In this document: positions 1-64,000 of the stretch, piece by piece
Layout: each line of letters opens with the position of its first letter
Numbering within the stretch: position 1 is the first letter of the stretch
Assembly: GCF_001428045.1 (NCBI RefSeq)
Contig: NZ_LMSD01000004.1
Coordinates: 1-64,000 of the forward strand
Source: Paenibacillus sp. Soil750
GTDB lineage: Bacteria; Bacillota; Bacilli; Paenibacillales; NBRC-103111
Length of the DNA: 64,000 nucleotides
Reading direction: 5' to 3'
The notes under the pieces: model-generated
Seen by the model: the letters and a program-made list of their open reading frames with translations, nothing else
Database searches by the model: none
What the model was told of the DNA's origin: nothing
Translations under genes and position numbers: made by a program

Positions 1-43
1 TTTCTTCCTCCGCTCCATTCTCATAGTCTGATTAAAACACAAA

Positions 44-90
44 TGACCCGTAAGAGGGCACTTTTTTCAAAGTGTCCATCTTACGGGTCA
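44..90 (-). terminator. Terminator of the efflux operon
   Basis: A long near-perfect inverted repeat begins with TGACCCGTAAGA and closes with TCTTACGGGTCA. The inner stem closes on an A/T-rich loop. It lies just after the stop codon of the leftward gene ending at 125, so it probably ends the four-gene efflux operon. Confidence 0.75.
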
Positions 91-124
91 CAGTTCAAAT
101 CCAAGGGTAGGGCTGTTTTCTCTT

Positions 125-2341
125 TTACTTAAATTGCTTCAGAAGGCGCTTCGCCGTTCCGTTCGGTGTGTCAATGACTTCATACATATTGACAATGACG
201 CCAGTTTGCACTTGCTCGTTTTTCAAACCGGAAATGCTTACTCTCTGGCTACCGCTCGTTAACTTGCCTGTACCCATTAATGAAGCATCTTGGGTGCCAA
301 CGATACGACCGAGAGAATCGACCATTTCAAATTGGATTTTGGAGAAATTAGAATCAATAATGACTTGATCTTCATGTGTAATATCCATGTCTAGTTGAAG
401 AACATAGGAATAGGTTCCGCCGCTATACGTCCAGCCAATCGAGCTGTCATTCACTTTAAGTGAGAATGGATAGATCGCGATGGTATCTCCAGTTTCTTCT
501 CCCTGTAAAGCAACTTTGAACGTCCCTGCGGACACATTGCCTTCTGAAACGGACTTATCATCGTACACATTCAGCGCAAATGAATCATCTTCTGTCGTTT
601 CTTTATTAGGCAGCAAGTAGGAGTAGCTGACTACATAGGAGCTTCCTGGTGCAATTTGCGTAGCCGCCGCGCTTTGACGAGAGCCGGTATATGCATTGCC
701 TTTATTATCGATGAGCTCGTTCTGGAGATCAGGCAGCGCGAGCGTGCTCGTGCCGTTGTTCGTAATTTTGTATTTGGCGATCGCGGTTTTGTAGCCAAGA
801 TCGTCATTCTCATGCGCATGAAGCTCAATGAGCGATACATCCAGATTCGGGTTCACAACGCTGCTGCCCAGAGCAAGCTTGGTTCCAAGCTCATAGTCTA
901 CCGCTGTGGTGAAGCCGTTTTGGGCTACGCTCGCGCCTTTGAGCACGAAAACAGCCACAGGCTGTTGTCCCGTTGTTCCTGTTGTTCCTGTAGATCCTGT
1001 TGTTCCTGTTGTTCCCGTCGTAGCCCCACTGTTACCTGCCGTTGATCCGCTTCCCGTACTACCTGTCGTGGTCGTTGTCCCGCTCCCCGTCGTGCTTCCC
1101 GTGCTAGCCGCCGCTTTCTGCCACAGCACGAGCTGTGCCGCATTCGGATCGATGCCCGTTGGCAGCGTCGCATTGAAGTAATAAGTCGCCGTTTCCTTCG
1201 GCGCTAAAAAGCCGCTGCGCGTACTGTTATCTGTCGATGACACGGATGAGCCTGAGTCACCGAACTGGTAGGAGGCTGCCAAGGAAGGGACAGGAGCGAC
1301 AACGTCCCCGTCATTGCTCAGTGTAACCACCGTCTGAACATGGACACCATCCGCTTGAATCGAATACGTAGACGAGCTTGCCTTCGCAGTCACGTTCTCG
1401 CCATCTTGCTGCCCCGCATAGCTCTGTTTCACGCCCAAAGCTACCGTATTCAGCGACGAATTCATACTTAAAGTTCCCAGTGAAACATCTTCACTTTGAT
1501 TGAGATAATAATATTCCAACGTTAGCCCGCTTGTAGGCATGCCTTTAGAAATTAGCGTTTTGAGCGTCAAGGTATCGGACTGATTGGGCAAAATAGCCGT
1601 ATCCGCCCCACTCGCAACTGTCGCCGTGTATTTCATACCATTGGCATCCACAAGTCTAGCTAGCAATCCTGCGGGTACTTTCACGCTGCTTGAACCTAAG
1701 TTCTTTGCTGCAACTTGCGTGTACATGTACCATTTGCCATTCTCGGTCACACGTACGCTCTGGCCTAGCCCAAAAGCAAGGGACGCATCATTCGCAAGTG
1801 TGCTGTCTAGCGTGCGCAAGCTAATAATTTCTTCTGGCGCTTCCAGCTGCCCATCTTGGATGACGGAGGCAATCGGCAGCTCACCGAGATGATTCATGAA
1901 GTCGGATTTATTGTAATCCCAGCGGAATACATCCACTTTCAAATCAGCAGCATTTTCACCAGTTGGCAAATTCGCGTAGAATCTGAAGCTTTCCTCTTGC
2001 CCGCCGTTCACGATGCCGCTCTTTTTCTCACTCAAATTGGCCGTGTAACTATGTCCAGCACCATCCGTGACACGTACACCATACTTGTTAAAATCAAGCG
2101 TCTGATTTTCTCCATTATGGAACAGGACGGAAAATTGCAAGGATGATGAGGAAAGTGAAGCTCTATTTAGCATAAAATAGGAATCCTTCGAGATAAAAAC
2201 GCCCTCGGATGCGGCGTGTGCGGAAGGTACTGGAGCTGCCCATGAGGCAGCCAGCAAACTTCCCGTCAGTAGTACAGCTAGACTTGTCTGTTTAAGTGAG
2301 TTTTTGGAGCGGAGTCCAATCGATGTTAGTTGACGAATCAT
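125..2341 (-). CDS. Secreted multi-domain protein, last gene of the efflux operon
   Basis: 738 residues with an N-terminal signal peptide (about residues 1-43, ending SAHAA), so the product is exported. The mature part holds at least three copies of a beta-rich domain of about 130-170 residues, each with patterns such as 'LFHNGENQTLDF' and references to variables, constants and linkers typical of DUF4352-like surface domains. A low-complexity Thr/Gly/Ser linker lies at about residues 410-465. The start is set by AGGAGG 8 nt upstream of ATG. It follows the ABC permease by 20 bp and is probably its last co-transcribed gene. I do not recognise a catalytic domain. A cell-surface accessory or substrate of the transporter is inference. 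Confidence 0.7.
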   Translation of the reverse strand: MIRQLTSIGLRSKNSLKQTSLAVLLTGSLLAASWAAPVPSAHAASEGVFISKDSYFMLNRASLSSSSLQFSVLFHNGENQTLDFNKYGVRVTDGAGHSYTANLSEKKSGIVNGGQEESFRFYANLPTGENAADLKVDVFRWDYNKSDFMNHLGELPIASVIQDGQLEAPEEIISLRTLDSTLANDASLAFGLGQSVRVTENGKWYMYTQVAAKNLGSSSVKVPAGLLARLVDANGMKYTATVASGADTAILPNQSDTLTLKTLISKGMPTSGLTLEYYYLNQSEDVSLGTLSMNSSLNTVALGVKQSYAGQQDGENVTAKASSSTYSIQADGVHVQTVVTLSNDGDVVAPVPSLAASYQFGDSGSSVSSTDNSTRSGFLAPKETATYYFNATLPTGIDPNAAQLVLWQKAAASTGSTTGSGTTTTTGSTGSGSTAGNSGATTGTTGTTGSTGTTGTTGQQPVAVFVLKGASVAQNGFTTAVDYELGTKLALGSSVVNPNLDVSLIELHAHENDDLGYKTAIAKYKITNNGTSTLALPDLQNELIDNKGNAYTGSRQSAAATQIAPGSSYVVSYSYLLPNKETTEDDSFALNVYDDKSVSEGNVSAGTFKVALQGEETGDTIAIYPFSLKVNDSSIGWTYSGGTYSYVLQLDMDITHEDQVIIDSNFSKIQFEMVDSLGRIVGTQDASLMGTGKLTSGSQRVSISGLKNEQVQTGVIVNMYEVIDTPNGTAKRLLKQFK

Positions 2342-2360
2342 AGTACAAACCTCCTGTTGC

Positions 2361-3536
2361 CTAATCGTAACGCAGAGCGTCGATAGGTTTTAATTTTGAT
2401 GCTTTATTCGCTGGATATAAACCGAAAATGACACCAACAAGTGCTGAGAATAAAAATGCGTAAAGCCCTACGTTGATCGAAAGACTCGTCTCTTGGCTTG
2501 GATTGATATACGGCCAGGCCAGTGATAAAGCGACCCCGACCAGCAGACCGATCAGACCACCCATCCCGCTAATCAAGGTAGCTTCGACTAGGAATTGCAG
2601 CAAAATATTTCTTCGCTTCGCCCCAATCGACTTCCGAATCCCGATCTCTCTCGTCCGCTCACTCACCGTCACGAGCATAATATTCATAATCCCGATCCCG
2701 CCTACAAGCAGGGAAATCGCAGCAACAGCAACCAATTGGTTGGTCAGCGTGCTAGACGCCGTTTGTCTTGCGCTAATGAGCTCGGATGAGTTCAAAATAT
2801 TGTAGCCGGTCGTGCTTTTAAACTTCTGAAATAAGTAAGCTTCTACGGCTAATTGTGCTCGGCTAACGAGGTCACCAGAGGATGCTTCCACATAGGCAGT
2901 CCGAATGTTACCTAGCTTAAAATCCCGGCTCATCGTCGGCAGCGGCACCAACACGGAGCTGTCTAAAGAAGTTCCGCTCGTATTGGAGCCTTTCGTTTGA
3001 AGAACACCGATAATCGTGTACATGTAGCCTTTCACATTAATTTCTTCGTCGATCGGATCTTCCTTGCCAAAAAACTTCGTAGCCACTTCACTCCCGATAA
3101 CCGCAACATGATTGCGGAAATCCAAATCTGCCTGAGCGAGGAAACGTCCGCTGGCCATCTTCCCCTTTTGCAGATCCAAATAACGGTCATTCGTTCCGAT
3201 CACATTGTAGCTCTCCGTTGTGCGGTCGAACTTAATGCTACTATTCTGCGTCATAGTGGGTGCAATCGACGAGATGCCCGCTGTGCCCTCTAGGGTCATG
3301 AACTCATCGTAATTCAACTGTGTGGCGCGTCCGTTCCCCATTAGGTTAACCGTTAGGAGATTCGTTCCTAGTCCTTCATATTGCTTTTCGATGGCTTTGG
3401 AGGTTCCTTGACCAATCGAGACAAGCGTGATCACCGAAGCAACCCCGATAATAACGCCTAGCATGGTCAGAACCGTTCGTAACGGATTCGAGCGAATGGT
3501 GCTCATCGCCATTTGGAAAAGCTCCCAAATTCTCAT
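2361..3536 (-). CDS. MacB/FtsX-type ABC transporter permease
   Basis: 391 residues. One membrane segment near residues 20-45 (containing 'LTMLGVIIGVAS') is followed by a large extracytoplasmic MacB-type periplasmic-core domain. Three C-terminal membrane segments form the FtsX domain, with the typical 'SERTREIGIRKSIGAKRR' coupling motif. It should act with the ATPase and the adaptor encoded upstream to export peptides, antibiotics or surface molecules. The ATG overlaps the ATPase stop codon by 4 nt (ATGA), indicating translational coupling. The substrate cannot be told from sequence. Confidence 0.92.
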   Translation of the reverse strand: MRIWELFQMAMSTIRSNPLRTVLTMLGVIIGVASVITLVSIGQGTSKAIEKQYEGLGTNLLTVNLMGNGRATQLNYDEFMTLEGTAGISSIAPTMTQNSSIKFDRTTESYNVIGTNDRYLDLQKGKMASGRFLAQADLDFRNHVAVIGSEVATKFFGKEDPIDEEINVKGYMYTIIGVLQTKGSNTSGTSLDSSVLVPLPTMSRDFKLGNIRTAYVEASSGDLVSRAQLAVEAYLFQKFKSTTGYNILNSSELISARQTASSTLTNQLVAVAAISLLVGGIGIMNIMLVTVSERTREIGIRKSIGAKRRNILLQFLVEATLISGMGGLIGLLVGVALSLAWPYINPSQETSLSINVGLYAFLFSALVGVIFGLYPANKASKLKPIDALRYD

Positions 3537-4258
3537 GAATGCGCCTCCTCTAACTTAGGCACTTCAACCGACCAAGCATCATTGCGCGTATCACTGACGA
3601 TTTCGCCATCTCGCAGCGCCACCACGCGCTTCGCATTGTCTGCAATGTGATGATCATGGGTGATCAACACAATCGTATTGCCCTGCTGATTTAACTCTTT
3701 GATCAACTCGAGTACCTCGATGCCCGTTTTGGAATCCAAGGCGCCTGTCGGTTCATCCGCTAGAATGAGCGACGGTGAAATGGCCAATGCACGCGCAATC
3801 GCAACCCGCTGCTGCTGTCCACCCGAAAGCTCACTTGGCTTGTGATGTCCACGTTCTCCCATCCCTAACTTCGTCAGCATGCGCTTGGCTTGTTCTTTCC
3901 GTTGTTTAGGAGGAATACCTGCATAAATCATCGGAAGCTCCACGTTCTCCATCGCTGTCAGCCTTGGCAACAGGTTAAACTGTTGAAAAATGAAACCAAT
4001 CTTCCGATTGCGCAGCTGAGCAAGTCCGTTGTCTGACATTTTCTCAGTAGCTACGCCATCCAATGTATATGAACCTGACGTTGGGCTGTCTAGCAGCCCA
4101 ATTGTATTCATCAACGTCGATTTACCCGATCCGCTGGGACCAATAATGGCGACAAAATCCCCTTCTGCAATATGCAGGGTAATGCCGCGCAAAATCTGCA
4201 ATTCCTCCGCACCACGGGTGTAACTCTTCGTGATCTCATTTAGCTCAATGATATTCAT
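3533..4258 (-). CDS. MacB-type ABC transporter ATP-binding protein
   Basis: 241 residues from the ATG at 4258, which has AAAGGAG 7 nt upstream. The open frame runs further 5' without a ribosome binding site. Walker [10 protein letters not shown] is at residues 40-48, the signature LSGGQ at about 144-148, Walker B LILADEP at about 164-170, and the H-loop in 'LITHDHH'. This is the LolD/MacB family of exporter ATPases, pairing with an FtsX-type permease. It lies between the adaptor gene (34 bp upstream) and the permease gene (4-nt overlap). Confidence 0.95.
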
Positions 4259-4292
4259 CCCATTCGCTCCTTTCAGGGGCAAGGCTAGCTCT

Positions 4293-5987
4293 TTATTGAC
4301 GCGCTCCGCCACCGCCAGCATTACCGCCACCCTGGAAACCACCGCCGCCAGCAGCTCCACCTGCACCGCCTTGGAATCCGCCTGCGCCACCTGGGAAAGC
4401 ACCTCCGCCTGGGAAGCCTTGCTGTTGCTGATTTGTCGTCGTTGTCGCTCTGCGAACTGGCGTGACTACCTCTTCGCCTTCTTTTACGCCATCGAGCACT
4501 TCAACTTGCGTTTTGCTTCGAATACCTACTTTTAACTCCCGCTCTTCCGTTGTACCATCGGCCTTCTTCACCGTAACCGTCGACTTGCCTCTTGTTGTCG
4601 TCACGACTTGAATCGGTAGTACGAGAATATCCTTCTTATCTTGGATGAGGATTTCAGCCGTCGCCGTCATCGCATATTTCAAATCATTCTGTGCTGTATT
4701 CGGAATGGCCACAACCGCATCATACGTAGTCACGCCATTCGTCGTTGTACCCACATTGGATACAGAAGTCACTTCACCTGTAAAAGTTTTCCCTGCAATC
4801 GCATCGACTTTTACGTTAACCTTTTGTCCGACCTTCACACTCGTCAGATCAAGCTCATCCACAGCAATTGCGAGCTGCATCGTGCTTAGACTAGCCACTG
4901 CACCGAGCGTGGTGTTCGCATTAATCTGCGCGCCAACCGGGTAATTCCGAAGGACATTATTTTTACTGTTGGCAAAATCCGCCGAGAACACGCCATCAAA
5001 CGGTGCTTTGATCGTTAATTGATCGACTTTTTGCTGGGCATCGCTGACACGAATCTTCTGGCTTTCAATGGCAGATTGTTTGGAGACGATATTCTTTTGG
5101 AGGTCGTCGTTAAAAAGGGTCACAATCAGATCGCCTTGTTTAATCGTATCGCCATCTTTGAATTTCAGCGTTTTCACCGTACCGCTAGCTTCGGAGAAAA
5201 TAGACGCCGTGCGCACATAAGCAAGTTCAGCCTGATCGGAGGACGCCACCTTGGTAGTGCCGCTGCCGATACTGCCTTTGACCTTTAAGCCTGCCGAAAG
5301 CGTACCATCGTTATCGACGAGCACATCGACCAACACCACTTTATTCCCATTCGCGTCAGCGCTAATTTCATGGCCAATCGTATCGACTGCTCCAACCTTG
5401 GATAACAAGTAGCCATCCACGCTCAGCTCTACGGGGTCACCTTTTTTCAGTTGCACAGCTTCTTGCAGTGAAAATGGCAGTTTTACCTTAAACTGCGTTG
5501 TATCTGAAATCGTACCGATCTTCGTCGTTTTATTCACTTGGCTGCCAACATCAAAATTAGCATTCAGTGTGATCTTGCCCGACATCGGAGAGGATACGCT
5601 CATATTTCCTTGTTCAGACTGCAGCTCAGCTAGATCACTCTCCAGCTGCCCCAAGGTCACTTGCGCTTCCTTGAGATTCGTTTCCGTTGACGGGACAGAA
5701 AGTTCGACGAGCACATCGCCTTTTTTAACCGCTTGATTCTGGGTTAAATTCATCGTTTTGATGATACCTTCGATCGGGATCACAATGTTTTGCTTATCCT
5801 TAGCGTCCAATTGGGAGGTCCCTGATACGGCCATCGAAATGGCGCCCTTGGTCACTTTCATTGTCGTTTGTTGTGTTGCCGCTGTTGCTGGCTTCGCATT
5901 ATTATGTACATAGTAGTATGTACCTGCCCCACACAGGATGGCCGCCAGGGCTACTATGAGCCACCTTTTCTTACTGCCTACTTTCAT
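4293..5987 (-). CDS. HlyD/MacA-type efflux adaptor subunit
   Basis: 564 residues. One N-terminal membrane anchor (about 9-29) precedes two biotinyl/lipoyl-like half-domain sets (around 60-150 and 255-350) with coiled-coil segments and beta-barrel regions, as in membrane-fusion adaptors of MacAB-type exporters. The adaptor core is duplicated compared with a simple MacA. The last 40 residues are an unusual Gly-rich tail of GGAGGF/GGG repeats. It is the first gene of the efflux operon. A six-box CTGA array with 11-bp period ends 10 nt from a TAGACT -10 element upstream, so control by the neighbouring two-component system is likely. Confidence 0.88.
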   Translation of the reverse strand: MKVGSKKRWLIVALAAILCGAGTYYYVHNNAKPATAATQQTTMKVTKGAISMAVSGTSQLDAKDKQNIVIPIEGIIKTMNLTQNQAVKKGDVLVELSVPSTETNLKEAQVTLGQLESDLAELQSEQGNMSVSSPMSGKITLNANFDVGSQVNKTTKIGTISDTTQFKVKLPFSLQEAVQLKKGDPVELSVDGYLLSKVGAVDTIGHEISADANGNKVVLVDVLVDNDGTLSAGLKVKGSIGSGTTKVASSDQAELAYVRTASIFSEASGTVKTLKFKDGDTIKQGDLIVTLFNDDLQKNIVSKQSAIESQKIRVSDAQQKVDQLTIKAPFDGVFSADFANSKNNVLRNYPVGAQINANTTLGAVASLSTMQLAIAVDELDLTSVKVGQKVNVKVDAIAGKTFTGEVTSVSNVGTTTNGVTTYDAVVAIPNTAQNDLKYAMTATAEILIQDKKDILVLPIQVVTTTRGKSTVTVKKADGTTEERELKVGIRSKTQVEVLDGVKEGEEVVTPVRRATTTTNQQQQGFPGGGAFPGGAGGFQGGAGGAAGGGGFQGGGNAGGGGARQ

Positions 5988-6055
5988 CCGTCATAACCCC
6001 TCTCACGGTTTACCTAAACACTCGTTGCCTAGGTCGTACAATCTTCACAAGATGT

Positions 6056-6137
6056 AGTCTACTAGGGGCGACTGAAACCTGTCTGAGTGTAAGCTGAAAG
6101 TAAGTTGAACGAAAGCTGAGCGTTTGCTGAAAATGGG
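6056..6137 (-). promoter_or_regulatory. Six 11-bp-phased response-regulator boxes and -10 of the efflux operon
   Basis: CTGA-type boxes start at 6072, 6083, 6094, 6105, 6116 and 6127 (box 4 is TTGA), an exact 11-bp period. Read toward the operon, the final TTTCAG is followed by 10 nt and a -10-like TAGACT at 6056-6061. Direct repeats with 11-bp spacing are typical of OmpR/PhoP-family binding sites. The same array and spacing occur upstream of three other promoters in this window. Confidence 0.8.
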
Positions 6138-6345
6138 GACGGGCTGTGTGCCAGCGCTGAAGTTGCTGCTGCTGCAGATATTGCTAGTGCTACTGCTACT
6201 ACCACTGCTACTGCTACACTACTGTTGCTGCCAGTACCAATACCAGTGCTGCTACCGATATTGCCAGTGCCACTGCCACTGCTGCTACCGCCGAAATCCG
6301 ACTGCCACCAAGATTATTGCCACCCGTCTGCCACCCTACGCACAA
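6138..6345. other. Low-complexity triplet-rich intergenic stretch
   Basis: This stretch is dominated by GCTGCT/CTACTG/CCAGTG triplet runs (about 6158-6295). On the minus strand one frame reads a Gly/Ser-rich peptide of the GSSSGSGTGN type and others read Ala/Val runs, with GGTGGCA motifs just upstream and several stops. It has no start codon with a ribosome binding site. It may be a decayed Gly-rich coding segment or simple slippage-prone DNA. I see no gene in it. Confidence 0.5.
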
Positions 6346-6533
6346 TTAACTGGAAAAACTCCAGCTATTCTTCTGGTTTTCCATCAAATCTAGAGATTAG
6401 ATGGAAAATGTACATCTATTTCTTCACTTTCTGGCGTACTTGGCCTAATAGCTCGAAATTAGCTGTACTTTTTACAGTTAGTAGAATGAAAACGGGAATT
6501 CATGCGAAATTAACTGTATGTTTTCCAGTTGTT
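6346..6533. repeat. Four-palindrome array, block A (51-62-51 spacing)
   Basis: Four 24-bp imperfect palindromes start at 6346, 6397, 6459 and 6510. Each has a left arm like TTARMTGKA and a right arm like TMCAKYTAWT. Units 1-2 and 3-4 are in opposite orientation, judged by the GGA/GTA asymmetry. Start-to-start distances are 51, 62 and 51 bp, the same as in the blocks at 8251, 13403, 16464 and 42085. The sequence between units is not shared. Confidence 0.85.
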
Positions 6534-6613
6534 ATGCTCGACATATTCCTACACTTAGCTACTTTAAGTGCTCCCTATCTAGCAACATTGCAGCAACTTC
6601 CCACCTCAAGCAC

Positions 6614-6642
6614 AAAAAGCCGCTCACATGGTGAGCAGCTTT
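6614..6642 (-). terminator. Terminator after the Gly-rich secreted protein gene
   Basis: On the minus strand a stem AAAGCTGCTCAC / GTGAGCGGCTTT with a short loop is followed by a T run. It lies 14 bp past the stop codon of the leftward gene ending at 6656. Confidence 0.75.
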
Positions 6643-6655
6643 CTATTACAACCCC

Positions 6656-7465
6656 TTAGTTAGTAGCTGTCGGAGCTGGTGTTGCTGATTGTTTGGATGC
6701 ACCCCGATCAGGACGCTGGTGAGCCGTACCTTTCTCCTCAACAGCCTTCTTGATCGAATCTGTCATACCGTCTTTAATTTTGCTGATCAAATCATCTTCG
6801 CTAATCCCTTTCGCTGTTGCGATATCCACGAGGGATTTGCCTGATTCCAGCTCTGTTCTCAACTCATCTTGTGTAATACCCAGAATTGTCGTGATGACTT
6901 CTGGATTGCCGAAGTGTCCACCACCAAAGCCTCCTGGACCTCCTTTACCTCCAGGTCCACCTTTACCGCCGCCTGGAAAGCCGCCCTTGAAGCCAGTGCT
7001 ATCAATTTGCTTCGTTAATTGGTCGCTCAAACCTTTAATAATCTCATCGGCCTTCTCTTGTGTCAGCTTCCCAGCTGTGACTTCAGCTGTAATCGTAGCT
7101 GTCTCGGCTGCAACAAGCTTGGACAAGTAATCTTCCTTCGATAATCCTTTTTCAAGGGCAAACGCTGCTAATGTTTTATCTGCTTTAAGTGCTTCCTGCA
7201 CAGCGCTTTCTTCAACGCTTAGAATCGTTGCTGTTTCTTTTATCACGTTACCGCCACGGAAGCCACCGCGATCTCCCATTTGTCCACGACCTTTATCGTT
7301 AAAGCCTTTGCCGCCCTGTCCTGCTGTTGGTGCCGCTGTGCTTGTGGAATTTCCTACTGCTGTATCTGCGAACGCTTCGTTATGTAGGGCTCCTACTAAG
7401 CCAACTCCGATGACAAAAGATGCTACTAGTGAACCTGCGAGAATTTTTTTGCTGATTTTTTTCAT
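6656..7465 (-). CDS. Secreted Gly-rich protein with two DUF2680-like repeats
   Basis: 269 residues from the ATG at 7465 (MKKISKK), preceded by GAGGTGG. The longer frame's ATG overlaps that ribosome binding site. A signal peptide ends near 'AFA'. Two related helical repeats follow (about 75-155 and 185-240), each with a pattern like 'SVEESAVQEALKADKTL' / 'ITQDELRTELESGKSL', separated by a Gly/Lys/Pro-rich linker. The repeats resemble the DUF2680 (YckD-like) family. The function is unknown. Its promoter carries the same six-box array as the efflux operon, so it should be a member of that regulon. Confidence 0.65.
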   Translation of the reverse strand: MKKISKKILAGSLVASFVIGVGLVGALHNEAFADTAVGNSTSTAAPTAGQGGKGFNDKGRGQMGDRGGFRGGNVIKETATILSVEESAVQEALKADKTLAAFALEKGLSKEDYLSKLVAAETATITAEVTAGKLTQEKADEIIKGLSDQLTKQIDSTGFKGGFPGGGKGGPGGKGGPGGFGGGHFGNPEVITTILGITQDELRTELESGKSLVDIATAKGISEDDLISKIKDGMTDSIKKAVEEKGTAHQRPDRGASKQSATPAPTATN

Positions 7466-7519
7466 AATGGTATTCCACCTCATCTTTGGATTTGTGTTTG
7501 TGTTTCCCTTACAAAACCA

Positions 7520-7601
7520 AGTATAGACCCCTTACCTGAAACCCATCTGAGCGTAAACTGAAGGTTGGTTGAGAGCTATCTGAGAATTGGCTGAAAATGG
7601 T
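7520..7601 (-). promoter_or_regulatory. Six 11-bp-phased response-regulator boxes and -10 of the Gly-rich protein gene
   Basis: CTGA-type boxes start at 7536, 7547, 7558, 7569, 7580 and 7591. Box 4 is again TTGA and boxes 2 and 5 are CTGAG, matching the efflux promoter box for box. After TTTCAG (minus strand), 10 nt separate the array from a -10 TATACT at 7520-7525. Confidence 0.82.
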
Positions 7602-7713
7602 ATGGCTTAAATTACATTAAAATTTGCGTACTGGTGTTCGATTTCAGCATTCTTTATGGTAGAATAAGGATTATATGAGCACAATTTCGAAATAGATAGG
7701 GGGACGCTGTCTA

Positions 7714-8100
7714 ATGTCTTATCGTAAAGAGCGCAATAAGCTAATCGCTTACTGGGTAACCACCATCCTAGGACCTGCGAGTTTCGTCATCGGAGGATTC
7801 TTCTTCATAACCCATGGTGAGCAGCAAATCACTACATTGACTGGGCTCGGATATCCCGAGTATATTTTGACCATCCTGGGCTTCTGGAAGCTGATGGCCG
7901 TCATTGCCATCCTGATCCCGCGTTTTCCCCGACTGAAAGAATGGGCATACGCTGGCTTTTTCTTCGAGCTCACGGGAGCAGCAGCTTCGCATATTTTGAA
8001 TGGCGATGGCTTAGTCCTCGCTGCCCAGCCGCTAGTATTTCTAGCGCTCGTCATGGCATCATGGGCACTTCGCCCGAGTAGCCGTAAGCTTGTTTCTTAG
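7714..8100 (+). CDS. DoxX-like family membrane protein
   Basis: 128 residues with four predicted membrane segments (about 12-32, 50-67, 75-95 and 98-118), a size and pattern typical of the DoxX_2 family. The N-terminus is basic and cytoplasmic. The molecular role of the family is not settled. ATG at 7714 has GGGGGA upstream. A possible SigA -10 (TAGAAT, 7660-7665) with a weak -35 lies upstream. It is monocistronic, with its own terminator directly after the stop. Confidence 0.75.
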   Translation: MSYRKERNKLIAYWVTTILGPASFVIGGFFFITHGEQQITTLTGLGYPEYILTILGFWKLMAVIAILIPRFPRLKEWAYAGFFFELTGAAASHILNGDGLVLAAQPLVFLALVMASWALRPSSRKLVS

Positions 8101-8111
8101 CTGATGCCAAG

Positions 8112-8137
8112 GGCCAACCGTTCGACGGTTGGCCTTT
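8112..8137 (+). terminator. Terminator of the DoxX-like gene
   Basis: Perfect 9-bp stem GGCCAACCG / CGGTTGGCC with a TTCGA loop followed by TTT, starting 12 bp after the stop codon. Confidence 0.85.
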
Positions 8138-8250
8138 CGTGTACGCGGGATAGGCAATGCTGGTGGGGAGGAGGATGGGTTAGAGTAGCTAGTTTATGGT
8201 GGGTTGCGAAAACTGTTTGCGCTGGGATGCATTCCCCTTCCCCACAACCA

Positions 8251-8438
8251 TTAACAGTAAAAAGTACAGTTAATTCCCGCACAATTCCCTACTACCAACC
8301 TTTAACTGGATTTCCTCCATCTATTTCTGACGATTTCAGTGAAATCAGCCACTTCAGCTGAATTTAGCTACATGAAATCCATCTATTTGCTCAAAATCAG
8401 GATTTTCATCCAAATTAACTGTATGAAATCCATCTATT
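8251..8438. repeat. Four-palindrome array, block B (51-62-51 spacing)
   Basis: Units of 24 bp start at 8251, 8302, 8364 and 8415. The block fills the space between two convergent genes (DoxX-like and histidine kinase), between their terminators. The spacing is identical to the other four blocks and the spacers are different. No gene is seen in 8138-8501. Confidence 0.85.
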
Positions 8439-8501
8439 GCCGCCGCCGAAGCTGAATACTCGGCATGAATCCGGGTGCCACTGGGCACGCCGCCAACACA
8501 A

Positions 8502-8531
8502 AAGAGGCCAACGCCTCAGCGTCAGCCTCTT
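8502..8531 (-). terminator. Terminator of the two-component operon
   Basis: On the minus strand a stem AAGAGGCTGACGC / GCGTTGGCCTCTT closes on TGAG and is followed by a T-rich stretch. It lies just downstream of the histidine kinase stop. Confidence 0.75.
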
Positions 8532-8541
8532 CTTCTCCTAC

Positions 8542-10056
8542 CTATCGCGGCAACCGCACGATAAACGCGCTTCCCTCACCGACGGTGCTCTCCACATGAA
8601 TAGATCCGCCATGCAGCTCCACAATGGAGCGCGTAATCGAAAGGCCTAAGCCCGCTCCGCCGCTGCGTCTTGCCCGCGAGGAGTCGATGCGGTAAAACCG
8701 ATCGAACAAATGGGCGATATGCTCCGGCGCAATCCCTGGGCCGTTATCACGTACAGCGATCTCAATGCCTGCGTCCCTCCTCGTCAGTGAGACCCTTACC
8801 TCACCTGTCTCTGGATGCGTATGCTGGACGGCATTGTGGAACAAGTTGAGGATCACTTGCTTGATTTTATCCGGATCGCAATGACACAGCGTCTCCGGCT
8901 CCAAGAGGAAGGTGACCACCCTCTCGCCTGCGAGCAGACGCAGCTGATGCTCCATTTCATGAAGCACATCGTCCATGGCTACCTCCGTCTTATGGAAAGA
9001 CGGCGTTCGGTCCAACCGCGCCAATAGCAGCAGGTCCTCAACTAATTTATTAATACGGACGGATTCGCCGTGCATACTTTTCAAAGCTTTCAACAGCGGT
9101 TCAGGCTGTTGATATGCCCCACGCAGCAGCACCTCCAGGAAGCCATGAATGGAAGTAAGCGGTGTGCGAAGCTCATGCGAGGCATCCGCAGCAAAACGCC
9201 GCATCTGCTCCTTCGCTTCCTTTTCCGCCTCAAAAGAAAATTCCAACCGCTCCAGCATACTATTGAAGGAAGTCGCTAAGCGATCCATCTCCGCCTGCCC
9301 TTGATGGTCAGGGAAGCGTTCATTCAAGTTACCGGAATCAATACTTTTTACCGTATCTACCAAATTAGACAGTGGCACAAGTGTCCGGCGCAGCACAGGC
9401 AGGAAACCTAGCAACCCAATAACCATCGCAAGCATGGATAGAAATAGGAACGTGAGCAGCTGCCTTAGGAGAACATCCTTAATCGGCGCTGTGCTTGTAC
9501 TTGCTTGAATGAGCCCCTGATAGCCGCGGGAACGATCTGGTTCCCCTCCCCCGATTTGATGAAACACAATTAATTGCTCATTCCCTTTGCTGTCTTTCAT
9601 GATTAAATGTTCCTGCTTCTTTGTGCGCTTTTGCAGGATTCTCACATATTCTTCTTTGTCCAACTCCAGCGTCGACTGTTCATCTTGGGAGGAAACGAGT
9701 TTATAGGTCCCTTTGTCATCAATCAGCGCAATTGTTAAATCCGGTACGAAAATCCGCGGACCTTCGCCGAAATTATCCTGCCGATTGTTGCGCATGAAAT
9801 CCTGCCTAGGCAGAAATGGGCTTGTACTCTTATCTCCTCCTAGCTCAGCCCGAAGCCACACGTTAGGCGGCAGTGCTGCAAGCTGGTTGCGAATCGTCTC
9901 TGCTTTATTTTGAAACATAAACTGCTGCATGAATACATATTGAAACACGCCAATTAACAGCAAGAGTGCCGACATCACCAATAAGGTGCGAGATAAAATT
10001 TGAAACTTTAAGGATTTCGTCTCCAAGACAGCAGCGAACCAACCGCGCGTCTTCAT
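8542..10056 (-). CDS. Sensor histidine kinase
   Basis: 504 residues. Two membrane segments (about 22-45 and 200-222) flank an extracytoplasmic sensor domain of about 150 residues. A HAMP linker (about 223-275), a HisKA domain with phospho-acceptor His294 in 'DASHELRTPLTS', and a HATPase_c domain with a 'GAGLGLSI' G-box follow. Its start overlaps the response regulator stop by 4 nt. The pair sits between promoters carrying 11-bp-phased boxes, so it probably controls the neighbouring efflux and secreted-protein genes. The signal is unknown. Confidence 0.93.
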   Translation of the reverse strand: MKTRGWFAAVLETKSLKFQILSRTLLVMSALLLLIGVFQYVFMQQFMFQNKAETIRNQLAALPPNVWLRAELGGDKSTSPFLPRQDFMRNNRQDNFGEGPRIFVPDLTIALIDDKGTYKLVSSQDEQSTLELDKEEYVRILQKRTKKQEHLIMKDSKGNEQLIVFHQIGGGEPDRSRGYQGLIQASTSTAPIKDVLLRQLLTFLFLSMLAMVIGLLGFLPVLRRTLVPLSNLVDTVKSIDSGNLNERFPDHQGQAEMDRLATSFNSMLERLEFSFEAEKEAKEQMRRFAADASHELRTPLTSIHGFLEVLLRGAYQQPEPLLKALKSMHGESVRINKLVEDLLLLARLDRTPSFHKTEVAMDDVLHEMEHQLRLLAGERVVTFLLEPETLCHCDPDKIKQVILNLFHNAVQHTHPETGEVRVSLTRRDAGIEIAVRDNGPGIAPEHIAHLFDRFYRIDSSRARRSGGAGLGLSITRSIVELHGGSIHVESTVGEGSAFIVRLPR

Positions 10057-10736
10057 GTCAAATCCATCCGATACCCCGCCCCGCGAATGGTGCGAATCAG
10101 CTTGTGCTCCTTATCTCCTAATTTGTCGCGCAGGGAGCGTATGTACACTTCCACAATATTTTCCTCACCGCCAAAATCATAGCCCCACACTTTATCCAGA
10201 ATCATCGTCTTACTCAGCACGAGACCGTGATTGATCGCCATAAATTTAAGCAACTCGTATTCCGTTGGCGATAGCTCCAAGATCCGATCATGCATACTGA
10301 TTTCTTTGCGGCGGTCGTCCATGCGAAGCGGTCCAATAACGACTTCCCCGAACAAGTTTGGAAAATGGTTCCGAATCCGCGCATAGATCCGCGCTAGCAG
10401 CTCCTCAAAGCTAAACGGTTTGATCATGTAATCATCGGCTCCGAGTGTTAACCCTTTTACCCGATCATCGATTTCATCTTTGGCTGTTAGCATAATGACC
10501 GCGACATTGTCTGTCTTCTTAATCATGCGACATACCTCGAAACCATCCATCCCAGGCATCATGACATCCAGAATCGCGATATGCGGCTGAAATTTATTAC
10601 AAGCTGTGATCGCACTGATGCCATCTTGTGCCGTCATCACTTCGAAGCCTTCGTTCGTTAGCCCTAGCTCTAGAAATTCTAAGATATGCGGCTCGTCATC
10701 GACGAGTAGTATTTTAATCCCTTTTAATTGACGCAT
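10053..10736 (-). CDS. OmpR/PhoB-family response regulator
   Basis: 227 residues. A receiver domain has the acidic pair in 'VDDEP', phospho-acceptor Asp57 in 'AILDVMMPGMDG', and Lys in 'MIKPFS'. A C-terminal winged-helix Trans_reg_C domain ends in 'IRTIRGAGYRMD'. It is the first gene of the two-component operon. Its own promoter carries three to four of the 11-bp-phased CTGA boxes, which suggests autoregulation. It is the most economical candidate for the protein that binds all four arrays, though this is inference from proximity. Confidence 0.94.
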   Translation of the reverse strand: MRQLKGIKILLVDDEPHILEFLELGLTNEGFEVMTAQDGISAITACNKFQPHIAILDVMMPGMDGFEVCRMIKKTDNVAVIMLTAKDEIDDRVKGLTLGADDYMIKPFSFEELLARIYARIRNHFPNLFGEVVIGPLRMDDRRKEISMHDRILELSPTEYELLKFMAINHGLVLSKTMILDKVWGYDFGGEENIVEVYIRSLRDKLGDKEHKLIRTIRGAGYRMDLT

Positions 10737-10785
10737 CTGCCATCGTCTCCCCCGAGAAATTCATTCGTACACGACTTCTACAATC

Positions 10786-10846
10786 AGTATCCCATATCCT
10801 GCCTAAAAGCAATCTGAGCAGCGGCTGAAAGCTAGCTGAAAGTTAA
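10786..10846 (-). promoter_or_regulatory. Phased boxes upstream of the two-component operon
   Basis: CTGA boxes start at 10814, 10825 and 10836, and a CTAA at 10803 continues the 11-bp phase. A -10-like GATACT (minus strand, 10786-10791) lies 11 nt beyond. It is weaker than the six-box arrays but has the same orientation and geometry. Confidence 0.65.
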
Positions 10847-10853
10847 CATATCT

Positions 10854-10906
10854 TCAGCTACTTTTCAGCTAACGGTCAATTCAATCTCAGCTACCCCTCA
10901 TATACT
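10854..10906 (+). promoter_or_regulatory. Phased boxes and -10 upstream of the ApbE-like gene
   Basis: On the plus strand, TCAG/TCAA boxes start at 10854, 10865, 10876 and 10887 (11-bp period, inverted relative to the operon-facing boxes). CTCAG ends at 10890, followed by 10 nt and TATACT at 10901-10906. This is the same array-N10-(-10) geometry as the efflux promoter, here facing the divergent gene. Confidence 0.75.
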
Positions 10907-10950
10907 GATCTCATTATAAGTATGGACTCGACAGAAAAGAGGAATTCCTG

Positions 10951-11721
10951 ATGACAATGACAACAAACACCTTCCTCCCCTTTCATTTTCAAACGCTGGA
11001 CTCGGCTATTGAACTTCTTCTTCCCCTCGGTGAGCAGAGACAACAGCTGCGGATTCATGAGATCGGCAACGAATGGTTCGGGCGTGAAGAAAAGCGATTC
11101 AGCCAAAGCCTCCCTGACAGTGAAATTAACCTTTTAAATACATTAGCCGGTGAAAGCTGCCTTGTGTCCAACGCCATGCTAGAGGTACTGTTCCTTGCTG
11201 AAATGTATCAAGCCATCACAGATGGTAAATATACGCCTCTTCTATATAAAGAGAAGACCACGCTAACCCACATACCAGCTCCTGCAACGCAAGGTTGGAA
11301 GGTAAATCCTACGACCAAATCAGTTACACTGCCGGAGCATACGTATATTCATTTGCAAGGACTCGACAAAAGTTGGTCCCTGAAAAGATTAACCGACTAT
11401 TTGAAGAAAACCTTATCCATTTCACGGGGACGCCTGCTATCTCAGGGCGATGTCACGATCTGGGGACCATCTAGCTCCGAGCAGGAGCCATGGATGATCG
11501 GGATTCAAAATCCATGGCACGAGAACGCCAAGTTAGGTGCGATTGCGATGCCAGAGGGAGCGCTATCTACGTACAATCCACTCGAAGATCGCAGAGATGC
11601 TGACTCCGGCAGCGATGTACTGCAATGCACAGTTGCTGGTCATGATCTCGTGGCATGCCATGTATGGGCACGATTGTTAGGCTCACTTGGGCTAGAGGCT
11701 GGCCTGTCCCTCTTCGCCTAA
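10951..11721 (+). CDS. ApbE-like FMN transferase-family protein, cut short by a stop codon
   Basis: 256 residues up to a TAA at 11719-11721. The pattern follows the ApbE family (FAD:protein FMN transferase): '[10 protein letters not shown]' near residue 55, a beta-strand region '[15 protein letters not shown]', '[16 protein letters not shown]', 'WMIGIQNPW' and 'GALSTYN'. The usual H-x-x-D-P-x-T-G motif is not recognisable. The frame continues for 52 codons beyond the stop with family-like sequence. It may therefore be a nonsense-disrupted gene or a divergent non-catalytic relative. Start: ATG 10951 with GAGGAATTC upstream. It is divergent from the two-component operon and has its own phased boxes. 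Confidence 0.6.
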
Positions 11722-11880
11722 CGCAGTGACGCTTGTGAAGCGATTGTGCTTACCAAGTATGATGAGCTTCACTACTACGGGCGGGAAACCTCCCTCGGGC
11801 ATCGATGGCTGGATCTTCAGGTCGATCACTATCATTTTAGCGACGGACATGGTAAGCAGGGTGTTGATAGCTTTACCTAA
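11722..11880 (+). pseudogene. In-frame continuation of the ApbE-like gene after a TAA codon
   Basis: After the TAA at 11719 the same frame stays open for 52 codons to a TAA at 11878-11880. It reads '[16 protein letters not shown]', which matches the kind of C-terminal beta hairpin (E-A-x-x-V-T-x-x-G-x-x-x) found after 'GLALF' in ApbE proteins. With it the protein would be 309 residues, close to the usual family size. No separate start with a ribosome binding site is seen. Confidence 0.5.
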
Positions 11881-11901
11881 AGGATTGCACGGAAGATCGA
11901 T

Positions 11902-12013
11902 TGTGGATGAAATTAGGGAAAAATGCATGTTATCCACAATTCACCTATGTTTGTCCACAGACGATAGGTCGGTTATCCACGAAAACAGCTATTTTATCAA
12001 CAAGTTATCCACG
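11902..12013. promoter_or_regulatory. DnaA-box cluster
   Basis: Perfect TTATCCACA at 11930-11938. One-mismatch boxes TTGTCCACA at 11951-11959, TTATCCACG at 11973-11981 and TTATCCACG at 12005-12013, plus an inverted TCATCCACA at 11902-11910 (minus). The four direct boxes start 21, 22 and 32 bp apart, about 2, 2 and 3 helical turns. The cluster is intergenic, upstream of the flavoprotein gene. Clusters away from oriC that titrate DnaA are known in Bacillus. No dnaA or dnaN gene is nearby, so I do not call this an origin. Confidence 0.75.
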
Positions 12014-12028
12014 TACTGTGTGTATCTT

Positions 12029-12058
12029 TTGAATATCTTGCTCTTTACATGCTATGAT
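12029..12058 (+). promoter_or_regulatory. SigA-type promoter of the flavoprotein gene
   Basis: TTGAAT at 12029-12034, an 18-nt spacer and TATGAT at 12053-12058, beginning 16 bp after the last DnaA box. DnaA binding could therefore influence this promoter. Confidence 0.55.
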
Positions 12059-12091
12059 ATGAGAAAATACGCGAGGCAGGGGCTTTATGGA

Positions 12092-13351
12092 ATGACATAT
12101 GATGTAATCGTAATTGGCGGCGGTTCTGCTGGCCTCATGGCTAGTATTGCTGCAAGCAGAGACGGCGCGAAGGTGCTGCTCGTCGATAAAGGAGATAAGC
12201 TGGGGCGCAAGCTCGGCATTTCCGGTGGCGGCAGATGCAACGTGACGAACAACAAAGACATGGATGAATTGATCAAGCACATCCCCGGCAACGGGCGATT
12301 CCTTTATAGTGCATTCACCCATTTTGGGAATAAGGATATTATTGCTTTTTTTGAGAATCTCGGCATCCAGCTCAAGGAAGAGGACAATGGTCGGATGTTT
12401 CCCATCAGCGACAAGGCCAAAACCGTCGTCGACGCGTTGATCGGCCAAGTGCGGCGCCAGGGTGTGGAGATCCGGACCAACAGTCCGGTCAAAAAGGTCT
12501 TGTACGCGGACGGCGCCGTGAATGGCGTTCAGCTGCAGGGCGGAGAGACGATTAGTAGCCGCGCTGTGATCGTCGCCTCCGGCGGATGCTCGGTGCCGCA
12601 TACTGGCTCCACGGGAGACGGTTATGCGTGGGCGGAGGCGGGCGGGCACACGATCACGCCGCTGTTTCCGACCGAGGTTCCGTTAACCTCGAAGGAGCCT
12701 TTCATCCGCAGTCGCGAGCTGCAAGGACTGTCCTTGCGCGACGTGACGCTCAGCGTGCTGAACGCGAAGGGGAAGCCGATCATCGCGCATCGCGGCGATA
12801 TACTGTTCACCCACTTCGGTCTGTCAGGGCCGATCGCGCTGCGCTGCAGCCAGTTCGTTGTGAAGGAACTGAACAAGTCCGAGCGCAAGGAAGTGCTCGT
12901 CACGGTGGATTTGTTCCCTGATCTGAGCACCGACGAGGTGTACAATGAGAGCATGACGCTCGCTAGAAGCGACGCGAAGAAAGCGATCAAAAACGTACTC
13001 AAGTCCCTGCTATCCGAGCGGCTCATTCCGCTTCTACTCGCGAAATCGGAGCTGGACGAGCAGCTGACGTATGACAACATTCCGAAGCAAAAATGGTTGG
13101 AGTTGTGCAAGCTCATGAAGGCCTTCCCTGTAATCGTCAAGGGGACGCTGTCTTTGGAAGAAGCTTTCGTGACTGGCGGCGGTATTCAGCTCAAGGAAGT
13201 CGATCCTAGCACGATGCAATCTAAGCTGGTTCAAGGTCTCTACTTCTGCGGAGAAATCCTCGATATTCACGGATACACGGGTGGATATAACATCACCGCC
13301 GCATTCTCGACGGGTTATATGGCGGGTACGCATGCGGCGATGCAGGGCTAG
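12092..13351 (+). CDS. BaiN/HI0933-family NAD(P)/FAD-dependent oxidoreductase
   Basis: 419 residues from the ATG at 12092 ('[16 protein letters not shown]'). The upstream frame extension covers the DnaA boxes and promoter and is not coding. The N-terminal Rossmann FAD-binding motif GGGSAG is followed by the family motif '[16 protein letters not shown]'. The C-terminal '[16 protein letters not shown]' contacts FAD. The family (BaiN, YtfP, YhiN) comprises flavoproteins of mostly unclear substrate. The central part is notably GC-rich compared with its flanks. Confidence 0.9.
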
Positions 13352-13402
13352 GTGATATCTCCTTTTATACAGAAACTCCACCACCGACGCTCTTTAACTT
13401 CA

Positions 13403-13590
13403 TTAACTGGAAAAACTACAGCTATTTTGCGCAAGAAATGCTATTTGTTTTGAATAACTGGATTTCCTCCAGCTAATTTTGCACATCTTCGTTGAAATTG
13501 ACGAATGACGTGAAATTAGCTGGGGTTTTTCCATTTAAATGATGATTTCGATTCTAATTGGTTAGTTTAACTGGAGGTTTTCCATTTAAT
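13403..13590. repeat. Four-palindrome array, block C (51-62-51 spacing)
   Basis: Units of 24 bp start at 13403, 13454, 13516 and 13567. The central spacer has an inverted repeat, TTCGT...ACGAA (13488-13505), centred exactly on the middle of the block. It lies between two co-directional genes. Confidence 0.85.
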
Positions 13591-13666
13591 GCTACTCGTC
13601 CCCTCAGGTAGCTAGAATATGCGGATACGAAGTTAATGTCTTTTGTTCCATTTGTAGCAGTCCGGT

Positions 13667-13692
13667 GATTCAGCCTTCTCCCTAACGGGTAT
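13667..13692 (+). promoter_or_regulatory. Possible SigB promoter of a small membrane protein gene
   Basis: GATTCA at 13667-13672, a 14-nt spacer and GGGTAT at 13687-13692. The -10 matches the SigB consensus and the spacing equals the clearer SigB promoters in this window. The -35 has one clear deviation from GTTTMA. A TTGGTAT/ATACCAA inverted repeat (13696-13723) follows. Confidence 0.5.
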
Positions 13693-13741
13693 TAGTTGGT
13701 ATAGAGATCAACCCCAATACCAAACAAGGGAGCTGAGAACG

Positions 13742-13900
13742 ATGGAACCGACGAAAAGCGTGGACATTGAGCAGAAGCGAATTGAGCAAAAATTTGACAA
13801 GGGACTTGTCGCATCAACCTTTATCAAATATGCTGCGTACATCATTATCATTTTCGGACTGCTGTATTTCCTGGTCCGTTACGTATTCCCGCGGTTTTAG
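13742..13900 (+). CDS. Small single-pass membrane protein
   Basis: 52 residues: a charged N-terminal half (starting MEPTKSVDIEQ) and one membrane segment in the C-terminal half ('YAAYIIIIFGLLYFLV', about residues 30-46) ending in basic residues. ATG at 13742 has GGGAGC 8 nt upstream. It is followed by a bidirectional terminator. No family is recognised. The size, topology and possible SigB promoter suggest a small stress-related membrane protein, which is inference. Confidence 0.7.
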   Translation: MEPTKSVDIEQKRIEQKFDKGLVASTFIKYAAYIIIIFGLLYFLVRYVFPRF

Positions 13901-13937
13901 ATACCGACAAAGAGGTAGCGTCGCTTACCCCAAAACC

Positions 13938-13977
13938 AAAAAGACGAACACACACCCAAGGTGCTGTTCGTCTTTTT
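13938..13977. terminator. Bidirectional terminator
   Basis: Perfect 13-bp stem AAAAAGACGAACA / TGTTCGTCTTTTT between the convergent small membrane protein gene and symporter gene, with A and T runs on both sides. Confidence 0.9.
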
Positions 13978-13990
13978 GCATGTCAATTTA

Positions 13991-15361
13991 TTAAGCAGTT
14001 GCTAATTCCAACTCATCTTCCTCATCACGATCGAATGAAGCACGGTCGAATTCACCTTCGGATTCAGCTACAAGTAATGCTGTAACAGTTGTTCCCGTTG
14101 CATTAACAGCTGTACGACCCATGTCGATCAAGGCTTCAACGCCTAGAACTAGACCCATACCTTCAAGCGGCAAGCCAAGTGCAGTCAATACAACCGTTGT
14201 TGAGATGGATGCAGGACCTGGTACACCAGCTACCCCGATGGAAGAGATTACAGCTACTAGGATTAACAATAGATACTCAGAAATACCTAGTGGAAGATTG
14301 TATACTTTTGCTACGAAAATCGCTACTACCGCCGGCCAAACGCCGCCGCATCCGTTGAAGTTCATCGTTGCCCCAAGCGGTGCCACGAAGCTTGCGATAC
14401 GCGGTGAAACGCGAAGGCGTTTCGTGATAACTTCCAAGTTCACAGGAAGTGTTGCATAGCTACTGCGTGTTGTAAAAGCAACAGCGATCGTCGGATATGC
14501 CTTTTTGAAGAATTTAATTGGATTCACTTTCGCTACCAGCAGCACAAGGCCACCGAATACCAAGACGAAGTGAATAATTAATGCCACGTAGGAAGTCAAA
14601 ATGATTTTTGCTAACGGCTCCAATGTTTCCCAACCGTATTTAGCTGCCATAGCCGCGATCAACGCGTACACCCCATAAGGTGTCAAACGAATAACATACT
14701 TAACAACTTGGTGCATAACCGCAGCTGCTGAAGTAACGAAAGACTTCACGGATGCAACAGCTTCAGGTTTTTTGGAGCCTATGGATACGATCGCCACAGC
14801 TACGAAAATCGCGAAGATTAGAACCGGTACAACCTTACCACTCGCCATGTCGCTAATTGGATTGGATGGTACTAGATCCAAAATAACTTGGGAGAAAGTC
14901 GGAATTTCTTTGGCTTTAAAATCCTTCGGAACCGCTTGAGCGATCCCATTACCTGGATCAATCGCCAATGCCACAAGTAGACCGATCAAAGCTGCGATTC
15001 CCGTTGTGAGTAGGAACCAACCGATCGTTTTGAAACCCAATTTACGAAGTTGAGCCATGCTGGACAACGACGAAATACTGTTAATAACTAAAATAAATAC
15101 CAGTGGCATAACAAGCATTTTGATCAGATTGACGTAAATCGTTCCGATCGTACTAACACTTTTGAATTGCAGACCTGCCTGATTGAAAATGACCCCTGCG
15201 ATGATACCTAAACCTAAACCGATAAATACGCGGTTACCGAAACTGACTCTCTTTCTACCTAAAAAATAGATAAATCCAATCACTACTAATGATACGACTA
15301 AACTGACCCAGTTCGTTTGAAATGCACTAACTAAGTTGTTTTGCATGGTCAACATCTCCAA
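13991..15361 (-). CDS. Dicarboxylate/amino acid:cation symporter (DAACS family, TcyP-like)
   Basis: 456 residues with 8-10 hydrophobic segments and the family signatures: a Ser-rich stretch 'AFTTRSSYATLPV' near residue 300 (re-entrant loop 1), 'GATMNFNGCG' near 338, and 'GVAGVPGPASIST' near 380. These proteins move glutamate, aspartate, C4-dicarboxylates or cystine with Na+ or H+. The N-terminal layout and 'NFNGCGG' make me lean to the cystine-uptake TcyP-like subgroup rather than GltP, without certainty. The C-terminus is acidic. ATG at 15361 (MEMLTMQ); ATG 15346 is an alternative. Confidence 0.85.
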   Translation of the reverse strand: MEMLTMQNNLVSAFQTNWVSLVVSLVVIGFIYFLGRKRVSFGNRVFIGLGLGIIAGVIFNQAGLQFKSVSTIGTIYVNLIKMLVMPLVFILVINSISSLSSMAQLRKLGFKTIGWFLLTTGIAALIGLLVALAIDPGNGIAQAVPKDFKAKEIPTFSQVILDLVPSNPISDMASGKVVPVLIFAIFVAVAIVSIGSKKPEAVASVKSFVTSAAAVMHQVVKYVIRLTPYGVYALIAAMAAKYGWETLEPLAKIILTSYVALIIHFVLVFGGLVLLVAKVNPIKFFKKAYPTIAVAFTTRSSYATLPVNLEVITKRLRVSPRIASFVAPLGATMNFNGCGGVWPAVVAIFVAKVYNLPLGISEYLLLILVAVISSIGVAGVPGPASISTTVVLTALGLPLEGMGLVLGVEALIDMGRTAVNATGTTVTALLVAESEGEFDRASFDRDEEDELELATA

Positions 15362-15445
15362 TCCCTATTGGTTCACTTGGTTTAATTGTGATAAATATAT
15401 GACAACTCACATAGGCTGTCAATGGTTACAATTTCCAGTTAACAT

Positions 15446-15491
15446 AAAAAACCGAACATTCCTCCTATTTATACGAAGGTCGATTCGGCTT
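15446..15491 (-). terminator. Probable terminator of the lipoprotein gene
   Basis: On the minus strand AAGCCGAA and TTCGGTTTTTT form a stem around a loop of about 27 nt. It is placed 34 bp past the stop at 15525. It is weaker than the other terminators because of the long loop. Confidence 0.5.
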
Positions 15492-15524
15492 TAGTTCTTT
15501 TTTATAAAATTTCGTGTAAATTAT

Positions 15525-16292
15525 CTACATCGTATGCTGATCATGAACGATAGCAACCACATACCACTGTGATCCTGTATATTCAAAAACAAGTCTTAAG
15601 CTGGTCCAATCCATACCTTGATACTGGGGATCGAAACCAGGGAAATGGTATTCAACTGTTATATAGGAAGACGTAGGATACACGCTGAACACATTGTTGA
15701 TCATATTCCCTTTGCCAATAATAGAGTTATAGCTAATCTGTGGTGCGGCGGCAAAGTTAGCGTTATACACAAATTTTGCCCAATAGTTAGGAAATGTGAG
15801 GTCAATCGGATCACCTGAGCCATCGAAAGTGCCCCAATGCGTGAGACTTGAGCTAGCCCATAACGTCGCAAGATTGCTGCCTTGCACTTGAATGTCTGTC
15901 GCTGTGTGAATGTAGGAATATGGTGAGAATTGGACACCCTTCTGCGGATGCACGAGACCTGCAAGCTTCGATATATCCTTCTCCTTTAGTAGGGCCATCA
16001 CTTCTTGGGCACGGGCTTCGATGACTTTCTTCGCATCTGCCGATGTCGAGAAGCTGGGAGGCGTTGCAGCTGGAGAAGGCTTCACGCTAGCTGTTGCCTG
16101 CGGCGTGGACGTCGCAACTGGTGTCGTTGGCACAGGGGAGGGCGACGAAGTGACACTCGTGGTTGGTTGCGTCGTTGTTGGCCCAGAGCTGCTCGTGCCC
16201 CCGTTTACCGTCATCTTTTCGCTGCAGCCTGCTAGTGCGCTGACCAAACTAACCAACACCACGGTGGTTACAATCTTCCACCTGCTTCCCAT
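15525..16292 (-). CDS. Lipoprotein of unknown function
   Basis: 255 residues from ATG 16292 (MGSRWK), which has AAGGAG 8 nt upstream. The GTG nine bases earlier touches that site. The lipobox 'LVSALAGC' anchors it to the outer face of the membrane. A Ser/Thr/Pro/Val-rich linker (about 25-85) is followed by a globular domain of about 165 residues, rich in aromatic residues and ending 'WYVVAIVHDQHTM'. I do not recognise the domain. It is monocistronic. Confidence 0.7.
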   Translation of the reverse strand: MGSRWKIVTTVVLVSLVSALAGCSEKMTVNGGTSSSGPTTTQPTTSVTSSPSPVPTTPVATSTPQATASVKPSPAATPPSFSTSADAKKVIEARAQEVMALLKEKDISKLAGLVHPQKGVQFSPYSYIHTATDIQVQGSNLATLWASSSLTHWGTFDGSGDPIDLTFPNYWAKFVYNANFAAAPQISYNSIIGKGNMINNVFSVYPTSSYITVEYHFPGFDPQYQGMDWTSLRLVFEYTGSQWYVVAIVHDQHTM

Positions 16293-16463
16293 GAGAACCA
16301 CTCCTTCTTCACATATCTTCCTTATTACAACAAACGTATGCAGGGTGAGAAAGGTTACCTTCTTTTCAACACTTTATGAAATAATGTTGGATAAGGGAAG
16401 AGCAACTATCGGAGCCCGGATATACGGTCTAAGGTGAAGCTGACTCGAGTTAAACAGCACAAA

Positions 16464-16651
16464 ATAACTGGAAAATGTACAGCTATTCAAGGCAATCTCC
16501 CTACAATATTAGATTTAGATGGAAAAGGTACAGTTAATATCTCCAAATTTGGTCATGTGGACGGAAATCCCTGAATTTAACTGTAGGTAATCCATCTATT
16601 CTGTTTTTTGGAGGAAAAACTCTTGAATTAGCTGTAGAATATCCATCTATT
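16464..16651. repeat. Four-palindrome array, block D (51-62-51 spacing)
   Basis: Units of 24 bp start at 16464, 16515, 16577 and 16628, again 51, 62 and 51 bp apart. The block lies between two leftward genes. No gene is seen in 16293-16675. Confidence 0.85.
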
Positions 16652-16675
16652 CTTATAAGAAAAACAGTAGCCAGG

Positions 16676-16707
16676 CCAAAAAGCCCGAGGATCATACCCT
16701 CGAGCTA
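16676..16707 (-). terminator. Terminator of the 138-residue protein gene
   Basis: Minus-strand stem GCTCGAGG / CCTCGGGC with a 7-nt loop and TTTTT tail. Confidence 0.8.
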
Positions 16708-16760
16708 TTATCATTGTCCACGATCAGTCCCGCTTCGCATCCTTCGACTACCACCGCCAG

Positions 16761-17177
16761 TTAAATACGAATACCGGCGCTAAAGTGATTGTAGTCATCC
16801 GCCGAAGGATCGAAAGCCGCCTCGTCATCGCTCGGTACCGCATCGCGGTCCGCTACCACCGCGGATGCGGCATAGCTGTCGGGCCAATCTTCATTCACGG
16901 TATGTGCCGGAATGCGAATGGAGCCCTCCAGGTCATACGCCATTGCGAAGGTGGCCTGCTCGGACTGCGTCTGCGGCCGATCCACGAGCCGTCCGCCGTG
17001 GGACTGAGAGATTTCGATGGCCGAGGTAATCTCCTGCGCATCTAGATGAATGTGCAACGTTGCGCGTTCCCCTTCCAGCAGCTCAGGCTTATAGCCGAGC
17101 TCTTCTAATGTGTCTAACGCCAGCAACGCATCTCGCGTTTGATCGAATTCAAAAAAGATAGGAACAAAGTCCTTCAT
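16761..17177 (-). CDS. Conserved hypothetical cytoplasmic protein
   Basis: 138 residues, acidic, with no signal or membrane segment. The first 60 residues ('FFEFDQTRDALLALDTLEEL') look like a small alpha/beta domain of the type that samples a sequence neighbour. The tail is Asp/Ala-rich and disordered. Start ATG 17177 has AAAGGG upstream. No family or function is recognised. It sits alone between the lipoprotein gene and the inositol-phosphatase-family gene, with an AGTTTTTC/GAAAAACT inverted repeat (17201-17220) just upstream. Confidence 0.65.
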   Translation of the reverse strand: MKDFVPIFFEFDQTRDALLALDTLEELGYKPELLEGERATLHIHLDAQEITSAIEISQSHGGRLVDRPQTQSEQATFAMAYDLEGSIRIPAHTVNEDWPDSYAASAVVADRDAVPSDDEAAFDPSADDYNHFSAGIRI

Positions 17178-17294
17178 CTAACAGCACCCTTTCTTCTAAA
17201 AGTTTTTCGCCAGAAAAACTAGCATCGTAAGCATAAGCTCAAATGGAAAGTCTGCCATTAGGTTTGACCAATTGTTCCTATCCTATTCGAAAAC

Positions 17295-18143
17295 CTATTT
17301 CGACGTCGTCATCAGTGCCTTTTGAACGAGCTGGAGCAGCTCGGCGTGGTAGGCCGGTACAGCGGCGACCAAATAGATAGCTCCGTCCGTCACCGCTTCC
17401 TCTACGACTGCTGTGCCACCGAGCAAAGCTACCGGATTCCCCGCGAAATCCGTCACTTTCACACCAGCCTCCTGCGCAAGCAGTAAGCCAGCATAGAGAT
17501 CCTCCCCTTCGGAGTTGTACAGAACAACCCCGTGCAGATCTCCTCTGGCCAGTATCGCCCATACAATGGAAGGCGCCCATAAGCGCATCACTCTTTTGAC
17601 CGAATACTCCAGATGATGTCGGAGCGCTAATGCCCGCTGATCGTCTTTCGTTACGGCATGCCCTTGAATCCATGAAACGGTAGACTTCGTTAGTGCACCG
17701 CTAGGCCTCGCCAGCAACCGCCTGTCACCTTGCCAAGCTCCTTCATCTTGAACAGCCACATAAGTCAGTTCCATGGCCGAATCATGTACGACACCCAGTA
17801 CAATCCGACCTTGATAACTCAATGAAATGGAAACACCGTACAAGGGGATGCCCAGTGCGAAATTGTTCGTCCCATCCAAGGGATCCACGTGCCACACCCA
17901 ATCACTTGCTGATCCACCCTCACCCGCTTCTTCACTATAGATGCGATGAGTCGGAAACACACTCAGGATGTCATCCACGATAAGACGATCCGCCTGCACA
18001 TCCACCTCTGTCACGAGATCACCACGCTCATCTTTGTGCTCAAGGATGAATTGACCACCAAAACGTTTCTTGGCCAATTCACCTGCTTTCACAGCTGCTC
18101 CTACAGCAACCTCTCTTGCTAATGTCCATTCGTTCCGATTCAT
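17295..18143 (-). CDS. Inositol monophosphatase (SuhB/CysQ) family protein
   Basis: 282 residues from ATG 18143 (MNRNEW), 9 nt after AGGAGG. In-frame ATG and GTG codons further up crowd the ribosome binding site. Metal-binding motif 1 'VDPLDGTNNFA' is intact, and the second motif appears as 'EDLYAGLLLAQEAG'. Glu of the first metal site lies in 'IYSEEAG'. The family dephosphorylates inositol phosphates, 3'-phosphoadenosine phosphate or sugar phosphates with Mg2+; the substrate here is undetermined. Confidence 0.88.
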   Translation of the reverse strand: MNRNEWTLAREVAVGAAVKAGELAKKRFGGQFILEHKDERGDLVTEVDVQADRLIVDDILSVFPTHRIYSEEAGEGGSASDWVWHVDPLDGTNNFALGIPLYGVSISLSYQGRIVLGVVHDSAMELTYVAVQDEGAWQGDRRLLARPSGALTKSTVSWIQGHAVTKDDQRALALRHHLEYSVKRVMRLWAPSIVWAILARGDLHGVVLYNSEGEDLYAGLLLAQEAGVKVTDFAGNPVALLGGTAVVEEAVTDGAIYLVAAVPAYHAELLQLVQKALMTTSK

Positions 18144-18231
18144 TCCGTGCATCCTCCTCACGTGATCACTTCTGTCCCTTCCATATTACCATATCCTACC
18201 TAGAAAAGTTGCGTGAAAGCCTATGCTTGCA

Positions 18232-18261
18232 TTGACAAGCCACCTGTTCATAAGTGATAAT
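18232..18261 (+). promoter_or_regulatory. SigA-type promoter of the aldolase gene
   Basis: Perfect TTGACA at 18232-18237, an 18-nt spacer and GATAAT at 18256-18261, 50 bp before the start codon. Confidence 0.7.
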
Positions 18262-18311
18262 ATAGCAAAATCAGAAGGCGACAAGAGCTGTCGAAAGGGG
18301 TATTTGCGAGT

Positions 18312-19277
18312 ATGGTAAAGCATCATCAACACAAGATTTTGGATTGTACGATTCGAGACGGCGGTTTAGTTAACGATTGGGATTTTAGCGTGGAGTTTGT
18401 CCAAGATATGTATCGCGGCTTGAGCGCTGCCGGCGTAGAATATATGGAAATTGGTTACAAAAACTCAGAAAAGTTACTAAAAGGCGGATCATCCGGCCCT
18501 TGGAGATTCCTAAACGAATCCTTCTTGCGTGATGTTATCACCAAAAAAACAGATACAAAACTATCCGCTCTTGTTGATATCGGACGTGTGGATGAGAAAG
18601 ATATTTTGCCTCGTGAAGACAGCTTACTTGACCTGATCCGCGTTGCTTGTTACATCAAGGATGTTGATAAAGGTCTTGAGCTTGTTCAGAAATTCCATGA
18701 CATGGGTTACGAAACATCCCTGAACATCATGGCGCTTTCCCACGTAATGGAGAACGAATTAACGGAAGCCTTTGAAGAAATCAACAAAAGCGCAGTTGAC
18801 GTTGTTTATGTCGTAGATTCTTACGGCAGCATGGGCAGCAAAGATATTGACTACCTAGTATCCAAATTCCAACGCTTACTTCCTGAGAAGGAGCTAGGCT
18901 TGCATATGCATAACAACATGCAGCTTGCTTTCGCTAACACGATCACAGGAGCCTCCAAAGGTGTAACTTTCTTGGATTCATCCGTATACGGTATGGGTCG
19001 CGCTGCTGGTAACTGTACGACTGAATTGTTGCTCAGCCACCTCAAAGGTGCACGCTACGATGTACGTCCTGTTCTTGAAATCATTGAGAAGCATATGATT
19101 ACAATGCGTGAGAAATGGGATTGGGGCTACCTCATTCCATACATGATCGTTGGTGCACTAGACGAGCACCCTCGTACAGCAATGGCCTTGCTTGACTCAG
19201 CTGAAAGAAATAATTTCACTGATTTCTACGATCGTTTAACTTCCGTAGAAACATTCCCATCTGCAAGTAAGAAATAA
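18312..19277 (+). CDS. DRE-TIM metallolyase (aldolase catalytic domain protein)
   Basis: 321 residues. The N-terminal 'ILDCTIRDGG' is the DRE-type metal and substrate motif, here written D-C-T-I-R-D-G. 'LHMHNNMQLAFAN' supplies the two metal-binding histidines, and 'DSSVYGMGRAAGN' is typical of the HMGL-like/4-hydroxy-2-oxovalerate aldolase fold. The family cleaves or forms C-C bonds next to a 2-keto acid. The exact reaction is not evident. ATG 18312 follows GAAAGGGG. It is monocistronic with a strong terminator. Confidence 0.85.
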   Translation: MVKHHQHKILDCTIRDGGLVNDWDFSVEFVQDMYRGLSAAGVEYMEIGYKNSEKLLKGGSSGPWRFLNESFLRDVITKKTDTKLSALVDIGRVDEKDILPREDSLLDLIRVACYIKDVDKGLELVQKFHDMGYETSLNIMALSHVMENELTEAFEEINKSAVDVVYVVDSYGSMGSKDIDYLVSKFQRLLPEKELGLHMHNNMQLAFANTITGASKGVTFLDSSVYGMGRAAGNCTTELLLSHLKGARYDVRPVLEIIEKHMITMREKWDWGYLIPYMIVGALDEHPRTAMALLDSAERNNFTDFYDRLTSVETFPSASKK

Positions 19278-19292
19278 TCAACGTAACCTCAA

Positions 19293-19352
19293 CAACCCCT
19301 ACTCGCCAGTTCAGGAAAGATTAGCTCCTGACTGCACGACTAGGGGTTTTTT
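19293..19352 (+). terminator. Terminator of the aldolase gene
   Basis: Nested stems: the outer AACCCCTA / TAGGGGTT and inner CAGTTCAGGA / TCCTGACTG, followed by TTTTTT. Confidence 0.85.
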
Positions 19353-19369
19353 GCACCACATGGAAACCA

Positions 19370-19693
19370 TTACTTGATAATTTTTGCCGAAACGACATAG
19401 TTTTCTGCGTATGCCCGATCGATTAAGAAAATGAAGTCCTCCCTTTCTCTACGACTGAGACTCCTTCTCGGAAGCACCTCGATATAATCACTATCAATGA
19501 GCATTGTACATTTCTCATCCGTATAGATTAACCCATTTTCTAAGCGTTTCATGGCTTCCATCATAACTTCCCGTGATTTTAAATCCCCAAGAATTTCCAC
19601 GTAAACTTTAGCAGTAGCATCACGATCTTGGAGTAAAATCACTACCTTGTGTTTGACTTTAATGCGCTCCTTCTTTTTGGGAGATATGCTCAT
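19370..19693 (-). CDS. Hypothetical protein
   Basis: 107 residues with a basic N-terminus (MSISPKKKERIKVKHK), then an alternating beta/alpha pattern ('KVVILLQDRDATAKVYVEILG', 'REVMMEAMKRLENG'). There is no signal peptide or membrane segment. Start ATG 19693 has GGAG upstream. It is single and convergent with the aldolase gene. No family is recognised. Confidence 0.55.
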   Translation of the reverse strand: MSISPKKKERIKVKHKVVILLQDRDATAKVYVEILGDLKSREVMMEAMKRLENGLIYTDEKCTMLIDSDYIEVLPRRSLSRREREDFIFLIDRAYAENYVVSAKIIK

Positions 19694-19877
19694 AGGTTCT
19701 ACTCCTTCATTACGTCGTCTATGGACTTATTTTATGTCGACATAGGGTCATGTGGACTAGGCTAATGGACGATTTCACTATCTATTCTGTATGACCTCAG
19801 GTGTTTAAAGGCAAGGAAGGATATTTTTTCCCTAATTTGAAAATAGTAAGATCATTAGCACGTCAGGGGGGTTCTGT

Positions 19878-20972
19878 GTGATTCAAGTGCTCTCGACATG
19901 GCAAACATTCTGTCTGATGTTTTTATTCCAGTTGGGTACAACCATTGTATTTGGCTTCGCTGGCGGTGCTAAGCAGGACGCTTGGTTAGCTGCCCTAATC
20001 AGTGCCACCATTGGAATAGGCATCGTATGGATGTTTTCTCGTATTTATGAACGCAATCCAGGTGAAACCTTGGTTTCTCTGCTTCAAATAACCTTCGGCA
20101 AGTATGTAGGCCACCTGTTAACCACTCTCTATATTTTTGCTTTTATTTACGAATCGGGGCGTATTCTAAGGGATTTAGGTGAGTTAATGAGCACATTTCT
20201 ACTCCCAAGTACACCAGCCCCGTTCTTAATGCTGCTACTTGTCTCATTAGTTGCTTATGCTTGTTATGCTGGGATTGAACGAATTGCTCGGTTAGCTGAA
20301 CTCAGTATTATCATCGTTTTTTTGTTTACCTGCATCCAACTCATTTTGCTTTTCTTCTCGGATGCCATTGACTTCTCGTGGCTGCTGCCTGTTGCATCGG
20401 ATTGGCGAAGCATTGGTGTAACGATATTCCCACTAGGCTTAACAACAACCTTCGGTGAAGTTATCATCTTCGCCGTATTCTGGAAATTAACTGTCAGCCC
20501 TAGCAAGTTTCGTAAGGCTGCGTTGTACTCCTCCCTTCTAGTCGGCACTGTTTTTGTCGTACTTGATCTTATTGCCGTTAGTACGCTGGGACCTGACCTG
20601 TTCTACCGTTCCTTTTATCCGCTGCTCACCAGCTTTCAGTTGATCCGAATCGCCGATTTCATCGACAATTTGGATCCCTTTGTCGTAACAACTTTCATTA
20701 CAGGCGGCTTGTTCAAAATCATTCTGTACGCCTATGCGGCATGCACAACAATCACCATGCAGTGGAGAACGGAAAATCATCGCGCGGTTATTATACCGGT
20801 CGCTTTACTGATTTGGTTTATTTCCATCTACACCGCCAAAAACATTGCCAGCCATATTTTTGTAGGCCTGAAGGTTGTTCCTTGGATTATTGAACTCCCT
20901 TTATTCGTCGTAATCCCATTGGTTATTTTCATCCTGAACGGGGTATTCAAAAAACGCAGCGTAGGGAGCTAA
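19878..20972 (+). CDS. Spore germination receptor permease subunit (GerB type)
   Basis: 364 residues, about ten membrane segments; the endospore-germination permease family related to APC transporters. GTG start at 19878 has GGGGGG 7 nt upstream. The operon order is B-A-C, with B first, as in some Paenibacillus/YndE-type receptors rather than the classical A-B-C. The subunit sits in the inner spore membrane and forms a nutrient receptor with the A and C subunits. The germinant is not predictable. Confidence 0.9.
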   Translation: MIQVLSTWQTFCLMFLFQLGTTIVFGFAGGAKQDAWLAALISATIGIGIVWMFSRIYERNPGETLVSLLQITFGKYVGHLLTTLYIFAFIYESGRILRDLGELMSTFLLPSTPAPFLMLLLVSLVAYACYAGIERIARLAELSIIIVFLFTCIQLILLFFSDAIDFSWLLPVASDWRSIGVTIFPLGLTTTFGEVIIFAVFWKLTVSPSKFRKAALYSSLLVGTVFVVLDLIAVSTLGPDLFYRSFYPLLTSFQLIRIADFIDNLDPFVVTTFITGGLFKIILYAYAACTTITMQWRTENHRAVIIPVALLIWFISIYTAKNIASHIFVGLKVVPWIIELPLFVVIPLVIFILNGVFKKRSVGS

Positions 20973-20985
20973 GGAGGGAAATCGG

Positions 20986-22422
20986 ATGCAACAAACACCC
21001 GTTGATGAAGCCATCGATATCGCTCAGCTGCAAGCTGATATCAATCAGCAGCTTGATCACGATCCAGATTTAGTCTTTGTACACATCCGTTCTACCCTTA
21101 TCGCTTACATCTCAGGCTTGGTTGACGCAGAGCGGATTGAACGCGAGATAACCAAACCCTTATCTGAAGCGCAGCCAACAACAGGAACGCTCTCCTCCTA
21201 CCTGCTAACGCCGGAAGTCAAACAAACCAATCTCTTTGAAACGTTGATTGATAGTCTGCTCATTGGCTTTGTTGTGATCGCTGAGCAAGGGGAGATGCAA
21301 GTACTATTGGCCAATTTGGCCCGCTTGCCACATCGGAGTATTGAACAGCCTGAAACAGAATCAGGTGTCCGCGGCCCCAGGGAGGGCTTTACAGAACATT
21401 TGGAAACGAATGTTGCCTTACTTCGACGTCGTTTAAAAACAGATAAAATGCGGATCAAAACCTGGCAAATCGGCGCGCTCAGCCAAACGGAAGTACGGCT
21501 CATTTATTTGGATGGTATCGCGGATCAAGAAATTGTCGATGAAATCATGAAGCGGTTATCCGCTATTCATATTGATGCCGTACTGGAGAGCAGCTATATC
21601 GAAGAACTGATTCGGGATAATCCCTTCAGTATTTTCCCTACCATGGAATACACGGAAAGGCCCGATGTGGTGGCAGGCGCTCTCCTAGAAGGGAAAGTCT
21701 CTATATTCACCAATAATACGCCTTTCGTGTTAATTGCTCCTTTTCAATTCTGGTCGGCTTTTCAGTCCAGTGAAGACTACTACTTGATGTTCACCAGTGC
21801 AACCTTCATACGGTTTATTCGCTCTTTGTCTATCATTCTGGCTCTACTATTGCCTTCTCTCTATGTGGCCATTACAACCTTCCATCCTGAAATGCTGCCG
21901 ACGAATTTACTGCTTGCTGTTGCAGGAGCCCGTGAAGCCTCCCCTTTCCCTGCTATGGTCGAGGCCCTCATCATGGAAATTACATTCGAAGCACTCCGCG
22001 AAGCGATACTTCGGTTACCGCGCGTCATGGGACAAACCGTCAGTATCGTCGGCGCTCTCGTCATCGGACAAGCAGTTGTACAAGCAGGTATCGTATCGAC
22101 CCCCATGGTCATCGTTGTTTCAGTGACGGGAATCGCTTCCTTTATGATTCCACGCTATAACATGACTTTTTCCATTCGAATCATGCGCTTGCTGCTGCTC
22201 TTGCTTGCAGGTACGCTCGGCTTCGTCGGAATTCTGCTGGGACTGTTTACACTTGCCCTCTATTTGACGGGAATCCGTTCCGTTGGCGTTCCCTACCTAT
22301 CTCCGATTGGACCTTTGCGATTAAAAGGACTGCGGGACTTTCTAGTTCGTTCTCCGCATTGGATCCTTGACCGTGATCTGGTTACAACTCCGCCAGAGGC
22401 GGATACCAAGAGGCACGAATGA
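20986..22422 (+). CDS. Spore germination receptor subunit A (GerA type)
   Basis: 478 residues. An N-terminal soluble domain of about 230 residues is followed by a membrane domain with four to five segments, including the conserved 'REASPFPAMVEALIMEI' stretch near residue 310. It works with the B permease and C lipoprotein in the inner spore membrane. AGGAGGG precedes ATG 20986, 13 bp after the B gene stop. Its stop overlaps the C gene start. Confidence 0.93.
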   Translation: MQQTPVDEAIDIAQLQADINQQLDHDPDLVFVHIRSTLIAYISGLVDAERIEREITKPLSEAQPTTGTLSSYLLTPEVKQTNLFETLIDSLLIGFVVIAEQGEMQVLLANLARLPHRSIEQPETESGVRGPREGFTEHLETNVALLRRRLKTDKMRIKTWQIGALSQTEVRLIYLDGIADQEIVDEIMKRLSAIHIDAVLESSYIEELIRDNPFSIFPTMEYTERPDVVAGALLEGKVSIFTNNTPFVLIAPFQFWSAFQSSEDYYLMFTSATFIRFIRSLSIILALLLPSLYVAITTFHPEMLPTNLLLAVAGAREASPFPAMVEALIMEITFEALREAILRLPRVMGQTVSIVGALVIGQAVVQAGIVSTPMVIVVSVTGIASFMIPRYNMTFSIRIMRLLLLLLAGTLGFVGILLGLFTLALYLTGIRSVGVPYLSPIGPLRLKGLRDFLVRSPHWILDRDLVTTPPEADTKRHE

Positions 22423-23585
22423 TGAGAAAAATGAGTCAACTAATGACATATACGATGATTCTTATCCTTCTAACGGGGTGCTGGGATCGCAAAGAAATTA
22501 ATGACATTGCCATCATTCAGCTTTCCGCATTTGATCTGATGGCGGATACAGGCAAGTACCGTGGTTATGTTCAGATTGCGATTCCTAAATCAATTGGCGC
22601 AGGCCAATTGACCACAAGTGGTGGCACGCAACAGAAGACGTACATGCCCCTCGTCGATTATGGCGACAATATGGAGGCCATGACCGTGAAGCTAGAGCGC
22701 AAACTTTCAAGAGATGTGTTGCCTTCACACCGTAGGATCTTCATGGTTGGAGAATCATTAGCCCGGCAAAACATGGCACCCTTGCTAGATTTGATTTCAA
22801 GAAATCCAAAAAATCGTTTGCGCACCTATCTTGTTATTGCTCGGGATACCGATGCCAAAAGTCTCGTCGAGACGGAGTACCCCTTGGAAGCCACAAAGGA
22901 AGAAGCCTTGCGTGAAATCATCGTTCGAAAAATGGTGGTCCCTTCGATGCTCCGCAATTTCTATGCCTCCTCCGCCGCTACCGGTATTGAGCCCATTGCG
23001 GCTGCGTTCTCCAAAGATAAAGATGGTAAAATTCTTTTGAACAGTGTCGCCTTGTTTAATAGAACCGCTTTGGTAGGCTATGTAGACGACATGCAAGCTG
23101 TTGCGCTAACGAGCCTGTTAGGCAAAAAGCCCTTCGGCGACGTGGAGGTAGCTCTCCCTGACCAGAAAAATAAACTGTCTGTTCGAGTCACTACGTTAAA
23201 TGTTAAGAAACGAGTGGAAATCTCCGGTGAGCAACCGCATTTTATTATGGATATTACAGCAACTGGCCGTATTATGGACAATAATTCGAATCTGGATCCA
23301 AGTGATCCCGCTATTATGGAGAAGCTTAATGCATCTTTTCAAGAGCAAATTACGAAGATATATCAGAAGCTTTTTCACACCCTGCAAACGACCTACAAGA
23401 CGGACAACGCCGGTCTCGGACAATCTGTCTATCGGAAGTATCCAAAGCTGTGGAAAAAAATCGAGAAGGACTGGGAAACTATCTTCCCTGAAGTAGACGT
23501 CCAGTTTAAGGTTGCCGCTAATATTTATCAAATCGGTGTTCAAGGCGCTCCTTATTACTTAAGAGAGGATGAGATTAGTCAATAA
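22419..23585 (+). CDS. Spore germination lipoprotein (Ger(x)C family)
   Basis: 388 residues. Signal peptide with lipobox 'ILLTGC' and the family's typical mature start C-W-D-R-K-E-I-N-D. C-terminal GerC domain with 'LWKKIEKDWETIFPEV'. It is the lipoprotein subunit of the nutrient receptor. ATGA overlap with the A gene and TAATG overlap with the following small gene show tight translational coupling. Confidence 0.93.
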   Translation: MMRKMSQLMTYTMILILLTGCWDRKEINDIAIIQLSAFDLMADTGKYRGYVQIAIPKSIGAGQLTTSGGTQQKTYMPLVDYGDNMEAMTVKLERKLSRDVLPSHRRIFMVGESLARQNMAPLLDLISRNPKNRLRTYLVIARDTDAKSLVETEYPLEATKEEALREIIVRKMVVPSMLRNFYASSAATGIEPIAAAFSKDKDGKILLNSVALFNRTALVGYVDDMQAVALTSLLGKKPFGDVEVALPDQKNKLSVRVTTLNVKKRVEISGEQPHFIMDITATGRIMDNNSNLDPSDPAIMEKLNASFQEQITKIYQKLFHTLQTTYKTDNAGLGQSVYRKYPKLWKKIEKDWETIFPEVDVQFKVAANIYQIGVQGAPYYLREDEISQ

Positions 23586-23794
23586 TGTGGATTAAATTGA
23601 CCGCACTTACGATTCCATCCATCCTCATTGCCATCCAGCAAATGACCTATTGGACGAAACAGGGAAAAGGAAACCGCAGACAAGCGATTGTCTTTCTCAT
23701 CTGGATGATCATTGCTTGGGGGATTGGTTGCGCCTTTATCGGCGGATTCCGTCTTCCAGAACCTACAAAACCCTTATTCCCTGGCTGGGAGTAG
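23585..23794 (+). CDS. Small membrane protein at the end of the ger operon
   Basis: 69 residues with two predicted membrane segments (about 2-20 and 33-56) separated by a basic loop 'KQGKGNRRQ'. The ATG shares a base with the C gene stop codon (TAATG), so it is almost certainly translated from the ger mRNA. Some ger operons encode a small two-helix D subunit that modulates the receptor. This gene has that size and topology, but I assign the role only by context. Confidence 0.65.
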   Translation: MWIKLTALTIPSILIAIQQMTYWTKQGKGNRRQAIVFLIWMIIAWGIGCAFIGGFRLPEPTKPLFPGWE

Positions 23795-23870
23795 GTCGGG
23801 TTAACACGCATCCGCTTCTGCCCACATACATTAATCTCATTGATTAATGTAATCGTGGGAGGAATTGCGT

Positions 23871-24740
23871 TTGAAGAAATATCCGGTTGATTTACTTATA
23901 TTTGCCCCACATCCTGATGATGAAATACTAGGGACAGCTGGCACGATCATGGACGCCATTGCCTGCGGCAAAAGAGTTCATGTCGTGTTCTTCACGAATG
24001 GTGATGGCTACCCGGAAGCGGCTACCCTATTATTCGGTAAGCCTCCAGAAGAGCTAGGGCCAGCTCATTACTTGGAGCTGGCCCGTATACGCCAGCAAGA
24101 GGCTCTGGCAGCCGCGGCGCTGATCGGGCTTCGCCCACAGGATCTGACGTTCCTCGGCTATCCAGATGCCGGTCTGAGCCGCGTATATGCCACTACGGGC
24201 GCTATGCCGCCCTTTCAGCAGCGTTTTACGCAGCGGCAGGCAACCTACGGCGGGCTCGTGCCTGATTTTCACACGATGTATTACGGCTGCCCCGCACCGT
24301 ATCGGAAGGCTTATGCCCTCGGTGATACGAAGGCATTAATCGCGACGCTGCAGCCCAAAGAGATCTATGTCACGGATGCCGCTGATACCCATCTCGACCA
24401 TGGGGCAACTCATGCTTTCGTCATGGAAGCCATCCTGCAAACTGGGTATATGGGTGCGGTCTATACGTATTTGATCCATAGCGGTGCAGAATCTCAGTGG
24501 CCATGGCCACGCGGCATCACGCCTGAGCTTCCTTTCGAAGCGCATCTTGTAGAGGGACATCGCGTTCCGTTGAACGTACCTTGGCCGCCGCCGATCCGCC
24601 GGCCACTGACATTGGCTCAGGCCTATTGCAAGTGGCAGGCGTTGCTTGCTTACCGTACGCAGATTCCAGTTGAACCAGAGTTTCTACAATCTTTTATCAA
24701 ATGCGAAGAGATTTTCTGGACACCGAATCCATACAAATAA
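23871..24740 (+). CDS. PIG-L family (LmbE-like) deacetylase
   Basis: 289 residues from TTG 23871, 8 nt after GGGAGG; a TTG six bases earlier is too close to it. The N-terminal zinc motif 'APHPDDEILG' and a second site 'DTHLDHGATHAFV' identify the LmbE/PIG-L fold, which deacetylates N-acetylglucosaminyl compounds. Related enzymes include BshB of bacillithiol synthesis, but this protein is longer and has a segment rich in aromatic residues at about 115-150, so its substrate is open. A short hairpin ATTAATCTCATTGATTAAT (23830-23848) lies upstream. Confidence 0.82.
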   Translation: MKKYPVDLLIFAPHPDDEILGTAGTIMDAIACGKRVHVVFFTNGDGYPEAATLLFGKPPEELGPAHYLELARIRQQEALAAAALIGLRPQDLTFLGYPDAGLSRVYATTGAMPPFQQRFTQRQATYGGLVPDFHTMYYGCPAPYRKAYALGDTKALIATLQPKEIYVTDAADTHLDHGATHAFVMEAILQTGYMGAVYTYLIHSGAESQWPWPRGITPELPFEAHLVEGHRVPLNVPWPPPIRRPLTLAQAYCKWQALLAYRTQIPVEPEFLQSFIKCEEIFWTPNPYK

Positions 24741-24787
24741 ATGCCGCTGCCTGTATCCAGTGGCTTTGGGAGTGAATATGAGCCGCT

Positions 24788-25528
24788 ATGAGCCGCATTT
24801 TGCTAATTGAAGATGAAGAACGTATTGCCCGTGTGCTGCAGTTAGAGCTTGAGCATGAAGGCTATGAGGTACTTATTTGTGGGGATGGGCGATCTGGACT
24901 TCAAGCTGCCTTGAGCGAAGAAGGATGGGATCTCATCCTTCTTGACGTTATGCTCCCAGAGCTCAATGGACTTGAGGTTCTAAGGCGCCTTCGACAGGTC
25001 AATGCCTCGCTGCCTGTCATTCTGTTGACTGCGCGCGATGCCATCCCTGATCGTGTCAGTGGACTGGATCAGGGCGCTAACGACTATGTTACAAAGCCTT
25101 TTGCCACTGTAGAACTGCTTGCGCGCATTCGCAGTCTACTCCGGCAGAAGAGCCTGCAAGAGCAAGTGCCCGAACAGGATCATTTGCTGAAAATCGATGA
25201 GCTTACGATGGATTTGAAGAGCCGTGCGGTCTCGCGTGAGGGCACTGCCATTGAGCTGACGCCAACGGAGTTTGATTTGCTGCGCTTCCTGATCCAGCAT
25301 CAGAATGAGGTGATGTCGCGTGAGCAAATTATTACCGAGGTGTGGGGCTATGATTTTATCGGGGATACGAATGTTGTCGATGTGTATATTCGTTATTTAC
25401 GCCAGAAAGTGGACAAGCCCTTCTCCACCAAGCTAATTCAGACGATTCGTGGCATCGGATATTTAATTAAAGCGGAAAAGACGGATTCAGAAGGCAACTC
25501 CTCCTCCGATGGGCAGGAATCTGTATGA
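24788..25528 (+). CDS. OmpR-family response regulator
   Basis: 246 residues. Receiver with phospho-acceptor Asp53 in 'LILLDVMLPELNG' and winged-helix output ending 'IQTIRGIGYLI'. It overlaps the following kinase gene by 4 nt. The start is odd: a perfect tandem duplication of ATGAGCCGCT places one ATG at 24778 and another at 24788. The GGGAG site is 5 nt from the first, whose frame stops after ten codons at 24810, and 15 nt from the real start. This may dampen translation. Confidence 0.93.
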   Translation: MSRILLIEDEERIARVLQLELEHEGYEVLICGDGRSGLQAALSEEGWDLILLDVMLPELNGLEVLRRLRQVNASLPVILLTARDAIPDRVSGLDQGANDYVTKPFATVELLARIRSLLRQKSLQEQVPEQDHLLKIDELTMDLKSRAVSREGTAIELTPTEFDLLRFLIQHQNEVMSREQIITEVWGYDFIGDTNVVDVYIRYLRQKVDKPFSTKLIQTIRGIGYLIKAEKTDSEGNSSSDGQESV

Positions 25529-26889
25529 GCCTGAGACTAAAAATTACGTTGTGGGTATCAATCGGTTTGATGGTGGTCCTATTCTTCAGCTTTACTTTTG
25601 TATATTACATGTTTATCCGCGTGACTACGAAGGGTGAAATTGACCTTTTGAAGGATAAAGCCAGCGCTTTGTTGTTGAAGGATCTACCTAACCATCCCGA
25701 GTATTGGAAAGATAATATGCAAATGGATGAGCTGCTCATCCCACAAGAAATGCTGCGATATATTACACCAGACTCGAAGGTCGCACATGAGATTTATTCC
25801 GATACGAATCTTGCCAGTTACCCAGCAATCTATTCGACTAAGGCGTCTGAGGCCTTATTAACTGATGCAGATGGCATCATACTATTCGTTCGGACACCCG
25901 TGTTCAAAGACGGAAAACAAGTAGCCCTCTTAGAAATAGGACGCAGCCTGCGAAGACTTGGCACATACTCCGAAATGTTGATCTCGATTCTTGTCCTGAC
26001 TTCCATTGGTGCGCTTATCTTGGCTCTGATTGGGGGTTATTTTTATACGAATGTGCTGTTTCGACCCCTTAAACAATTCATTGCTACCATGCAAAACATT
26101 GAGGAAAGCGGTTCATTCCGTCATATTACACTGCCTGCCAACCAAGCTAATGATGAACTGATGATGCTTGGCAACACCTTCAACCGCATGATTGACAGGC
26201 TGCAAGATATGTTTCGTAAACAGGAGCAATTCCTCGCCGATGCTTCTCATGAGCTGCGAACCCCGCTCACGATTATTGAAAGCTATGCGAGTCTCTTGCG
26301 GAGATGGGCTTCCAGCAATGATCAATTGCGGGAAGAGGCCCTAGAAGCCATCGTATCTGAGTCTGCCCAGCTGAAGCTGCTCACGCAAAACCTGCTTTCA
26401 CTCACGAATACAAACCGTACAAATTGTGAGCAGAATACAGAATTCGACCTTATTCCATTAGTAGAGCAAACTGCCGCGTCTCTCCGCGTCACTTCTTCCC
26501 GTGAGATTCGTGTACAGTCCGAGCTCAATATGAAAGAACTTCCGATGACGGGGGATCCCTATCAGATCAGGCAATTGCTTATTATTTTGATAGACAACGC
26601 GTTAAAATATAGCCAGAAGATCGTGGATATCCGCATCTGTTTGCAAGAGAAACAGGTGATTATCAAAGTCATGGATCAAGGAATTGGCATCGCGGAAGAG
26701 GACCTCCCCCACGTCTTTGACCGCTTCTATCGGTCTGATAAAGCTAGGAACCGTAAGCAAGGAGGAGCAGGTCTTGGGCTCGCTATTGCCCAGCATATTG
26801 TGCAAAAACATCAAGGAACCATAGAGCTCCTAAGCAGTCTAGGACTAGGCTCCACGGCCGTTGTAACGCTTCCACAATCCTGTCAATAA
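25525..26889 (+). CDS. Sensor histidine kinase
   Basis: 454 residues. Membrane segments at about 10-32 and 152-175 flank an extracytoplasmic domain of about 120 residues. HAMP follows, then HisKA with His242 in 'ADASHELRTPLT' and HATPase_c with 'GGAGLGLAIA'. The architecture resembles ArlS/CssS-type kinases. It is co-transcribed with the upstream regulator. The cell-wall hydrolase gene that follows 260 bp later is a plausible but unproven target. Confidence 0.93.
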   Translation: MSLRLKITLWVSIGLMVVLFFSFTFVYYMFIRVTTKGEIDLLKDKASALLLKDLPNHPEYWKDNMQMDELLIPQEMLRYITPDSKVAHEIYSDTNLASYPAIYSTKASEALLTDADGIILFVRTPVFKDGKQVALLEIGRSLRRLGTYSEMLISILVLTSIGALILALIGGYFYTNVLFRPLKQFIATMQNIEESGSFRHITLPANQANDELMMLGNTFNRMIDRLQDMFRKQEQFLADASHELRTPLTIIESYASLLRRWASSNDQLREEALEAIVSESAQLKLLTQNLLSLTNTNRTNCEQNTEFDLIPLVEQTAASLRVTSSREIRVQSELNMKELPMTGDPYQIRQLLIILIDNALKYSQKIVDIRICLQEKQVIIKVMDQGIGIAEEDLPHVFDRFYRSDKARNRKQGGAGLGLAIAQHIVQKHQGTIELLSSLGLGSTAVVTLPQSCQ

Positions 26890-27147
26890 GAACATTATAA
26901 GGGGATTCTCATCATTCTCTCAGAATTGGGCTTTCCCCCTGATATAGCGCGATTTACAAGGTTGCATGGTAAATAATAGGGCAATTTTCATCTGGTATAC
27001 TGAGTCTCAGGTGGACAACCACATCGCAAGGTTACTCAATTAAGAGTCAACTGACCAAGATTCTTGCGGATATTCATTGAAGTATCTAATCTTCAATGCA
27101 AGATAGTTTGGCGAAAACTCAGCGAAAACTCTAAGGAGGCAAACCCC

Positions 27148-27696
27148 ATGAAAAACCCACAAAAAACTTGGTACAAAAAATTAGTCGTTACGGCATTGTC
27201 CGTATCTATAGGATTATCAGTAGCTGCAGCAGCTACACCAGGTAAGGCAGAAGCAGCTACGAGTGCGTCAACAGAAGTAGCCAATGCTACAGCGCTTACA
27301 GCGTCAGCAACATCGACTTCCAGAGGCAGTCAAGTCATTTCCATTGGTAAAAGATATTTAGGAACACCTTACAAATTCGGTGCTACTGCAGGTCAAACAC
27401 GTAACTTTGACTGTTCTTCCTTCACGCAGTATGTATTTAAAAAAGTAGGCGTTAGCCTGCCGCGTACATCTCAACAACAAGCACGTGTAGGTAAGTATGT
27501 ATCCCGTGGCAATCTACGTGTTGGCGATTTGGTGTTCTACTCTATCCCAGGCAAACCAGGTGTGATTCACCACGTTGCAATCTACATGGGCAACAACAAA
27601 ATCCTTCAAACCTACGGCGCGGGCGGCGTTCGTATCACCGACATGAACAGCGGTACGTGGGCTTCCCGTTATATGACAGCACGTCGCGTGCTGTAG
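27148..27696 (+). CDS. Secreted NlpC/P60 (C40) peptidoglycan hydrolase
   Basis: 182 residues from ATG 27148, 7 nt after AAGGAGGC; the frame upstream has no ribosome binding site. Signal peptide ends near 'GKAEAA' (residue 37). The catalytic domain spans about 60-180, with nucleophile Cys89 in 'NFDCSSFTQYVF' and His142 in 'VIHHVAIYMG'. The family cleaves gamma-D-glutamyl-meso-diaminopimelate bonds. There is no separate cell-wall-binding domain. About 255 bp precede it with no clear riboswitch. Confidence 0.9.
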   Translation: MKNPQKTWYKKLVVTALSVSIGLSVAAAATPGKAEAATSASTEVANATALTASATSTSRGSQVISIGKRYLGTPYKFGATAGQTRNFDCSSFTQYVFKKVGVSLPRTSQQQARVGKYVSRGNLRVGDLVFYSIPGKPGVIHHVAIYMGNNKILQTYGAGGVRITDMNSGTWASRYMTARRVL

Positions 27697-27741
27697 TCGG
27701 TTAACGACAGCCACTGCTTAAATAACAAATGAAAAAGAGTC

Positions 27742-27770
27742 GGAATAGATGGAAAACCTCCATCTATTCC
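27742..27770. repeat. Solitary palindrome of the 24-bp family
   Basis: Perfect inverted repeat GGAATAGATGGA / TCCATCTATTCC with a 5-nt centre. Its arms are those of the units in the four-palindrome blocks. No partner exists 51 or 62 bp away. It sits just after the hydrolase gene and before a strong terminator. Confidence 0.75.
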
Positions 27771-27780
27771 CTCAACACCA

Positions 27781-27829
27781 AACCGAAAGAACCCCCTCAG
27801 CCATATGGCCTAAGGGGGTTCTTTCGGTT
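27781..27829. terminator. Bidirectional terminator
   Basis: Long stem AACCGAAAGAACCCCCT / AGGGGGTTCTTTCGGTT between the convergent hydrolase gene and Hsp20-like gene. Confidence 0.88.
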
Positions 27830-27841
27830 ACAGCGCGGTGA

Positions 27842-28300
27842 CTAGTACCGGATATACGCCTCATGATAGCTCTCCTTCAACCCTCGCTTGCGAATCTTGA
27901 TCTCCAATACTCGCTGCTTATAGGTGACATTGGCAGTTCTCGGCAACACCAGCGTTGGCACTTTTATAATGCGATTCTTACCATTCGTAAAGCCTGTCAG
28001 CTTAATTTGATTCGATTTGACGAACACTTGGAGCGCTCTTGGATCTTCTTCCTTTGCAATTTTCACCTTAACAATGACGTGCTCATGCGTCTCAAAAATT
28101 TCTGTACCAATGGTTCCAGAGGATGAAATGTTGGCATCCATGCCTGGCATCGCTTTTTTCAGCATGTCCTGTACATATCCTTCAGCCCACGTCATATTAT
28201 CTAGAAAGGTCTGCCCTTTTTCGGCGAATGGCAGCTTTTGTCCAAGAAACTTCTCAACCTGTTCCCACTTCAGCCAAGGATGGCGATTAAATCCGCTCAA
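27842..28300 (-). CDS. Hsp20/alpha-crystallin-like protein, probably a spore protein
   Basis: 152 residues from TTG 28300, which has GAGGTG 6 nt upstream; a GTG nine bases earlier overlaps that site. A helical N-terminus ('WEQVEKFLGQKLPF') is followed by a beta-sandwich like alpha-crystallin ('HVIVKVKIAKEED', 'TYKQRVLEIKIRKRG'). Divergent Hsp20-type coat proteins (CotM, and GerT of Bacillus cereus) have this size. It is divergent from gerP and the two promoters share a CATATACTG motif, which supports expression in the mother cell. Confidence 0.65.
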   Translation of the reverse strand: MSGFNRHPWLKWEQVEKFLGQKLPFAEKGQTFLDNMTWAEGYVQDMLKKAMPGMDANISSSGTIGTEIFETHEHVIVKVKIAKEEDPRALQVFVKSNQIKLTGFTNGKNRIIKVPTLVLPRTANVTYKQRVLEIKIRKRGLKESYHEAYIRY

Positions 28301-28322
28301 GCCTATCACCTCATTTTGCTAA

Positions 28323-28399
28323 CAGTATATGTGCCTACCTCCCGATGTGACACCCTCCCGAAAATTCAGAGCACCTCTAGGCGGATACCTCATATACTG
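28323..28399. promoter_or_regulatory. Divergent sporulation-type promoters sharing CATATACTG
   Basis: CATATACTG occurs at 28391-28399 (plus, toward gerPA) and in reverse at 28323-28331 (minus, toward the Hsp20-like gene). Each has an AC dinucleotide about 15-16 nt upstream. This partly fits the SigK pattern AC-N16-CATAnnnTA. Confidence 0.5.
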
Positions 28400-28429
28400 T
28401 AGGTGTGATAACGCAAGGGGGATCGGATT

Positions 28430-28654
28430 ATGCCAGCTATCGTCGGGAATGTGAAAATTATTAGTGTCGGCTCCAGCTCTGTCGTTCATTTCGGCGATTC
28501 CTTTATTATTTCACCTACTAGCTCCTCCAAGACTTTCGCTGGAGCCGGTTCATTTAACACCGGGGATTTTCCGCGTGTCTATAATACTTACAGTACGACG
28601 GTCACCAATGATTCTGACTTTATCGATGCGAATGCGAGCGGCAATATCCTCTGA
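28430..28654 (+). CDS. gerPA: Spore germination protein GerPA (GerPA/PF family)
   Basis: 74 residues with the family core 'MPAIVGNVKIISVGSSSV', 'HFGDSF.ISP' and 'GAGSFNTGDF'. GerP proteins help small germinants pass the spore coat and reach the inner membrane receptors. GerPA and GerPF are close paralogues. First position in the operon makes GerPA the better name. ATG 28430 follows AGGGGGAT. Confidence 0.85.
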   Translation: MPAIVGNVKIISVGSSSVVHFGDSFIISPTSSSKTFAGAGSFNTGDFPRVYNTYSTTVTNDSDFIDANASGNIL

Positions 28655-28689
28655 CAATTGTCAGCCTAGAGCGAGGTGTTCCACAGCGT

Positions 28690-28899
28690 ATGAACTGGAC
28701 CATCCATCAAACCATTATGATTCAGCAGCTAAAAGTAAACTCTGTCGCCAACTCATCCGTCCTCCAAATTGGCACAGCGGGATCGATTCGTTCCTTGTCT
28801 AATCTGTACAATACAGGCGGTTTCGTAGAACCTGCCCCTGAGCTTGGAACAAGTGAAGTTAATCCTATTGCCCTTGTTCCTCTCCCGGCACCGACATAA
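28690..28899 (+). CDS. gerPB: Spore germination protein GerPB
   Basis: 69 residues. 'NSSVLQIGTAGSIRSLSNLY' and 'NTGGFVEPAPE' are the GerPB signature. It is second in the gerP operon, 35 bp after gerPA. It is a coat-associated permeability factor for germinants and has no membrane segment. Confidence 0.9.
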   Translation: MNWTIHQTIMIQQLKVNSVANSSVLQIGTAGSIRSLSNLYNTGGFVEPAPELGTSEVNPIALVPLPAPT

Positions 28900-28987
28900 C
28901 GCTAACCAAATCTTACTTACTGCGCTTCAAGATTAGCCAGGCAGTCCTTTGAATATCGGAGTAATCCGGAAGGAGGTGCATGTCCGA

Positions 28988-29698
28988 ATGAATAACGCGA
29001 TCACGTGGCAGCAATGGGCCCAGCAGATCACTGCCTGTCTCGAAATGCAGAAACAGCGCATCGATAAGTTAGAGCAAACCGTAAACAAGCTGCAGGCGGA
29101 TCTGAAAGCCATGAAGGACGAGAAGCGCATTCACATTGATAAAATAGAATATAATTTTGATCAGCTTAAGGTTGAAAAGCTAGACGGGACGCTAACGATC
29201 GGAATTAGTCCTAGCGCAATAGATCAAATTGAGGATCTCAGTGTGAACGGTAATTCCTTGAACAAAGAAAGTAACGGTGGCGGTATGGCTCCTATGGATA
29301 TGAATCCTTTTTACCAGGGCGGGCAATATCAGGGAACAGGACCAAGCGGCGGGATCGGTGCGGGTCAAGAGGCAGTGCGCGGAGAAGCTGCAAAGCAAGG
29401 AAAAGACATTCAAGCGGATGTCGCTAGCGGCATTGAACAGTATTTGCAGTTTGGCGTACAGGGCGATATTAACAACCTTGAACATAAATATCAACATCCA
29501 CTCGATGAGGATTACAAAGATTTGATCATCGAAGATATTCGCAAGCAACTGGATACACGTATCCAACATTATGTGAATCAATACCGCGGCGTTGGGTTCA
29601 AAGAACCTTTGGAGGCTGTAACCAACAATATCATGGACAAAACGAAGCAAGACATCCTTACAGCAATAGAGACTTACATATCCAGTCTGCCCAAGTAA
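28988..29698 (+). CDS. gerPC: Spore germination protein GerPC
   Basis: 236 residues from ATG 28988 (MNNAITW), 9 nt after GGAGGTG. The N-terminal 60 residues are a coiled coil ('QKQRIDKLEQTVNKLQADL'). A beta segment 'EKLDGTLTIGISP' is typical of GerPC. A Gly/Gln-rich linker (about 95-140) precedes a helical C-terminal part. It is the largest GerP protein and may organise the others. Confidence 0.85.
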   Translation: MNNAITWQQWAQQITACLEMQKQRIDKLEQTVNKLQADLKAMKDEKRIHIDKIEYNFDQLKVEKLDGTLTIGISPSAIDQIEDLSVNGNSLNKESNGGGMAPMDMNPFYQGGQYQGTGPSGGIGAGQEAVRGEAAKQGKDIQADVASGIEQYLQFGVQGDINNLEHKYQHPLDEDYKDLIIEDIRKQLDTRIQHYVNQYRGVGFKEPLEAVTNNIMDKTKQDILTAIETYISSLPK

Positions 29699-29744
29699 AT
29701 GGTTCCAACGAGATCAACTATTTTAAGGGAGAGAAGGGCTAAAA

Positions 29745-29927
29745 ATGTTTAATTTACATGTAGAAAACAAACAAATCTGTGTTGGCGATGTCCGTATCGT
29801 CGGGGTATCCAGTTCGTCCGTTTTCCTGATTGGGGATACAGAGGTCATCTCCTTGTCCTCCATGTTTGACACGCCACCGGAATCGGTCATTATCGCCCCT
29901 TTCGTTCCACTTGCTTCGGAGGGCTAA
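29745..29927 (+). CDS. gerPD: Spore germination protein GerPD
   Basis: 60 residues. 'VGDVRIVGVSSSSVFLIGD' and 'FDTPPESVI' match GerPD. ATG 29745 follows GGGAG. It is fourth in the operon, 46 bp after gerPC and 3 bp before gerPE. Confidence 0.9.
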   Translation: MFNLHVENKQICVGDVRIVGVSSSSVFLIGDTEVISLSSMFDTPPESVIIAPFVPLASEG

Positions 29928-29930
29928 TCG

Positions 29931-30443
29931 ATGGTTCGACTATCGATTGTTGGCAACATCTATATCAATAGCATAGGCTCAGCAAGCACGATGCATACGG
30001 GTGATAATGTTTATACTGCCTTGCAGAACCGGGTCTTTGCTGTCCAGCGTGAAGTGCCTATTTATTATGGAAATGAGGGCAGCTTTGCGGCCTACCCTTT
30101 CTACCAAAGACCTTTCCCTATCCCTCAGCCTCCCGAACCTTTCACAATGTGTGTGGATAACTTAGGGAGTTATATAACGGTTCGTAACATCCGTATTCTT
30201 GGAGTCGCGGCTTCCTCTCTTTTTCAAATTGGCAGCAATCGTGTCACTACCGCCGAAACCCGCATCAAAAATATTCGTCAATTCGTGACCAATAAACCTG
30301 CTCCCAAGGGACAACAGACATTCGTGTATACAGGGACAGATGACACAATTGGCGATATCCCAACGAAGCCGAAAGAAACTGCTGAGAACAAACCACCACG
30401 TATGGTGTTCGTTACCCAACAGCAGCAATCTAAACCAACGTAA
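29931..30443 (+). CDS. gerPE: Spore germination protein GerPE
   Basis: 170 residues. 'SIVGNIYINSIGSASTMHTGD', shared with the family, and 'VFAVQREVPIYYGNEGSF' identify GerPE. It is longer than usual because of a second 'VRNIRILGVAASSLFQIGS' repeat, which looks like an added GerPD/PB-type module, and a polar tail. It is the last gene: no gerPF follows, unlike the six-gene operon of Bacillus subtilis. Confidence 0.85.
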   Translation: MVRLSIVGNIYINSIGSASTMHTGDNVYTALQNRVFAVQREVPIYYGNEGSFAAYPFYQRPFPIPQPPEPFTMCVDNLGSYITVRNIRILGVAASSLFQIGSNRVTTAETRIKNIRQFVTNKPAPKGQQTFVYTGTDDTIGDIPTKPKETAENKPPRMVFVTQQQQSKPT

Positions 30444-30770
30444 GGGACTCGAAATGGCGCTAAGTGGCGCAAACACACTAACAGAGATGAATAGATTGAG
30501 TAAGCGTAGAGGTCAAAGATGCTTAAAGACACTTATTTTCGGCGTAAACAGCTCAACAAGAGGAATAAGTGCAGAAAGGCATCCTTTAGCGCCTAAAGCT
30601 ACAAAAATGGCGGGCGCTGGCAGAATTAGTTGCCTTTTTGCAATTATTTCAGTATCGAGAGACCGATTCGAACAAAAAGGTTGCACTTTTGCACTTTTGC
30701 AAAGTCCTTTGCAGTTGTATTCATGCCAGGAACACATCTTGAACAGGTGATTATCGCAAAATATGGCACA
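30444..30770. other. Intergenic stretch with degenerate inverted repeats, no gene seen
   Basis: About 325 bp between convergent gerPE and the GH18 gene. It holds several imperfect palindromes, such as TAAGTG...CACTAA (30461-30481), TAAGC...GCTTA (30501-30525), TTAGTTGC...GCAATTA (30626-30646) and TTGCACTTTTGCACTTTTGC. Their spacing is irregular (40, about 65, 60 bp). They may be a decayed relative of the phased arrays elsewhere. Open frames here lack ribosome binding sites. Confidence 0.4.
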
Positions 30771-30809
30771 AAGAGGGTCCCAGCCACACTCATGGCTTGG
30801 GACCCTCTT
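30771..30809. terminator. Terminator between gerP and the GH18-SLH gene
   Basis: Stem AAGAGGGTCCCA / TGGGACCCTCTT around a GCC...GGC inner stem. It ends 5 bp before the stop codon of the leftward GH18 gene and can serve both strands. Confidence 0.75.
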
Positions 30810-30813
30810 CTAC

Positions 30814-32442
30814 TTACGGCGTGAGCAGCGGCTGCGCGCGGCTCAGCAGCGCAGCCATCTGCGCTCGCGTCAAGGACGCGAGCGGGCGGAACGTGCCGCC
30901 TTCGAAGCCGTCGACAAGGCCCCTGCTGCTCATCGCAGCAATGGCCTCTGCCGACCAGCTATTCGCTGGCACGTCCGTGAACGTCTTCGCCACGCCGCTA
31001 CCCGGCGTGGTTAGCTTTAACGCGCGGGAGAGCAGCACACTCATCTGCTCCCGCGTCATGCTCTGATCGGGCGCGAAGCGATCGTTGCTGATGCCCTGCA
31101 TCAGCCCGTGCTGCTGCGCGATCGCGATATTCTGCGACGCCCAGTGGGTCGCAGGCACATCCTTGAACGCGGCACTGGAGGCTGCCGCGCTCTCTAGTCC
31201 AAGCGCGCGCACGATAATCGTCGCGGCTTCAGCCCTTGTGAGCGCCGCGTCGGGCGCGAACGTGTCTGCGGCTGTGCCGAGCATCCAGCCGCGATTCGCG
31301 GCGTTCAGGACGTCGGCCTGCGCCCAGTGCTTTTGCATATCGGTGAAGTAAAATCCATCGGCCCATAGCTGGTAGTAACTCCAAGTATCGTCAGCCTCTT
31401 GATTTAAGCTCCAGCTGCCAGTCCCTTTCAACTGATATTTCCCTACTAACTTCAGCTTAGCTTTCATAGATTGCTCGTTATCGAACCAAACCGTGTAAGT
31501 ACCGGCTGCTAACTCTTTGCCGTTCACAGTTGCTTTCGCATCTGTTGATAGGATCGTAAATGTAGCAACGGGTGACTGGCTTGCTGCATCATAACGGATT
31601 GTCCCTCGATATTGATCTACCAGCTTTTGAACACTTTTAGCAGCGATCCCTGCCCCATCGGATGCAGGATCTTGGTTCCAATAGCGGCCATATAACGGCA
31701 TGCCCAATACGATTTTATTCGCTGGAGCTTGAGACAACGCATACTGAATGGATTTCTCAACAAAGGGCAAGCTAGCAACAGGACCCGGCGTAGGATCGCC
31801 AGGATAGCTCTCATCATAAGTCATGACCATTAGATAATCACTGACAGCCGCCAAGGCTTTATAGTCATACAGACCAATCCAGTTCGTCGTAGAACCTGTC
31901 GGATTCGCAGCCACCGCAACGGAAACCTCCATCGTATTCGGCAGCTCCGCGCGCAGCCTTTTAACAAAATCGGTATACTTGTTTCGGTATTCAGCTCCTA
32001 CATTTTCAATATCTAACTGGATGCCGTCTAGCTGATTAGCTTTGATACTTGCGACAAGTTCTTTAACTAGTGTTTCCCGTTCATCGATCGCTTTTCCACC
32101 AATCGTTCTGTCAAAATCATTACTTAGAAAGGGGACAACTCTCTTCCCTTGCCTGTGCATTTCCGTTATGAAGGAAGCCTGCAAATCTGTGACTTCTAAA
32201 CTACCATCATCTTTTATGTGAAAATAACTCGGCGACACCACATCTAAAGTATCTCCGCTCTTATTGACTTGTGACGTATACGTACTAGGCGCTCCGCTGA
32301 ATAAGTAGGACATATTGAACTTCCCCTGAGCCACAGTAGCCCCTGCTAAAACCTCATTCTTGTACACGAAACTAACCTGACACATCGCACCGACGACGAC
32401 TAGGGCCACAACAAGCCTTCGCCATCCACGTTTGGTTTTCAT
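30814..32442 (-). CDS. Secreted GH18 glycosidase with three SLH domains
   Basis: 542 residues. Signal peptide (about 1-33), then a GH18 TIM barrel (about 40-350) with the catalytic motif 'DGIQLDIE' at residues 139-146 (Glu146 as acid/base; the second Asp of the usual DxxDxDxE is Gln). Three SLH repeats follow at about 365-540, anchoring it to secondary cell-wall polymer. YaaH-type GH18 enzymes act on peptidoglycan or spore cortex, others on chitin. The SLH part is much richer in GC than the catalytic part, with strong codon bias to GCG/CGC. Confidence 0.9.
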   Translation of the reverse strand: MKTKRGWRRLVVALVVVGAMCQVSFVYKNEVLAGATVAQGKFNMSYLFSGAPSTYTSQVNKSGDTLDVVSPSYFHIKDDGSLEVTDLQASFITEMHRQGKRVVPFLSNDFDRTIGGKAIDERETLVKELVASIKANQLDGIQLDIENVGAEYRNKYTDFVKRLRAELPNTMEVSVAVAANPTGSTTNWIGLYDYKALAAVSDYLMVMTYDESYPGDPTPGPVASLPFVEKSIQYALSQAPANKIVLGMPLYGRYWNQDPASDGAGIAAKSVQKLVDQYRGTIRYDAASQSPVATFTILSTDAKATVNGKELAAGTYTVWFDNEQSMKAKLKLVGKYQLKGTGSWSLNQEADDTWSYYQLWADGFYFTDMQKHWAQADVLNAANRGWMLGTAADTFAPDAALTRAEAATIIVRALGLESAAASSAAFKDVPATHWASQNIAIAQQHGLMQGISNDRFAPDQSMTREQMSVLLSRALKLTTPGSGVAKTFTDVPANSWSAEAIAAMSSRGLVDGFEGGTFRPLASLTRAQMAALLSRAQPLLTP

Positions 32443-32533
32443 CTTGTCTCATCCCCTATTCGATTCGTTATGATTCCTTCTATCATCCTAGAAAGCTGCC
32501 AAAATCGCTACGAGTAAATACTGGGGATACGGC

Positions 32534-32576
32534 AAAAAACCGCTACAGCAGCGTGTTTGCACGCTGCCGTAACGGT
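32534..32576 (-). terminator. Terminator beside the SLH pseudogene
   Basis: Minus-strand stem ACCGTTACGGCAGCGTG / CACGCTGCTGTAGCGGT followed by TTTTTT. It follows the stop of the SLH fragment at 32610, so a real transcription unit once ended here. Confidence 0.8.
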
Positions 32577-32609
32577 CAACATCTAACGGATACTCACCGC
32601 TAGATTTTA

Positions 32610-32828
32610 CTATTCTTTGTCTAAAGCTTGGATTAAACGATGAATCATAGCCGCTGCTTCTGCGCGAGTTACGTTAGCTTGCGGCAGGAATTTGCCAGCA
32701 TCATCCCCTTGGATAATACCCAGCTTCACAGCTACGTTCACACCTGCTTTTGCCCAATCCGCAATCTGCGATTGATCCGCAAATGTTTTGTTAACCGCTT
32801 GAGCATGAATAGGGCCGAAAGTCGAAAA
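32610..32828 (-). pseudogene. Remnant of an SLH-domain gene (C-terminal domain only)
   Basis: On the minus strand 72 codons read 'KTFADQSQIADWAKAGVNVA', 'LGIIQGDDAGKFLP' and 'VTRAEAAAMIHRLIQALDKE' before a TAG stop at 32610. This is a complete, well-preserved SLH repeat. The frame is closed upstream by TAA (32829-32831) and has no ATG, GTG or TTG. It is therefore the 3' end of a deleted S-layer-type gene, still followed by its terminator. Confidence 0.75.
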
Positions 32829-33048
32829 TTAGCGATTACTGTCGGCTTACTCTCATTTTAGAAGACCCGAAGCCTACTTTGTACCTAAATGTGTCATTTT
32901 TGCGTGCGAGAACCCCCTCATTGTCAATAAATGGATAGAAATTATTGGGAGAATCGTTCTATAATGTAGGTAATATATGTAATATTTGAGAGAGGGAAAC
33001 ACCCTTCTTACATTAGGAGTTGTTTCATCACTGAGGGGGATTTCAAAC
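32829..33048. other. Upstream region of the orphan regulator
   Basis: About 220 bp with no gene. A TATAAT lies at 32960-32965 with no convincing -35, which would suit an activated promoter for the regulator at 33049. I see no further SLH coding sequence upstream of the pseudogene fragment. Confidence 0.4.
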
Positions 33049-33750
33049 ATGGCAGGAGAAACCATTTTAGTCGTTGATGACGAGCAAGAAATTGTCCAGT
33101 TAATTCAACTCTACTTGGCGCGTGAAGGCTATAAAGTGATCAGTGCCAATAACGGACATGATGTGTTTGGTATTGTTAGAGAACATAGGCCTGATCTCAT
33201 TATTCTGGATATTTTGCTGCCAGGACTTGATGGTATAGAGGTGTGTCGTCAGCTCCGTAAAACGAGCAATACGCCAATCCTATTTATTTCATGCAAAAGT
33301 GAGGATATTGACATCATACTTGGTCTCAGCATGGGTGGCGATGATTATATGACGAAGCCATTCAGCCCTAGTCAACTTGTAGCCCGGGTCAAAGCACTTC
33401 TTCGCCGCAACTCCATTCGTGAGCAGCATCAGGATGATCCCCAATTGGTTAAATTCCCTGGTTTAGAAATTGATCTCGTGAGCCACATCGTACGTGCGCA
33501 TGGACAAACGATATCCCTTTCAGCCAAAGAATTCGACCTGCTCTCCCTAATGGCCAAGACACCTAACCGTGTATATAAAATCGAACACCTCTTTGAACTC
33601 ATCTGGAGCTTGGACAGCATGGGCGATCCACGCACACTCATTGTACATATTAGCAATTTGCGCAAAAAAATTGAACTTAATCCAGCTGAGCCCCGCTACA
33701 TCATTACTGTACGAGGCGTTGGTTACAAATTTAACGGTTCCGCTGGGTAA
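33049..33750 (+). CDS. Orphan OmpR-family response regulator
   Basis: 233 residues from ATG 33049 with GAGGGGG 8 nt upstream. Receiver: acidic 'VDDE' and phospho-acceptor Asp54 in 'LIILDILLPGLDG'. Switch region 'ILFISCKSED' has Ser instead of the usual Thr-Ala, and 'MTKPFS' carries the conserved Lys. Winged-helix output ends 'IITVRGVGYKFNG'. No kinase gene adjoins it: neighbours are SLH/GH18 genes and a convergent DUF554 gene 2 bp away. The partner kinase must be encoded elsewhere. Confidence 0.92.
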   Translation: MAGETILVVDDEQEIVQLIQLYLAREGYKVISANNGHDVFGIVREHRPDLIILDILLPGLDGIEVCRQLRKTSNTPILFISCKSEDIDIILGLSMGGDDYMTKPFSPSQLVARVKALLRRNSIREQHQDDPQLVKFPGLEIDLVSHIVRAHGQTISLSAKEFDLLSLMAKTPNRVYKIEHLFELIWSLDSMGDPRTLIVHISNLRKKIELNPAEPRYIITVRGVGYKFNGSAG

Positions 33751-33752
33751 AT

Positions 33753-34490
33753 TTAGCGATGCAGCCACTCCGTTATGAACTGTTGGAGAGGCACCGCTGC
33801 CGCGGCAATGACTAGAGCAGGCAGCATGTTGGCCACGTTGATTTTTCTTATTTGCAAAATATTCATTCCCACACCAATCACCAACACGCCACCTACCGCG
33901 GTAATTTGTACAATCATGGCATCCAGAGACGCTTGGCTGAACGCCATGGCGATCACCGTTGCCAACAACGCAATCGTTCCTTGCATCACGAACACGGATG
34001 CGGCAGAGAAGACAACGCCAATCCCCAAGGTAGATGCGAAAATAATGGATAAGAACCCGTCCAACAGCGACTTGGTGTATAAAATATCATGATTATGACG
34101 CAGCCCGCCATCCAAAGGGCCTAGTATCGCCATAGCGCCGATGCAATAGACTAGCGTACAGGTGACGAAGCCTTCTGATATGCTAGTTGGGGCCGCTGGA
34201 TGAGATGTCGGCTGCTTGCTTATCTTGGTCTGCAGCCAATCGCCAAGTTTGGTCAGATTCGCTTCTATTCGCATGAGCTCTCCAAGAATACCGCCAATCA
34301 CAATGCTCATGATAACGAGCACAATTTGATCTGATTTGAGTGCCATTGTAATACCTAGCACAGTGATTGCGAGCCCTAGGCCCTGCAGAACTGTGTTTTT
34401 TATACTTTCTGAGATACGGGGCAGCAGGATGCCTAATAATCCACCGATAATAATGGCAACTGCATTCACGATCGTCCCCCATAAAGCCAT
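33753..34490 (-). CDS. DUF554 membrane protein (YdfK/YqgA-like)
   Basis: 245 residues from ATG 34490 (MALWGTI), 10 nt after GGGAGG; the ATG nine bases earlier abuts that site. Seven or so hydrophobic segments, with 'GGLLGILLP' near the N-terminus and 'GPLDGGLRHNHDILYTKSLLDG', typical of the DUF554 family. Its function is unknown. It is convergent with the orphan regulator gene. Confidence 0.88.
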   Translation of the reverse strand: MALWGTIVNAVAIIIGGLLGILLPRISESIKNTVLQGLGLAITVLGITMALKSDQIVLVIMSIVIGGILGELMRIEANLTKLGDWLQTKISKQPTSHPAAPTSISEGFVTCTLVYCIGAMAILGPLDGGLRHNHDILYTKSLLDGFLSIIFASTLGIGVVFSAASVFVMQGTIALLATVIAMAFSQASLDAMIVQITAVGGVLVIGVGMNILQIRKINVANMLPALVIAAAAVPLQQFITEWLHR

Positions 34491-34610
34491 GCCTTTCATT
34501 CCTCCCTGCGTACAAGCTATAATGACCTTCTCATTCTACATGATTCTCCTCATAATTTCCTGCAACCTTGGAAATGGTAAGGATAAGCAACAGGAAAGGA
34601 GGCATGTTGA

Positions 34611-34844
34611 ATGTCGAAGAACAAATCAATGGATCCCATGACTGGCGATACGGTCGAAACTGACGGTATTTATGCCAATGAGGCTGGGCAAGAGGTTACA
34701 CTTAAACGAGGTGATGAGTTCCCCGCCGACCTGGTTCTAGGCCGCAGTACGTATGAGCTGCAAGGCTTTGCCGATGAGGCGGAGATTGATCATGATCAGT
34801 CGGAACTTAACCCCATGCGTAAGCGTGTAGATGCAAGAACCTAA
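34611..34844 (+). CDS. Small hypothetical protein
   Basis: 77 residues, acidic and hydrophilic, with a central 'TDGIYANEAGQEVTLKRGDEF' that vaguely recalls YjzC-like small proteins (G-x-Y ... G-D-x-F-P). The resemblance is weak. ATG 34611 has GGAGG 8 nt upstream. It is monocistronic with a terminator. No function is assigned. Confidence 0.65.
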   Translation: MSKNKSMDPMTGDTVETDGIYANEAGQEVTLKRGDEFPADLVLGRSTYELQGFADEAEIDHDQSELNPMRKRVDART

Positions 34845-34872
34845 GCTTTACTAAGCGTCATCCTGCACAAAG

Positions 34873-34905
34873 AAACCGAGCAGCCTCTATGGCTTCTCGG
34901 TTTTT
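34873..34905 (+). terminator. Terminator of the small hypothetical gene
   Basis: Stem AACCGAGCAGCC / GGCTTCTCGGTT with TTTTT tail. Confidence 0.85.
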
Positions 34906-34964
34906 CTCTCTTCTGTGCTATACTAGGGGAATACAGTGGTTAATTTTCCCCGGGGGATTCCTAT

Positions 34965-35600
34965 ATGACACGCATAATGATAATAACAGGCGGCACACTT
35001 GGCGATTGGGCGCTAGAGGAGATTCGCGCGGATGATATTCTGGTTGGTTCCGATCGTGGGGCCCTTTTTCTCATTCAAAACGGCCACATCCCTCATATAT
35101 CGATGGGGGATTTCGACTCCGTTACAACCGAGGAGCTTGCCCTTATTCGAGCTTCTAGCCAAGAGTTCATAGACTGTGATCCGATTTATAAGGATCTGAC
35201 GGATACGGAGATGGCTTTTAATTGGGCATTGGATCAAAATCCAAGCCAAATTCTGCTCGTCGGCGCGTTAGGCACACGGTTCGATCATTCCCTTGCTAAT
35301 GTGCATTTGCTTCGCAAAGGCATCGCGCATGGCATTCCCTGTGCGATTATGGATGCCAATAATCTCATTATGGTGATCGATCAACCGACTCGCGTGAGGA
35401 AGGGGCCTTACACACATACTTCCCTGCTTCCACTAAGCCTAGAGGTTACGGGGATCACGCTGCACGGGTTCCAATATCCCCTTCATCAAGCAACACTTGA
35501 AATTGGGATGTCGCTTGGCATCAGTAATATTCTCCTTGAGCCAGAAGGCCTCATTGAGCTTACCTCAGGCTTATTGCTTGTGATTCAAAGCAAGGATTAG
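34965..35600 (+). CDS. thiN: Thiamine diphosphokinase
   Basis: 211 residues. The N-terminal domain has 'IITGGTLGDWALE', 'DILVGSDRGALFLI' and 'SMGDFDSVTTEEL', the motifs that bind ATP, Mg2+ and thiamine. 'DLTDTEMAFNWAL' and 'LVGALGTRFDHSLAN' complete the TPK fold, and the C-terminal beta domain holds 'EVTGITLHGFQYPL'. It makes thiamine diphosphate from thiamine and ATP. I see no TPP riboswitch in the short upstream region. ATG 34965 follows CGGGGGA. Confidence 0.9.
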   Translation: MTRIMIITGGTLGDWALEEIRADDILVGSDRGALFLIQNGHIPHISMGDFDSVTTEELALIRASSQEFIDCDPIYKDLTDTEMAFNWALDQNPSQILLVGALGTRFDHSLANVHLLRKGIAHGIPCAIMDANNLIMVIDQPTRVRKGPYTHTSLLPLSLEVTGITLHGFQYPLHQATLEIGMSLGISNILLEPEGLIELTSGLLLVIQSKD

Positions 35601-35800
35601 TGAGATGCAGGTTCCCACTCTTTCTATTTTTCTAAAGCCGGCTAGAATTGACCGTGAAATCAGCGTTCCGTCAGTTTAACTCGACAGAAGTTACATGAAA
35701 ATTTGGAAATTCGACACTCCCTTCCCTGCTATAGGATAGCTAACTCTGTTATAATAAAGGATACGCTAGACATTTATTGAGATATTGAGGTCGTTTAAGC

Positions 35801-36082
35801 ATGCCCCCTGTTCAAGAGAACCTTGTTAGAAATCTTCTTCCTACCAAACTACCTTCTGTTATCACACATTTTGCATCTCGACATGTCCTTACAACGCGTG
35901 AAGCCGAAATTATTAGCCTTATCGCTTTGCGTGGTTATAGCAACAAAGAAATCGCAGATTATTGCTTTATCAGTGAAAAAACAGTCAAAGTACACATCGA
36001 GAAAATCATGGATAAAGTCGGCACGCGATCGATGCGCAAGCTTCTATCGGCTATTATCAGTACCGACGCTTACCCTTCATAA
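35801..36082 (+). CDS. Small LuxR/GerE-type transcriptional regulator
   Basis: 93 residues with only an HTH_LUXR domain ('LTTREAEIISLIALRGYSNK', 'EIADYCFISEKTVKVHIEKI') after a 28-residue leader. A stand-alone domain of this size is like GerE, the late mother-cell regulator, but the sequence is not close enough to call it GerE. TATAAT at 35750-35755 suggests vegetative SigA expression. It is followed by a strong terminator. Confidence 0.82.
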   Translation: MPPVQENLVRNLLPTKLPSVITHFASRHVLTTREAEIISLIALRGYSNKEIADYCFISEKTVKVHIEKIMDKVGTRSMRKLLSAIISTDAYPS

Positions 36083-36090
36083 TGAGACCC

Positions 36091-36128
36091 AAAGAACCGC
36101 CAGTTGCTTGAGCAGCTGGCGGTTCTTT
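36091..36128 (+). terminator. Terminator of the LuxR-type gene
   Basis: Stem AAAGAACCGCCAGTTGCT / AGCAGCTGGCGGTTCTTT, nearly perfect, 8 bp after the stop codon. Confidence 0.88.
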
Positions 36129-36206
36129 GTGAAACGTCCCTTCGCCGAAATGACGGCGGAATTTATTTTCCAGCTAATCGCCGCGAGAGCTCGCTAGATA
36201 TCTAGG

Positions 36207-36698
36207 TTACAACGCAGCGGCGAGCTTCTGCACAAACTGCTCCAGATAACGCTGGTCGACATCATCGAACCGATTGAGGCTCGGGCTGTCGATATCCAGC
36301 ACCCCGACAAGTTCGGCTCCCACTACAATCGGGATCACGATCTCCGATTGCGAAGCCGCATCACAAGCGATATGTCCCGGGAAAGCGTGGACATCAGGAA
36401 CAAGCACAGTTTCCATGCGCTCAGCAGCCGTACCGCACACCCCTTTACCGAAAGGAATTCGCACGCAGGCCGGCAATCCCTGAAAAGGTCCTAGCACAAG
36501 CTCCTTCCGCTCAAGCAGCTCATCCACCAAGTAGAATCCTACCCAGTTGATGTCTTCTAGAAACTGCCCCAGCAATGCAGATGCATTCGCCAGATTCGCA
36601 ATACGGTTCGGTTCATCCTGTATTAACGCGTGGGCTTGCCCGATCAGCAATGTATATTGTTCTTCTCTTGTTCCGCTATAATTCGATTTCGCAAACAT
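36207..36698 (-). CDS. Free methionine-(R)-sulfoxide reductase, GAF type
   Basis: 163 residues forming one GAF domain. The three cysteines of the fRMsr family are present: Cys78 in 'LPACVRI', Cys88 in 'GKGVCGTAA' and Cys112 in 'HIACDAAS'. 'INWVGFYL' and 'GVLDIDSPSLNRFD' are further signatures. The enzyme repairs free methionine-R-sulfoxide using thioredoxin. It corresponds to YtsP-like proteins of Bacillus. Monocistronic. Confidence 0.9.
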   Translation of the reverse strand: MFAKSNYSGTREEQYTLLIGQAHALIQDEPNRIANLANASALLGQFLEDINWVGFYLVDELLERKELVLGPFQGLPACVRIPFGKGVCGTAAERMETVLVPDVHAFPGHIACDAASQSEIVIPIVVGAELVGVLDIDSPSLNRFDDVDQRYLEQFVQKLAAAL

Positions 36699-36758
36699 CT
36701 GTCATCATCCTCTTCTGCCTAGTCTACTTTCATCATACCAAATGAACGGCTCCCCGCC

Positions 36759-37040
36759 AAAAGGTACTGGAGCGACTAACTCCTCTACAATTTCCACTAG
36801 CGCGCCCGCGTTAGTCTACAAAACCGACTAACTTTGGCGAAACTGAGCTGAAATCTCAGAATTAGTCTATAAAACCGACTATCTCTGGAGAAACGAAGCT
36901 GAAATCTCAGAATTAGTCTACAAAACTGACTATCTCTGGAGAAACGAAGCTGAAATCTCAGAATTAGTCTACAAAACTGACTATCTCTTCTACAATTGCC
37001 GCTGGCACGCTGGAGTTAGTCTATTTCATCGACTAACTCC
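36759..37040. repeat. Phased palindrome array, TTAGTC/GACTAA family (51-bp period)
   Basis: Palindromes of the form GTTAGTC-N9-GACTAAC start at 36811, 36862, 36913, 36964 and 37016, with a half-unit at 36759. Distances are 52, 51, 51, 51 and 52 bp. The three inner spacers share a TCTGGAGAAACGAAGC/TGAAATCTCAGAA-type sequence, while the two outer spacers share CTCTACAAT.. and a GCGC/GCACGC part. It fills the gap between two leftward genes; no gene is seen in 36699-37059. Confidence 0.85.
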
Positions 37041-37059
37041 TCTCCTTATGTATGTGTAC

Positions 37060-37092
37060 AAAAAGGACAATCCGCTAATTCAGCAGATTGCC
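37060..37092 (-). terminator. Terminator of araD
   Basis: Minus-strand stem GGGCAATCTGCTGA / TAGCGGATTGTCC followed by TTTTTG, 12 bp past the stop. Confidence 0.8.
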
Positions 37093-37104
37093 CTCAATAA
37101 GATC

Positions 37105-37794
37105 TTATTTTTGCCCGTAATACGCGTCGGCTCCGTGCTTTCTTAAAAAATGACGATCCAGCAAGGTTTGATCCATCGGCTGAATGGAAGGGTTTAAGTT
37201 GTACGTACGATACGCGATCTTCGCAACCTCTTCTAGTACAACCGCGTTGTGAACGGCATTGTGCGCATCCTTGCCCCAGCTAAATGGTGCATGACAGTTC
37301 ACTAACACGCTCGGAACCATCGCGGGATCCAACTCACGGAACGTTTCAATGATCACGTGGCCTGTCTCCAACTCGTAAGCCCCTTGAATCTCCGCCTCAG
37401 TCATCAGACGCGTGCACGGCACTTCGCCGTAGAAGTAATCGGCATGTGTCGTGCCGAGTGCCGGAATCGCGCGGCCAGCCTGCGCCCAGCTTGTCGCCCA
37501 CGGCGATTGCGTATGAACGATGCCGCCAATCGATGGGAAAGCGCGGTACAACGCCAAATGCGTTGGCGTATCCGAAGATGGCTTCATTTTGCCTTCCACA
37601 AGGTTACCCTGCAGATCCACGACAACGAGGTCTTCTGCTTTCAAATCCTCATAAGGTACGCCGCTCGGTTTAATCACGACGAGTCCTTGCTCACGATCAA
37701 TTCCGCTGACATTGCCCCATGTAAACGTAACTAGCCGATATTTGGGCAGATCCAAATTGGCTTCCAAAACTTGCTGTCTCAATTCCTCTAGCAT
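37105..37794 (-). CDS. araD: L-ribulose-5-phosphate 4-epimerase
   Basis: 229 residues of the class II aldolase/adducin fold. '[11 protein letters not shown]', '[11 protein letters not shown]', '[11 protein letters not shown]', 'TTHADYFYG' and '[10 protein letters not shown]' are AraD signatures. It converts L-ribulose-5-P to D-xylulose-5-P in arabinose breakdown. One oddity: the usual metal motif G-I-V-H-T-H-S reads H94-T-Q96-S here (codon CAA for CAT/CAC), so one of the expected zinc-binding histidines is Gln. AraR-like operators lie upstream. araA and araB are not adjacent. Confidence 0.9.
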
Positions 37795-37815
37795 CTGAGC
37801 TCAACACCTTCCGAT

Positions 37816-37910
37816 AAAATGTACATATATAGCCATATTACACACTTGTACGTATATGTTAGCTAGATGTTTCACAATTAATGAATAAACAAAACAACTT
37901 GTATGTACAT
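37816..37910 (-). promoter_or_regulatory. Three AraR-like operators upstream of araD
   Basis: AAAATGTACATATAT (37816-37830), ACTTGTACGTATATGTT (37844-37860) and ACTTGTATGTACAT (37897-37910) each resemble the Bacillus AraR operator, whose core is TTGTACGTACAA. Three sites allow cooperative looping repression relieved by L-arabinose. No araR gene is in the window. Confidence 0.65.
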
Positions 37911-37924
37911 CCCAAGATCACCTT

Positions 37925-39154
37925 CTATGAATGGATAATAGAGAAAACAATCGTCTTCCCATCCGATTCCAGTCGTGTTTCTACTGAATAGTTACCGATT
38001 TGCGTTGTCGTTGTTTCAAGAACACCTTTCGCTGCGGCACGTGCGCAGGCATCCGTAAATTGGCGGTTGAAAATGTCTGCATCATACCCGAATAGGAAAT
38101 CCGTAAACTTGCGGATGCTTTCCGTATTACGAGCAAGCACCCCGTCCTCCAGACGGACAGTGACGCCATAGGTCGCAAACTGTGGATCCAACCAGAGAGA
38201 AGCTTCATTGCTGTTGCGCGCTTCCGCCGTTGCTCCGCTCAGAGATTGCGCTTTGGCTTCTGAATTCCGAAATAAACGCAGCGTCGTTTCTTCCAGATCG
38301 TAATTCGTCCCGCGCAGCTTGCCTGCCCCTTCCATCACTTCGTAGGCTTGCAGCATGCGCTCATCTGGGAAAACGAGCTTCTTGTAGCTGCCATCCTTGG
38401 TGGGCACGACTTTGATGAAAGCTTCGTTATCGTTTTTCACGCTGACGCGCTTTGATTTCGTCTGCAAACGCGTAATAATTTGCAACGCTTCGGCACGTGT
38501 CACATATTGACCTACCCCGAAGTAACCATTCGGATACCCTTCCATGATCCCCTTCGTCATCGACTCTCCGATAAACTTCTGCTGCCTGCTCGTTGCGCTC
38601 TGTAAATCTCCGAAATGAGATGCTGCCGCAAGACTATACGTCTCGTCCTCCAAATATTCCGTTTCCTTCAATAAATAGTACAAAATCTCCGCGACATCTT
38701 CTCGCTTCAATGAAGCTTTATAATCAGTGAATTGTCCTTTGCTTATAAAATGAAGATCACTTGCCAAATCCAAATATGGCTTAGCCCAATAACCGACCGT
38801 GTTCGGCTTAAACGTGAAATCCCGGTAGTCCTGTTGTAAAATATTTTGATTACCTGCACTCAGCGTTTGCAAAAAGCTTGTCTTCCACTTCCGTTCCCCA
38901 TTTGGGAACTTATCTGTGAAGGCTAGCAGTACAATTTTCACAAATTGATCTGCGGTAACGGTCTCATCTGGTCGGAATGTTCCATCTGGAAAGCCATCCA
39001 ATAAACCTTGCTGCACCATCTGGTCGATCGTCTGCTCCGCCCAATGTCCCCCAATATCCTTAAACCCTGCTGCCTCGCTTCTACCTTGCAGGCCACCTAT
39101 TGTTAATAGGCAACCGATCGTCGCAATTGTCAGCCATTTATTCCATCGTATCAT
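37925..39154 (-). CDS. Exported protein with SLH domains
   Basis: 409 residues from ATG 39154 (MIRWNKW), with GGAG 9 nt upstream; the longer frame has no ribosome binding site. Signal peptide ends near 'GRSEAAG'. The N-terminal SLH repeat is clear ('FKDIGGHWAEQTIDQMVQQG', 'LLDGFPDGTFRPDETVTADQ'), the second is more divergent, and the third contains 'GIMEGYPNGYFGVGQYVTRA'. The C-terminal half (about 235-409) is an unrecognised domain. It is probably anchored to the cell wall. Confidence 0.85.
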   Translation of the reverse strand: MIRWNKWLTIATIGCLLTIGGLQGRSEAAGFKDIGGHWAEQTIDQMVQQGLLDGFPDGTFRPDETVTADQFVKIVLLAFTDKFPNGERKWKTSFLQTLSAGNQNILQQDYRDFTFKPNTVGYWAKPYLDLASDLHFISKGQFTDYKASLKREDVAEILYYLLKETEYLEDETYSLAAASHFGDLQSATSRQQKFIGESMTKGIMEGYPNGYFGVGQYVTRAEALQIITRLQTKSKRVSVKNDNEAFIKVVPTKDGSYKKLVFPDERMLQAYEVMEGAGKLRGTNYDLEETTLRLFRNSEAKAQSLSGATAEARNSNEASLWLDPQFATYGVTVRLEDGVLARNTESIRKFTDFLFGYDADIFNRQFTDACARAAAKGVLETTTTQIGNYSVETRLESDGKTIVFSIIHS

Positions 39155-39307
39155 CGCCAATTTCTCCGCTTCTATCCTAATTTTCGGCACCAACTTCTAC
39201 CATTCTCTAGGATAAGCCTTCTACTAGTCTTTGAGAACATGCTAAAAAGCCCATTCATTGAGGCAGGATAAGCCCCCCTTAACTGGGTCTATAGCCATAT
39301 AAAAGGC

Positions 39308-39346
39308 CAAAAAGACCCTGCCCTCTACTAGGTAGAAAGCAAGATC
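39308..39346 (-). terminator. Probable terminator of the gene at 39364
   Basis: On the minus strand a long stem rich in G-U pairs, from GATCTTGCTTTCTAC to GTAGAGGGCAGGGTC, is followed by TTTTT. Confidence 0.6.
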
Positions 39347-39363
39347 CGCTATCATGAACATGA

Positions 39364-39813
39364 TTACTCTTTCTTTTTCGTCCCTGCTACCGCTTTAGCA
39401 GAATTGTAATAGCGCATCCAGTCGACAATGTACATCATTTTAGCTAGGTAATCAGGTGCACTCCCCTGTAAATGACTGTATTGCTCTTCTTGCAGCAGTT
39501 GGTGCAGCTCGTACCCCTTTGTATAGAGAGTCCTCGTGAACGCTTCTTCCGTCTGTGGCTTGTAGAGATCCGTTCCTCGGGAAAGTTCAATTTCCTCGAT
39601 AATTGTGCCCCGGTAGTACGGGTAAACATTCACCTGCAGGCCCATATCGATGTAAGCTAAACCTGTATATTCATAAGGAAGCCAAATTAAATTCGTCTTC
39701 TTGTCTTCTAGCTTCACTGTGTACACTAAACCTAGGTTCAGGGCAATCGGCTGCGGATAATTACTTATTAGCCCGGATCGCAAATGATCTGCTATATGCT
39801 CAACGAAATTCAT
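39364..39813 (-). CDS. Hypothetical cytoplasmic protein
   Basis: 149 residues from ATG 39813 (MNFVEH), with GAGAGG 9 nt upstream; an ATG 13 codons earlier has none. Alpha/beta content with 'NLIWLPYEYTGLAYIDMG' and 'YHRG'-like 'YPYYRGTIIEEIELS', ending in Lys/Glu. There is no signal or membrane segment. No family is recognised. It is single and divergent from the ECF sigma gene, with about 290 bp between. Confidence 0.6.
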   Translation of the reverse strand: MNFVEHIADHLRSGLISNYPQPIALNLGLVYTVKLEDKKTNLIWLPYEYTGLAYIDMGLQVNVYPYYRGTIIEEIELSRGTDLYKPQTEEAFTRTLYTKGYELHQLLQEEQYSHLQGSAPDYLAKMMYIVDWMRYYNSAKAVAGTKKKE

Positions 39814-40056
39814 GCTGCTCTTCCTCTCCGAAGGATCTAGTCCTTCCTTCATATTGCGTGCTAAAGCGCTTCGTTGTCAAGCAAGAACGCATACGTTCAT
39901 ATTCTATCTTTAATTGTTCTGTTTTCTAGGTACAATTTCCTGCCGATCACGCTCTAACTATTGGGCATGAACAGTTTCAATAAAGAATAGGCTCTGATGA
40001 GGCACAAAGGGCCAGGGGCTTACGAAAGTTATAAGTAAAGTTTTTATTTCCAATGG

Positions 40057-40083
40057 TGAACTTTTCGGAAATAGATGCGTCTA
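40057..40083 (+). promoter_or_regulatory. ECF-type promoter of the sigma factor gene
   Basis: TGAAC at 40057-40061, a 16-nt spacer and CGTCTA at 40078-40083, ending 19 bp before the start codon. This pattern (TGAAC-N16-CGTC) is typical of ECF promoters and fits autoregulation of the downstream sigma factor. Nothing else is seen in 39814-40056. Confidence 0.7.
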
Positions 40084-40102
40084 TATAGGAGAGGTGAGAG
40101 AA

Positions 40103-40669
40103 TTGGAAACGACGGGTGTCCATGTATTTGATTATTTGAAGTACATTGCAGAAACAACAGATCAGAAGGTGATCCTTCGTAATTTAATGGAAACCTACGG
40201 GAATGATGTGTGGAATTATGCCTTCAGTATTTGTCGTAATAAAGATGCAGCTGACGATATTGCACAGGATGCTTTCTTAAAAGTATATCGCAATCTGACG
40301 ACTTTCCGTGGTGAAGCTGCGGTTAAAACCTGGTTGCTTACGATAACCCGCAATACCGCTTATGATTATATGCGCAAAGCGTTTTGGCGCAAGGTGACTC
40401 TGGTTGGATTCGTGCAATCGGGAGGTACCGCAAGTTCGGCTGAAACAGAAGCGGTTGAAAATTTATATGCAAGTGAAATTTGGCAGAAAGTCATGTCTTT
40501 ATCCGCAAAATATAGAGAAATCTTAATTCTTCACGCACATTATCAGATGACAACCAAGGAAATGGCAGCTATTCTGGATATTTCGGAAGGAACCGTTAAA
40601 TCCAGACTTCACCACGCCAGACTTAAGGTTCTTAGTCTGAAGGAGCGTGAAGCGCTTGAACACTCCTGA
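40103..40669 (+). CDS. ECF RNA polymerase sigma factor
   Basis: 188 residues from TTG 40103, 8 nt after AGGAGAGG; the GTG at 40094 touches that site. Region 2 spans about 30-95 with 'NKDAADDIAQDAFLKVYRNL', and region 4 about 125-180 with 'TKEMAAILDISEGTVKSRLH'. It directs polymerase to envelope-stress-type promoters. The next gene overlaps its end and encodes a membrane protein that is probably its anti-sigma factor. Confidence 0.92.
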   Translation: METTGVHVFDYLKYIAETTDQKVILRNLMETYGNDVWNYAFSICRNKDAADDIAQDAFLKVYRNLTTFRGEAAVKTWLLTITRNTAYDYMRKAFWRKVTLVGFVQSGGTASSAETEAVENLYASEIWQKVMSLSAKYREILILHAHYQMTTKEMAAILDISEGTVKSRLHHARLKVLSLKEREALEHS

Positions 40670-41966
40670 GCCGGATGACTTCCAGAAGCAATTGGAAGAT
40701 GCGCCCCTCGTACAGAAGGGGTTCACCTCCAAGCTTCAGCAGGATATTGAGCAAAAGATTCGAAAGAAAGAGCGCAACAAGTCCAAGGTAAAGCCTCTTC
40801 TCTGCGTTGCTGGTATAGGTACGGTCATGGCTGTTGTACTTCTTTTCCCATGGCATACAATGCATACGCAAAGTGAGGCTGCTGCGCTCGAAGGGAAAAT
40901 GATGCCGGCGGCAGTCACCGTCTCCACGCCCCCTCCTGCTCCCATCAACACAGCCTTGCTCATTGGGCTACGGACAGAGCATCAGCCTGCCACAAGTGGC
41001 GGCCAAGGGCGCGTGCTATCGCCACTTCGTTACAGCACCTATCGGACGATGCTCATAGCGCCCGTTCGCGGGCAATTACAGAAAACCTCCGAAGGCACTG
41101 GTATTTTGATGCCGTATAAGCAAAACTTCTGGAAAATCGACTCCCTCACACGTCTGACTAACAAAGGTGAGTCTCACTATTTATCTGCTCATTTGGCTGA
41201 TCAGCCGATCAAGACAGAACGCTTCACAGAGCCAGAGGATCAAGAATTCAATCGCGTAGAAACACTGTTGTTTGCAGGCAACCAGTACGTCTCCATTGCC
41301 GAGTCAGAGGCAGCTTGGAATGGCAATGCAACCTATCATGCGGATCGCATCTGGGTGCGCACGCTTCCACAATTGAAGGAAGCACGCACCTTGCAATTCT
41401 ACAAAAAGCCAGTGGACAAGAACCACGTGTCCTTGATGGATGTCTTTGGCACAAGTACGAGTACGGATCTAGCGAGGATGTCGAGCATGGCAGACAATGC
41501 AATGAGCGAGGTATCGGGTCAGAGTTGGACCGTGCAGCGTGAGGCAGGACAGTGGGTTGGCAAAGTTGCTGAAACACCGAAAGCTAGTTTATCGAGACCT
41601 GATTCTTACGTACTGCGTGATTTCCCACGCCAATTGCCTGATAAAGTCGTTAATCACGACGAGATCTGTTGTTCTTGGACCAATATCAAGTCCTCGTGGC
41701 CGAAAGCTACGGATGCGCTAACCTCCCCCTTGGACGATATGCTCGTCATCTTCGAGGGAGATACGCTCAAATTTTACTCCTACGGGCAAGCACCTGGCAG
41801 CATTCCCCAGCTTACCTTAGACCTGGAGCCTGGTGAACAGCTGGTCATGGCACAATGGGCCACAGATCACTACGTTCAGGAGTGGATCGACAAGGTCGGG
41901 CGCTACCTGTCCACTGAGACAGAGTCTCGGCCCGTGGAAGTGGAAGCACAAGTGAAAACCCGCTAG
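40656..41966 (+). CDS. Membrane protein, putative anti-sigma factor
   Basis: 436 residues from TTG 40656, which lies 10 nt after AGGAG; a GTG at 40647 is too close. A short cytoplasmic N-terminus (about 45 residues, acidic then strongly basic 'KIRKKERNKSK'), one membrane segment (about 49-65) and a large extracytoplasmic domain of about 370 residues. Overlap with the ECF gene and topology support an anti-sigma role. No zinc-binding HxxxCxxC motif is present. The external domain is unrecognised. Confidence 0.7.
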   Translation: MNTPEPDDFQKQLEDAPLVQKGFTSKLQQDIEQKIRKKERNKSKVKPLLCVAGIGTVMAVVLLFPWHTMHTQSEAAALEGKMMPAAVTVSTPPPAPINTALLIGLRTEHQPATSGGQGRVLSPLRYSTYRTMLIAPVRGQLQKTSEGTGILMPYKQNFWKIDSLTRLTNKGESHYLSAHLADQPIKTERFTEPEDQEFNRVETLLFAGNQYVSIAESEAAWNGNATYHADRIWVRTLPQLKEARTLQFYKKPVDKNHVSLMDVFGTSTSTDLARMSSMADNAMSEVSGQSWTVQREAGQWVGKVAETPKASLSRPDSYVLRDFPRQLPDKVVNHDEICCSWTNIKSSWPKATDALTSPLDDMLVIFEGDTLKFYSYGQAPGSIPQLTLDLEPGEQLVMAQWATDHYVQEWIDKVGRYLSTETESRPVEVEAQVKTR

Positions 41967-41971
41967 ATCAT

Positions 41972-42005
41972 AAAACCCGCTGGTCCTCTTGGACAGCGGG
42001 TTTAT
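41972..42005 (+). terminator. Terminator of the ECF operon
   Basis: Stem AAACCCGCT / AGCGGGTTT with a GGTCC...GGAC inner part, 6 bp past the stop codon. Confidence 0.8.
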
Positions 42006-42084
42006 TGTGGTTTCGGCTGGGTTAGCAACTTCTACTTCTACGCCCCAAACGTCTCCCCGCCGCTCCCGATGCACTTCAACAAAT

Positions 42085-42272
42085 TTAACTGGATTCTATG
42101 TAGCTAATTTTGCTGATTTCCACTCATGCGCGAGAATAACTGGATTTCCTGTAGGTAATTCCCGCCCAAATCGGCAATATCACCAATTCCGGCAATTTTA
42201 ACTGTACTTTTTCCATCTATTCGTTCGATTCCATCAAATACGGATGAATTAGCTGTATGTTTTTCATTTAGT
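42085..42272. repeat. Four-palindrome array, block E (51-62-51 spacing)
   Basis: Units of 24 bp start at 42085, 42136, 42198 and 42249. The block lies between convergent genes (ECF operon and HD-GYP gene) and is about 25 kb from block D, yet has identical geometry. No gene is seen in 42006-42333. Confidence 0.85.
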
Positions 42273-42333
42273 TGGCTCCACAAGCCCTCAGCTACCTAAT
42301 CCCCTGCAGCCTCCTGACTACCACTCTCAGCAA

Positions 42334-43824
42334 CTAGGCCTTGTACGCATCCATAAAGCCCTGAACAAAGCGGGGATCCCACTGGCTCCCCTTCCCATCA
42401 GCGAGAATGGCCATCGCCTTCTGGATAGGCATCCCCTTCCGATAAGGCCGATCGGACGTCATCGCATCGAACGCATCGGCTACTGCAATGATGCGGCCGA
42501 ACACCGGGATATCCTGGCCCTTCAGGCCATCTGGATAGCCTGCACCGTCGTAGCGCTCGTGATGCGAGCGCACGCCTGGAAGCAAAGGAGCCATCGCCTC
42601 AGCGGGCTCAATTTGTTTCAAAATCGATTCACCCAGATCTGGGTGACGCTTGATTTGCTCGAATTCCTCGTCGGTTAGTCGGCCATCCTTTAACAGCACC
42701 GCATCGCGCACACCGATTTTGCCGATATCGTGCAGCAGCGCTGTTTTGTACAACCAGTCGAGCTCCTGTTCGCTCAGGTCAACCGCTTGTCCAATTAACA
42801 AAGAGTACTTGGCCACGCGCGTTGAATGCCCTGCTGTATAGGCATCTCGCGCATCGAGAGCTGCCGCAAGCGTAGCGTAATAGCTCTGCAGGAGCTGATT
42901 GTTCATTTTTTCACGGGCATCGAGGCCCTTCACCATATGGTTAAAGCCTGCAATCAACCGCGAGAACTCATCCGAGTATAAGTCAGAGGCCCTAACTTTG
43001 AGATCACCGGACTGTACTTGCTTCATCACGCGATGTAAATCCTCAATCGGCTGTTGAATATCACTGGCCAGCAAGCGTGCTCCCAAAGACGAGAAGCCAA
43101 CGCCCAGCAAAAGAATAATCGCCGCCCACTTCCAATAATCAGCGATCAACTGGGAGGAATCCACACTTGTGCTCAACCGAATTTGCGTTGCTAAGCTAAA
43201 AAGAAATAGCGGCATCGTACCGATGAGAAACGCACTCAGCTGAAACTTCCGCTGAATTGACACGATGACGCGTCCATCCAACGAGACGTCCTCCCCATGA
43301 ATCTGCTGCCCTAACTCACGTATATGTATCAGCATGGGCCGAATGGCTTGCGCCGTCGTAAAAAACTCCAGCAACGCATGCATACTAGCAATCAGTATGG
43401 CACCGATGCCCGCCAGCCCTATGTAAAAAGCAGGCAGTGTCAACCAACCCCATGCGATCCCTAAGCTCGCCATGGTCATTGCCGGAATGGATAGCCCCAA
43501 AAAGTGCGGCCCCATGATCCGCATCACCGACAAGGCAGGAAAGCGATGTGTCTGTAAGTAGGCTGCACGAATAGTCGTAAGCGACGGCTTCTCTTGTCCC
43601 ATCATTTCGCGAATAGGCCCAATGTGCCTCCGAAATATCAGAAACTCCGCAAACATCATGACACATAACGATAAAATCATAATAATAAATACTCGGAGCA
43701 TTTCGGCCCCCGAAATCGTAAGTGTTGTCGAAATAATAACCCCGCCCACAACAAGAACAGCAATCCCCGAACCCATCATATAATTTCGTAAAAGATCACG
43801 TAGAAACTTCCTATATATCAGCAT
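42334..43824 (-). CDS. Membrane HD-GYP domain phosphodiesterase
   Basis: 496 residues from ATG 43824 (MLIYRKF) with GGGGAG upstream; the open frame extends 49 codons further without a start site. Six or so membrane segments in two groups (about 15-75 and 130-275) are followed by HAMP (about 255-305) and an HD-GYP domain with 'HSTRVAKYSLLIG', 'LLHDIGKIG', 'HHERYDGAGYPDGLKG' and 'DAFDAMTSDRPYR'. Such enzymes hydrolyse cyclic di-GMP. Monocistronic. Confidence 0.9.
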   Translation of the reverse strand: MLIYRKFLRDLLRNYMMGSGIAVLVVGGVIISTTLTISGAEMLRVFIIMILSLCVMMFAEFLIFRRHIGPIREMMGQEKPSLTTIRAAYLQTHRFPALSVMRIMGPHFLGLSIPAMTMASLGIAWGWLTLPAFYIGLAGIGAILIASMHALLEFFTTAQAIRPMLIHIRELGQQIHGEDVSLDGRVIVSIQRKFQLSAFLIGTMPLFLFSLATQIRLSTSVDSSQLIADYWKWAAIILLLGVGFSSLGARLLASDIQQPIEDLHRVMKQVQSGDLKVRASDLYSDEFSRLIAGFNHMVKGLDAREKMNNQLLQSYYATLAAALDARDAYTAGHSTRVAKYSLLIGQAVDLSEQELDWLYKTALLHDIGKIGVRDAVLLKDGRLTDEEFEQIKRHPDLGESILKQIEPAEAMAPLLPGVRSHHERYDGAGYPDGLKGQDIPVFGRIIAVADAFDAMTSDRPYRKGMPIQKAMAILADGKGSQWDPRFVQGFMDAYKA

Positions 43825-43960
43825 ATGTCTCCCCGCCTCTATCCAAACTATACTCACTGCGAAGAAGACTCGCATCCTCTCTATTGTATCGTAATCTAGT
43901 AAAATCCGCTTGATATCTCTAGTAGAATCGACTAGTTTGTTAGCTGTTCTGGCAAAAGAA

Positions 43961-43994
43961 AAAAGCCGCACTCTATAGTTAAGAGTGTAGCTTT
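43961..43994 (-). terminator. Terminator of the flotillin operon
   Basis: Minus-strand stem AAAGCTACACTCT / AGAGTGCGGCTTT followed by TTTTC, about 70 bp past the flotillin stop. It also lies upstream of the HD-GYP gene. Confidence 0.7.
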
Positions 43995-44064
43995 GTTGTT
44001 AGCTCCGTGTCCGTGACTTTAGCGCCCTTTTTTCGGGCCTAACCGCCCCCGCGCAAGCCCTTCC

Positions 44065-45507
44065 CTATCCTTCCCGCTTCAACGTCGGGTCAGCATCCGT
44101 TCCGAGGAACGCGCGTGCTAGGTCGGTCACGCTTTTGCCTGTGAGCGTCTGGGTGATCTCCGGCACCTGCGCGATCATTTTGGCAATATCGCCGGTGATC
44201 CGGTTGACGCCGGACGTCGAACCGTCCTGCGAGATCACGGTGATCTTATCCACATTGCTCAGCGGCGCCGCAATTTTCTCCGCCAGCTCCGGCAGAATAC
44301 GGAGAATTTCCACCGTCACCGCCGCCTGCGTATACTGCTTATAGGCCTCGGCCTTCTTCTCTAGCGCCTCTGCTTCCGCAAGCCCTGCTAGGCGCACAAC
44401 CTCCGCGTTCGCCTTCCCTTTGGCGAGCTCAGCCTCCGCCGTAGCTTCCCCGCGCTTTCTCGTCGACTCCGCATCCGCCTCGGCCTCAAGAATTTGCCGC
44501 TGCTTGCTCACCTCGGCGCGCATGATAGCCGCCAGCTTCTCCGCTTCGGCTGGTTTAATAACAGAAGCCTCAAGCTCCTTCTGCTTCAGCTCGACCTCGA
44601 TCTGGCGAACGGTTTTGTTCGCCTCCGCTTCCATCTGACGGATCCGTACCTGCTCCGTCACGAGTTGCTGTTGAATTTGCTTTTGCTTCAATTCATAAGC
44701 CAAATCCGCTTCCGCCTGACGACTCGTCGTCTCCTGCTTGAACTCCGCTTCCTTCATGCTGAGCTCCTTGCGGTACTGGGCCTCCTTCGCCGACGCCGCG
44801 CTCTCCGCTTCAATCGTCAATTGATGGGCTTCCGCCTTGCGAATGGCCGACTCCTTCTCTGTATCCGCCTGCCGGATTTGAATATCTCGCTCGACTTCCG
44901 CTTTGGCAATGCTCGCGCTTTTGCGAATCCGTTCCACTTCAGGTACACCCAAATTCTCGATGTAGCCTTGATCGTCCGCTACCCGTTTCAGCACGAAGGA
45001 AATGAGGTTTAGCCCCATTTTATCCAAATCCTCCGAACATGTTTCCCTCATCTTACTGTTAAGCTCATCCGGGTTCTTGAGGATCGATTCTACCGTCAAC
45101 TGCCCAACTAACCCCCGCAGATGCCCTTCTACTGAGTGCAAAATCATCGCTTCCCGCTCCGCCATCGAATGATCCAGGAACTGCTCGGAAGCGGTTGCGA
45201 TCGCGATGGGATCACTTTGGATTTTGATTTGAGCGACAGCTTCAATTTTGAGACGAATACCTTGCAGAGAGAACATCGGTTGGTCAGGCTTCACGTCAAA
45301 GCTCGTGAGCATCATCGAGATCGTTTTGTAACTTTGAAAACCGGGGATGACGAACGTTCCGCCGCCCTGCACAACTCTTTTGCCACCTAAACCAAACACA
45401 ATCATCGCTTCATTCGGCGGCACTTTCTTATACGCTTTTACAATCGAAGCCAGTAAGATAAAAACAACAACTGCAATGGCAACAACCATGATAAGCACTG
45501 AATACAT
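44065..45507 (-). CDS. floT: Flotillin-like membrane scaffold protein
   Basis: 480 residues. N-terminal membrane hairpin (about 2-22), SPFH/PHB domain (about 30-190) and a long coiled coil with Glu/Ala repeats (about 200-390, many 'EAEA', 'KQKQIQQQ' segments). It organises functional membrane microdomains. The C-terminal part 'ILPELAEKIAAPLSNVDKIT' is typical of FloT/YuaG. The NfeD-like gene 54 bp upstream forms the yuaF-floT pair. Confidence 0.92.
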   Translation of the reverse strand: MYSVLIMVVAIAVVVFILLASIVKAYKKVPPNEAMIVFGLGGKRVVQGGGTFVIPGFQSYKTISMMLTSFDVKPDQPMFSLQGIRLKIEAVAQIKIQSDPIAIATASEQFLDHSMAEREAMILHSVEGHLRGLVGQLTVESILKNPDELNSKMRETCSEDLDKMGLNLISFVLKRVADDQGYIENLGVPEVERIRKSASIAKAEVERDIQIRQADTEKESAIRKAEAHQLTIEAESAASAKEAQYRKELSMKEAEFKQETTSRQAEADLAYELKQKQIQQQLVTEQVRIRQMEAEANKTVRQIEVELKQKELEASVIKPAEAEKLAAIMRAEVSKQRQILEAEADAESTRKRGEATAEAELAKGKANAEVVRLAGLAEAEALEKKAEAYKQYTQAAVTVEILRILPELAEKIAAPLSNVDKITVISQDGSTSGVNRITGDIAKMIAQVPEITQTLTGKSVTDLARAFLGTDADPTLKREG

Positions 45508-45561
45508 CCTTCCTGCCCTACCTCCCTGTCATTCCTCACTATTGTTTGAAGCAAGAAGCTA

Positions 45562-46101
45562 CTATTCAAATTCACTAAATTCCGTCACCGTTGCCACACC
45601 TTTGCTCATGTTCAAAATAACAACCTTCGTCCCTTTCGCTAGGGACTCACCGTTCTCGGAACGAACACTGATGGAGCGCGTAGTTCCTTGGAGGACATAC
45701 ACCATTTCGCCCATGCCTTTTCCATTAATCGGAACTGTAAGCTTCCCCAACTGACCGCTGAGCTCAAAATCGCTCTCCTTCATACTGTCATCGTGCTTAT
45801 AAATAACCTTCGCATACAAAAGAAAGAAGAGCCACGCCATCACTAACCCAGCAGCAATAGCACAGAGAAGAATGAGTAAACCGCTTGTCATGCCAACCTT
45901 GTTAAGGATGTACCCCATGCCGCCGAACACCGTCAAACCCGCGAGCAACGAAGACATATTGAACCAAGATGGGCTGCTATGCCCGTGTCCATGTGTACCG
46001 CCTGCATCGCCATGCAGCTCAAAGCTGTCCACACCGAAAAGTGTGATGAGCAACGTAAGTACGAGACCTACAAAAAAACAAACAATAAACATCGTCATCA
46101 T
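45562..46101 (-). CDS. NfeD-like membrane protein (YuaF type)
   Basis: 179 residues from the ATG at 46101 ('MMTMFIVCFFVGL'), 8 nt after GGGAGG; the upstream frame covers the promoter. Three to four membrane segments, a His/Gly-rich loop 'DAGGTHGHGHSSPSW', and a C-terminal OB-fold NfeD domain ('GQLGKLTVPINGKG', 'KGTKVVILNMSKG'). It pairs with flotillin. An ECF-type promoter precedes it, as SigW does for yuaF-floT in Bacillus subtilis. Confidence 0.85.
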   Translation of the reverse strand: MMTMFIVCFFVGLVLTLLITLFGVDSFELHGDAGGTHGHGHSSPSWFNMSSLLAGLTVFGGMGYILNKVGMTSGLLILLCAIAAGLVMAWLFFLLYAKVIYKHDDSMKESDFELSGQLGKLTVPINGKGMGEMVYVLQGTTRSISVRSENGESLAKGTKVVILNMSKGVATVTEFSEFE

Positions 46102-46124
46102 CAGCTTTACCTCCCACATAAATT

Positions 46125-46152
46125 TAGACGAAATTGGGAATAAAAGGTTTCG
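46125..46152 (-). promoter_or_regulatory. ECF-type promoter of the yuaF-floT operon
   Basis: On the minus strand CGAAAC (46147-46152), a 16-nt spacer and CGTCTA (46125-46130). The -10 hexamer is identical to that of the ECF sigma gene at 40057-40083. Confidence 0.72.
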
Positions 46153-46306
46153 CTTCAAAGAAAAATCCCCCTATATCGCATAGGAGGACAGCAATTGCCC
46201 TTCGTTAATTTTAAACATATAAAGCGCATCCTTCTCGTACTACTTGCGTATAATCATTCGATGACTTATCGTTAAATCTATTAAAACAAAAGGAGTAGAT
46301 TATCCC

Positions 46307-47821
46307 ATGTATTCAAAAAAATGGACTTGGTTAATTTCGGCAGCGCTGGTAATCATGATGTTGACGCTAACGGGTTGTCAATCAATACAAGGTTTGGAAC
46401 TGGCGAAGGCCGTTCAGAATGGCGCGAATGTGAAGTCTTCCGAGTCGAAAGGTACTTTGCAGCTTGAGCTTGTCCCAGGCGATACGTCTAAGCTATCCGC
46501 GGGGGAAAAGGCCGCACTTGCAGCCCTGCAGGATGTAAAGGTTGAGCTCGCAGTAAAAACGCAGGATAGTCAACGTCTATCTGCTGAAGGAAAGATTATT
46601 TACAGTAAAGGTAGCATCCCTTTTAACGTTGCCATGGAGGGTACGAAGATCAACCTTAGCATTGAAGGTGCGAAACAGCCGATCGTTATTGATCTTTTAG
46701 GCGGGGCTGATATTTCTTTCTTAAGTTTCTTACCTAAGGCTATCCAAGAACAATTCGGTAATAAATTACTTGAGATTAAATCAGGACTTATCGAACTTAT
46801 TTTAGCGAATACCACGGATCCTGCTAATCTAGCAATTACTTCCGTAACGGATAAAGTCAATAATGAATCGCTTTCGTTGCAAAAAGCACATGTAGAGCTT
46901 AGCGGCACGGAATTAGCTTCTCTTCTGCAAAAGCTGCTAGCTAACGTTCTTGCCGACGAAGCTGGCCTCAAAAAAGTGCTTAGCCAGTTATACGATGCAC
47001 TTGCTCCTGTGATTCAAGAACAGATCGCTGCTGGAGATAAAAGCATTGCTTTGAGTCTTCTAACGAATAAAGATCTGACGCTTGGCTTTGTGTACTCCCC
47101 GATCCATGATTACCTAGCGGGATTGGCAGATTCCATTGATCCAACGAAAGATATGTTCAGTGCTAAAGCATCACTTCAAGCAGATCTTTTCATTGATAGT
47201 GACAAGCAAATTCGTAAGCAGAACATCGCGATCAATATGCCTCTTACGAAATCAAACAATGGCGCTTCCGCGATTAAGATTTCCTATGTGAGTGAATCTT
47301 GGAATTTGAATAAACCGGTTACGGCTAGCAAGGTAGATACGTCCGGCGCACTTCAACTTAAACCAGATGCTACGGCAATCTTCAGGGTGCTTGCTACATT
47401 AGATAAGCAATCTACGCTTTATAAAATGCTTAAAAACGATCTGCAAGTGACCAAAAAAGATATCAATATGGCAAGCGACGGGACAGGTGGATCTGAATCC
47501 GAACCACTACCATTTATCGATACAAATGGTAAATTATTGGCACCTGTTCGTTTTGTTTCTGAGCAGCTGGGCGCTGAGGTCGGTTGGAACGGTGACCTTA
47601 AACAGGTTACGATCAAGGACTACTTGACTGGTAACACCATTCTTTTGACATTAGATAGCAAGTTGGCTACTGTCAACGGTGCCGCTGTTCCAGAATTGAT
47701 AAGTGCCGCTACGCTATACCATAATTCTACCTATGTGCCCATCCGCTTCATTGTAGAACAGCTCGGCTGCGATGTTTCCTTTAATGATGATACCAGGGTG
47801 GCTACGATCCACCGCGACTAA
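46307..47821 (+). CDS. Lipoprotein with C-terminal copper-amine-oxidase-like (stalk) domain
   Basis: 504 residues. Lipobox 'LTLTGC' (Cys24). The middle part (about 30-390) resembles a large lipid-transfer-like beta domain but is not firmly recognised. The C-terminal about 100 residues are a typical copper amine oxidase N-like stalk domain, with 'APVRFVSEQLGAEVGWNGD' and 'VPIRFIVEQLGCDVSFNDD'. In Bacillota such domains occur on many exported proteins and do not imply oxidase activity. ATG 46307 follows AAAGGAG. Confidence 0.8.
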   Translation: MYSKKWTWLISAALVIMMLTLTGCQSIQGLELAKAVQNGANVKSSESKGTLQLELVPGDTSKLSAGEKAALAALQDVKVELAVKTQDSQRLSAEGKIIYSKGSIPFNVAMEGTKINLSIEGAKQPIVIDLLGGADISFLSFLPKAIQEQFGNKLLEIKSGLIELILANTTDPANLAITSVTDKVNNESLSLQKAHVELSGTELASLLQKLLANVLADEAGLKKVLSQLYDALAPVIQEQIAAGDKSIALSLLTNKDLTLGFVYSPIHDYLAGLADSIDPTKDMFSAKASLQADLFIDSDKQIRKQNIAINMPLTKSNNGASAIKISYVSESWNLNKPVTASKVDTSGALQLKPDATAIFRVLATLDKQSTLYKMLKNDLQVTKKDINMASDGTGGSESEPLPFIDTNGKLLAPVRFVSEQLGAEVGWNGDLKQVTIKDYLTGNTILLTLDSKLATVNGAAVPELISAATLYHNSTYVPIRFIVEQLGCDVSFNDDTRVATIHRD

Positions 47822-47932
47822 GTAATTTTTACATAGGCGATCACCCTTTTCGTATAGCTGAATAGTCTAGTAATGAACCTAGGCAGAAAGCCTGCTGCGA
47901 GAGCGCAGTTGAACGAGAAGGAGTGAACGTTT

Positions 47933-48286
47933 ATGTATACAAACCCTATGCATCCACAAGGGCCGCAAGTTCATCACGGACACCAAGGACCTCATATGTT
48001 GTATCAAGCTGAGCCTAACTGGCAGCACATGATGAAGCACAAAAGAGATGCCCTCATGCATGCACTGCATCCACACATGGGCCGTAAGATTCGTGTCACG
48101 ACAATTGATGGGCATACACATGAAGGTGTTCTCATTAATGCAGATGGCCATCACGTGTATCTGAATACGGATCCTCATCATGGTCACCAACAAGGGCATC
48201 ACAGACCGATCTACACACCAGCACAATATAATCAAATTTTGACGCTTGTGCTTTTTGAACTGTTAGTTATTCTTCTGCTTGCCTAA
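47933..48286 (+). CDS. His-rich small protein with LSm-like core and C-terminal hydrophobic tail
   Basis: 117 residues. The N-terminus has many His and Pro; the core 'MGRKIRVTTIDGHTHEGVLI' followed by 'NADGHHVYLNT' looks like a small Sm-like/beta-barrel fold seen in Bacillales spore or surface proteins. After a second His cluster, the last 20 residues are hydrophobic ('ILTLVLFELLVILLLA'). ATG 47933 has AAGGAG 10 nt upstream. Histidines could bind metal. The function is unknown. Confidence 0.7.
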   Translation: MYTNPMHPQGPQVHHGHQGPHMLYQAEPNWQHMMKHKRDALMHALHPHMGRKIRVTTIDGHTHEGVLINADGHHVYLNTDPHHGHQQGHHRPIYTPAQYNQILTLVLFELLVILLLA

Positions 48287-48293
48287 AACACAT

Positions 48294-48338
48294 TAAGCTC
48301 GCTCCTCAAGGCCACTTAGGCTGAGAGAGCGAGCTTTA
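48294..48338. terminator. Bidirectional terminator
   Basis: Stem AAGCTCGCTC / GAGCGAGCTT with an inner GGCC...GGCT hairpin, between convergent genes. Confidence 0.8.
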
Positions 48339-48342
48339 TTCG

Positions 48343-49707
48343 TTATTGCTGAATGAAGCGCTGGTAGGAGGCCTGACAGTCCTCATACAGCCTCCCCTCA
48401 TCTGCTCCCGTTAGAATCCCCTTCTCCACTACGATTCGGCCATTGACGACCGTGTAGTCGACCGCACGTTTGAGGCCTACTGTCCCCAACCACGACTTAG
48501 CGTCGGTATGCGTTCCGACAGCGTCTATCTGATCGACCCGCACCATGAACAAGTCTGCTGATTTGCCTACCTCCAGCGACCCAATGTCGGATCTACCTAG
48601 GATCTGCGCTCCCCCCCTCGTTGCTACCTTCAATAGATCATATCCGGTTGGCGCCAATGCGCTAGATTGCAACCTGTGAAGCAGGTAGGCGACGCGAAGC
48701 TCCTCCAGCAGATTCGAGCCATCATTAGAAGCGCTGCCATCGACAGCCAAACCAATTGGAATGCCCATCTCCAGCATCTCAGGCACTCTGGCAATGCCAG
48801 AGGATAGCTTCATATTGGAAATGGGGCAATGGGCGACGCCGGTCTTCGTCTGCGCGAGCAGCTTCATTTCATCATCATTGAAATGAATGCCATGCGCATA
48901 CCACACATCGGAGCCTAACCAGCCTAAGCTTTCCATATAGGCCAATGGCCGCATGCCGAATCGTTGGAGCGTATAGGCTTCCTCATTCTTCGTCTCGGCG
49001 AGATGTGTATGCAGACGCACGTCTCTAGCTCTTGCAAGTGCCGCAGATTCCCGCAGAATATCTGCGGATACACTGAATGGCGAGCACGGCGCTAGCACGA
49101 CCTGTCGCATCGAGCCTGCCCTGGCGTCATGATAAAGGTCAATAAGCCGCTCGCTGTCCGCGAGGATCGTACGGCTGTCCTGCACGACGCTCATCGGCGG
49201 CAATCCGCCATGATCCTTGCCCAGCGTCATCGATCCTCGTGAAGCCACGAAACGTATACCTAGTCGATCAGCGGCCTCGAACTGTTTATCGATGAAATGA
49301 GCACTATTTTGCTCAGGAAAAACATAGTGATGGTCAAATACGGTCGTACAACCGTTCTTCATGAGGTCGGCAATTCCGGTTAGTGAGCTATGATAAACAG
49401 CGTCCGGCGTAAGACCTTTCCAAATCTCATACAGATAGCGGAGCCAGTCGAATAGCTCAAGCTTCTGCACCTGAGGCAGGTTACGCGTAAACGTCTGATA
49501 CAAGTGATGATGCACATTGATGAGACCAGGATACACGAACATGTTGGACGCATCAATAATTTGCGTAGAGGCATCCTTCGGAGATAATCCCTTCCCTATC
49601 TGTACAATTTGATTGCCCTCGATCAGCAGATCCGCCTGCTCCAACACGCGGTCCTCTGCATCTACTGTTACAATTGCCTTCGCATTTTGAATCAAGATGG
49701 AACCCAT
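48343..49707 (-). CDS. Amidohydrolase, probably 8-oxoguanine deaminase type
   Basis: 454 residues from ATG 49707 (MGSILIQ), 9 nt after AGGAGG. Metal site 'NVHHHLYQTF', then 'LHTHLAET', 'AHGIHFNDDE' and 'AVDGSASNDGSN', as in the subfamily of 8-oxoguanine deaminases, guanine deaminases and triazine hydrolases. It should deaminate a purine-like ring. A variant purine riboswitch lies upstream, supporting a purine substrate. A frame extension to 49764 runs into the riboswitch terminator and is not coding. Confidence 0.85.
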   Translation of the reverse strand: MGSILIQNAKAIVTVDAEDRVLEQADLLIEGNQIVQIGKGLSPKDASTQIIDASNMFVYPGLINVHHHLYQTFTRNLPQVQKLELFDWLRYLYEIWKGLTPDAVYHSSLTGIADLMKNGCTTVFDHHYVFPEQNSAHFIDKQFEAADRLGIRFVASRGSMTLGKDHGGLPPMSVVQDSRTILADSERLIDLYHDARAGSMRQVVLAPCSPFSVSADILRESAALARARDVRLHTHLAETKNEEAYTLQRFGMRPLAYMESLGWLGSDVWYAHGIHFNDDEMKLLAQTKTGVAHCPISNMKLSSGIARVPEMLEMGIPIGLAVDGSASNDGSNLLEELRVAYLLHRLQSSALAPTGYDLLKVATRGGAQILGRSDIGSLEVGKSADLFMVRVDQIDAVGTHTDAKSWLGTVGLKRAVDYTVVNGRIVVEKGILTGADEGRLYEDCQASYQRFIQQ

Positions 49708-49741
49708 TTTCATTAGCCTCCTAAAATAGAATAAGGGAACC

Positions 49742-49798
49742 AAAAAAATCCTAACCACAAACACAATATACGCATATATTGTGTTCGTAGTTAGGATT
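49742..49798 (-). terminator. Riboswitch-controlled terminator
   Basis: Minus-strand stem of about 24 bp, from AATCCTAACTACGAACAC to GTGTTTGTGGTTAGGATT, followed by seven T. Its 5' arm contains the 3' strands of aptamer helices P1 and P3, so aptamer folding and termination exclude each other. Confidence 0.85.
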
Positions 49799-49846
49799 TA
49801 GGTTCCCAGTAGAGCCCCCGAACCGAATTATCGAGGTTATACGAAC
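49783..49846 (-). ncRNA. Variant purine (guanine-class) riboswitch aptamer
   Basis: Read on the minus strand: P1 GTTCGTA / TACGAAC; J1/2 TATAACC; P2 CCTCGA / TTCGGGG; L2 TAATTCGG; J2/3 CTCTAC; P3 TGGGA / TCCTA; L3 ACCTAAA; J3/1 AACTACG. The overall order and the CTAC and ACTACG cores match purine riboswitches, with C at the specificity position. It departs from consensus in L2 (TTCGG for TATGG), in a J2/3 that is one nucleotide shorter, and in A for G before the specificity C. The ligand may therefore differ from guanine. Confidence 0.75.
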
Positions 49847-50017
49847 TATGAAATTGTCGTAAAACTTTTGCTAAATTTAGGAATAGTATAGATCAGCTAA
49901 TAAAGAAACGTCAAGAGGGCATTACCGTTGAAAATAACTATGATGTTTTTTCAGAAAAGTGGAATAAGCTTCCCTAATAATGGATATATTATCAAAGCTG
50001 CGTTAATGACTTACAAG

Positions 50018-50048
50018 CTCATCGGAACGAGTTGATTCCGCCGATGAG
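50018..50048 (+). other. Hairpin in the cold-shock gene leader
   Basis: Inverted repeat CTCATCGG / CCGATGAG in the leader of the cold-shock gene, 40 bp before the start codon. Leader structure is a common control of cold-shock mRNAs. No T run follows. Confidence 0.5.
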
Positions 50049-50087
50049 AATCGCAGGCACAAATTATTGTTGGAGGTTTATGAACAC

Positions 50088-50288
50088 ATGGAAACTGGTA
50101 CGGTAAAATGGTTTAACGCAGAAAAAGGATTTGGGTTTATCGAAATGGAAGGCGGCAATGACGTATTCGTTCATTTCAGCGCCATTACAGGGGAAGGTTT
50201 TAAAAGCTTGGATGAAGGCCAACGTGTGCAATTCGAAGTTGTTCAAGGTAACCGCGGACCGCAAGCTGAAAATGTAGTCAAGCTGTAG
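50088..50288 (+). CDS. Cold-shock protein (CspA/CspB family)
   Basis: 66 residues from ATG 50088 (METGTVKWF). RNP1 'KGFGFIE' and RNP2 'VFVHFSAI' are intact in a single OB fold. It is an RNA chaperone at low temperature and during growth. GGAGG lies 11 nt upstream. A structured leader precedes it, and a YdjO-like gene, also cold-induced in Bacillus, follows 65 bp later. Confidence 0.95.
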
Positions 50289-50353
50289 TCCTTCATCACA
50301 TATTGCTTTAACTGCTTGCGCGTCAGAGTCAATTATGACAAGGAGGAGTTCGA

Positions 50354-50554
50354 TTGTATTTTTCAAAAAAATCATTGGAACCAGTACCGGAGGAACAAAC
50401 CAGCATCTGGACCTGCAGCACTGATCAGTGCTCTTGCTGGATGAGAGATAACTTTTCATTCGCGGATAGTCCCGCATGTCCGATTTGCAATTCATCCATG
50501 GTCAAGGATTTAAAGATGCTCCCAACCTTATCGAACACAAGCAGCAGGCGATGA
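50354..50554 (+). CDS. YdjO-like cold-inducible zinc-ribbon protein
   Basis: 66 residues from TTG 50354 with AGGAGG 8 nt upstream. Four cysteines in two pairs ('WTCSTDQCSCW' and 'CPICNSS'), with 'WMRDNFSF' between, match the YdjO family. The likely role is zinc binding; the biochemical function is unknown. It probably shares the cold-shock transcript. Confidence 0.82.
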   Translation: MYFSKKSLEPVPEEQTSIWTCSTDQCSCWMRDNFSFADSPACPICNSSMVKDLKMLPTLSNTSSRR

Positions 50555-50565
50555 ATCCGGCACAG

Positions 50566-50600
50566 AAGAGCCCCTGTCTCCAATGGAGACAAGGGCTTTT
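50566..50600 (+). terminator. Terminator of the cold-shock transcript
   Basis: Stem AGAGCCCCTGTCTCC / GGAGACAAGGGCTTTT around AAT, followed by a T-rich run. Confidence 0.85.
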
Positions 50601-50631
50601 CTTGTTATAGGACTATATGATAGTAATCCAC

Positions 50632-51024
50632 TTAATATATAGTTCGCTGAAATGCTTCGCCTTGGTACATCATCAAGGTATCTTCCTCACTCATATGAGG
50701 GGTAGCTAATACGAGGATTTTCCCCCACTCCAACTCAGTTACGAGTCTGTCCGTCTCCGCTTCAGGCACGCCGAGCGCCAGGATCTTCGCTCTCAACTCC
50801 TCGCCACGTGATCGGAACAGATTGGCGATCGACGTGAACAATCCTTCTTCGGCCATCGAAATCTGCTCTGCACCCGCATACTCCGCGACGTAATTTGTAC
50901 CTTCAGCACTGTGTGTCAGAACATAAATATGATCCTTTTTAAAGCCTTCGTTATGCAGTTGTTGTACCTTATTCTGCGTATCCTCAAGACTGGATGTCAC
51001 ACTTACTCTGGTATACGTACTCAT
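50632..51024 (-). CDS. General stress protein, YflT/17M domain
   Basis: 130 residues with the general-stress YflT domain: an N-terminal 'YTRVSVTSSLEDTQNKVQQL', a predicted 'GFKKDHIYVLTH', and a helical C-terminal part. Proteins of this type belong to the SigB regulon in Bacillus, but I find no clear SigB promoter directly before it. AGGAGG precedes ATG 51024. The DUF1328 gene upstream, which has a SigB promoter, is co-directional and only 66 bp away, so read-through is likely. Confidence 0.85.
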   Translation of the reverse strand: MSTYTRVSVTSSLEDTQNKVQQLHNEGFKKDHIYVLTHSAEGTNYVAEYAGAEQISMAEEGLFTSIANLFRSRGEELRAKILALGVPEAETDRLVTELEWGKILVLATPHMSEEDTLMMYQGEAFQRTIY

Positions 51025-51090
51025 GGCAATTCCTCCTCGTCAATGGGTTTTATAGGGTGTATCCGTGTTACCTTGAGTAGCTACTTTGTT

Positions 51091-51255
51091 CTACATGCTT
51101 CGACGTCCGCCGAAGATTAGTGATACTACGAACATAATAAGGAAAACGAAGAACAAGATTTTGGCAATACCAACTGCTGTTGAGACAATCCCAAAGAATC
51201 CAAAAACACCTGCAACTAACGCAATTACTAGAAACGTCATAGCCCATCCTAACAT
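51091..51255 (-). CDS. Small DUF1328 membrane protein
   Basis: 54 residues, starting '[20 protein letters not shown]' and ending 'GGRRSM'. Two membrane segments with Gly motifs are the DUF1328 (YtjA-like) pattern. ATG 51255 has GAGGTG 6 nt upstream. A SigB promoter lies 54 bp before the start, so it is a general-stress gene. Confidence 0.88.
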
Positions 51256-51308
51256 ACCCAACACCTCTCTCTTCCTTTTCGATAGTGTTCATCTTGCTAT
51301 GCTTTCTA

Positions 51309-51334
51309 TTACCCATCCCTCCTAGGATTGAAAC
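51309..51334 (-). promoter_or_regulatory. SigB promoter of the DUF1328 gene
   Basis: Minus strand: GTTTCA (51329-51334), a 14-nt spacer and GGGTAA (51309-51314). It matches the SigB consensus GTTTAA-N12-14-GGGTAT, with the same spacing as four other sites here. Confidence 0.85.
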
Positions 51335-51338
51335 AGGC

Positions 51339-51367
51339 TTTTGCACGAATGTGTCATTCGTGCAAAA
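51339..51367. promoter_or_regulatory. Perfect palindrome next to the SigB promoter
   Basis: TTTTGCACGAAT / ATTCGTGCAAAA with a 5-nt centre (12-bp arms). It lies 5 bp upstream of the -35 of the DUF1328 promoter and directly after the terminator of the methyltransferase gene. It could be an operator or a second transcription barrier. Confidence 0.5.
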
Positions 51368-51370
51368 GAA

Positions 51371-51409
51371 AAAAGTGCCCCCGCCATATACATGGCTTTG
51401 GGACACCCT
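51371..51409 (-). terminator. Terminator of the rsbK-rsbM operon
   Basis: Minus-strand stem GTGTCCCAAAGCCATG / ATGGCGGGGGCAC followed by TTTTTTCTTTT, 15 bp past the methyltransferase stop. Confidence 0.82.
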
Positions 51410-51424
51410 TTCCGATAACACCTG

Positions 51425-52291
51425 CTATGATTTCTTACGGTATATACGCTCATGTGGTACAAAATCATCATACTGCACACCTTCAGGCACGTGGAGAATA
51501 TACTCTTTCTTCCCGAGACCCAAGAAACCTTGCGGGGTTAAGCTGCTGTAAAACAAACTGTGCACCTGCTGCTGCAGCTTCGGATCGAAGTAGATCATCA
51601 CATTCCGGCAGAGGATAACGTGAAATTCGTTAAAGGAGCCATCCGTCACTAGGTTATGCTGAGCAAACATCATATTTTCTTTCAGCTGCGGTTTGAAATA
51701 CGCATACTGATGATCCGTAGTGTAGTACTCCGAGAACGCTTTGGTGCCACCGGATTCCAAATAATTAGTCGTATACAATTGCATCTGCTTCAGCGGGAAG
51801 GCGCCTTTTTGCGCCGATTCTATGGCCTGCTCGTTCATGTCAGTAGCATAAATTCGCGTTTTCTCCGCCAAGCCCTCTTCTTGCATGAGGATTGCCATGG
51901 CATAGGCTTCTTCGCCTGTTGCGCAACCCGCGTGCCATATTCGAATTTCCGGATAGTCCCGAAGCTCTGGCACGACTTGGGTCCGAAAAGCATTGAAGAA
52001 ACTGGGGTCTCTAAACATTTCCGTCACGCGAATCGACATATCGCCCAGTAGCTTGTCTACGAATAGCGGCTCATGCAGCACTTTCTCCAGAAGCGCTGTT
52101 ATCGTTGGCAGCTTTTCCATCTTCATACGGTTTAGAATACGCCTGCGTAAAGAGGAGCGCACATAATGACGGAAATCAAATCCGTACATTTGATATAAGC
52201 CCTCCAGGAGCAGATTGATCTCAATATTTTCCCTCTCATCGACAGGGGACTCTTCCAACTCATTCCATACATCTTGAGGTTCCCGTGTCAA
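51425..52291 (-). CDS. rsbM: CheR-type methyltransferase, RsbM-like
   Basis: 288 residues from TTG 52291, which overlaps the kinase stop as TTGA and has AGGTGA upstream. An N-terminal helical CheR domain ('FDFRHYVRSSLRRRILNRM') precedes the SAM-binding domain with 'IWHAGCATGEEAYA' and 'FHVILCRNVMIYFDP'. There are no chemoreceptor genes nearby. In Bacillus cereus the CheR-type RsbM methylates the hybrid kinase RsbK and dampens SigB activation. The same gene pair, coupled in the same way, occurs here next to sigB. Confidence 0.88.
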   Translation of the reverse strand: MTREPQDVWNELEESPVDERENIEINLLLEGLYQMYGFDFRHYVRSSLRRRILNRMKMEKLPTITALLEKVLHEPLFVDKLLGDMSIRVTEMFRDPSFFNAFRTQVVPELRDYPEIRIWHAGCATGEEAYAMAILMQEEGLAEKTRIYATDMNEQAIESAQKGAFPLKQMQLYTTNYLESGGTKAFSEYYTTDHQYAYFKPQLKENMMFAQHNLVTDGSFNEFHVILCRNVMIYFDPKLQQQVHSLFYSSLTPQGFLGLGKKEYILHVPEGVQYDDFVPHERIYRKKS

Positions 52292-55068
52292 TGCTTCTTC
52301 ACCTGCTTCGTGAGCCACACCCGCATCAGCGAGAAGAGTTGCTCCATCTGCAGCGGCTTCGTAATATAGTCCGATGCTCCCGCTTCGAGACATTTCTCTT
52401 TCTCACTTTTCATAGCTTTTGCTGTCAATGCAATGATGGGTAAGTGGCGCAACTCCAGCCCTCCCCGTATCTCCTTCATGGCGTCGTAACCGTCCATAAC
52501 TGGCATCATGATATCCATTAATACCAAGTCGTAATCGGAATCCACGGTTAATAGCTCAATCGCTTCTCTACCATTCTCGGCTACAACAACCGTTACACCT
52601 TTAATTTCTAAGGCGCTCACGAGTGCGAAGACGTTACGGGCATCATCATCGACAAGCAATACTTTCTTCCCTTCGAACAGCTGTGCATCCGCGTTAATTG
52701 GCCCCTCTAGGGAAAGCTCAGCGTCACTAAAGAAACTCTTCGCGTAGGAAGCCTCCCCCCTATACGGAATCACATGTTCACTAGAAGCGGCGATCTGATT
52801 TTGCGCAGAGGAATCGTCAGGGTGAACACGATCTTCTGGGCTATTTGGGATATATAAGGTAAACGTACTGCCTACCTGCAGTTCACTCTTCACAACAATC
52901 GTCCCTCCAAGCAATCGGGTAAACTCGCGGCAGATCGATAGACCAAGACCCGTCCCGCCATACTGACGATTGGTTGTACCATCCACTTGCTGGAAGGCCT
53001 CAAAAATAATGTGCTGCTTATCAATTGGAATCCCAATACCTGTATCCTTGATCGAAATTGCAAGAATCGTTTCCTCTGAACCTCGATGGAGAATTTCTCT
53101 AATACGCGCTGAATCAGAGAGAGCTATTCTCATCGTAACAGAGCCTGTTTCGGTAAATTTAAAAGCATTTGACAGCAGGTTCTTCAGAATTTGCTGCAGG
53201 CGTTGACCATCAGTCACAATGACAGACGGCACATTTGAATCCAGAATAACATGGAAATCAAGCGCCTTCTTAGCAGCCACTGGTGCGAACATAAGCTCCA
53301 TGGACTGTGGAATCTCCGTCACATTAACTTCGTCCTGCATAATCTCTATTTTCCCAGCTTCGACCTTGGATAAATCCAGAATATCGTCGATCAATGACAG
53401 CAAATCATGACCCGCCGCATTCACCACACGCGAATACTCCACGACCTCGGACATTTGCATGTCTCCGCTACTCTCGACTAGCATTTGCGAAAGAATCATG
53501 ATGCTATTCAGCGGTGTACGCAATTCATGAGACATATTAGCCAAGAAGTCGGTTTTGTACTGAGAACTTGTCTTCAGCTGCAACGAATACTTCTCAAGCT
53601 CGTCTTTGGCTTTCTCGAGCTCCGCTGCTTTCTGCTCAGAAAATTGATTCTGCTCCTCCAGAAACTCATTCGTCATCCGCAGCTGTTCCTGCTGCATTTG
53701 GAGTTCTTCGGACTGTGTCTGAAGCTCTTCCGATTGCGTTTGCAACTCTTCCGTCAGAATTTGCGACTCTGAGAGGAGACGCTCCACTTCCATACGGCTG
53801 CGCACACTCGTAATCGCCGTCCCGAACTTCTCTTGCAGAGAATCAACCAAAGTCAGATGCTTTGACTGAAATTGATGAATGGAAGCCAACTCAATAACGG
53901 CTTCGGTTCTTCCATCTACAAGAATCGGTGCTAATAGAAGGCTGCGAGGCGTTGAGATTCCTAATCCAGACGTTATTTTTACATGATTATCAGGAAGATT
54001 ATCCATCAGGAAAATTCGTTTATCGACTGCACACTGTCCAACTAAGCCTTCGCCTAGTTGAAAACGGGAAGCAGCTTGATCCTGTCCAGAGACTGCATAT
54101 CCAGCAATTTTCTCATAAGTAGGTTGTCCTTCTTCGTTCAGCCTTAGATAGATAACGCCATAGCTGGCATCCAACATGGGTGCCAGCTTATGGATAAAGG
54201 CTTCACTTAGCGATGTTATATCACGTATGCCTTGATATAGTGTTGCAACTTCTGTAATACCCGATTGAATCCAGCTCTGTTTCTCTAAACTCGCCAATAG
54301 CTCATTCGTTGCTTCAGCCAACACACGGATCTCGTCATTCGTCCTCACTTCAATCCGAGAAGCTAGATTCCCTTCCATTGCGGTAATATCGCGAATCTTC
54401 TGGGTAACTTGTTTAATGGTGTTCGTTATCGAATTCGATAGAATGAATGCCACAACTACAGCCACAATGGAAATAAGAGCCAAAATAGTAAAAAGAACAA
54501 CTTTAAGATTATAGTTGCTTTTGGCGATTTGCTCGACTCTTAAAGAGGTAAGCTTCTTCTCCGTGATGAGAAAGGAATCAAATTGCGTCCGCAACTGATC
54601 CATCACTTTTTTGCCTGCATTCTGTTTAAAATAGTCATTGATTGCTGCTGTATTGTTTTCCTTTTTCATGCGGATAACATTGTCCCCGCTCGTTTTCAAC
54701 CAAGCCTGAATCGTCTCTTTAATCGAATCCAAGCTTTGCACTTGGGAGGAATTATCACTGATAAGCTGATGAATTTTATTAAACGTTTCAAGCCAGCTTC
54801 GATTTCCGTCATTGTAAGGCTCTAGATATTGGTCATCGGCTGTGATGACAAAGCCGCGCAAGCCTGTTTCCATATCGAGCACATTTTTCTGTAATTCGTG
54901 CAGCTGATCGTGTACTTCCATGTCATGGGAGGAGATGAAACTAACTTCTTTCTGCAGATCCGTTACGCGACTACTCACAACTAGTAGCGCTAGACCTAGA
55001 CAAATAATAATTAAGATGTAACCCAGCATAATCTTGGGTTTAATCTTAAGTAGGATGGAATTAAACAT
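52288..55068 (-). CDS. rsbK: Hybrid sensor histidine kinase/response regulator, RsbK-like
   Basis: 926 residues. Membrane segments at about 12-30 and 187-208 flank a CHASE3-type extracytoplasmic domain ('DMETGLRGFVITADD'). HAMP (about 210-260), GAF (about 285-420), a Gln/Glu-rich coiled coil, HisKA ('LANMSHELRTPLNS'), HATPase_c ('GGTGLGLSICREF') and a C-terminal receiver ('DLVLMDIMMPVMDG') follow. This is the architecture of RsbK of the Bacillus cereus group, which passes phosphate to the RsbY phosphatase. AGGAGG is 9 nt before ATG 55068. Confidence 0.9.
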   Translation of the reverse strand: MFNSILLKIKPKIMLGYILIIICLGLALLVVSSRVTDLQKEVSFISSHDMEVHDQLHELQKNVLDMETGLRGFVITADDQYLEPYNDGNRSWLETFNKIHQLISDNSSQVQSLDSIKETIQAWLKTSGDNVIRMKKENNTAAINDYFKQNAGKKVMDQLRTQFDSFLITEKKLTSLRVEQIAKSNYNLKVVLFTILALISIVAVVVAFILSNSITNTIKQVTQKIRDITAMEGNLASRIEVRTNDEIRVLAEATNELLASLEKQSWIQSGITEVATLYQGIRDITSLSEAFIHKLAPMLDASYGVIYLRLNEEGQPTYEKIAGYAVSGQDQAASRFQLGEGLVGQCAVDKRIFLMDNLPDNHVKITSGLGISTPRSLLLAPILVDGRTEAVIELASIHQFQSKHLTLVDSLQEKFGTAITSVRSRMEVERLLSESQILTEELQTQSEELQTQSEELQMQQEQLRMTNEFLEEQNQFSEQKAAELEKAKDELEKYSLQLKTSSQYKTDFLANMSHELRTPLNSIMILSQMLVESSGDMQMSEVVEYSRVVNAAGHDLLSLIDDILDLSKVEAGKIEIMQDEVNVTEIPQSMELMFAPVAAKKALDFHVILDSNVPSVIVTDGQRLQQILKNLLSNAFKFTETGSVTMRIALSDSARIREILHRGSEETILAISIKDTGIGIPIDKQHIIFEAFQQVDGTTNRQYGGTGLGLSICREFTRLLGGTIVVKSELQVGSTFTLYIPNSPEDRVHPDDSSAQNQIAASSEHVIPYRGEASYAKSFFSDAELSLEGPINADAQLFEGKKVLLVDDDARNVFALVSALEIKGVTVVVAENGREAIELLTVDSDYDLVLMDIMMPVMDGYDAMKEIRGGLELRHLPIIALTAKAMKSEKEKCLEAGASDYITKPLQMEQLFSLMRVWLTKQVKKH

Positions 55069-55165
55069 AAGAAAGTGCCTCCTGGTACAGTTGGTAGCAA
55101 ATGTAAGATAACATTATACTAATCTACTATACCACAATTTCAGCCCCTAGCAGGTAACTAACCTG

Positions 55166-55939
55166 CTATACATTCGAGGTTAATGCTGTTTTTAATTTCG
55201 ACATCGCCCTCTTCTGAATACGAGATACACTCATCTGAGAGATGCCTAGCTGATCGGCAATATGGCGTTGGGACTGCCCTTCTTGGTAGATCATCCCAAT
55301 GACGGTACGTTCCTCTTCCTTCAAGCAATCCATAGCTTCTGCAAGATCCATACGCCGCTCTAGGGCTTGATAGTCATCGGAGGCACCTGCTATCATATCC
55401 CCAATCGTGGCCCCATCCCCCTCACTTGTGAGCGGGGTATCTAGGGATGTGTAGTGATAATAATCGCGTCCAGCTAGGATTTCGATGGTTTCTTCCGGAC
55501 TCAGCTCCAAATAAGCTGCTATTTCGTCCACATTCGGCGAGCGCTCCAGCTTAGCCGTCAGCTCGTCCAACGCACGCTGAATCTGCGCTCCCTTTTCCTT
55601 AATGCGTCTGGGGACTTGTATGTACCAGGATTTGTCACGCAAATAATTTTTGAGATGACCGATGAGGCTTTTCATGGCATAGCCTTCAAAGGGCACTTCC
55701 ATCGCATGGTCATACTGCGTAAACAATCTAAGCATCGACATCTGACCGACTTGAAAGAGATCTTCGTAGAGATCAGGGCGGCTTCGCGACATTTTGGCTA
55801 CTGCCATTCGCACAATCGGTTCATAGTGCAAGAGCAATGCGGTAGCTGCCTCTTGACATCCGGTTTCCTTATAAATCTTCTTCTTTTCATAGATCTCATA
55901 TAAAGGGTCGGAGGAAGAGACAGTTCCCTTCGCATTCAT
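55166..55939 (-). CDS. sigB: General stress sigma factor SigB
   Basis: 257 residues. Region 2 contains 'DLYEDLFQVGQMSMLRLF' and 'FEGYAMKSLIGHLKNYLRDK'; region 3 'IKEKGAQIQRALDEL'; region 4 'GQSQRHIADQLGISQMSVSR'. Members of the SigB/F/G group share these features. The linkage to rsbV and rsbW and to SigB-type promoters makes SigB the right call. The start overlaps the rsbW stop by 4 nt. The sequence after the stop has a short palindrome but no T run, so some transcription may continue into rsbK. Confidence 0.93.
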   Translation of the reverse strand: MNAKGTVSSSDPLYEIYEKKKIYKETGCQEAATALLLHYEPIVRMAVAKMSRSRPDLYEDLFQVGQMSMLRLFTQYDHAMEVPFEGYAMKSLIGHLKNYLRDKSWYIQVPRRIKEKGAQIQRALDELTAKLERSPNVDEIAAYLELSPEETIEILAGRDYYHYTSLDTPLTSEGDGATIGDMIAGASDDYQALERRMDLAEAMDCLKEEERTVIGMIYQEGQSQRHIADQLGISQMSVSRIQKRAMSKLKTALTSNV

Positions 55940-56382
55940 ACAATCTCCTCTTTTCTATACACCTGCTTGGTCAGAATGACCTCAGTTCCTTGGCCTCCAC
56001 GCGCTAACACCTGCACATCATCCATTAATGCTTGCATCAGAAAGAGACCGAGTCCACCAACGTTAGCTTCTTGAATCGATTTATGGTGCAGCGTTACTTC
56101 TTCGGGGGCCGTTTGAACGTAATGAAAGCTGTCGCCTTCATCCTTTACCGTTATTTTCATATAGCCCTCGCTAGGCTCGAATTGAATCTCTACGATGCCT
56201 GGATTCCCCTCTGCATAAGCATGAAGAATGGCGTTGTTGCACGCTTCCGCGACAGCGACTTTCATATCTTCAATATCTTCAAAGGAGAAGCCCGCTTTGG
56301 TTGCAACGCCGTATAAGGTGAGTCGAACAATATCCAAATATTCCGCTTGTGCAGGTATGGTTAGGCCAATGTATGGGCTCAT
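55936..56382 (-). CDS. rsbW: Anti-sigma factor/serine kinase RsbW
   Basis: 148 residues of the GHKL ATPase fold: N-box 'VAVAEACNNAILHAY', G1 'VKDEGDSF' and G2 'GGLGLFLMQALMDDV'. RsbW holds SigB inactive and phosphorylates RsbV. It overlaps both neighbours by 4 nt, the classical coupled rsbV-rsbW-sigB arrangement. Confidence 0.93.
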   Translation of the reverse strand: MSPYIGLTIPAQAEYLDIVRLTLYGVATKAGFSFEDIEDMKVAVAEACNNAILHAYAEGNPGIVEIQFEPSEGYMKITVKDEGDSFHYVQTAPEEVTLHHKSIQEANVGGLGLFLMQALMDDVQVLARGGQGTEVILTKQVYRKEEIV

Positions 56383-56750
56383 ATGATTTCTTCTTTCCTT
56401 TCAGTTACACGTTGATTTTCTCTTAAGCTGCCATTGTTATGCAAATAACTGGAAACGCCTGTAATATCGAATAACCGCCTGACTTTAGCTGGGATATGAT
56501 CGATCTGGAACGCTGCGTGCATAGCAGCCCTGACTTTAATCGCGGATACGATGAGCCCAATTCCCGTGCTGTCTATATATTTTAGTTCTTTCAAATCTAG
56601 GATAAGTGTTTCTTCCTCTTTCCTTACTACAGAATCCAGTACGTTAGCTAGGGAAGACGCCGCTGAGAGATCAAGCTCCCCACTGAGATATATCCTATTT
56701 TCTTTCCCATCTGACTGTTTATAAAACATAAATTTACGTATAGCGTTCAC
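56379..56750 (-). CDS. rsbV: Anti-sigma factor antagonist RsbV
   Basis: 123 residues, a STAS domain with phospho-acceptor Ser61 in 'LKYIDSTGIGLIV'. GTG start 56750 has GAGGGG 8 nt upstream. Dephosphorylated RsbV frees SigB from RsbW. A tail of about 15 residues after the STAS core ('SLRENQRVTERKEEII') is longer than usual. It follows the DUF948 gene by 14 bp. Confidence 0.92.
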   Translation of the reverse strand: MNAIRKFMFYKQSDGKENRIYLSGELDLSAASSLANVLDSVVRKEEETLILDLKELKYIDSTGIGLIVSAIKVRAAMHAAFQIDHIPAKVRRLFDITGVSSYLHNNGSLRENQRVTERKEEII

Positions 56751-56764
56751 GTGATGACCCCTCT

Positions 56765-57223
56765 CTATTTCATCGAACCGGCTTGCGGTGATGACTTCTT
56801 CACTTTAATTTTATCCCAAATCTCGAGCGTCATAGTCGCTCCTTGCAGAATCGCCTTCAACTTCCCATTAAGCGGGGATGTTTTCGCAGACGTTTCTGTT
56901 GGCTTGACAGCAGCGATCAGGCTTGAAGCTGATTGTTTAACGGAAGAAGATAACTCATGAAGTACTTGACCAACATCCTGCACGGTTCCGAATAGATGAT
57001 TAAGTGTGGAAAGTTTCATTCGCATATCGATCGCAACCTCATTCGTATTGAGAATGACATCCTTCACATCAGAACTGATCTCCGTCACTTCATTTTTCAT
57101 CTGTCCCATTGTTGAGGTTATCTCATCAAGAGAATGCTTCAAGGATTTTAAGGTTTGGATCAAATAAAAAACCAGAAACACAAATGCAATTGCTACAACA
57201 CATACACTTATTTGAAGCAACAT
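56765..57223 (-). CDS. DUF948 protein, first gene of the sigB operon
   Basis: 152 residues. One N-terminal membrane segment (about 4-24), a long amphipathic helix with heptads ('SLKHSLDEITSTMGQMKNEV') and a basic C-terminus: the DUF948 (YtxG-like) general-stress family. It is led by a SigB promoter, making the whole operon autoregulated. The role is unknown; partner YtxH-type proteins are also present here at 60130. Confidence 0.88.
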   Translation of the reverse strand: MLLQISVCVVAIAFVFLVFYLIQTLKSLKHSLDEITSTMGQMKNEVTEISSDVKDVILNTNEVAIDMRMKLSTLNHLFGTVQDVGQVLHELSSSVKQSASSLIAAVKPTETSAKTSPLNGKLKAILQGATMTLEIWDKIKVKKSSPQAGSMK

Positions 57224-57258
57224 GGGAATCCCTCCTATTTTGCCGTGTTAATACGTAG

Positions 57259-57284
57259 TTACCCAAGTTAGAAAAAGTTGAAAC
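57259..57284 (-). promoter_or_regulatory. SigB promoter of the sigB operon
   Basis: Minus strand: GTTTCA (57279-57284), a 14-nt spacer and GGGTAA (57259-57264), 36 bp before the DUF948 start. Confidence 0.88.
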
Positions 57285-57320
57285 ACATCAGGCACAAAAT
57301 AGGTTCATCTAAACTTAACT

Positions 57321-57346
57321 GTTTCACTTAGCCCTCGTAAGGGTAC
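57321..57346 (+). promoter_or_regulatory. SigB promoter of dps
   Basis: GTTTCA (57321-57326), a 14-nt spacer and GGGTAC (57341-57346), 46 bp before the start codon. It is divergent from the sigB operon promoter, 36 bp away. Confidence 0.88.
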
Positions 57347-57392
57347 TTATTTGTTGTAGACACAACCAAATCAATTAAGTGGAGGAATGATC

Positions 57393-57857
57393 ATGGTTAA
57401 TTCAACTATAACGAAGGCTAGCCCGCTAACAGACATGCTCGATAAACAGGTCGCCAACTTCTCGGTACTCTATATGAAACTTCATAATTACCATTGGTAT
57501 GTGAAAGGTGAGAATTTCTTCACCCTACATATCAAATTCGAAGAATTGTACACGGAAGCCACTCTCCATTTGGATATAATAGCTGAGAGAATGCTTTCCC
57601 TGCGTGCGATTCCAACTGCCACTCTGAAAGAGCATCTGCAAATGGCTTCAATTAAAGAAGCCAAGAAGACTGAAAATAATGCTAACCTCATGGTGGAACA
57701 GCTCGTTGATGATTTCACTTTATTATGCTCCGAATTGACCGAAGGGATCGAGCTGGCTGAAGACCAAAAGGATCAGCCTACAGCGGATATGCTGATTACC
57801 ATCCGCTCCTCTTTGGAGAAACACAGCTGGATGCTGGCCGCTTATCTCGGCAAATAG
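57393..57857 (+). CDS. Dps-family DNA-protecting ferritin
   Basis: 154 residues from ATG 57393, 7 nt after GGAGG. Ferroxidase residues of the inter-subunit site are visible in 'KLHNYHWYVKGENFFTLHIKFEELY' (the two His and following Asp/Glu positions) and 'LDIIAERMLSLRAIP'. It oxidises and stores iron and shields DNA in stress. In Bacillus cereus a bacterioferritin gene sits between sigB and rsbY; a Dps gene holds that place here. Confidence 0.93.
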   Translation: MVNSTITKASPLTDMLDKQVANFSVLYMKLHNYHWYVKGENFFTLHIKFEELYTEATLHLDIIAERMLSLRAIPTATLKEHLQMASIKEAKKTENNANLMVEQLVDDFTLLCSELTEGIELAEDQKDQPTADMLITIRSSLEKHSWMLAAYLGK

Positions 57858-57866
57858 ACAAGTAAG

Positions 57867-57909
57867 AAAAACCACGGTTTGGCGGTTATTCCGTCATTCC
57901 GTGGTTTTT
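57867..57909. terminator. Bidirectional terminator
   Basis: Stem AAAAACCACGG / CCGTGGTTTTT between convergent dps and the second rsbW-like gene, overlapping the 3' end of the latter. Confidence 0.85.
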
Positions 57910-58329
57910 GCTGTGAACATATTTAACTAAAGTAACCTCAGTGCCACTCGTTGTATCGACCAAGACTTCATCCATTAATGCTTCCATCAGATAAATGCCT
58001 AAACCACCAGTGGTAAGCTCGCTCGGCGTCGTCCCCGTGAAAGGACCCGTTTGCCGACTTTCGTTAGACGCCTCGTAGCCAGTCCCGTTATCTTTCACTT
58101 TCACCCGAAGTGCATCATCACTAAGCTCATAGCTAATGTCGATATGACTGCTGTCATCTCCGGGCTTTGCATGCAAAATAGCATTGTTGCAAGCCTCAGA
58201 TACAGCCACCTTCATATCTTCAATGTCTTCATATGTGAAGCCCAGTTTCGTTGCTACACCATATAAGCTAAGCCTTACGATCTCCAAATGCTCCGCTGCT
58301 GCTGGAATATGTAAGCGAATGACCTTCAT
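57886..58329 (-). CDS. Second RsbW-like anti-sigma kinase
   Basis: 147 residues, GHKL fold: 'VAVSEACNNAILHAKPGD', 'VKDNGTGYEA' and 'GGLGIYLMEALMDEV'. It is clearly paralogous to the RsbW at 55936 and starts with the same 'IPAAAEHLEIVRLSLYGVAT' motif. It overlaps the second rsbV by 4 nt. No sigma gene follows; the transcript ends at the dps terminator. It could control SigB jointly, or a different sigma factor or partner. Confidence 0.88.
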   Translation of the reverse strand: MKVIRLHIPAAAEHLEIVRLSLYGVATKLGFTYEDIEDMKVAVSEACNNAILHAKPGDDSSHIDISYELSDDALRVKVKDNGTGYEASNESRQTGPFTGTTPSELTTGGLGIYLMEALMDEVLVDTTSGTEVTLVKYVHSKNHGMTE

Positions 58330-58658
58330 ACAGTGCCTTCGATCCCTTCATTCAGAAATCCAGTAATCCCCGTCAGATCAAACAATTTCCGTATTCCTGG
58401 CGGAATATCATGAACGGCGAACGGTGCTTTGATTTCATCGCGAATTTTCAAAGTAGATACCACGATGCCAATCCCCGTGCTATCGATATAGCGTAAATGC
58501 TTCACATTGAGAATTAATGCTTTATCTTCACGATGAACGACGGCCTCAAGTGCCTGGCGGAAGGCTTGTGCTGCTGCCAAATCAAGCTCCCCATGGATAA
58601 TGAGCTGAATTGACTTCTCCGATTCTTCAAGATTAATTTGAAATCTTTCTGAGGACAT
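58326..58658 (-). CDS. Second RsbV-like anti-sigma factor antagonist
   Basis: 110 residues from ATG 58658 (MSSERF), 8 nt after GGGAG. STAS domain with Ser60 in 'LRYIDSTGIGIVV', the likely phosphorylation site. It pairs with the RsbW-like protein downstream and follows the RsbY-like phosphatase by 78 bp in the same direction, so phosphatase, antagonist and kinase form one switch. Confidence 0.88.
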   Translation of the reverse strand: MSSERFQINLEESEKSIQLIIHGELDLAAAQAFRQALEAVVHREDKALILNVKHLRYIDSTGIGIVVSTLKIRDEIKAPFAVHDIPPGIRKLFDLTGITGFLNEGIEGTV

Positions 58659-58736
58659 AAGCCACACTCCCTAGTCATTATTGTCTTAATCGTACATAGA
58701 CCACTACTAGTATTCAAGTTTCATTGATTACGCAAG

Positions 58737-59873
58737 CTAAGAGGCAGAGATCATGACTAAGCACATGTCATCCTGCGAAGGGCCACTCTTCGTTGTCTTT
58801 GATAGCTTTTCAATTAGCTCTTCCGGATCGTGAGCGGTTATATCCTTGAAGCTACTCGTGATTTGAGCCAAACCATCATGCTCCTCATCTGCGATCCATT
58901 CCGTCAACCCATCGGTATATAAGGCAATCTGAGCTTGTTTCTCGTAGGTCGCGTACCCTTTGGTAATCTCAATCCCTTCAAAAAAACCAATTGCACAGCA
59001 CCCTTCAGAGAGCAGTTGCACCTCGCCATCGAGCATAGCAACGCCAGCTGGATGGCCTGCATTCACATATTCAATTGTACGTTGCTCGGTATCAAGAACA
59101 AGATAAATCGCGGTAAAGTAATAATTAATAAGACTATCTGTGACATGAAGCTGATTCATTCGCCGATTAAGCTCCTGCATCACTAGCTCTGGATCGCCGA
59201 TCCCCGTGATCGTATCCTTCAAAGCCGAGTAGATGTACATACACACTAAGGATGAAGAAATACCATGCCCCATCATGTCGAGCAAAATAATGCCATACCT
59301 TTGCGGCCCAATTGGATACCACGCATAAAAGTCTCCGGCCAGTTCTGACGAGGGCTGATACACAGCTGAAATCTCAATGTGCTCATTCTTCAGCGGATGA
59401 CTAAGCACACTAAGCTGGACTTGTTTAGCCAAATCAAGCTCATACTTAATCCGCTTATCGCGCTCTTTATGCCAATCCTTCTCATATTTCAAGCGAAGTG
59501 TTGAACGAATCCGTGCCAGAAGCTCCACCTTGTTAATCGGTTTCATCACATAATCGAGCGCTCCTGCGTCCAATGCCTCCGCCAACTTATTGGAATCCCC
59601 CATCGCCGTTACGAAAATGATGGGAATATCCCTTAACCGCACATCAGCTTGTACCGTACGGCATGCTTCTACCCCATCGATTTCCGGCATCATCATATCC
59701 ATCAGGATCAGATCAACCGTTACTTCCGCAGGATCGGGTGCATCCATACCTAGCAAGTGATAGAGCTCTCTTGCCGAAGATAGCGTAATTAAATCCGTGT
59801 AGCCCGCTTTCTCCAAAATTTTTTCAATAATTAATAAATTCGTCTTATTATCATCCACAATGGCAATACTCAT
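58737..59873 (-). CDS. rsbY: Response regulator-PP2C phosphatase, RsbY-like
   Basis: 378 residues. Receiver domain (about 1-120) with Asp59 in 'LILMDMMMPEIDG', a linker helix, then a SpoIIE/PP2C phosphatase domain (about 150-378) with 'SELAGDFYAWYPIG', 'LLDMMGHGISSSL' and 'ALYTDGLTEW' carrying metal-binding Asp residues. RsbY dephosphorylates RsbV when activated by RsbK. A weak SigB-like GATTGA-N13-GGGTTA lies upstream on the minus strand but is not convincing. Confidence 0.9.
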   Translation of the reverse strand: MSIAIVDDNKTNLLIIEKILEKAGYTDLITLSSARELYHLLGMDAPDPAEVTVDLILMDMMMPEIDGVEACRTVQADVRLRDIPIIFVTAMGDSNKLAEALDAGALDYVMKPINKVELLARIRSTLRLKYEKDWHKERDKRIKYELDLAKQVQLSVLSHPLKNEHIEISAVYQPSSELAGDFYAWYPIGPQRYGIILLDMMGHGISSSLVCMYIYSALKDTITGIGDPELVMQELNRRMNQLHVTDSLINYYFTAIYLVLDTEQRTIEYVNAGHPAGVAMLDGEVQLLSEGCCAIGFFEGIEITKGYATYEKQAQIALYTDGLTEWIADEEHDGLAQITSSFKDITAHDPEELIEKLSKTTKSGPSQDDMCLVMISAS

Positions 59874-60052
59874 AGCGCTAACCCCTTTCGGGTAAATAGG
59901 AACTGAGTCCCATATGTATAATCTATCATATATCCTATAACCCTATCGCAGACAATTCAATCATGTAATAGAGAAACTTTTAAATTTAACCAACTATTCA
60001 CATTACCCAAGGCATAAATAAACTCGGCAAGTTATTATTTGTACCCTCCCCT

Positions 60053-60078
60053 GTTTCAATATGCCTCTATGCGGGTAC
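60053..60078 (+). promoter_or_regulatory. SigB promoter of the ytxH-like gene
   Basis: GTTTCA (60053-60058), a 14-nt spacer and GGGTAC (60073-60078), 51 bp before the start codon. Confidence 0.88.
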
Positions 60079-60129
60079 ATGTAAGTATGGACGTGTAACA
60101 TATACCCCAAAACGAAGGAGAGATGACGT

Positions 60130-60453
60130 ATGAGTGAAGTAGTCGAGACGAACAAAGGCGGATTATGGTTAGGTCTAATGATTGGTGGTGCTGTCGGCGC
60201 GATTGCCTCATTGTTAGTTGCCCCTAAAGCGGGGTCCAAGCTACGCCAAGACCTAATGAGCACCTATCGGACTTGGCAGGATAAAACGAAAGAGCTTGCC
60301 TCCTCCGTAAGCGAAAGTTCCAAAGCCCTTGCGGAAACCGTTAGCCAAAAAACAGAGGATCTTGTCGATACAGCCAAAGAAACAGCCAAAGAAAGTCAGC
60401 ATCGTGTCACAGACTCGATCCAGGCAGTAAAAACAACCTTTCAAAATAATTAA
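60130..60453 (+). CDS. YtxH-domain general stress protein
   Basis: 107 residues. An N-terminal Gly-rich hydrophobic segment 'GLMIGGAVGAIASLLVAPK' with 'GSKLRQDLMS' is the YtxH signature, followed by a long amphipathic helix rich in Lys, Glu, Ser and Thr. GAAGGAGAG precedes ATG 60130. It has its own SigB promoter. Function unknown; commonly general-stress regulated together with DUF948 proteins. Confidence 0.9.
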   Translation: MSEVVETNKGGLWLGLMIGGAVGAIASLLVAPKAGSKLRQDLMSTYRTWQDKTKELASSVSESSKALAETVSQKTEDLVDTAKETAKESQHRVTDSIQAVKTTFQNN

Positions 60454-60498
60454 CACCAGTTGTACATGGGGGCATCCCCACCAAAGGAGTGCTTTACG

Positions 60499-60912
60499 AT
60501 GGACAAACATGCCTTGCATCAACAATTAACCGACCTTGGACTTGAACGTGTGGAATACGTCGAGAAGTCCGTGTACCGGATCGATATTTACAACGATGCT
60601 ACCTCAGCGGCTTATCCGTTGACGTTAACCACCATAACTTCCGAACTTGGGAACACAACCGTGCATTTCCATGAGGCGGATTTCAATGATAACCAATTCG
60701 TTCCACTTCAAGTTCGCCGGGCCGCGCTGGATAAATTAATTGAACTCGAGCAGATCTGCAATGGATCGGCCGGTAAATCCATTGAAGAAGCCAACAATGG
60801 CTCGATGGCTCAGGATATGGATGAAATGAAGAAGCTCGGGAATGAAATGAAACATATGAAAACCAATAGCGAGCTCATAGAGAATGATATGGTTCCTGAT
60901 CCGATGCCGTAG
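60499..60912 (+). CDS. Hypothetical protein, second gene of the ytxH transcript
   Basis: 137 residues from ATG 60499 (MDKHALHQ), 9 nt after AAAGGAG. The first 85 residues form an alpha/beta pattern ('VYRIDIYNDATSAAYPLTLT', 'FVPLQVRRAALDKLIELEQI'). The tail is acidic and Met-rich. There is no signal or membrane segment. It lies 45 bp after the ytxH-like gene without a terminator between, so it is probably expressed from the SigB promoter. No family is recognised. Confidence 0.68.
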   Translation: MDKHALHQQLTDLGLERVEYVEKSVYRIDIYNDATSAAYPLTLTTITSELGNTTVHFHEADFNDNQFVPLQVRRAALDKLIELEQICNGSAGKSIEEANNGSMAQDMDEMKKLGNEMKHMKTNSELIENDMVPDPMP

Positions 60913-61189
60913 TGGATTGGAGAGGTGGAGAGGACCACAATCGGAAGATAGAGAATAGCTCATGTAAGCGTACATGGGCAAAGATGCAAAAGAGCACGCT
61001 TTTTCGACGAAACCACCTAAACATAGGCAAATACGTGCGAAAGTGCACCTATATGACCGAAAAAGCTCCAAATTGATGCATGCTAGCAGAAATAGTTACC
61101 TATTTGCACGCATTTCTGATTAGGAGCTTCATTCGATAAGAAAGAGTGTACTTTTGCATTTCACATGCTTCACAACTGCATACACCCAG
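60913..61189. other. Intergenic stretch with TGCAAAA/TTTTGCA-type inverted motifs, no gene seen
   Basis: Forward motifs TGCAAAAGAGCACG (60985) and GGCAAATACGTGCG (61026) are mirrored by TATTTGCACG (61101) and ACTTTTGCATT (61150). Palindromes CATGTA/TACATG (60961-60976) and ATAGG/CCTAT (61023-61052) occur too. Two motifs face two reverse motifs, like the four-unit blocks, but spacing is irregular and sequence is unlike them. Confidence 0.4.
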
Positions 61190-61232
61190 AAGAGGGTATC
61201 CCGCCACATATATGGCTTTGGGATACCCTCTT
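61190..61232. terminator. Terminator of fumC
   Basis: Stem AAGAGGGTATCCC / GGGATACCCTCTT around a GCC...GGC inner stem, 16 bp past the fumC stop and usable on both strands. Confidence 0.82.
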
Positions 61233-61247
61233 ACCTATGTTCTGGCC

Positions 61248-62636
61248 TTATGCCTTTGGATGTACCATATCCGCTGGCTTCACGTAGCTGTCGAATTGCT
61301 CCGCCGTCAAGTAGCCGCTGCGCACCGCTGACTCCTTCAGCGTCAGCCCTTCCTTATGCGCTTGCTTCGCAATGCTGGCTGCCTTCTCATACCCGATATA
61401 CGGGTTGAGCGCCGTAACTAGCATAAGCGATTGCTCGAGATTGCGCTGAATCACCGCGCGATTCGGTTCCATGCCCGCGAGGCAATGGTCATTGAACGAG
61501 CGCATGCTGTCAGCCAGCAGTCGCACAGACTGCAGGAAGCAGTGGATGATCACGGGCTTGAACACGTTCAGCTCGAAATTGCCTTGGCTAGCGGCGAAGC
61601 CGATGGCCGCATCGTTGCCCATCACCTGGCACACGACCATCGTCATCGCTTCGCTCTGCGTGGGGTTGACCTTGCCCGGCATGATCGAGCTGCCGGGCTC
61701 GTTCTCCGGAATCGTGATTTCACCGATTCCGCAGCGGGGGCCGCTCGATAGCCAGCGAACATCGTTGGCTATCTTCATTAAGTTCGCCGCCAGCGCCTTC
61801 AGCGCACCGTGGGCGTAAACGATCTGATCATGGCTGGTCAGCGCATGATACTTGTTCTCCGCCGAGACGAAGCGCGTGCCCGTCTCGCGAGTCAGGGCTT
61901 CGGCGACGCGGGCGCCGAATTCGGGATGCGCGTTCAGCCCCGTGCCGACGGCGGTCCCGCCGATCGCGAGCTCGCGCATCGTATCCACGGCGCTGCGCAC
62001 CATGCGGGCCGTCATGTCCAGCATCGCCCACCACCCGCTGATCTCCTGACCCAGCGTCAGCGGGGTCGCGTCCTGCAGGTGGGTGCGGCCGATCTTGACG
62101 ATGTCGGCGAAGGCCGACATCTTGGTGTGCAGCATCGCCTGCAGCCCCTCCAGCGCAGGCAGCAGCTCTTGCTCTACCGCGATGACACCGGCAACGTGCA
62201 TCGCGGTCGGGAACGTATCGTTCGAGCTCTGCGAACGATTCACATCATCATTGGGATGGATACGCGAAGCGCCATCCCCGAGCAGTTCGCTGCCGCGGTG
62301 AGCGATCACCTCGTTGACGTTCATGTTCGACTGCGTCCCGCTGCCCGTCTGCCAGACGACAAGCGGGAACTCGTCGTCCCAGCGGCCTTGTACGATTTCA
62401 TCCGCCGCTTGGGAGATAGCCTCCGCTTTATCCGCCGGCAATCCGCCGAGATCGCGGTTGACGTGGGCGGCTGCTTTTTTGAGCAGTGCGAAGGCGCTTA
62501 TCAAGCGAGGCGGCATTCGCTCCGTGCCGATTTTGAAATTTTCGAAGCTGCGCTGCGTCTGTGCCCCCCACAACTTATCCACAGGTACTCTGATTTCTCC
62601 CATGGTATCACGTTCTATGCGATATTCTTGACTCAT
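61248..62636 (-). CDS. fumC: Class II fumarate hydratase
   Basis: 462 residues, the usual FumC length. '[16 protein letters not shown]', '[20 protein letters not shown]', '[16 protein letters not shown]' and the signature '[13 protein letters not shown]' carry the active-site residues. It interconverts fumarate and L-malate in the TCA cycle. GGAGGG precedes ATG 62636. GC content in the central part is clearly higher than in neighbouring genes. Monocistronic. Confidence 0.97.
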
Positions 62637-62834
62637 AATTTCCCTCCTTGGTCTTGTCAGACTACTTCTATTTTACTTAGTACCGTACCCACTACTACCC
62701 ACACTTAGGTACATATAAACACGCCTCGCATAGTTTCCCCAAATGTTGGAACCTTATGAGTCGCTGCTGGTTATCCCGCTAGCAGGAAAGCTATAATAGG
62801 TAGACGACTCATTCAAACAAAGGAGATCACACAT

Positions 62835-63227
62835 ATGGAAACGAAGTTAGCGATCATCGTTCGCTCCACGGAAATTGATGTGAACGGACATGTAAATAAT
62901 GCGAAATATTTGGAGTACCTCGAATGGGGACGTGAAGAGTGGTATGAGACGTGTGAGCTATCTTACGAGACTTTCGGTGCCCTCGGTATTCAAACGGTGA
63001 CTGTTAATATCAACATTAATTACCGGAGAGAGTGCAAGCAAGGGGAGCACCTGACAGTAAGTTGTCGCCCCGAGAAGATTGGCAACACCAGTTATGTGCT
63101 GCAGCAGGAGATCCGCAATGAGCAAGGTGAACTATGTGCCGATGCCCTGGTGACCAGCGTGACGATGGACAGCCTAACGCGCAAAAGCCGGGAGGCCCCG
63201 GCGGCATTAAGGAAGTATTTTGCTTAA
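62835..63227 (+). CDS. Hotdog-fold acyl-CoA thioesterase
   Basis: 130 residues. 'STEIDVNGHVNNAKYLEYLE' is the 4HBT/YbgC-type motif, with catalytic Asp and the H-V-N-N segment; 'TVNININYRRECKQGEHLTV' supports the fold. It hydrolyses acyl-CoA or acyl-ACP thioesters; the substrate is not predictable. ATG 62835 has AAAGGAG upstream. Its end overlaps the convergent DUF2935 gene by 4 bp. Confidence 0.88.
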   Translation: METKLAIIVRSTEIDVNGHVNNAKYLEYLEWGREEWYETCELSYETFGALGIQTVTVNININYRRECKQGEHLTVSCRPEKIGNTSYVLQQEIRNEQGELCADALVTSVTMDSLTRKSREAPAALRKYFA

Positions 63228-64000
63228 TCGGTCTGATTCAGTGAAGGACGCGTTAGCGGGCAATTTCCTAATGGCAGCGCGTCCGGTATAAATGCAGTCA
63301 GATTCCGCATGAAATAGCACGACTCTGGAAAATGATGTTCTAGAAATCGCAGCGTTGCTTTCGATAGCAATTGGTCGTTACGGTACTCAACGACGATTCG
63401 CTGTACAAAATCATAGAAGGCTTTCACGGTTCCGAGTACTTCCTTAGCGAACTTCGCCTCGGCTGGAAAACCTGGCGGCGTAAAGCGCAGGTAACCTTGC
63501 ATCGCACGATTTTTTACCATATAGGACGAGAAGATCGAAGCAAACTTATCCGTCTCCATGCCAAGGATACGCTCCACTGGATCCAGCAGCCCATTCAGCA
63601 ATACGGCATGCCCCAGTTGATCCTCCAGCCATAAATCCAACAATTGAGTCAGCGTTAAGGGCGCAGCGGGAACGCCTTGTGTCCAATACGCAAGTTTCCG
63701 CAAATACTCGCGGTTTTCATTAATCGTCCCATTAAAGTAAGAAGGCGTCAGATTCAGATTGACGCGATTCCACAGCCGTAAATGCTGCATGTGCCCTTCT
63801 AGCCTACAATAGGCGTCCGCTAGGGGATATACATATCTCGCGAAAACCTGCATGTTCGGAGAATCCGCTGTATCTATCGGTGATAACCCTTTCGCCTGTC
63901 GGATAGCCTCCTGAAATAGCGGGATAAACCTCTCCGCTTCCTGCCACCACTTGGTTTCCACAGGAGATAAATAATCCCTCAGAAAATGCGCGTGGTCATT
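63224..64000 (-). CDS. DUF2935 protein, 5' end cut by the window
   Basis: The leftward frame is still open at base 64000. The residues before Met-245-frame GTG read 'NDHAHFLRDYLSPVETKWWQ', which matches the typical beginning of DUF2935 proteins, so the gene starts outside the window. About 258 residues are visible. All-helical, with His and Glu positions suggesting a metal-binding bundle ('EGHMQHLRLWNRV', 'EDQLGHAVLLNGL'). DUF2935 proteins of Bacillus are of unknown function. Confidence 0.82.
   Translation of the reverse strand, partial: NDHAHFLRDYLSPVETKWWQEAERFIPLFQEAIRQAKGLSPIDTADSPNMQVFARYVYPLADAYCRLEGHMQHLRLWNRVNLNLTPSYFNGTINENREYLRKLAYWTQGVPAAPLTLTQLLDLWLEDQLGHAVLLNGLLDPVERILGMETDKFASIFSSYMVKNRAMQGYLRFTPPGFPAEAKFAKEVLGTVKAFYDFVQRIVVEYRNDQLLSKATLRFLEHHFPESCYFMRNLTAFIPDALPLGNCPLTRPSLNQTD

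Follow-up and report, generated by a model that had tools for sequence, protein, structure and literature searches.

In the available text of the work on Mycobacterium tuberculosis PhoP (PMC4832192), operators have the form TCACAGC-N4-TCACAGC and are bound by a tandem head-to-tail dimer with a strict 4-bp spacer, where three and four repeats are bound more tightly. According to the same text, Asn212 and Glu215 read C-A-G-C in the PhoP-DNA structure. For the E. coli PhoB pho box and for Streptomyces PhoP, the accessible part of PMC4415409 describes 11-nt direct repeat units, head-to-tail binding and a variable number of units. With regard to the cell envelope, the parts of the respective papers at hand report small two-component regulons for B. 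subtilis YrkPQ and C. difficile HexRK (PMC10128005, PMC5836110), with YrkP controlling ykcBC (PMC10128005), as well as two-component control of htrA genes by B. subtilis CssRS under envelope/secretion stress (PMC12826053).

The locus studied here lies in a window (i.e., the whole stretch of DNA that was analysed) of 64,000 nt from Paenibacillus sp. Soil750. Its arrays share the 11-bp direct repeats and the CAGC core with M. tuberculosis PhoP (as far as the available text of PMC4832192 goes), but the 5' half of the box is TTY instead of TCA, three of the six base-contacting residues are changed, up to six boxes are found per array, and the targets are others. With PhoB and Streptomyces PhoP, the arrays have in common the 11-nt units, the head-to-tail arrangement (proposed here) and the variable box number (compared with the accessible part of PMC4415409). 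They differ from both in motif, targets and presumably signal. A pho box is located about 10 bp from the -10. When likened by target genes and not by regulator sequences, the system resembles YrkPQ and HexRK (as partly available) as a small, putatively envelope-related two-component regulon, and YrkPQ also in that YkcB-type glycosyltransferases carry the array. It likewise resembles CssRS, again as judged by target genes, in that a candidate operator array precedes htrA, while efflux, ApbE, PepSY and glycosyltransferase genes are further putative targets here. In the literature searched we found no YrkP operator sequence, and neither searches for a TTCAG operator or a combined YkcB/PepSY/HtrA regulon nor those for YrkP, YclJ or CssR binding sequences gave a description of the present system. 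The stress-response circuit of regulator and arrays is apparently undescribed.

Arrays and promoters of the locus

The genes and promoter elements considered in the following are:

125..2341, minus strand: DUF4352-type protein, 738 aa, with a gap of about 20 bp to the preceding gene
2361..3536, minus strand: MacB/FtsX-type permease (MacB_PCD, FtsX)
3533..4258, minus strand: ABC ATPase (ABC_tran), putative start re-assigned from the ORF start at 4402
4293..5987, minus strand: HlyD/MacA-type adaptor of the efflux operon (HlyD_D23, HlyD_3)
6056..6061, minus strand: -10 of the efflux operon, TAGACT, 10 nt to the nearest box
6072..6130, minus strand: efflux-operon array of six boxes, CTGA/TTGA at 6072, 6083, 6094, 6105, 6116 and 6127
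6656..7483, minus strand: Gly-rich protein with signal-like N-terminus
7520..7525, minus strand: -10 of the Gly-rich gene, TATACT, 10 nt to the nearest box
7536..7594, minus strand: array of the Gly-rich secreted-protein gene, six boxes in the register of the efflux array
8542..10056, minus strand: sensor histidine kinase, 504 aa (HAMP, HisKA, HATPase_c), overlapping the regulator gene
10053..10736, minus strand: OmpR/PhoB-family response regulator, 227 aa (Response_reg, Trans_reg_C), the proposed binder
10786..10791, minus strand: putative -10 of the regulator promoter, GATACT, 11 nt to the imperfect box
10803..10839, minus strand: autoregulatory array of the regulator, three perfect boxes (10814-10839) and an imperfect CTAA at 10803 (TTTAG)
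10854..10890, plus strand: array of the ApbE-like gene, four boxes (TCAG, TCAG, TCAA, TCAG)
10901..10906, plus strand: -10 of the ApbE-like gene, TATACT, 10 nt to the nearest box
10951..11721, plus strand: ApbE-like protein, possible flavin transferase (ApbE, E 1.6e-13)

The DUF4352-type gene is probably the last of the efflux operon, judging from the short gap. The Gly-rich protein, for which neither Pfam nor NCBIfam gave a match, probably starts at 7465.

A preliminary description of this DNA had reported six CTGA/TTGA boxes at exact 11-bp steps before both the efflux operon and the Gly-rich gene, with TTGA as box 4 and CTGAG as boxes 2 and 5 in both arrays and the last box 10 nt from the -10 (TAGACT, TATACT). 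All of this holds in the window, as does its account of the divergent region, i.e., three perfect boxes and one imperfect box on the regulator side and four on the ApbE side, the latter again 10 nt from TATACT (10890 to 10901). That is, three of the four promoters of the locus show the 10-nt distance. The boxes thus named exist, but the genes are encoded on the opposite strand and point away from the arrays, such that the operator in transcribed sense is TCAG/TCAA and not CTGA/TTGA, with YTCAGC-N5 as the unit.

Chance is ruled out as the origin of the arrays by the shuffle counts: the window holds two six-box matches versus none in 100 dinucleotide shuffles, and 11 three-box matches versus a shuffle mean of 0.12. 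Within the window, chains of more than three boxes occur at a period of 11 bp only (periods 5-30 scanned). For the whole 8.3-Mb genome, the four-box pattern gives seven overlapping matches (control 0), and all seven belong either to one of the two six-box arrays or to the array on the ApbE side. No equally good array, measured as a perfect four-box array, was found at unrelated genes genome-wide; perfect four-box arrays occur only upstream of locus genes, which also rules out a general repeat family. An RNA element is rejected because boxes that precede the -10 are not transcribed from these promoters.

We consider it highly probable that the arrays are activator operators of the neighbouring regulator, serving an envelope/secretion-stress regulon that includes targets in trans. 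The computation establishes that the arrays exist with a fixed geometry, that they co-occur with the regulator clade and that the targets are conserved; an activator-driven envelope/secretion-stress regulon is the most likely reading, with the stress part drawn from the target families only. Following this model, the kinase would phosphorylate the regulator, which would bind YTCAGC units head to tail with one protein per 11 bp and would form dimers and then longer rows. The promoter-proximal protein, 10 nt from the -10, would recruit RNA polymerase to promoters without a good -35. The regulator would activate its own operon, the MacAB-type efflux operon, the Gly-rich protein and the ApbE-like gene and, via weaker arrays, the HtrA protease, a PrsA/SurA-type foldase and a FlxA-like protein. 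Given the target list, cell-envelope or secretion stress may be the trigger.

Promoter geometry in the genus

The four-box pattern is found in 30/30 genus genomes (own genome included), while the reversed control gives 14 matches in 7/30 genomes. Some of the genus four-box matches are plain tandem repeats. We picked 40 genus loci among the matches listed for genomes G000 to G019. Since these loci were chosen for their arrays, the presence of arrays is by construction, which does not apply to the classes of downstream genes. Among the matches listed, they comprise 90 arrays, and all 63 arrays before HlyD, Gly-rich, ApbE, second-regulator, PepSY and glycosyltransferase genes show a -10 at 10 nt. 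This count omits 27 of the 90 arrays, i.e., 18 regulator promoters, three PspA arrays, five unassigned arrays and one without downstream ORF. For 16 of the 18 regulator promoters, again among the matches listed, a TTTAG imperfect fourth box lies beyond the parsed array; the remaining two have their -10 at 10 nt (L174) and 11 nt (L152). None of the three PspA and five unassigned arrays in the 40 loci has a -10 at 10 nt, for which reason the PspA arrays were kept out of the regulon. The period scan finds 67 chains of four or more boxes at 11 bp and one at 22 bp; all 17 remaining step lengths between 6 and 24 give none.

This geometry also bears on the direction of regulation. The regulator could bind the arrays and act as a repressor that is released when the kinase is inactive: boxes 1 and 2 overlie the -35 region, a site that repressors also use, and the proximal box is degenerate at the 16/18 regulator promoters. 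We regard repression as unlikely, since the 10-nt spacing in 63/63 arrays is unneeded by a repressor, and the array promoters show no excess of -35 matches (57/63 score at most 3/6), as expected if an activator replaces the -35 contacts.

The regulator and its clade

Activation as well as repression presuppose that the neighbouring regulator is the binder. It combines a receiver with a winged-helix Trans_reg_C domain, as OmpR/PhoB-type regulators do, and 11-bp direct repeats lie upstream of its targets and its own gene, as is typical for operators of this type. Its closest solved sequence is M. tuberculosis PhoP (E 3e-54), and identity to those mycobacterial homologues that carry the PhoP helix is 42-43%. 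Its scores stay below the NCBIfam equivalog cut-offs of MtrA (207.1/300 bits), PhoB (205.4/296.2) and YycF (182.3/340). In the sequence comparison, Asn212 and Glu215 of PhoP are conserved as N193 and E196, and N193, E196, Y198 and R218 are identical to PhoP contact residues. Of the four remaining residues that contact bases, three (Val213, Ser216 and Tyr220) are replaced by I, V and S in the regulator; following the available text on PhoP, they face the 5' half and the middle of the box. The motif changes from TCA in PhoP to TTY in the arrays in this 5' half, where the contact residues differ. The recognition-helix and wing contacts of the regulator thus appear compatible with the motif.

The arrays also follow the regulator through the Firmicutes. 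At least two chained boxes are found within 250 bp upstream of 28/31 regulators of about 70% identity or more versus 0/57 at 62% or less (one of the latter with only 34 nt of upstream sequence); the Fisher value of 6e-20 is only indicative because the rows are related. The orthologues span Paenibacillus, Desulfosporosinus, Desulforamulus and Moorella and have one common recognition helix. No chain of two boxes was found upstream of three of the 31 (L180, L035, L047), with a divergent five-box array present for L047. The regulator-bearing genomes G051 and G095 have just two boxes at the regulator promoter. For a phylum sample of 149 genomes, we counted arrays with fetched loci: those with a -10 at 10 nt occur in 6/9 regulator-bearing genomes (own genome among the nine) versus 2/140 regulator-less ones. 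The contrast is weaker without the -10 requirement (7/9 versus 15/140, with reversed-control matches in six genomes). G150, which is only 80% complete, has a convincing array and no regulator.

Could another regulator, e.g., a further OmpR-type one, bind the arrays with the neighbouring gene merely a target? A second regulator of about 30% identity indeed carries an array (L163, L172, L176), but among the fetched loci it does so in three genomes only, while the arrays track the first regulator into distant Firmicutes and its orthologues keep the common helix, such that we think this very improbable. The regulator at 10053, named as likely binder in the preliminary description, is thus very probably the array binder, as supported by the clade tracking, the array at its own promoter and the fit of its recognition helix.

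Possible box grammar and extent of the proposed regulon

Degenerate boxes are nearly all located at even positions (26/60 versus 2/61 at odd ones), which suggests that the regulator binds as head-to-tail dimers. Counted from the promoter, and among the matches listed for the genus loci, the fourth box is degenerate in 19/19 efflux and 18/18 secreted-protein arrays, and the second box reads TCAA in 16/16 ApbE arrays; the CTGAG of boxes 2 and 5, by contrast, varies across the genus loci. That the two six-box arrays are alike through recent promoter duplication instead of a selected grammar is hardly credible, even though they also have spacer letters such as GTAA in common, since the box types are kept in the 19 and 18 genus arrays while spacers vary and similar arrays precede unrelated genes in other genera. 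For the latter, counts are non-independent, since the L034 promoter enters in two registers and related glycosyltransferase promoters contribute several of the arrays.

The regulon of the neighbouring regulator had been described as local. Arrays do precede the genes of the locus, but a purely local regulon is ruled out by weaker arrays elsewhere in the genome and by targets in relatives, some of which are found at a distance of 0.7-0.8 Mb or on a different contig. Three weaker arrays of the own genome precede HtrA protease, PrsA/SurA-type foldase and FlxA-like genes, and those before htrA and the PrsA/SurA-type gene are conserved in the genus. A two-box match of the own genome (L248) looks like chance. 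The HtrA search gave 53 matches, of which 22 were taken as HtrA-A and eight of the 31 others were scored as HtrA-B paralogues. An array precedes 21/22 HtrA-A genes (scores 17.25-19.75, 0/60 shuffles as good; the exception L303 scores 14.5) versus 0/8 HtrA-B genes (12.5-14.5, a score reached by 1 to 25 of 60 shuffles). These values refer to 1.1-1.5 kb upstream; the first HtrA-B windows overlapped longer coding frames, and the repeat on this range agreed. A four-box array was found before 24/25 PrsA-like genes. Since the score itself includes a -10 at 10 nt, this spacing is no independent evidence at HtrA and PrsA-like genes.

Elsewhere in the Firmicutes, the array-bearing targets comprise YkcB-type glycosyltransferase, PepSY, YceI, GalE-type, HtrA, ApbE and efflux genes. 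Within the genus, locus L142 shows a six-box array before a PMT_2 + YkcB_C gene, while none of the arrays found in the own genome precedes a YkcB-type gene. Tentatively, and with slightly less than even confidence, we propose an undescribed envelope-quality regulon across the phylum Firmicutes, made up of efflux, YkcB-type glycosyltransferase, PepSY, ApbE, HtrA, PrsA-like foldase and secreted Gly-rich proteins. Its operators would follow a dimer grammar. Each 22-bp pair would combine a strict promoter-proximal TTCAG with a deliberately weakened upstream box (TCAA, TCAT or TTAAG), and the number of boxes and the placement of weak ones would set the response of each promoter.

For a two-component system without description in the literature searched, the analysis yields an operator code that can be tested, together with a regulator and a list of targets. 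The regulon would explain co-ordinated envelope repair, export and surface glycosylation in large-genome soil Firmicutes, and the rule of weak even and strict odd boxes makes the tuning of head-to-tail OmpR-type rows by half-site asymmetry directly testable.

Arrays and their promoters

Four arrays of a short box lie in the window, the boxes of the first three reading CTGA/TTGA on the + strand:

6072-6130, read on + strand: six boxes at exact 11-bp steps, before the efflux operon (HlyD-type adaptor, ABC ATPase, MacB-type permease)
7536-7594, read on + strand: six boxes at exact 11-bp steps, before the gene of a Gly-rich secreted protein
10814-10839, read on + strand: three boxes with an imperfect fourth at 10803, on the side of the regulator-kinase pair
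10854-10890, opposite strand to the other three: four boxes, before the ApbE-like gene

All target genes are transcribed away from their arrays, i.e., the unit in transcribed sense is YTCAG(C) with TCAA variants; we number boxes from the promoter-proximal one. The arrays are not chance occurrences: the preliminary description of box rows is borne out by exact coordinates and 11-bp steps, shuffles and an own-genome control. Six-box matches number 2 vs. 0 in 100 dinucleotide shuffles, three-box matches 11 vs. a shuffle mean of 0.12. In the strain's own 8.3-Mb genome, the four-box pattern gives 7 overlapping matches (reversed control 0), all within the two six-box arrays and the ApbE-side array, and the three-box pattern is matched 18 times (control 3), 11 times inside window arrays. 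Chains of at least four boxes, counted across 625 kb of genus loci, occur 67 times at the 11-bp step, once at 22 and never at the 17 other steps from 6 to 24.

Two kinds of repeat were also observed. Immediately upstream of the efflux array, non-coding-looking DNA at 6156-6300 carries a degenerate CTG/CTA-rich direct repeat (33-nt copies, 61-76% identity to a reference copy). A near-palindromic 22-nt dispersed repeat, TTARCTGTANNTTTTNCANYTA, is found at 6347-6531, 8251-8273, 13404-13588, 16465-16598 and 42198-42270; its related pattern (at most 3 mismatches) has 12 window matches vs. 0.13 expected, and the genome holds 56 exact matches (control 0), several copies being paired 51 bp apart.

The four-box pattern is matched in 30/30 genus genomes, own genome included, where the reversed control gives 14 matches in 7/30 and some listed four-box matches are plain tandem repeats. 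Our census of 40 loci from 19 of the 30 genomes, picked for having listed arrays, comprises 90 arrays, located before HlyD adaptors (19), Gly-rich genes (18), regulators (18), ApbE-like genes (16), PepSY_TM proteins (5), a second regulator (3), PspA genes (3) and YkcB-type glycosyltransferases (2); 5 have no assigned class and 1 has no ORF. For 63/63 promoters (HlyD, Gly-rich, ApbE, PepSY, second-regulator and glycosyltransferase classes; offsets 7 to 14 tried), exactly 10 nt separate the end of the proximal box from the best -10. The -35 consensus is matched at no more than 3/6 positions in 57/63 promoters and at 4/6 in 6, compared to at least 4/6 at about 12% of random positions. That is, these 63 promoters show no -35 enrichment over random positions, as expected of activator-dependent promoters.

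In three census genomes (L143, L148, L157; Pfam checked for L157 only), a four-box array lies some 300-370 bp upstream of a PspA/IM30-like gene and is followed by a shared TTGG...TTAAG stretch instead of a -10 at 10 nt. Such a -10 is also absent from the five-box array L140:8141 and the four-box array L153:7820, the latter with an NlpC/P60 protein downstream. Beside the first system, a second response regulator (about 30% identical) carries an efflux-type six-box array (L163:14344, L172:14757, L176:11408), which suggests one two-component system under another.

The neighbouring regulator as probable binder

The OmpR/PhoB-family regulator at 10053-10736 (-), earlier named as likely binder, is supported in this role by orthologue promoters and a phylum draw. 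Orthologues at about 70% identity or above occur in Desulforamulus, Moorella, Paradesulfitobacterium, Desulfosporosinus, Ectobacillus, Brevibacillus, Cohnella and Paenibacillus. A chain of two or more correctly oriented boxes lies within 250 bp upstream of 28/31 orthologues (23 from the homologue search, 8 from the phylum draw; rows are not independent, and two Desulfosporosinus rows have identical arrays), vs. 0/57 regulators at no more than 62% identity, one with only 34 nt upstream.

In the phylum draw, 9/149 genomes, the strain's own included, carry the regulator. Plain four-box matches occur in 7/9 of these vs. 15/140 others, with control matches in 6 genomes. When the -10 at 10 nt is required and as many as two additional degenerate boxes are tolerated, the figures are 6/9 vs. 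2/140, for arrays with retrieved loci and with the own genome scored from the window. Among the two regulator-less exceptions, the array of the GC-rich genome G084 looks like chance, while that of G150 looks real; the G150 genome is 80%-complete, and the regulator may be absent from the assembly rather than from the genome. In G150, the array (L220, L240) has five/six clear boxes and a -10, and the gene behind it encodes a 218-aa protein whose N-terminus is signal-like.

Among solved sequences, M. tuberculosis PhoP is the closest. In its DNA complex (PMC4832192), Asn212 contacts the core C and A, while the bases opposite G and C are contacted by Glu215, such that together they read C-A-G-C of TCACAGC, given a pairing of numbered bases derived from the sole pair stated there. 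Val213, Tyr217 and Tyr220 contact 5' bases, with Ser216 placed centrally; the spacer is strictly 4 bp, and three and four repeats are bound more tightly (same paper). The window regulator keeps Asn (N193), Glu (E196), Tyr (Y198) and the wing Arg (R218), while Val213 is replaced by Ile, Ser216 by Val and Tyr220 by Ser; the window boxes keep CAGC and differ in the 5' part. Ser at the Tyr220 position is found in 31/31 orthologues and 0/57 other regulators, 29 of which have Tyr.

Distribution of weak boxes

Degenerate boxes in 25 non-genus target arrays fall on 26/60 even but only 2/61 odd positions; 17 of the arrays show an even bias, 2 are odd or tied, and 6 lack degenerate boxes. Within the genus, box 4 is the weak one in 19/19 efflux and 18/18 Gly-rich arrays and box 2 in 16/16 ApbE arrays, and HtrA arrays have weak boxes at 2 and 4 (21/21). 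Several cases run against an even rule: 4/19 genus efflux arrays are also weak at box 5, odd weak boxes occur in one HtrA array (L299) and in two of the foldase (L320, L323), the five genus PepSY arrays have no weak box, and box 1 is often weak in regulator promoters (16/18 genus, 3/14 outside). We infer that even-position weakness would reflect head-to-tail dimers anchored at the promoter-proximal half-site.

Targets and predicted role

The regulon had been proposed as local; the arrays at the window genes stand, but its restriction to the window does not. A relaxed own-genome search (four boxes and a -10, at most 3 mismatches) gave 8 matches (control 0), 5 in known arrays and 3 at additional sites, which precede an HtrA-type trypsin/PDZ protease (six boxes by inspection), a PPIC/SurA_N foldase and a FlxA-like protein (FlxA match of 26.1 bits, just under the 26.3 cut-off). 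A FlxA-like gene in Desulfosporosinus (L212) also has four boxes. Across the genus, the array precedes 21/22 genes of one HtrA group (HtrA-A) and 0/8 scored paralogues of the other (HtrA-B; 8 of 31 such matches), as well as 24/25 foldase genes, the lone exception being only 40% identical. Distant arrays also occur in the genus: PepSY arrays lie at least 0.8 Mb (G005, one contig) and 0.7 Mb (G008) from the regulator cluster, and the G018 efflux array sits on a different contig, with hundreds of kilobases to either contig end.

The array observation is confirmed, and the regulator-operator interpretation is supported and extended. As an OmpR/PhoB-type regulator with 11-bp repeats, the system belongs to a known kind. 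We met no description of the regulon, its wide target set or the weak-box rule in the mainly open-access literature searched. A 2008 study reportedly addressed YrkP-recognised sequences and could bear on novelty.

Non-genus targets include YkcB-like glycosyltransferases and PepSY-like proteins (both named by likeness to scanned genus proteins), YceI, HtrA, GalE-type epimerase, VTC, HlyD, ApbE and secreted proteins. Together with the own-genome HtrA and foldase, these families suggest an envelope or secretion-stress response. This predicted role would be comparable to that of CssRS of B. subtilis (PMC12826053), and the ykcBC link may recall YrkPQ (PMC5836110; PMC10128005).
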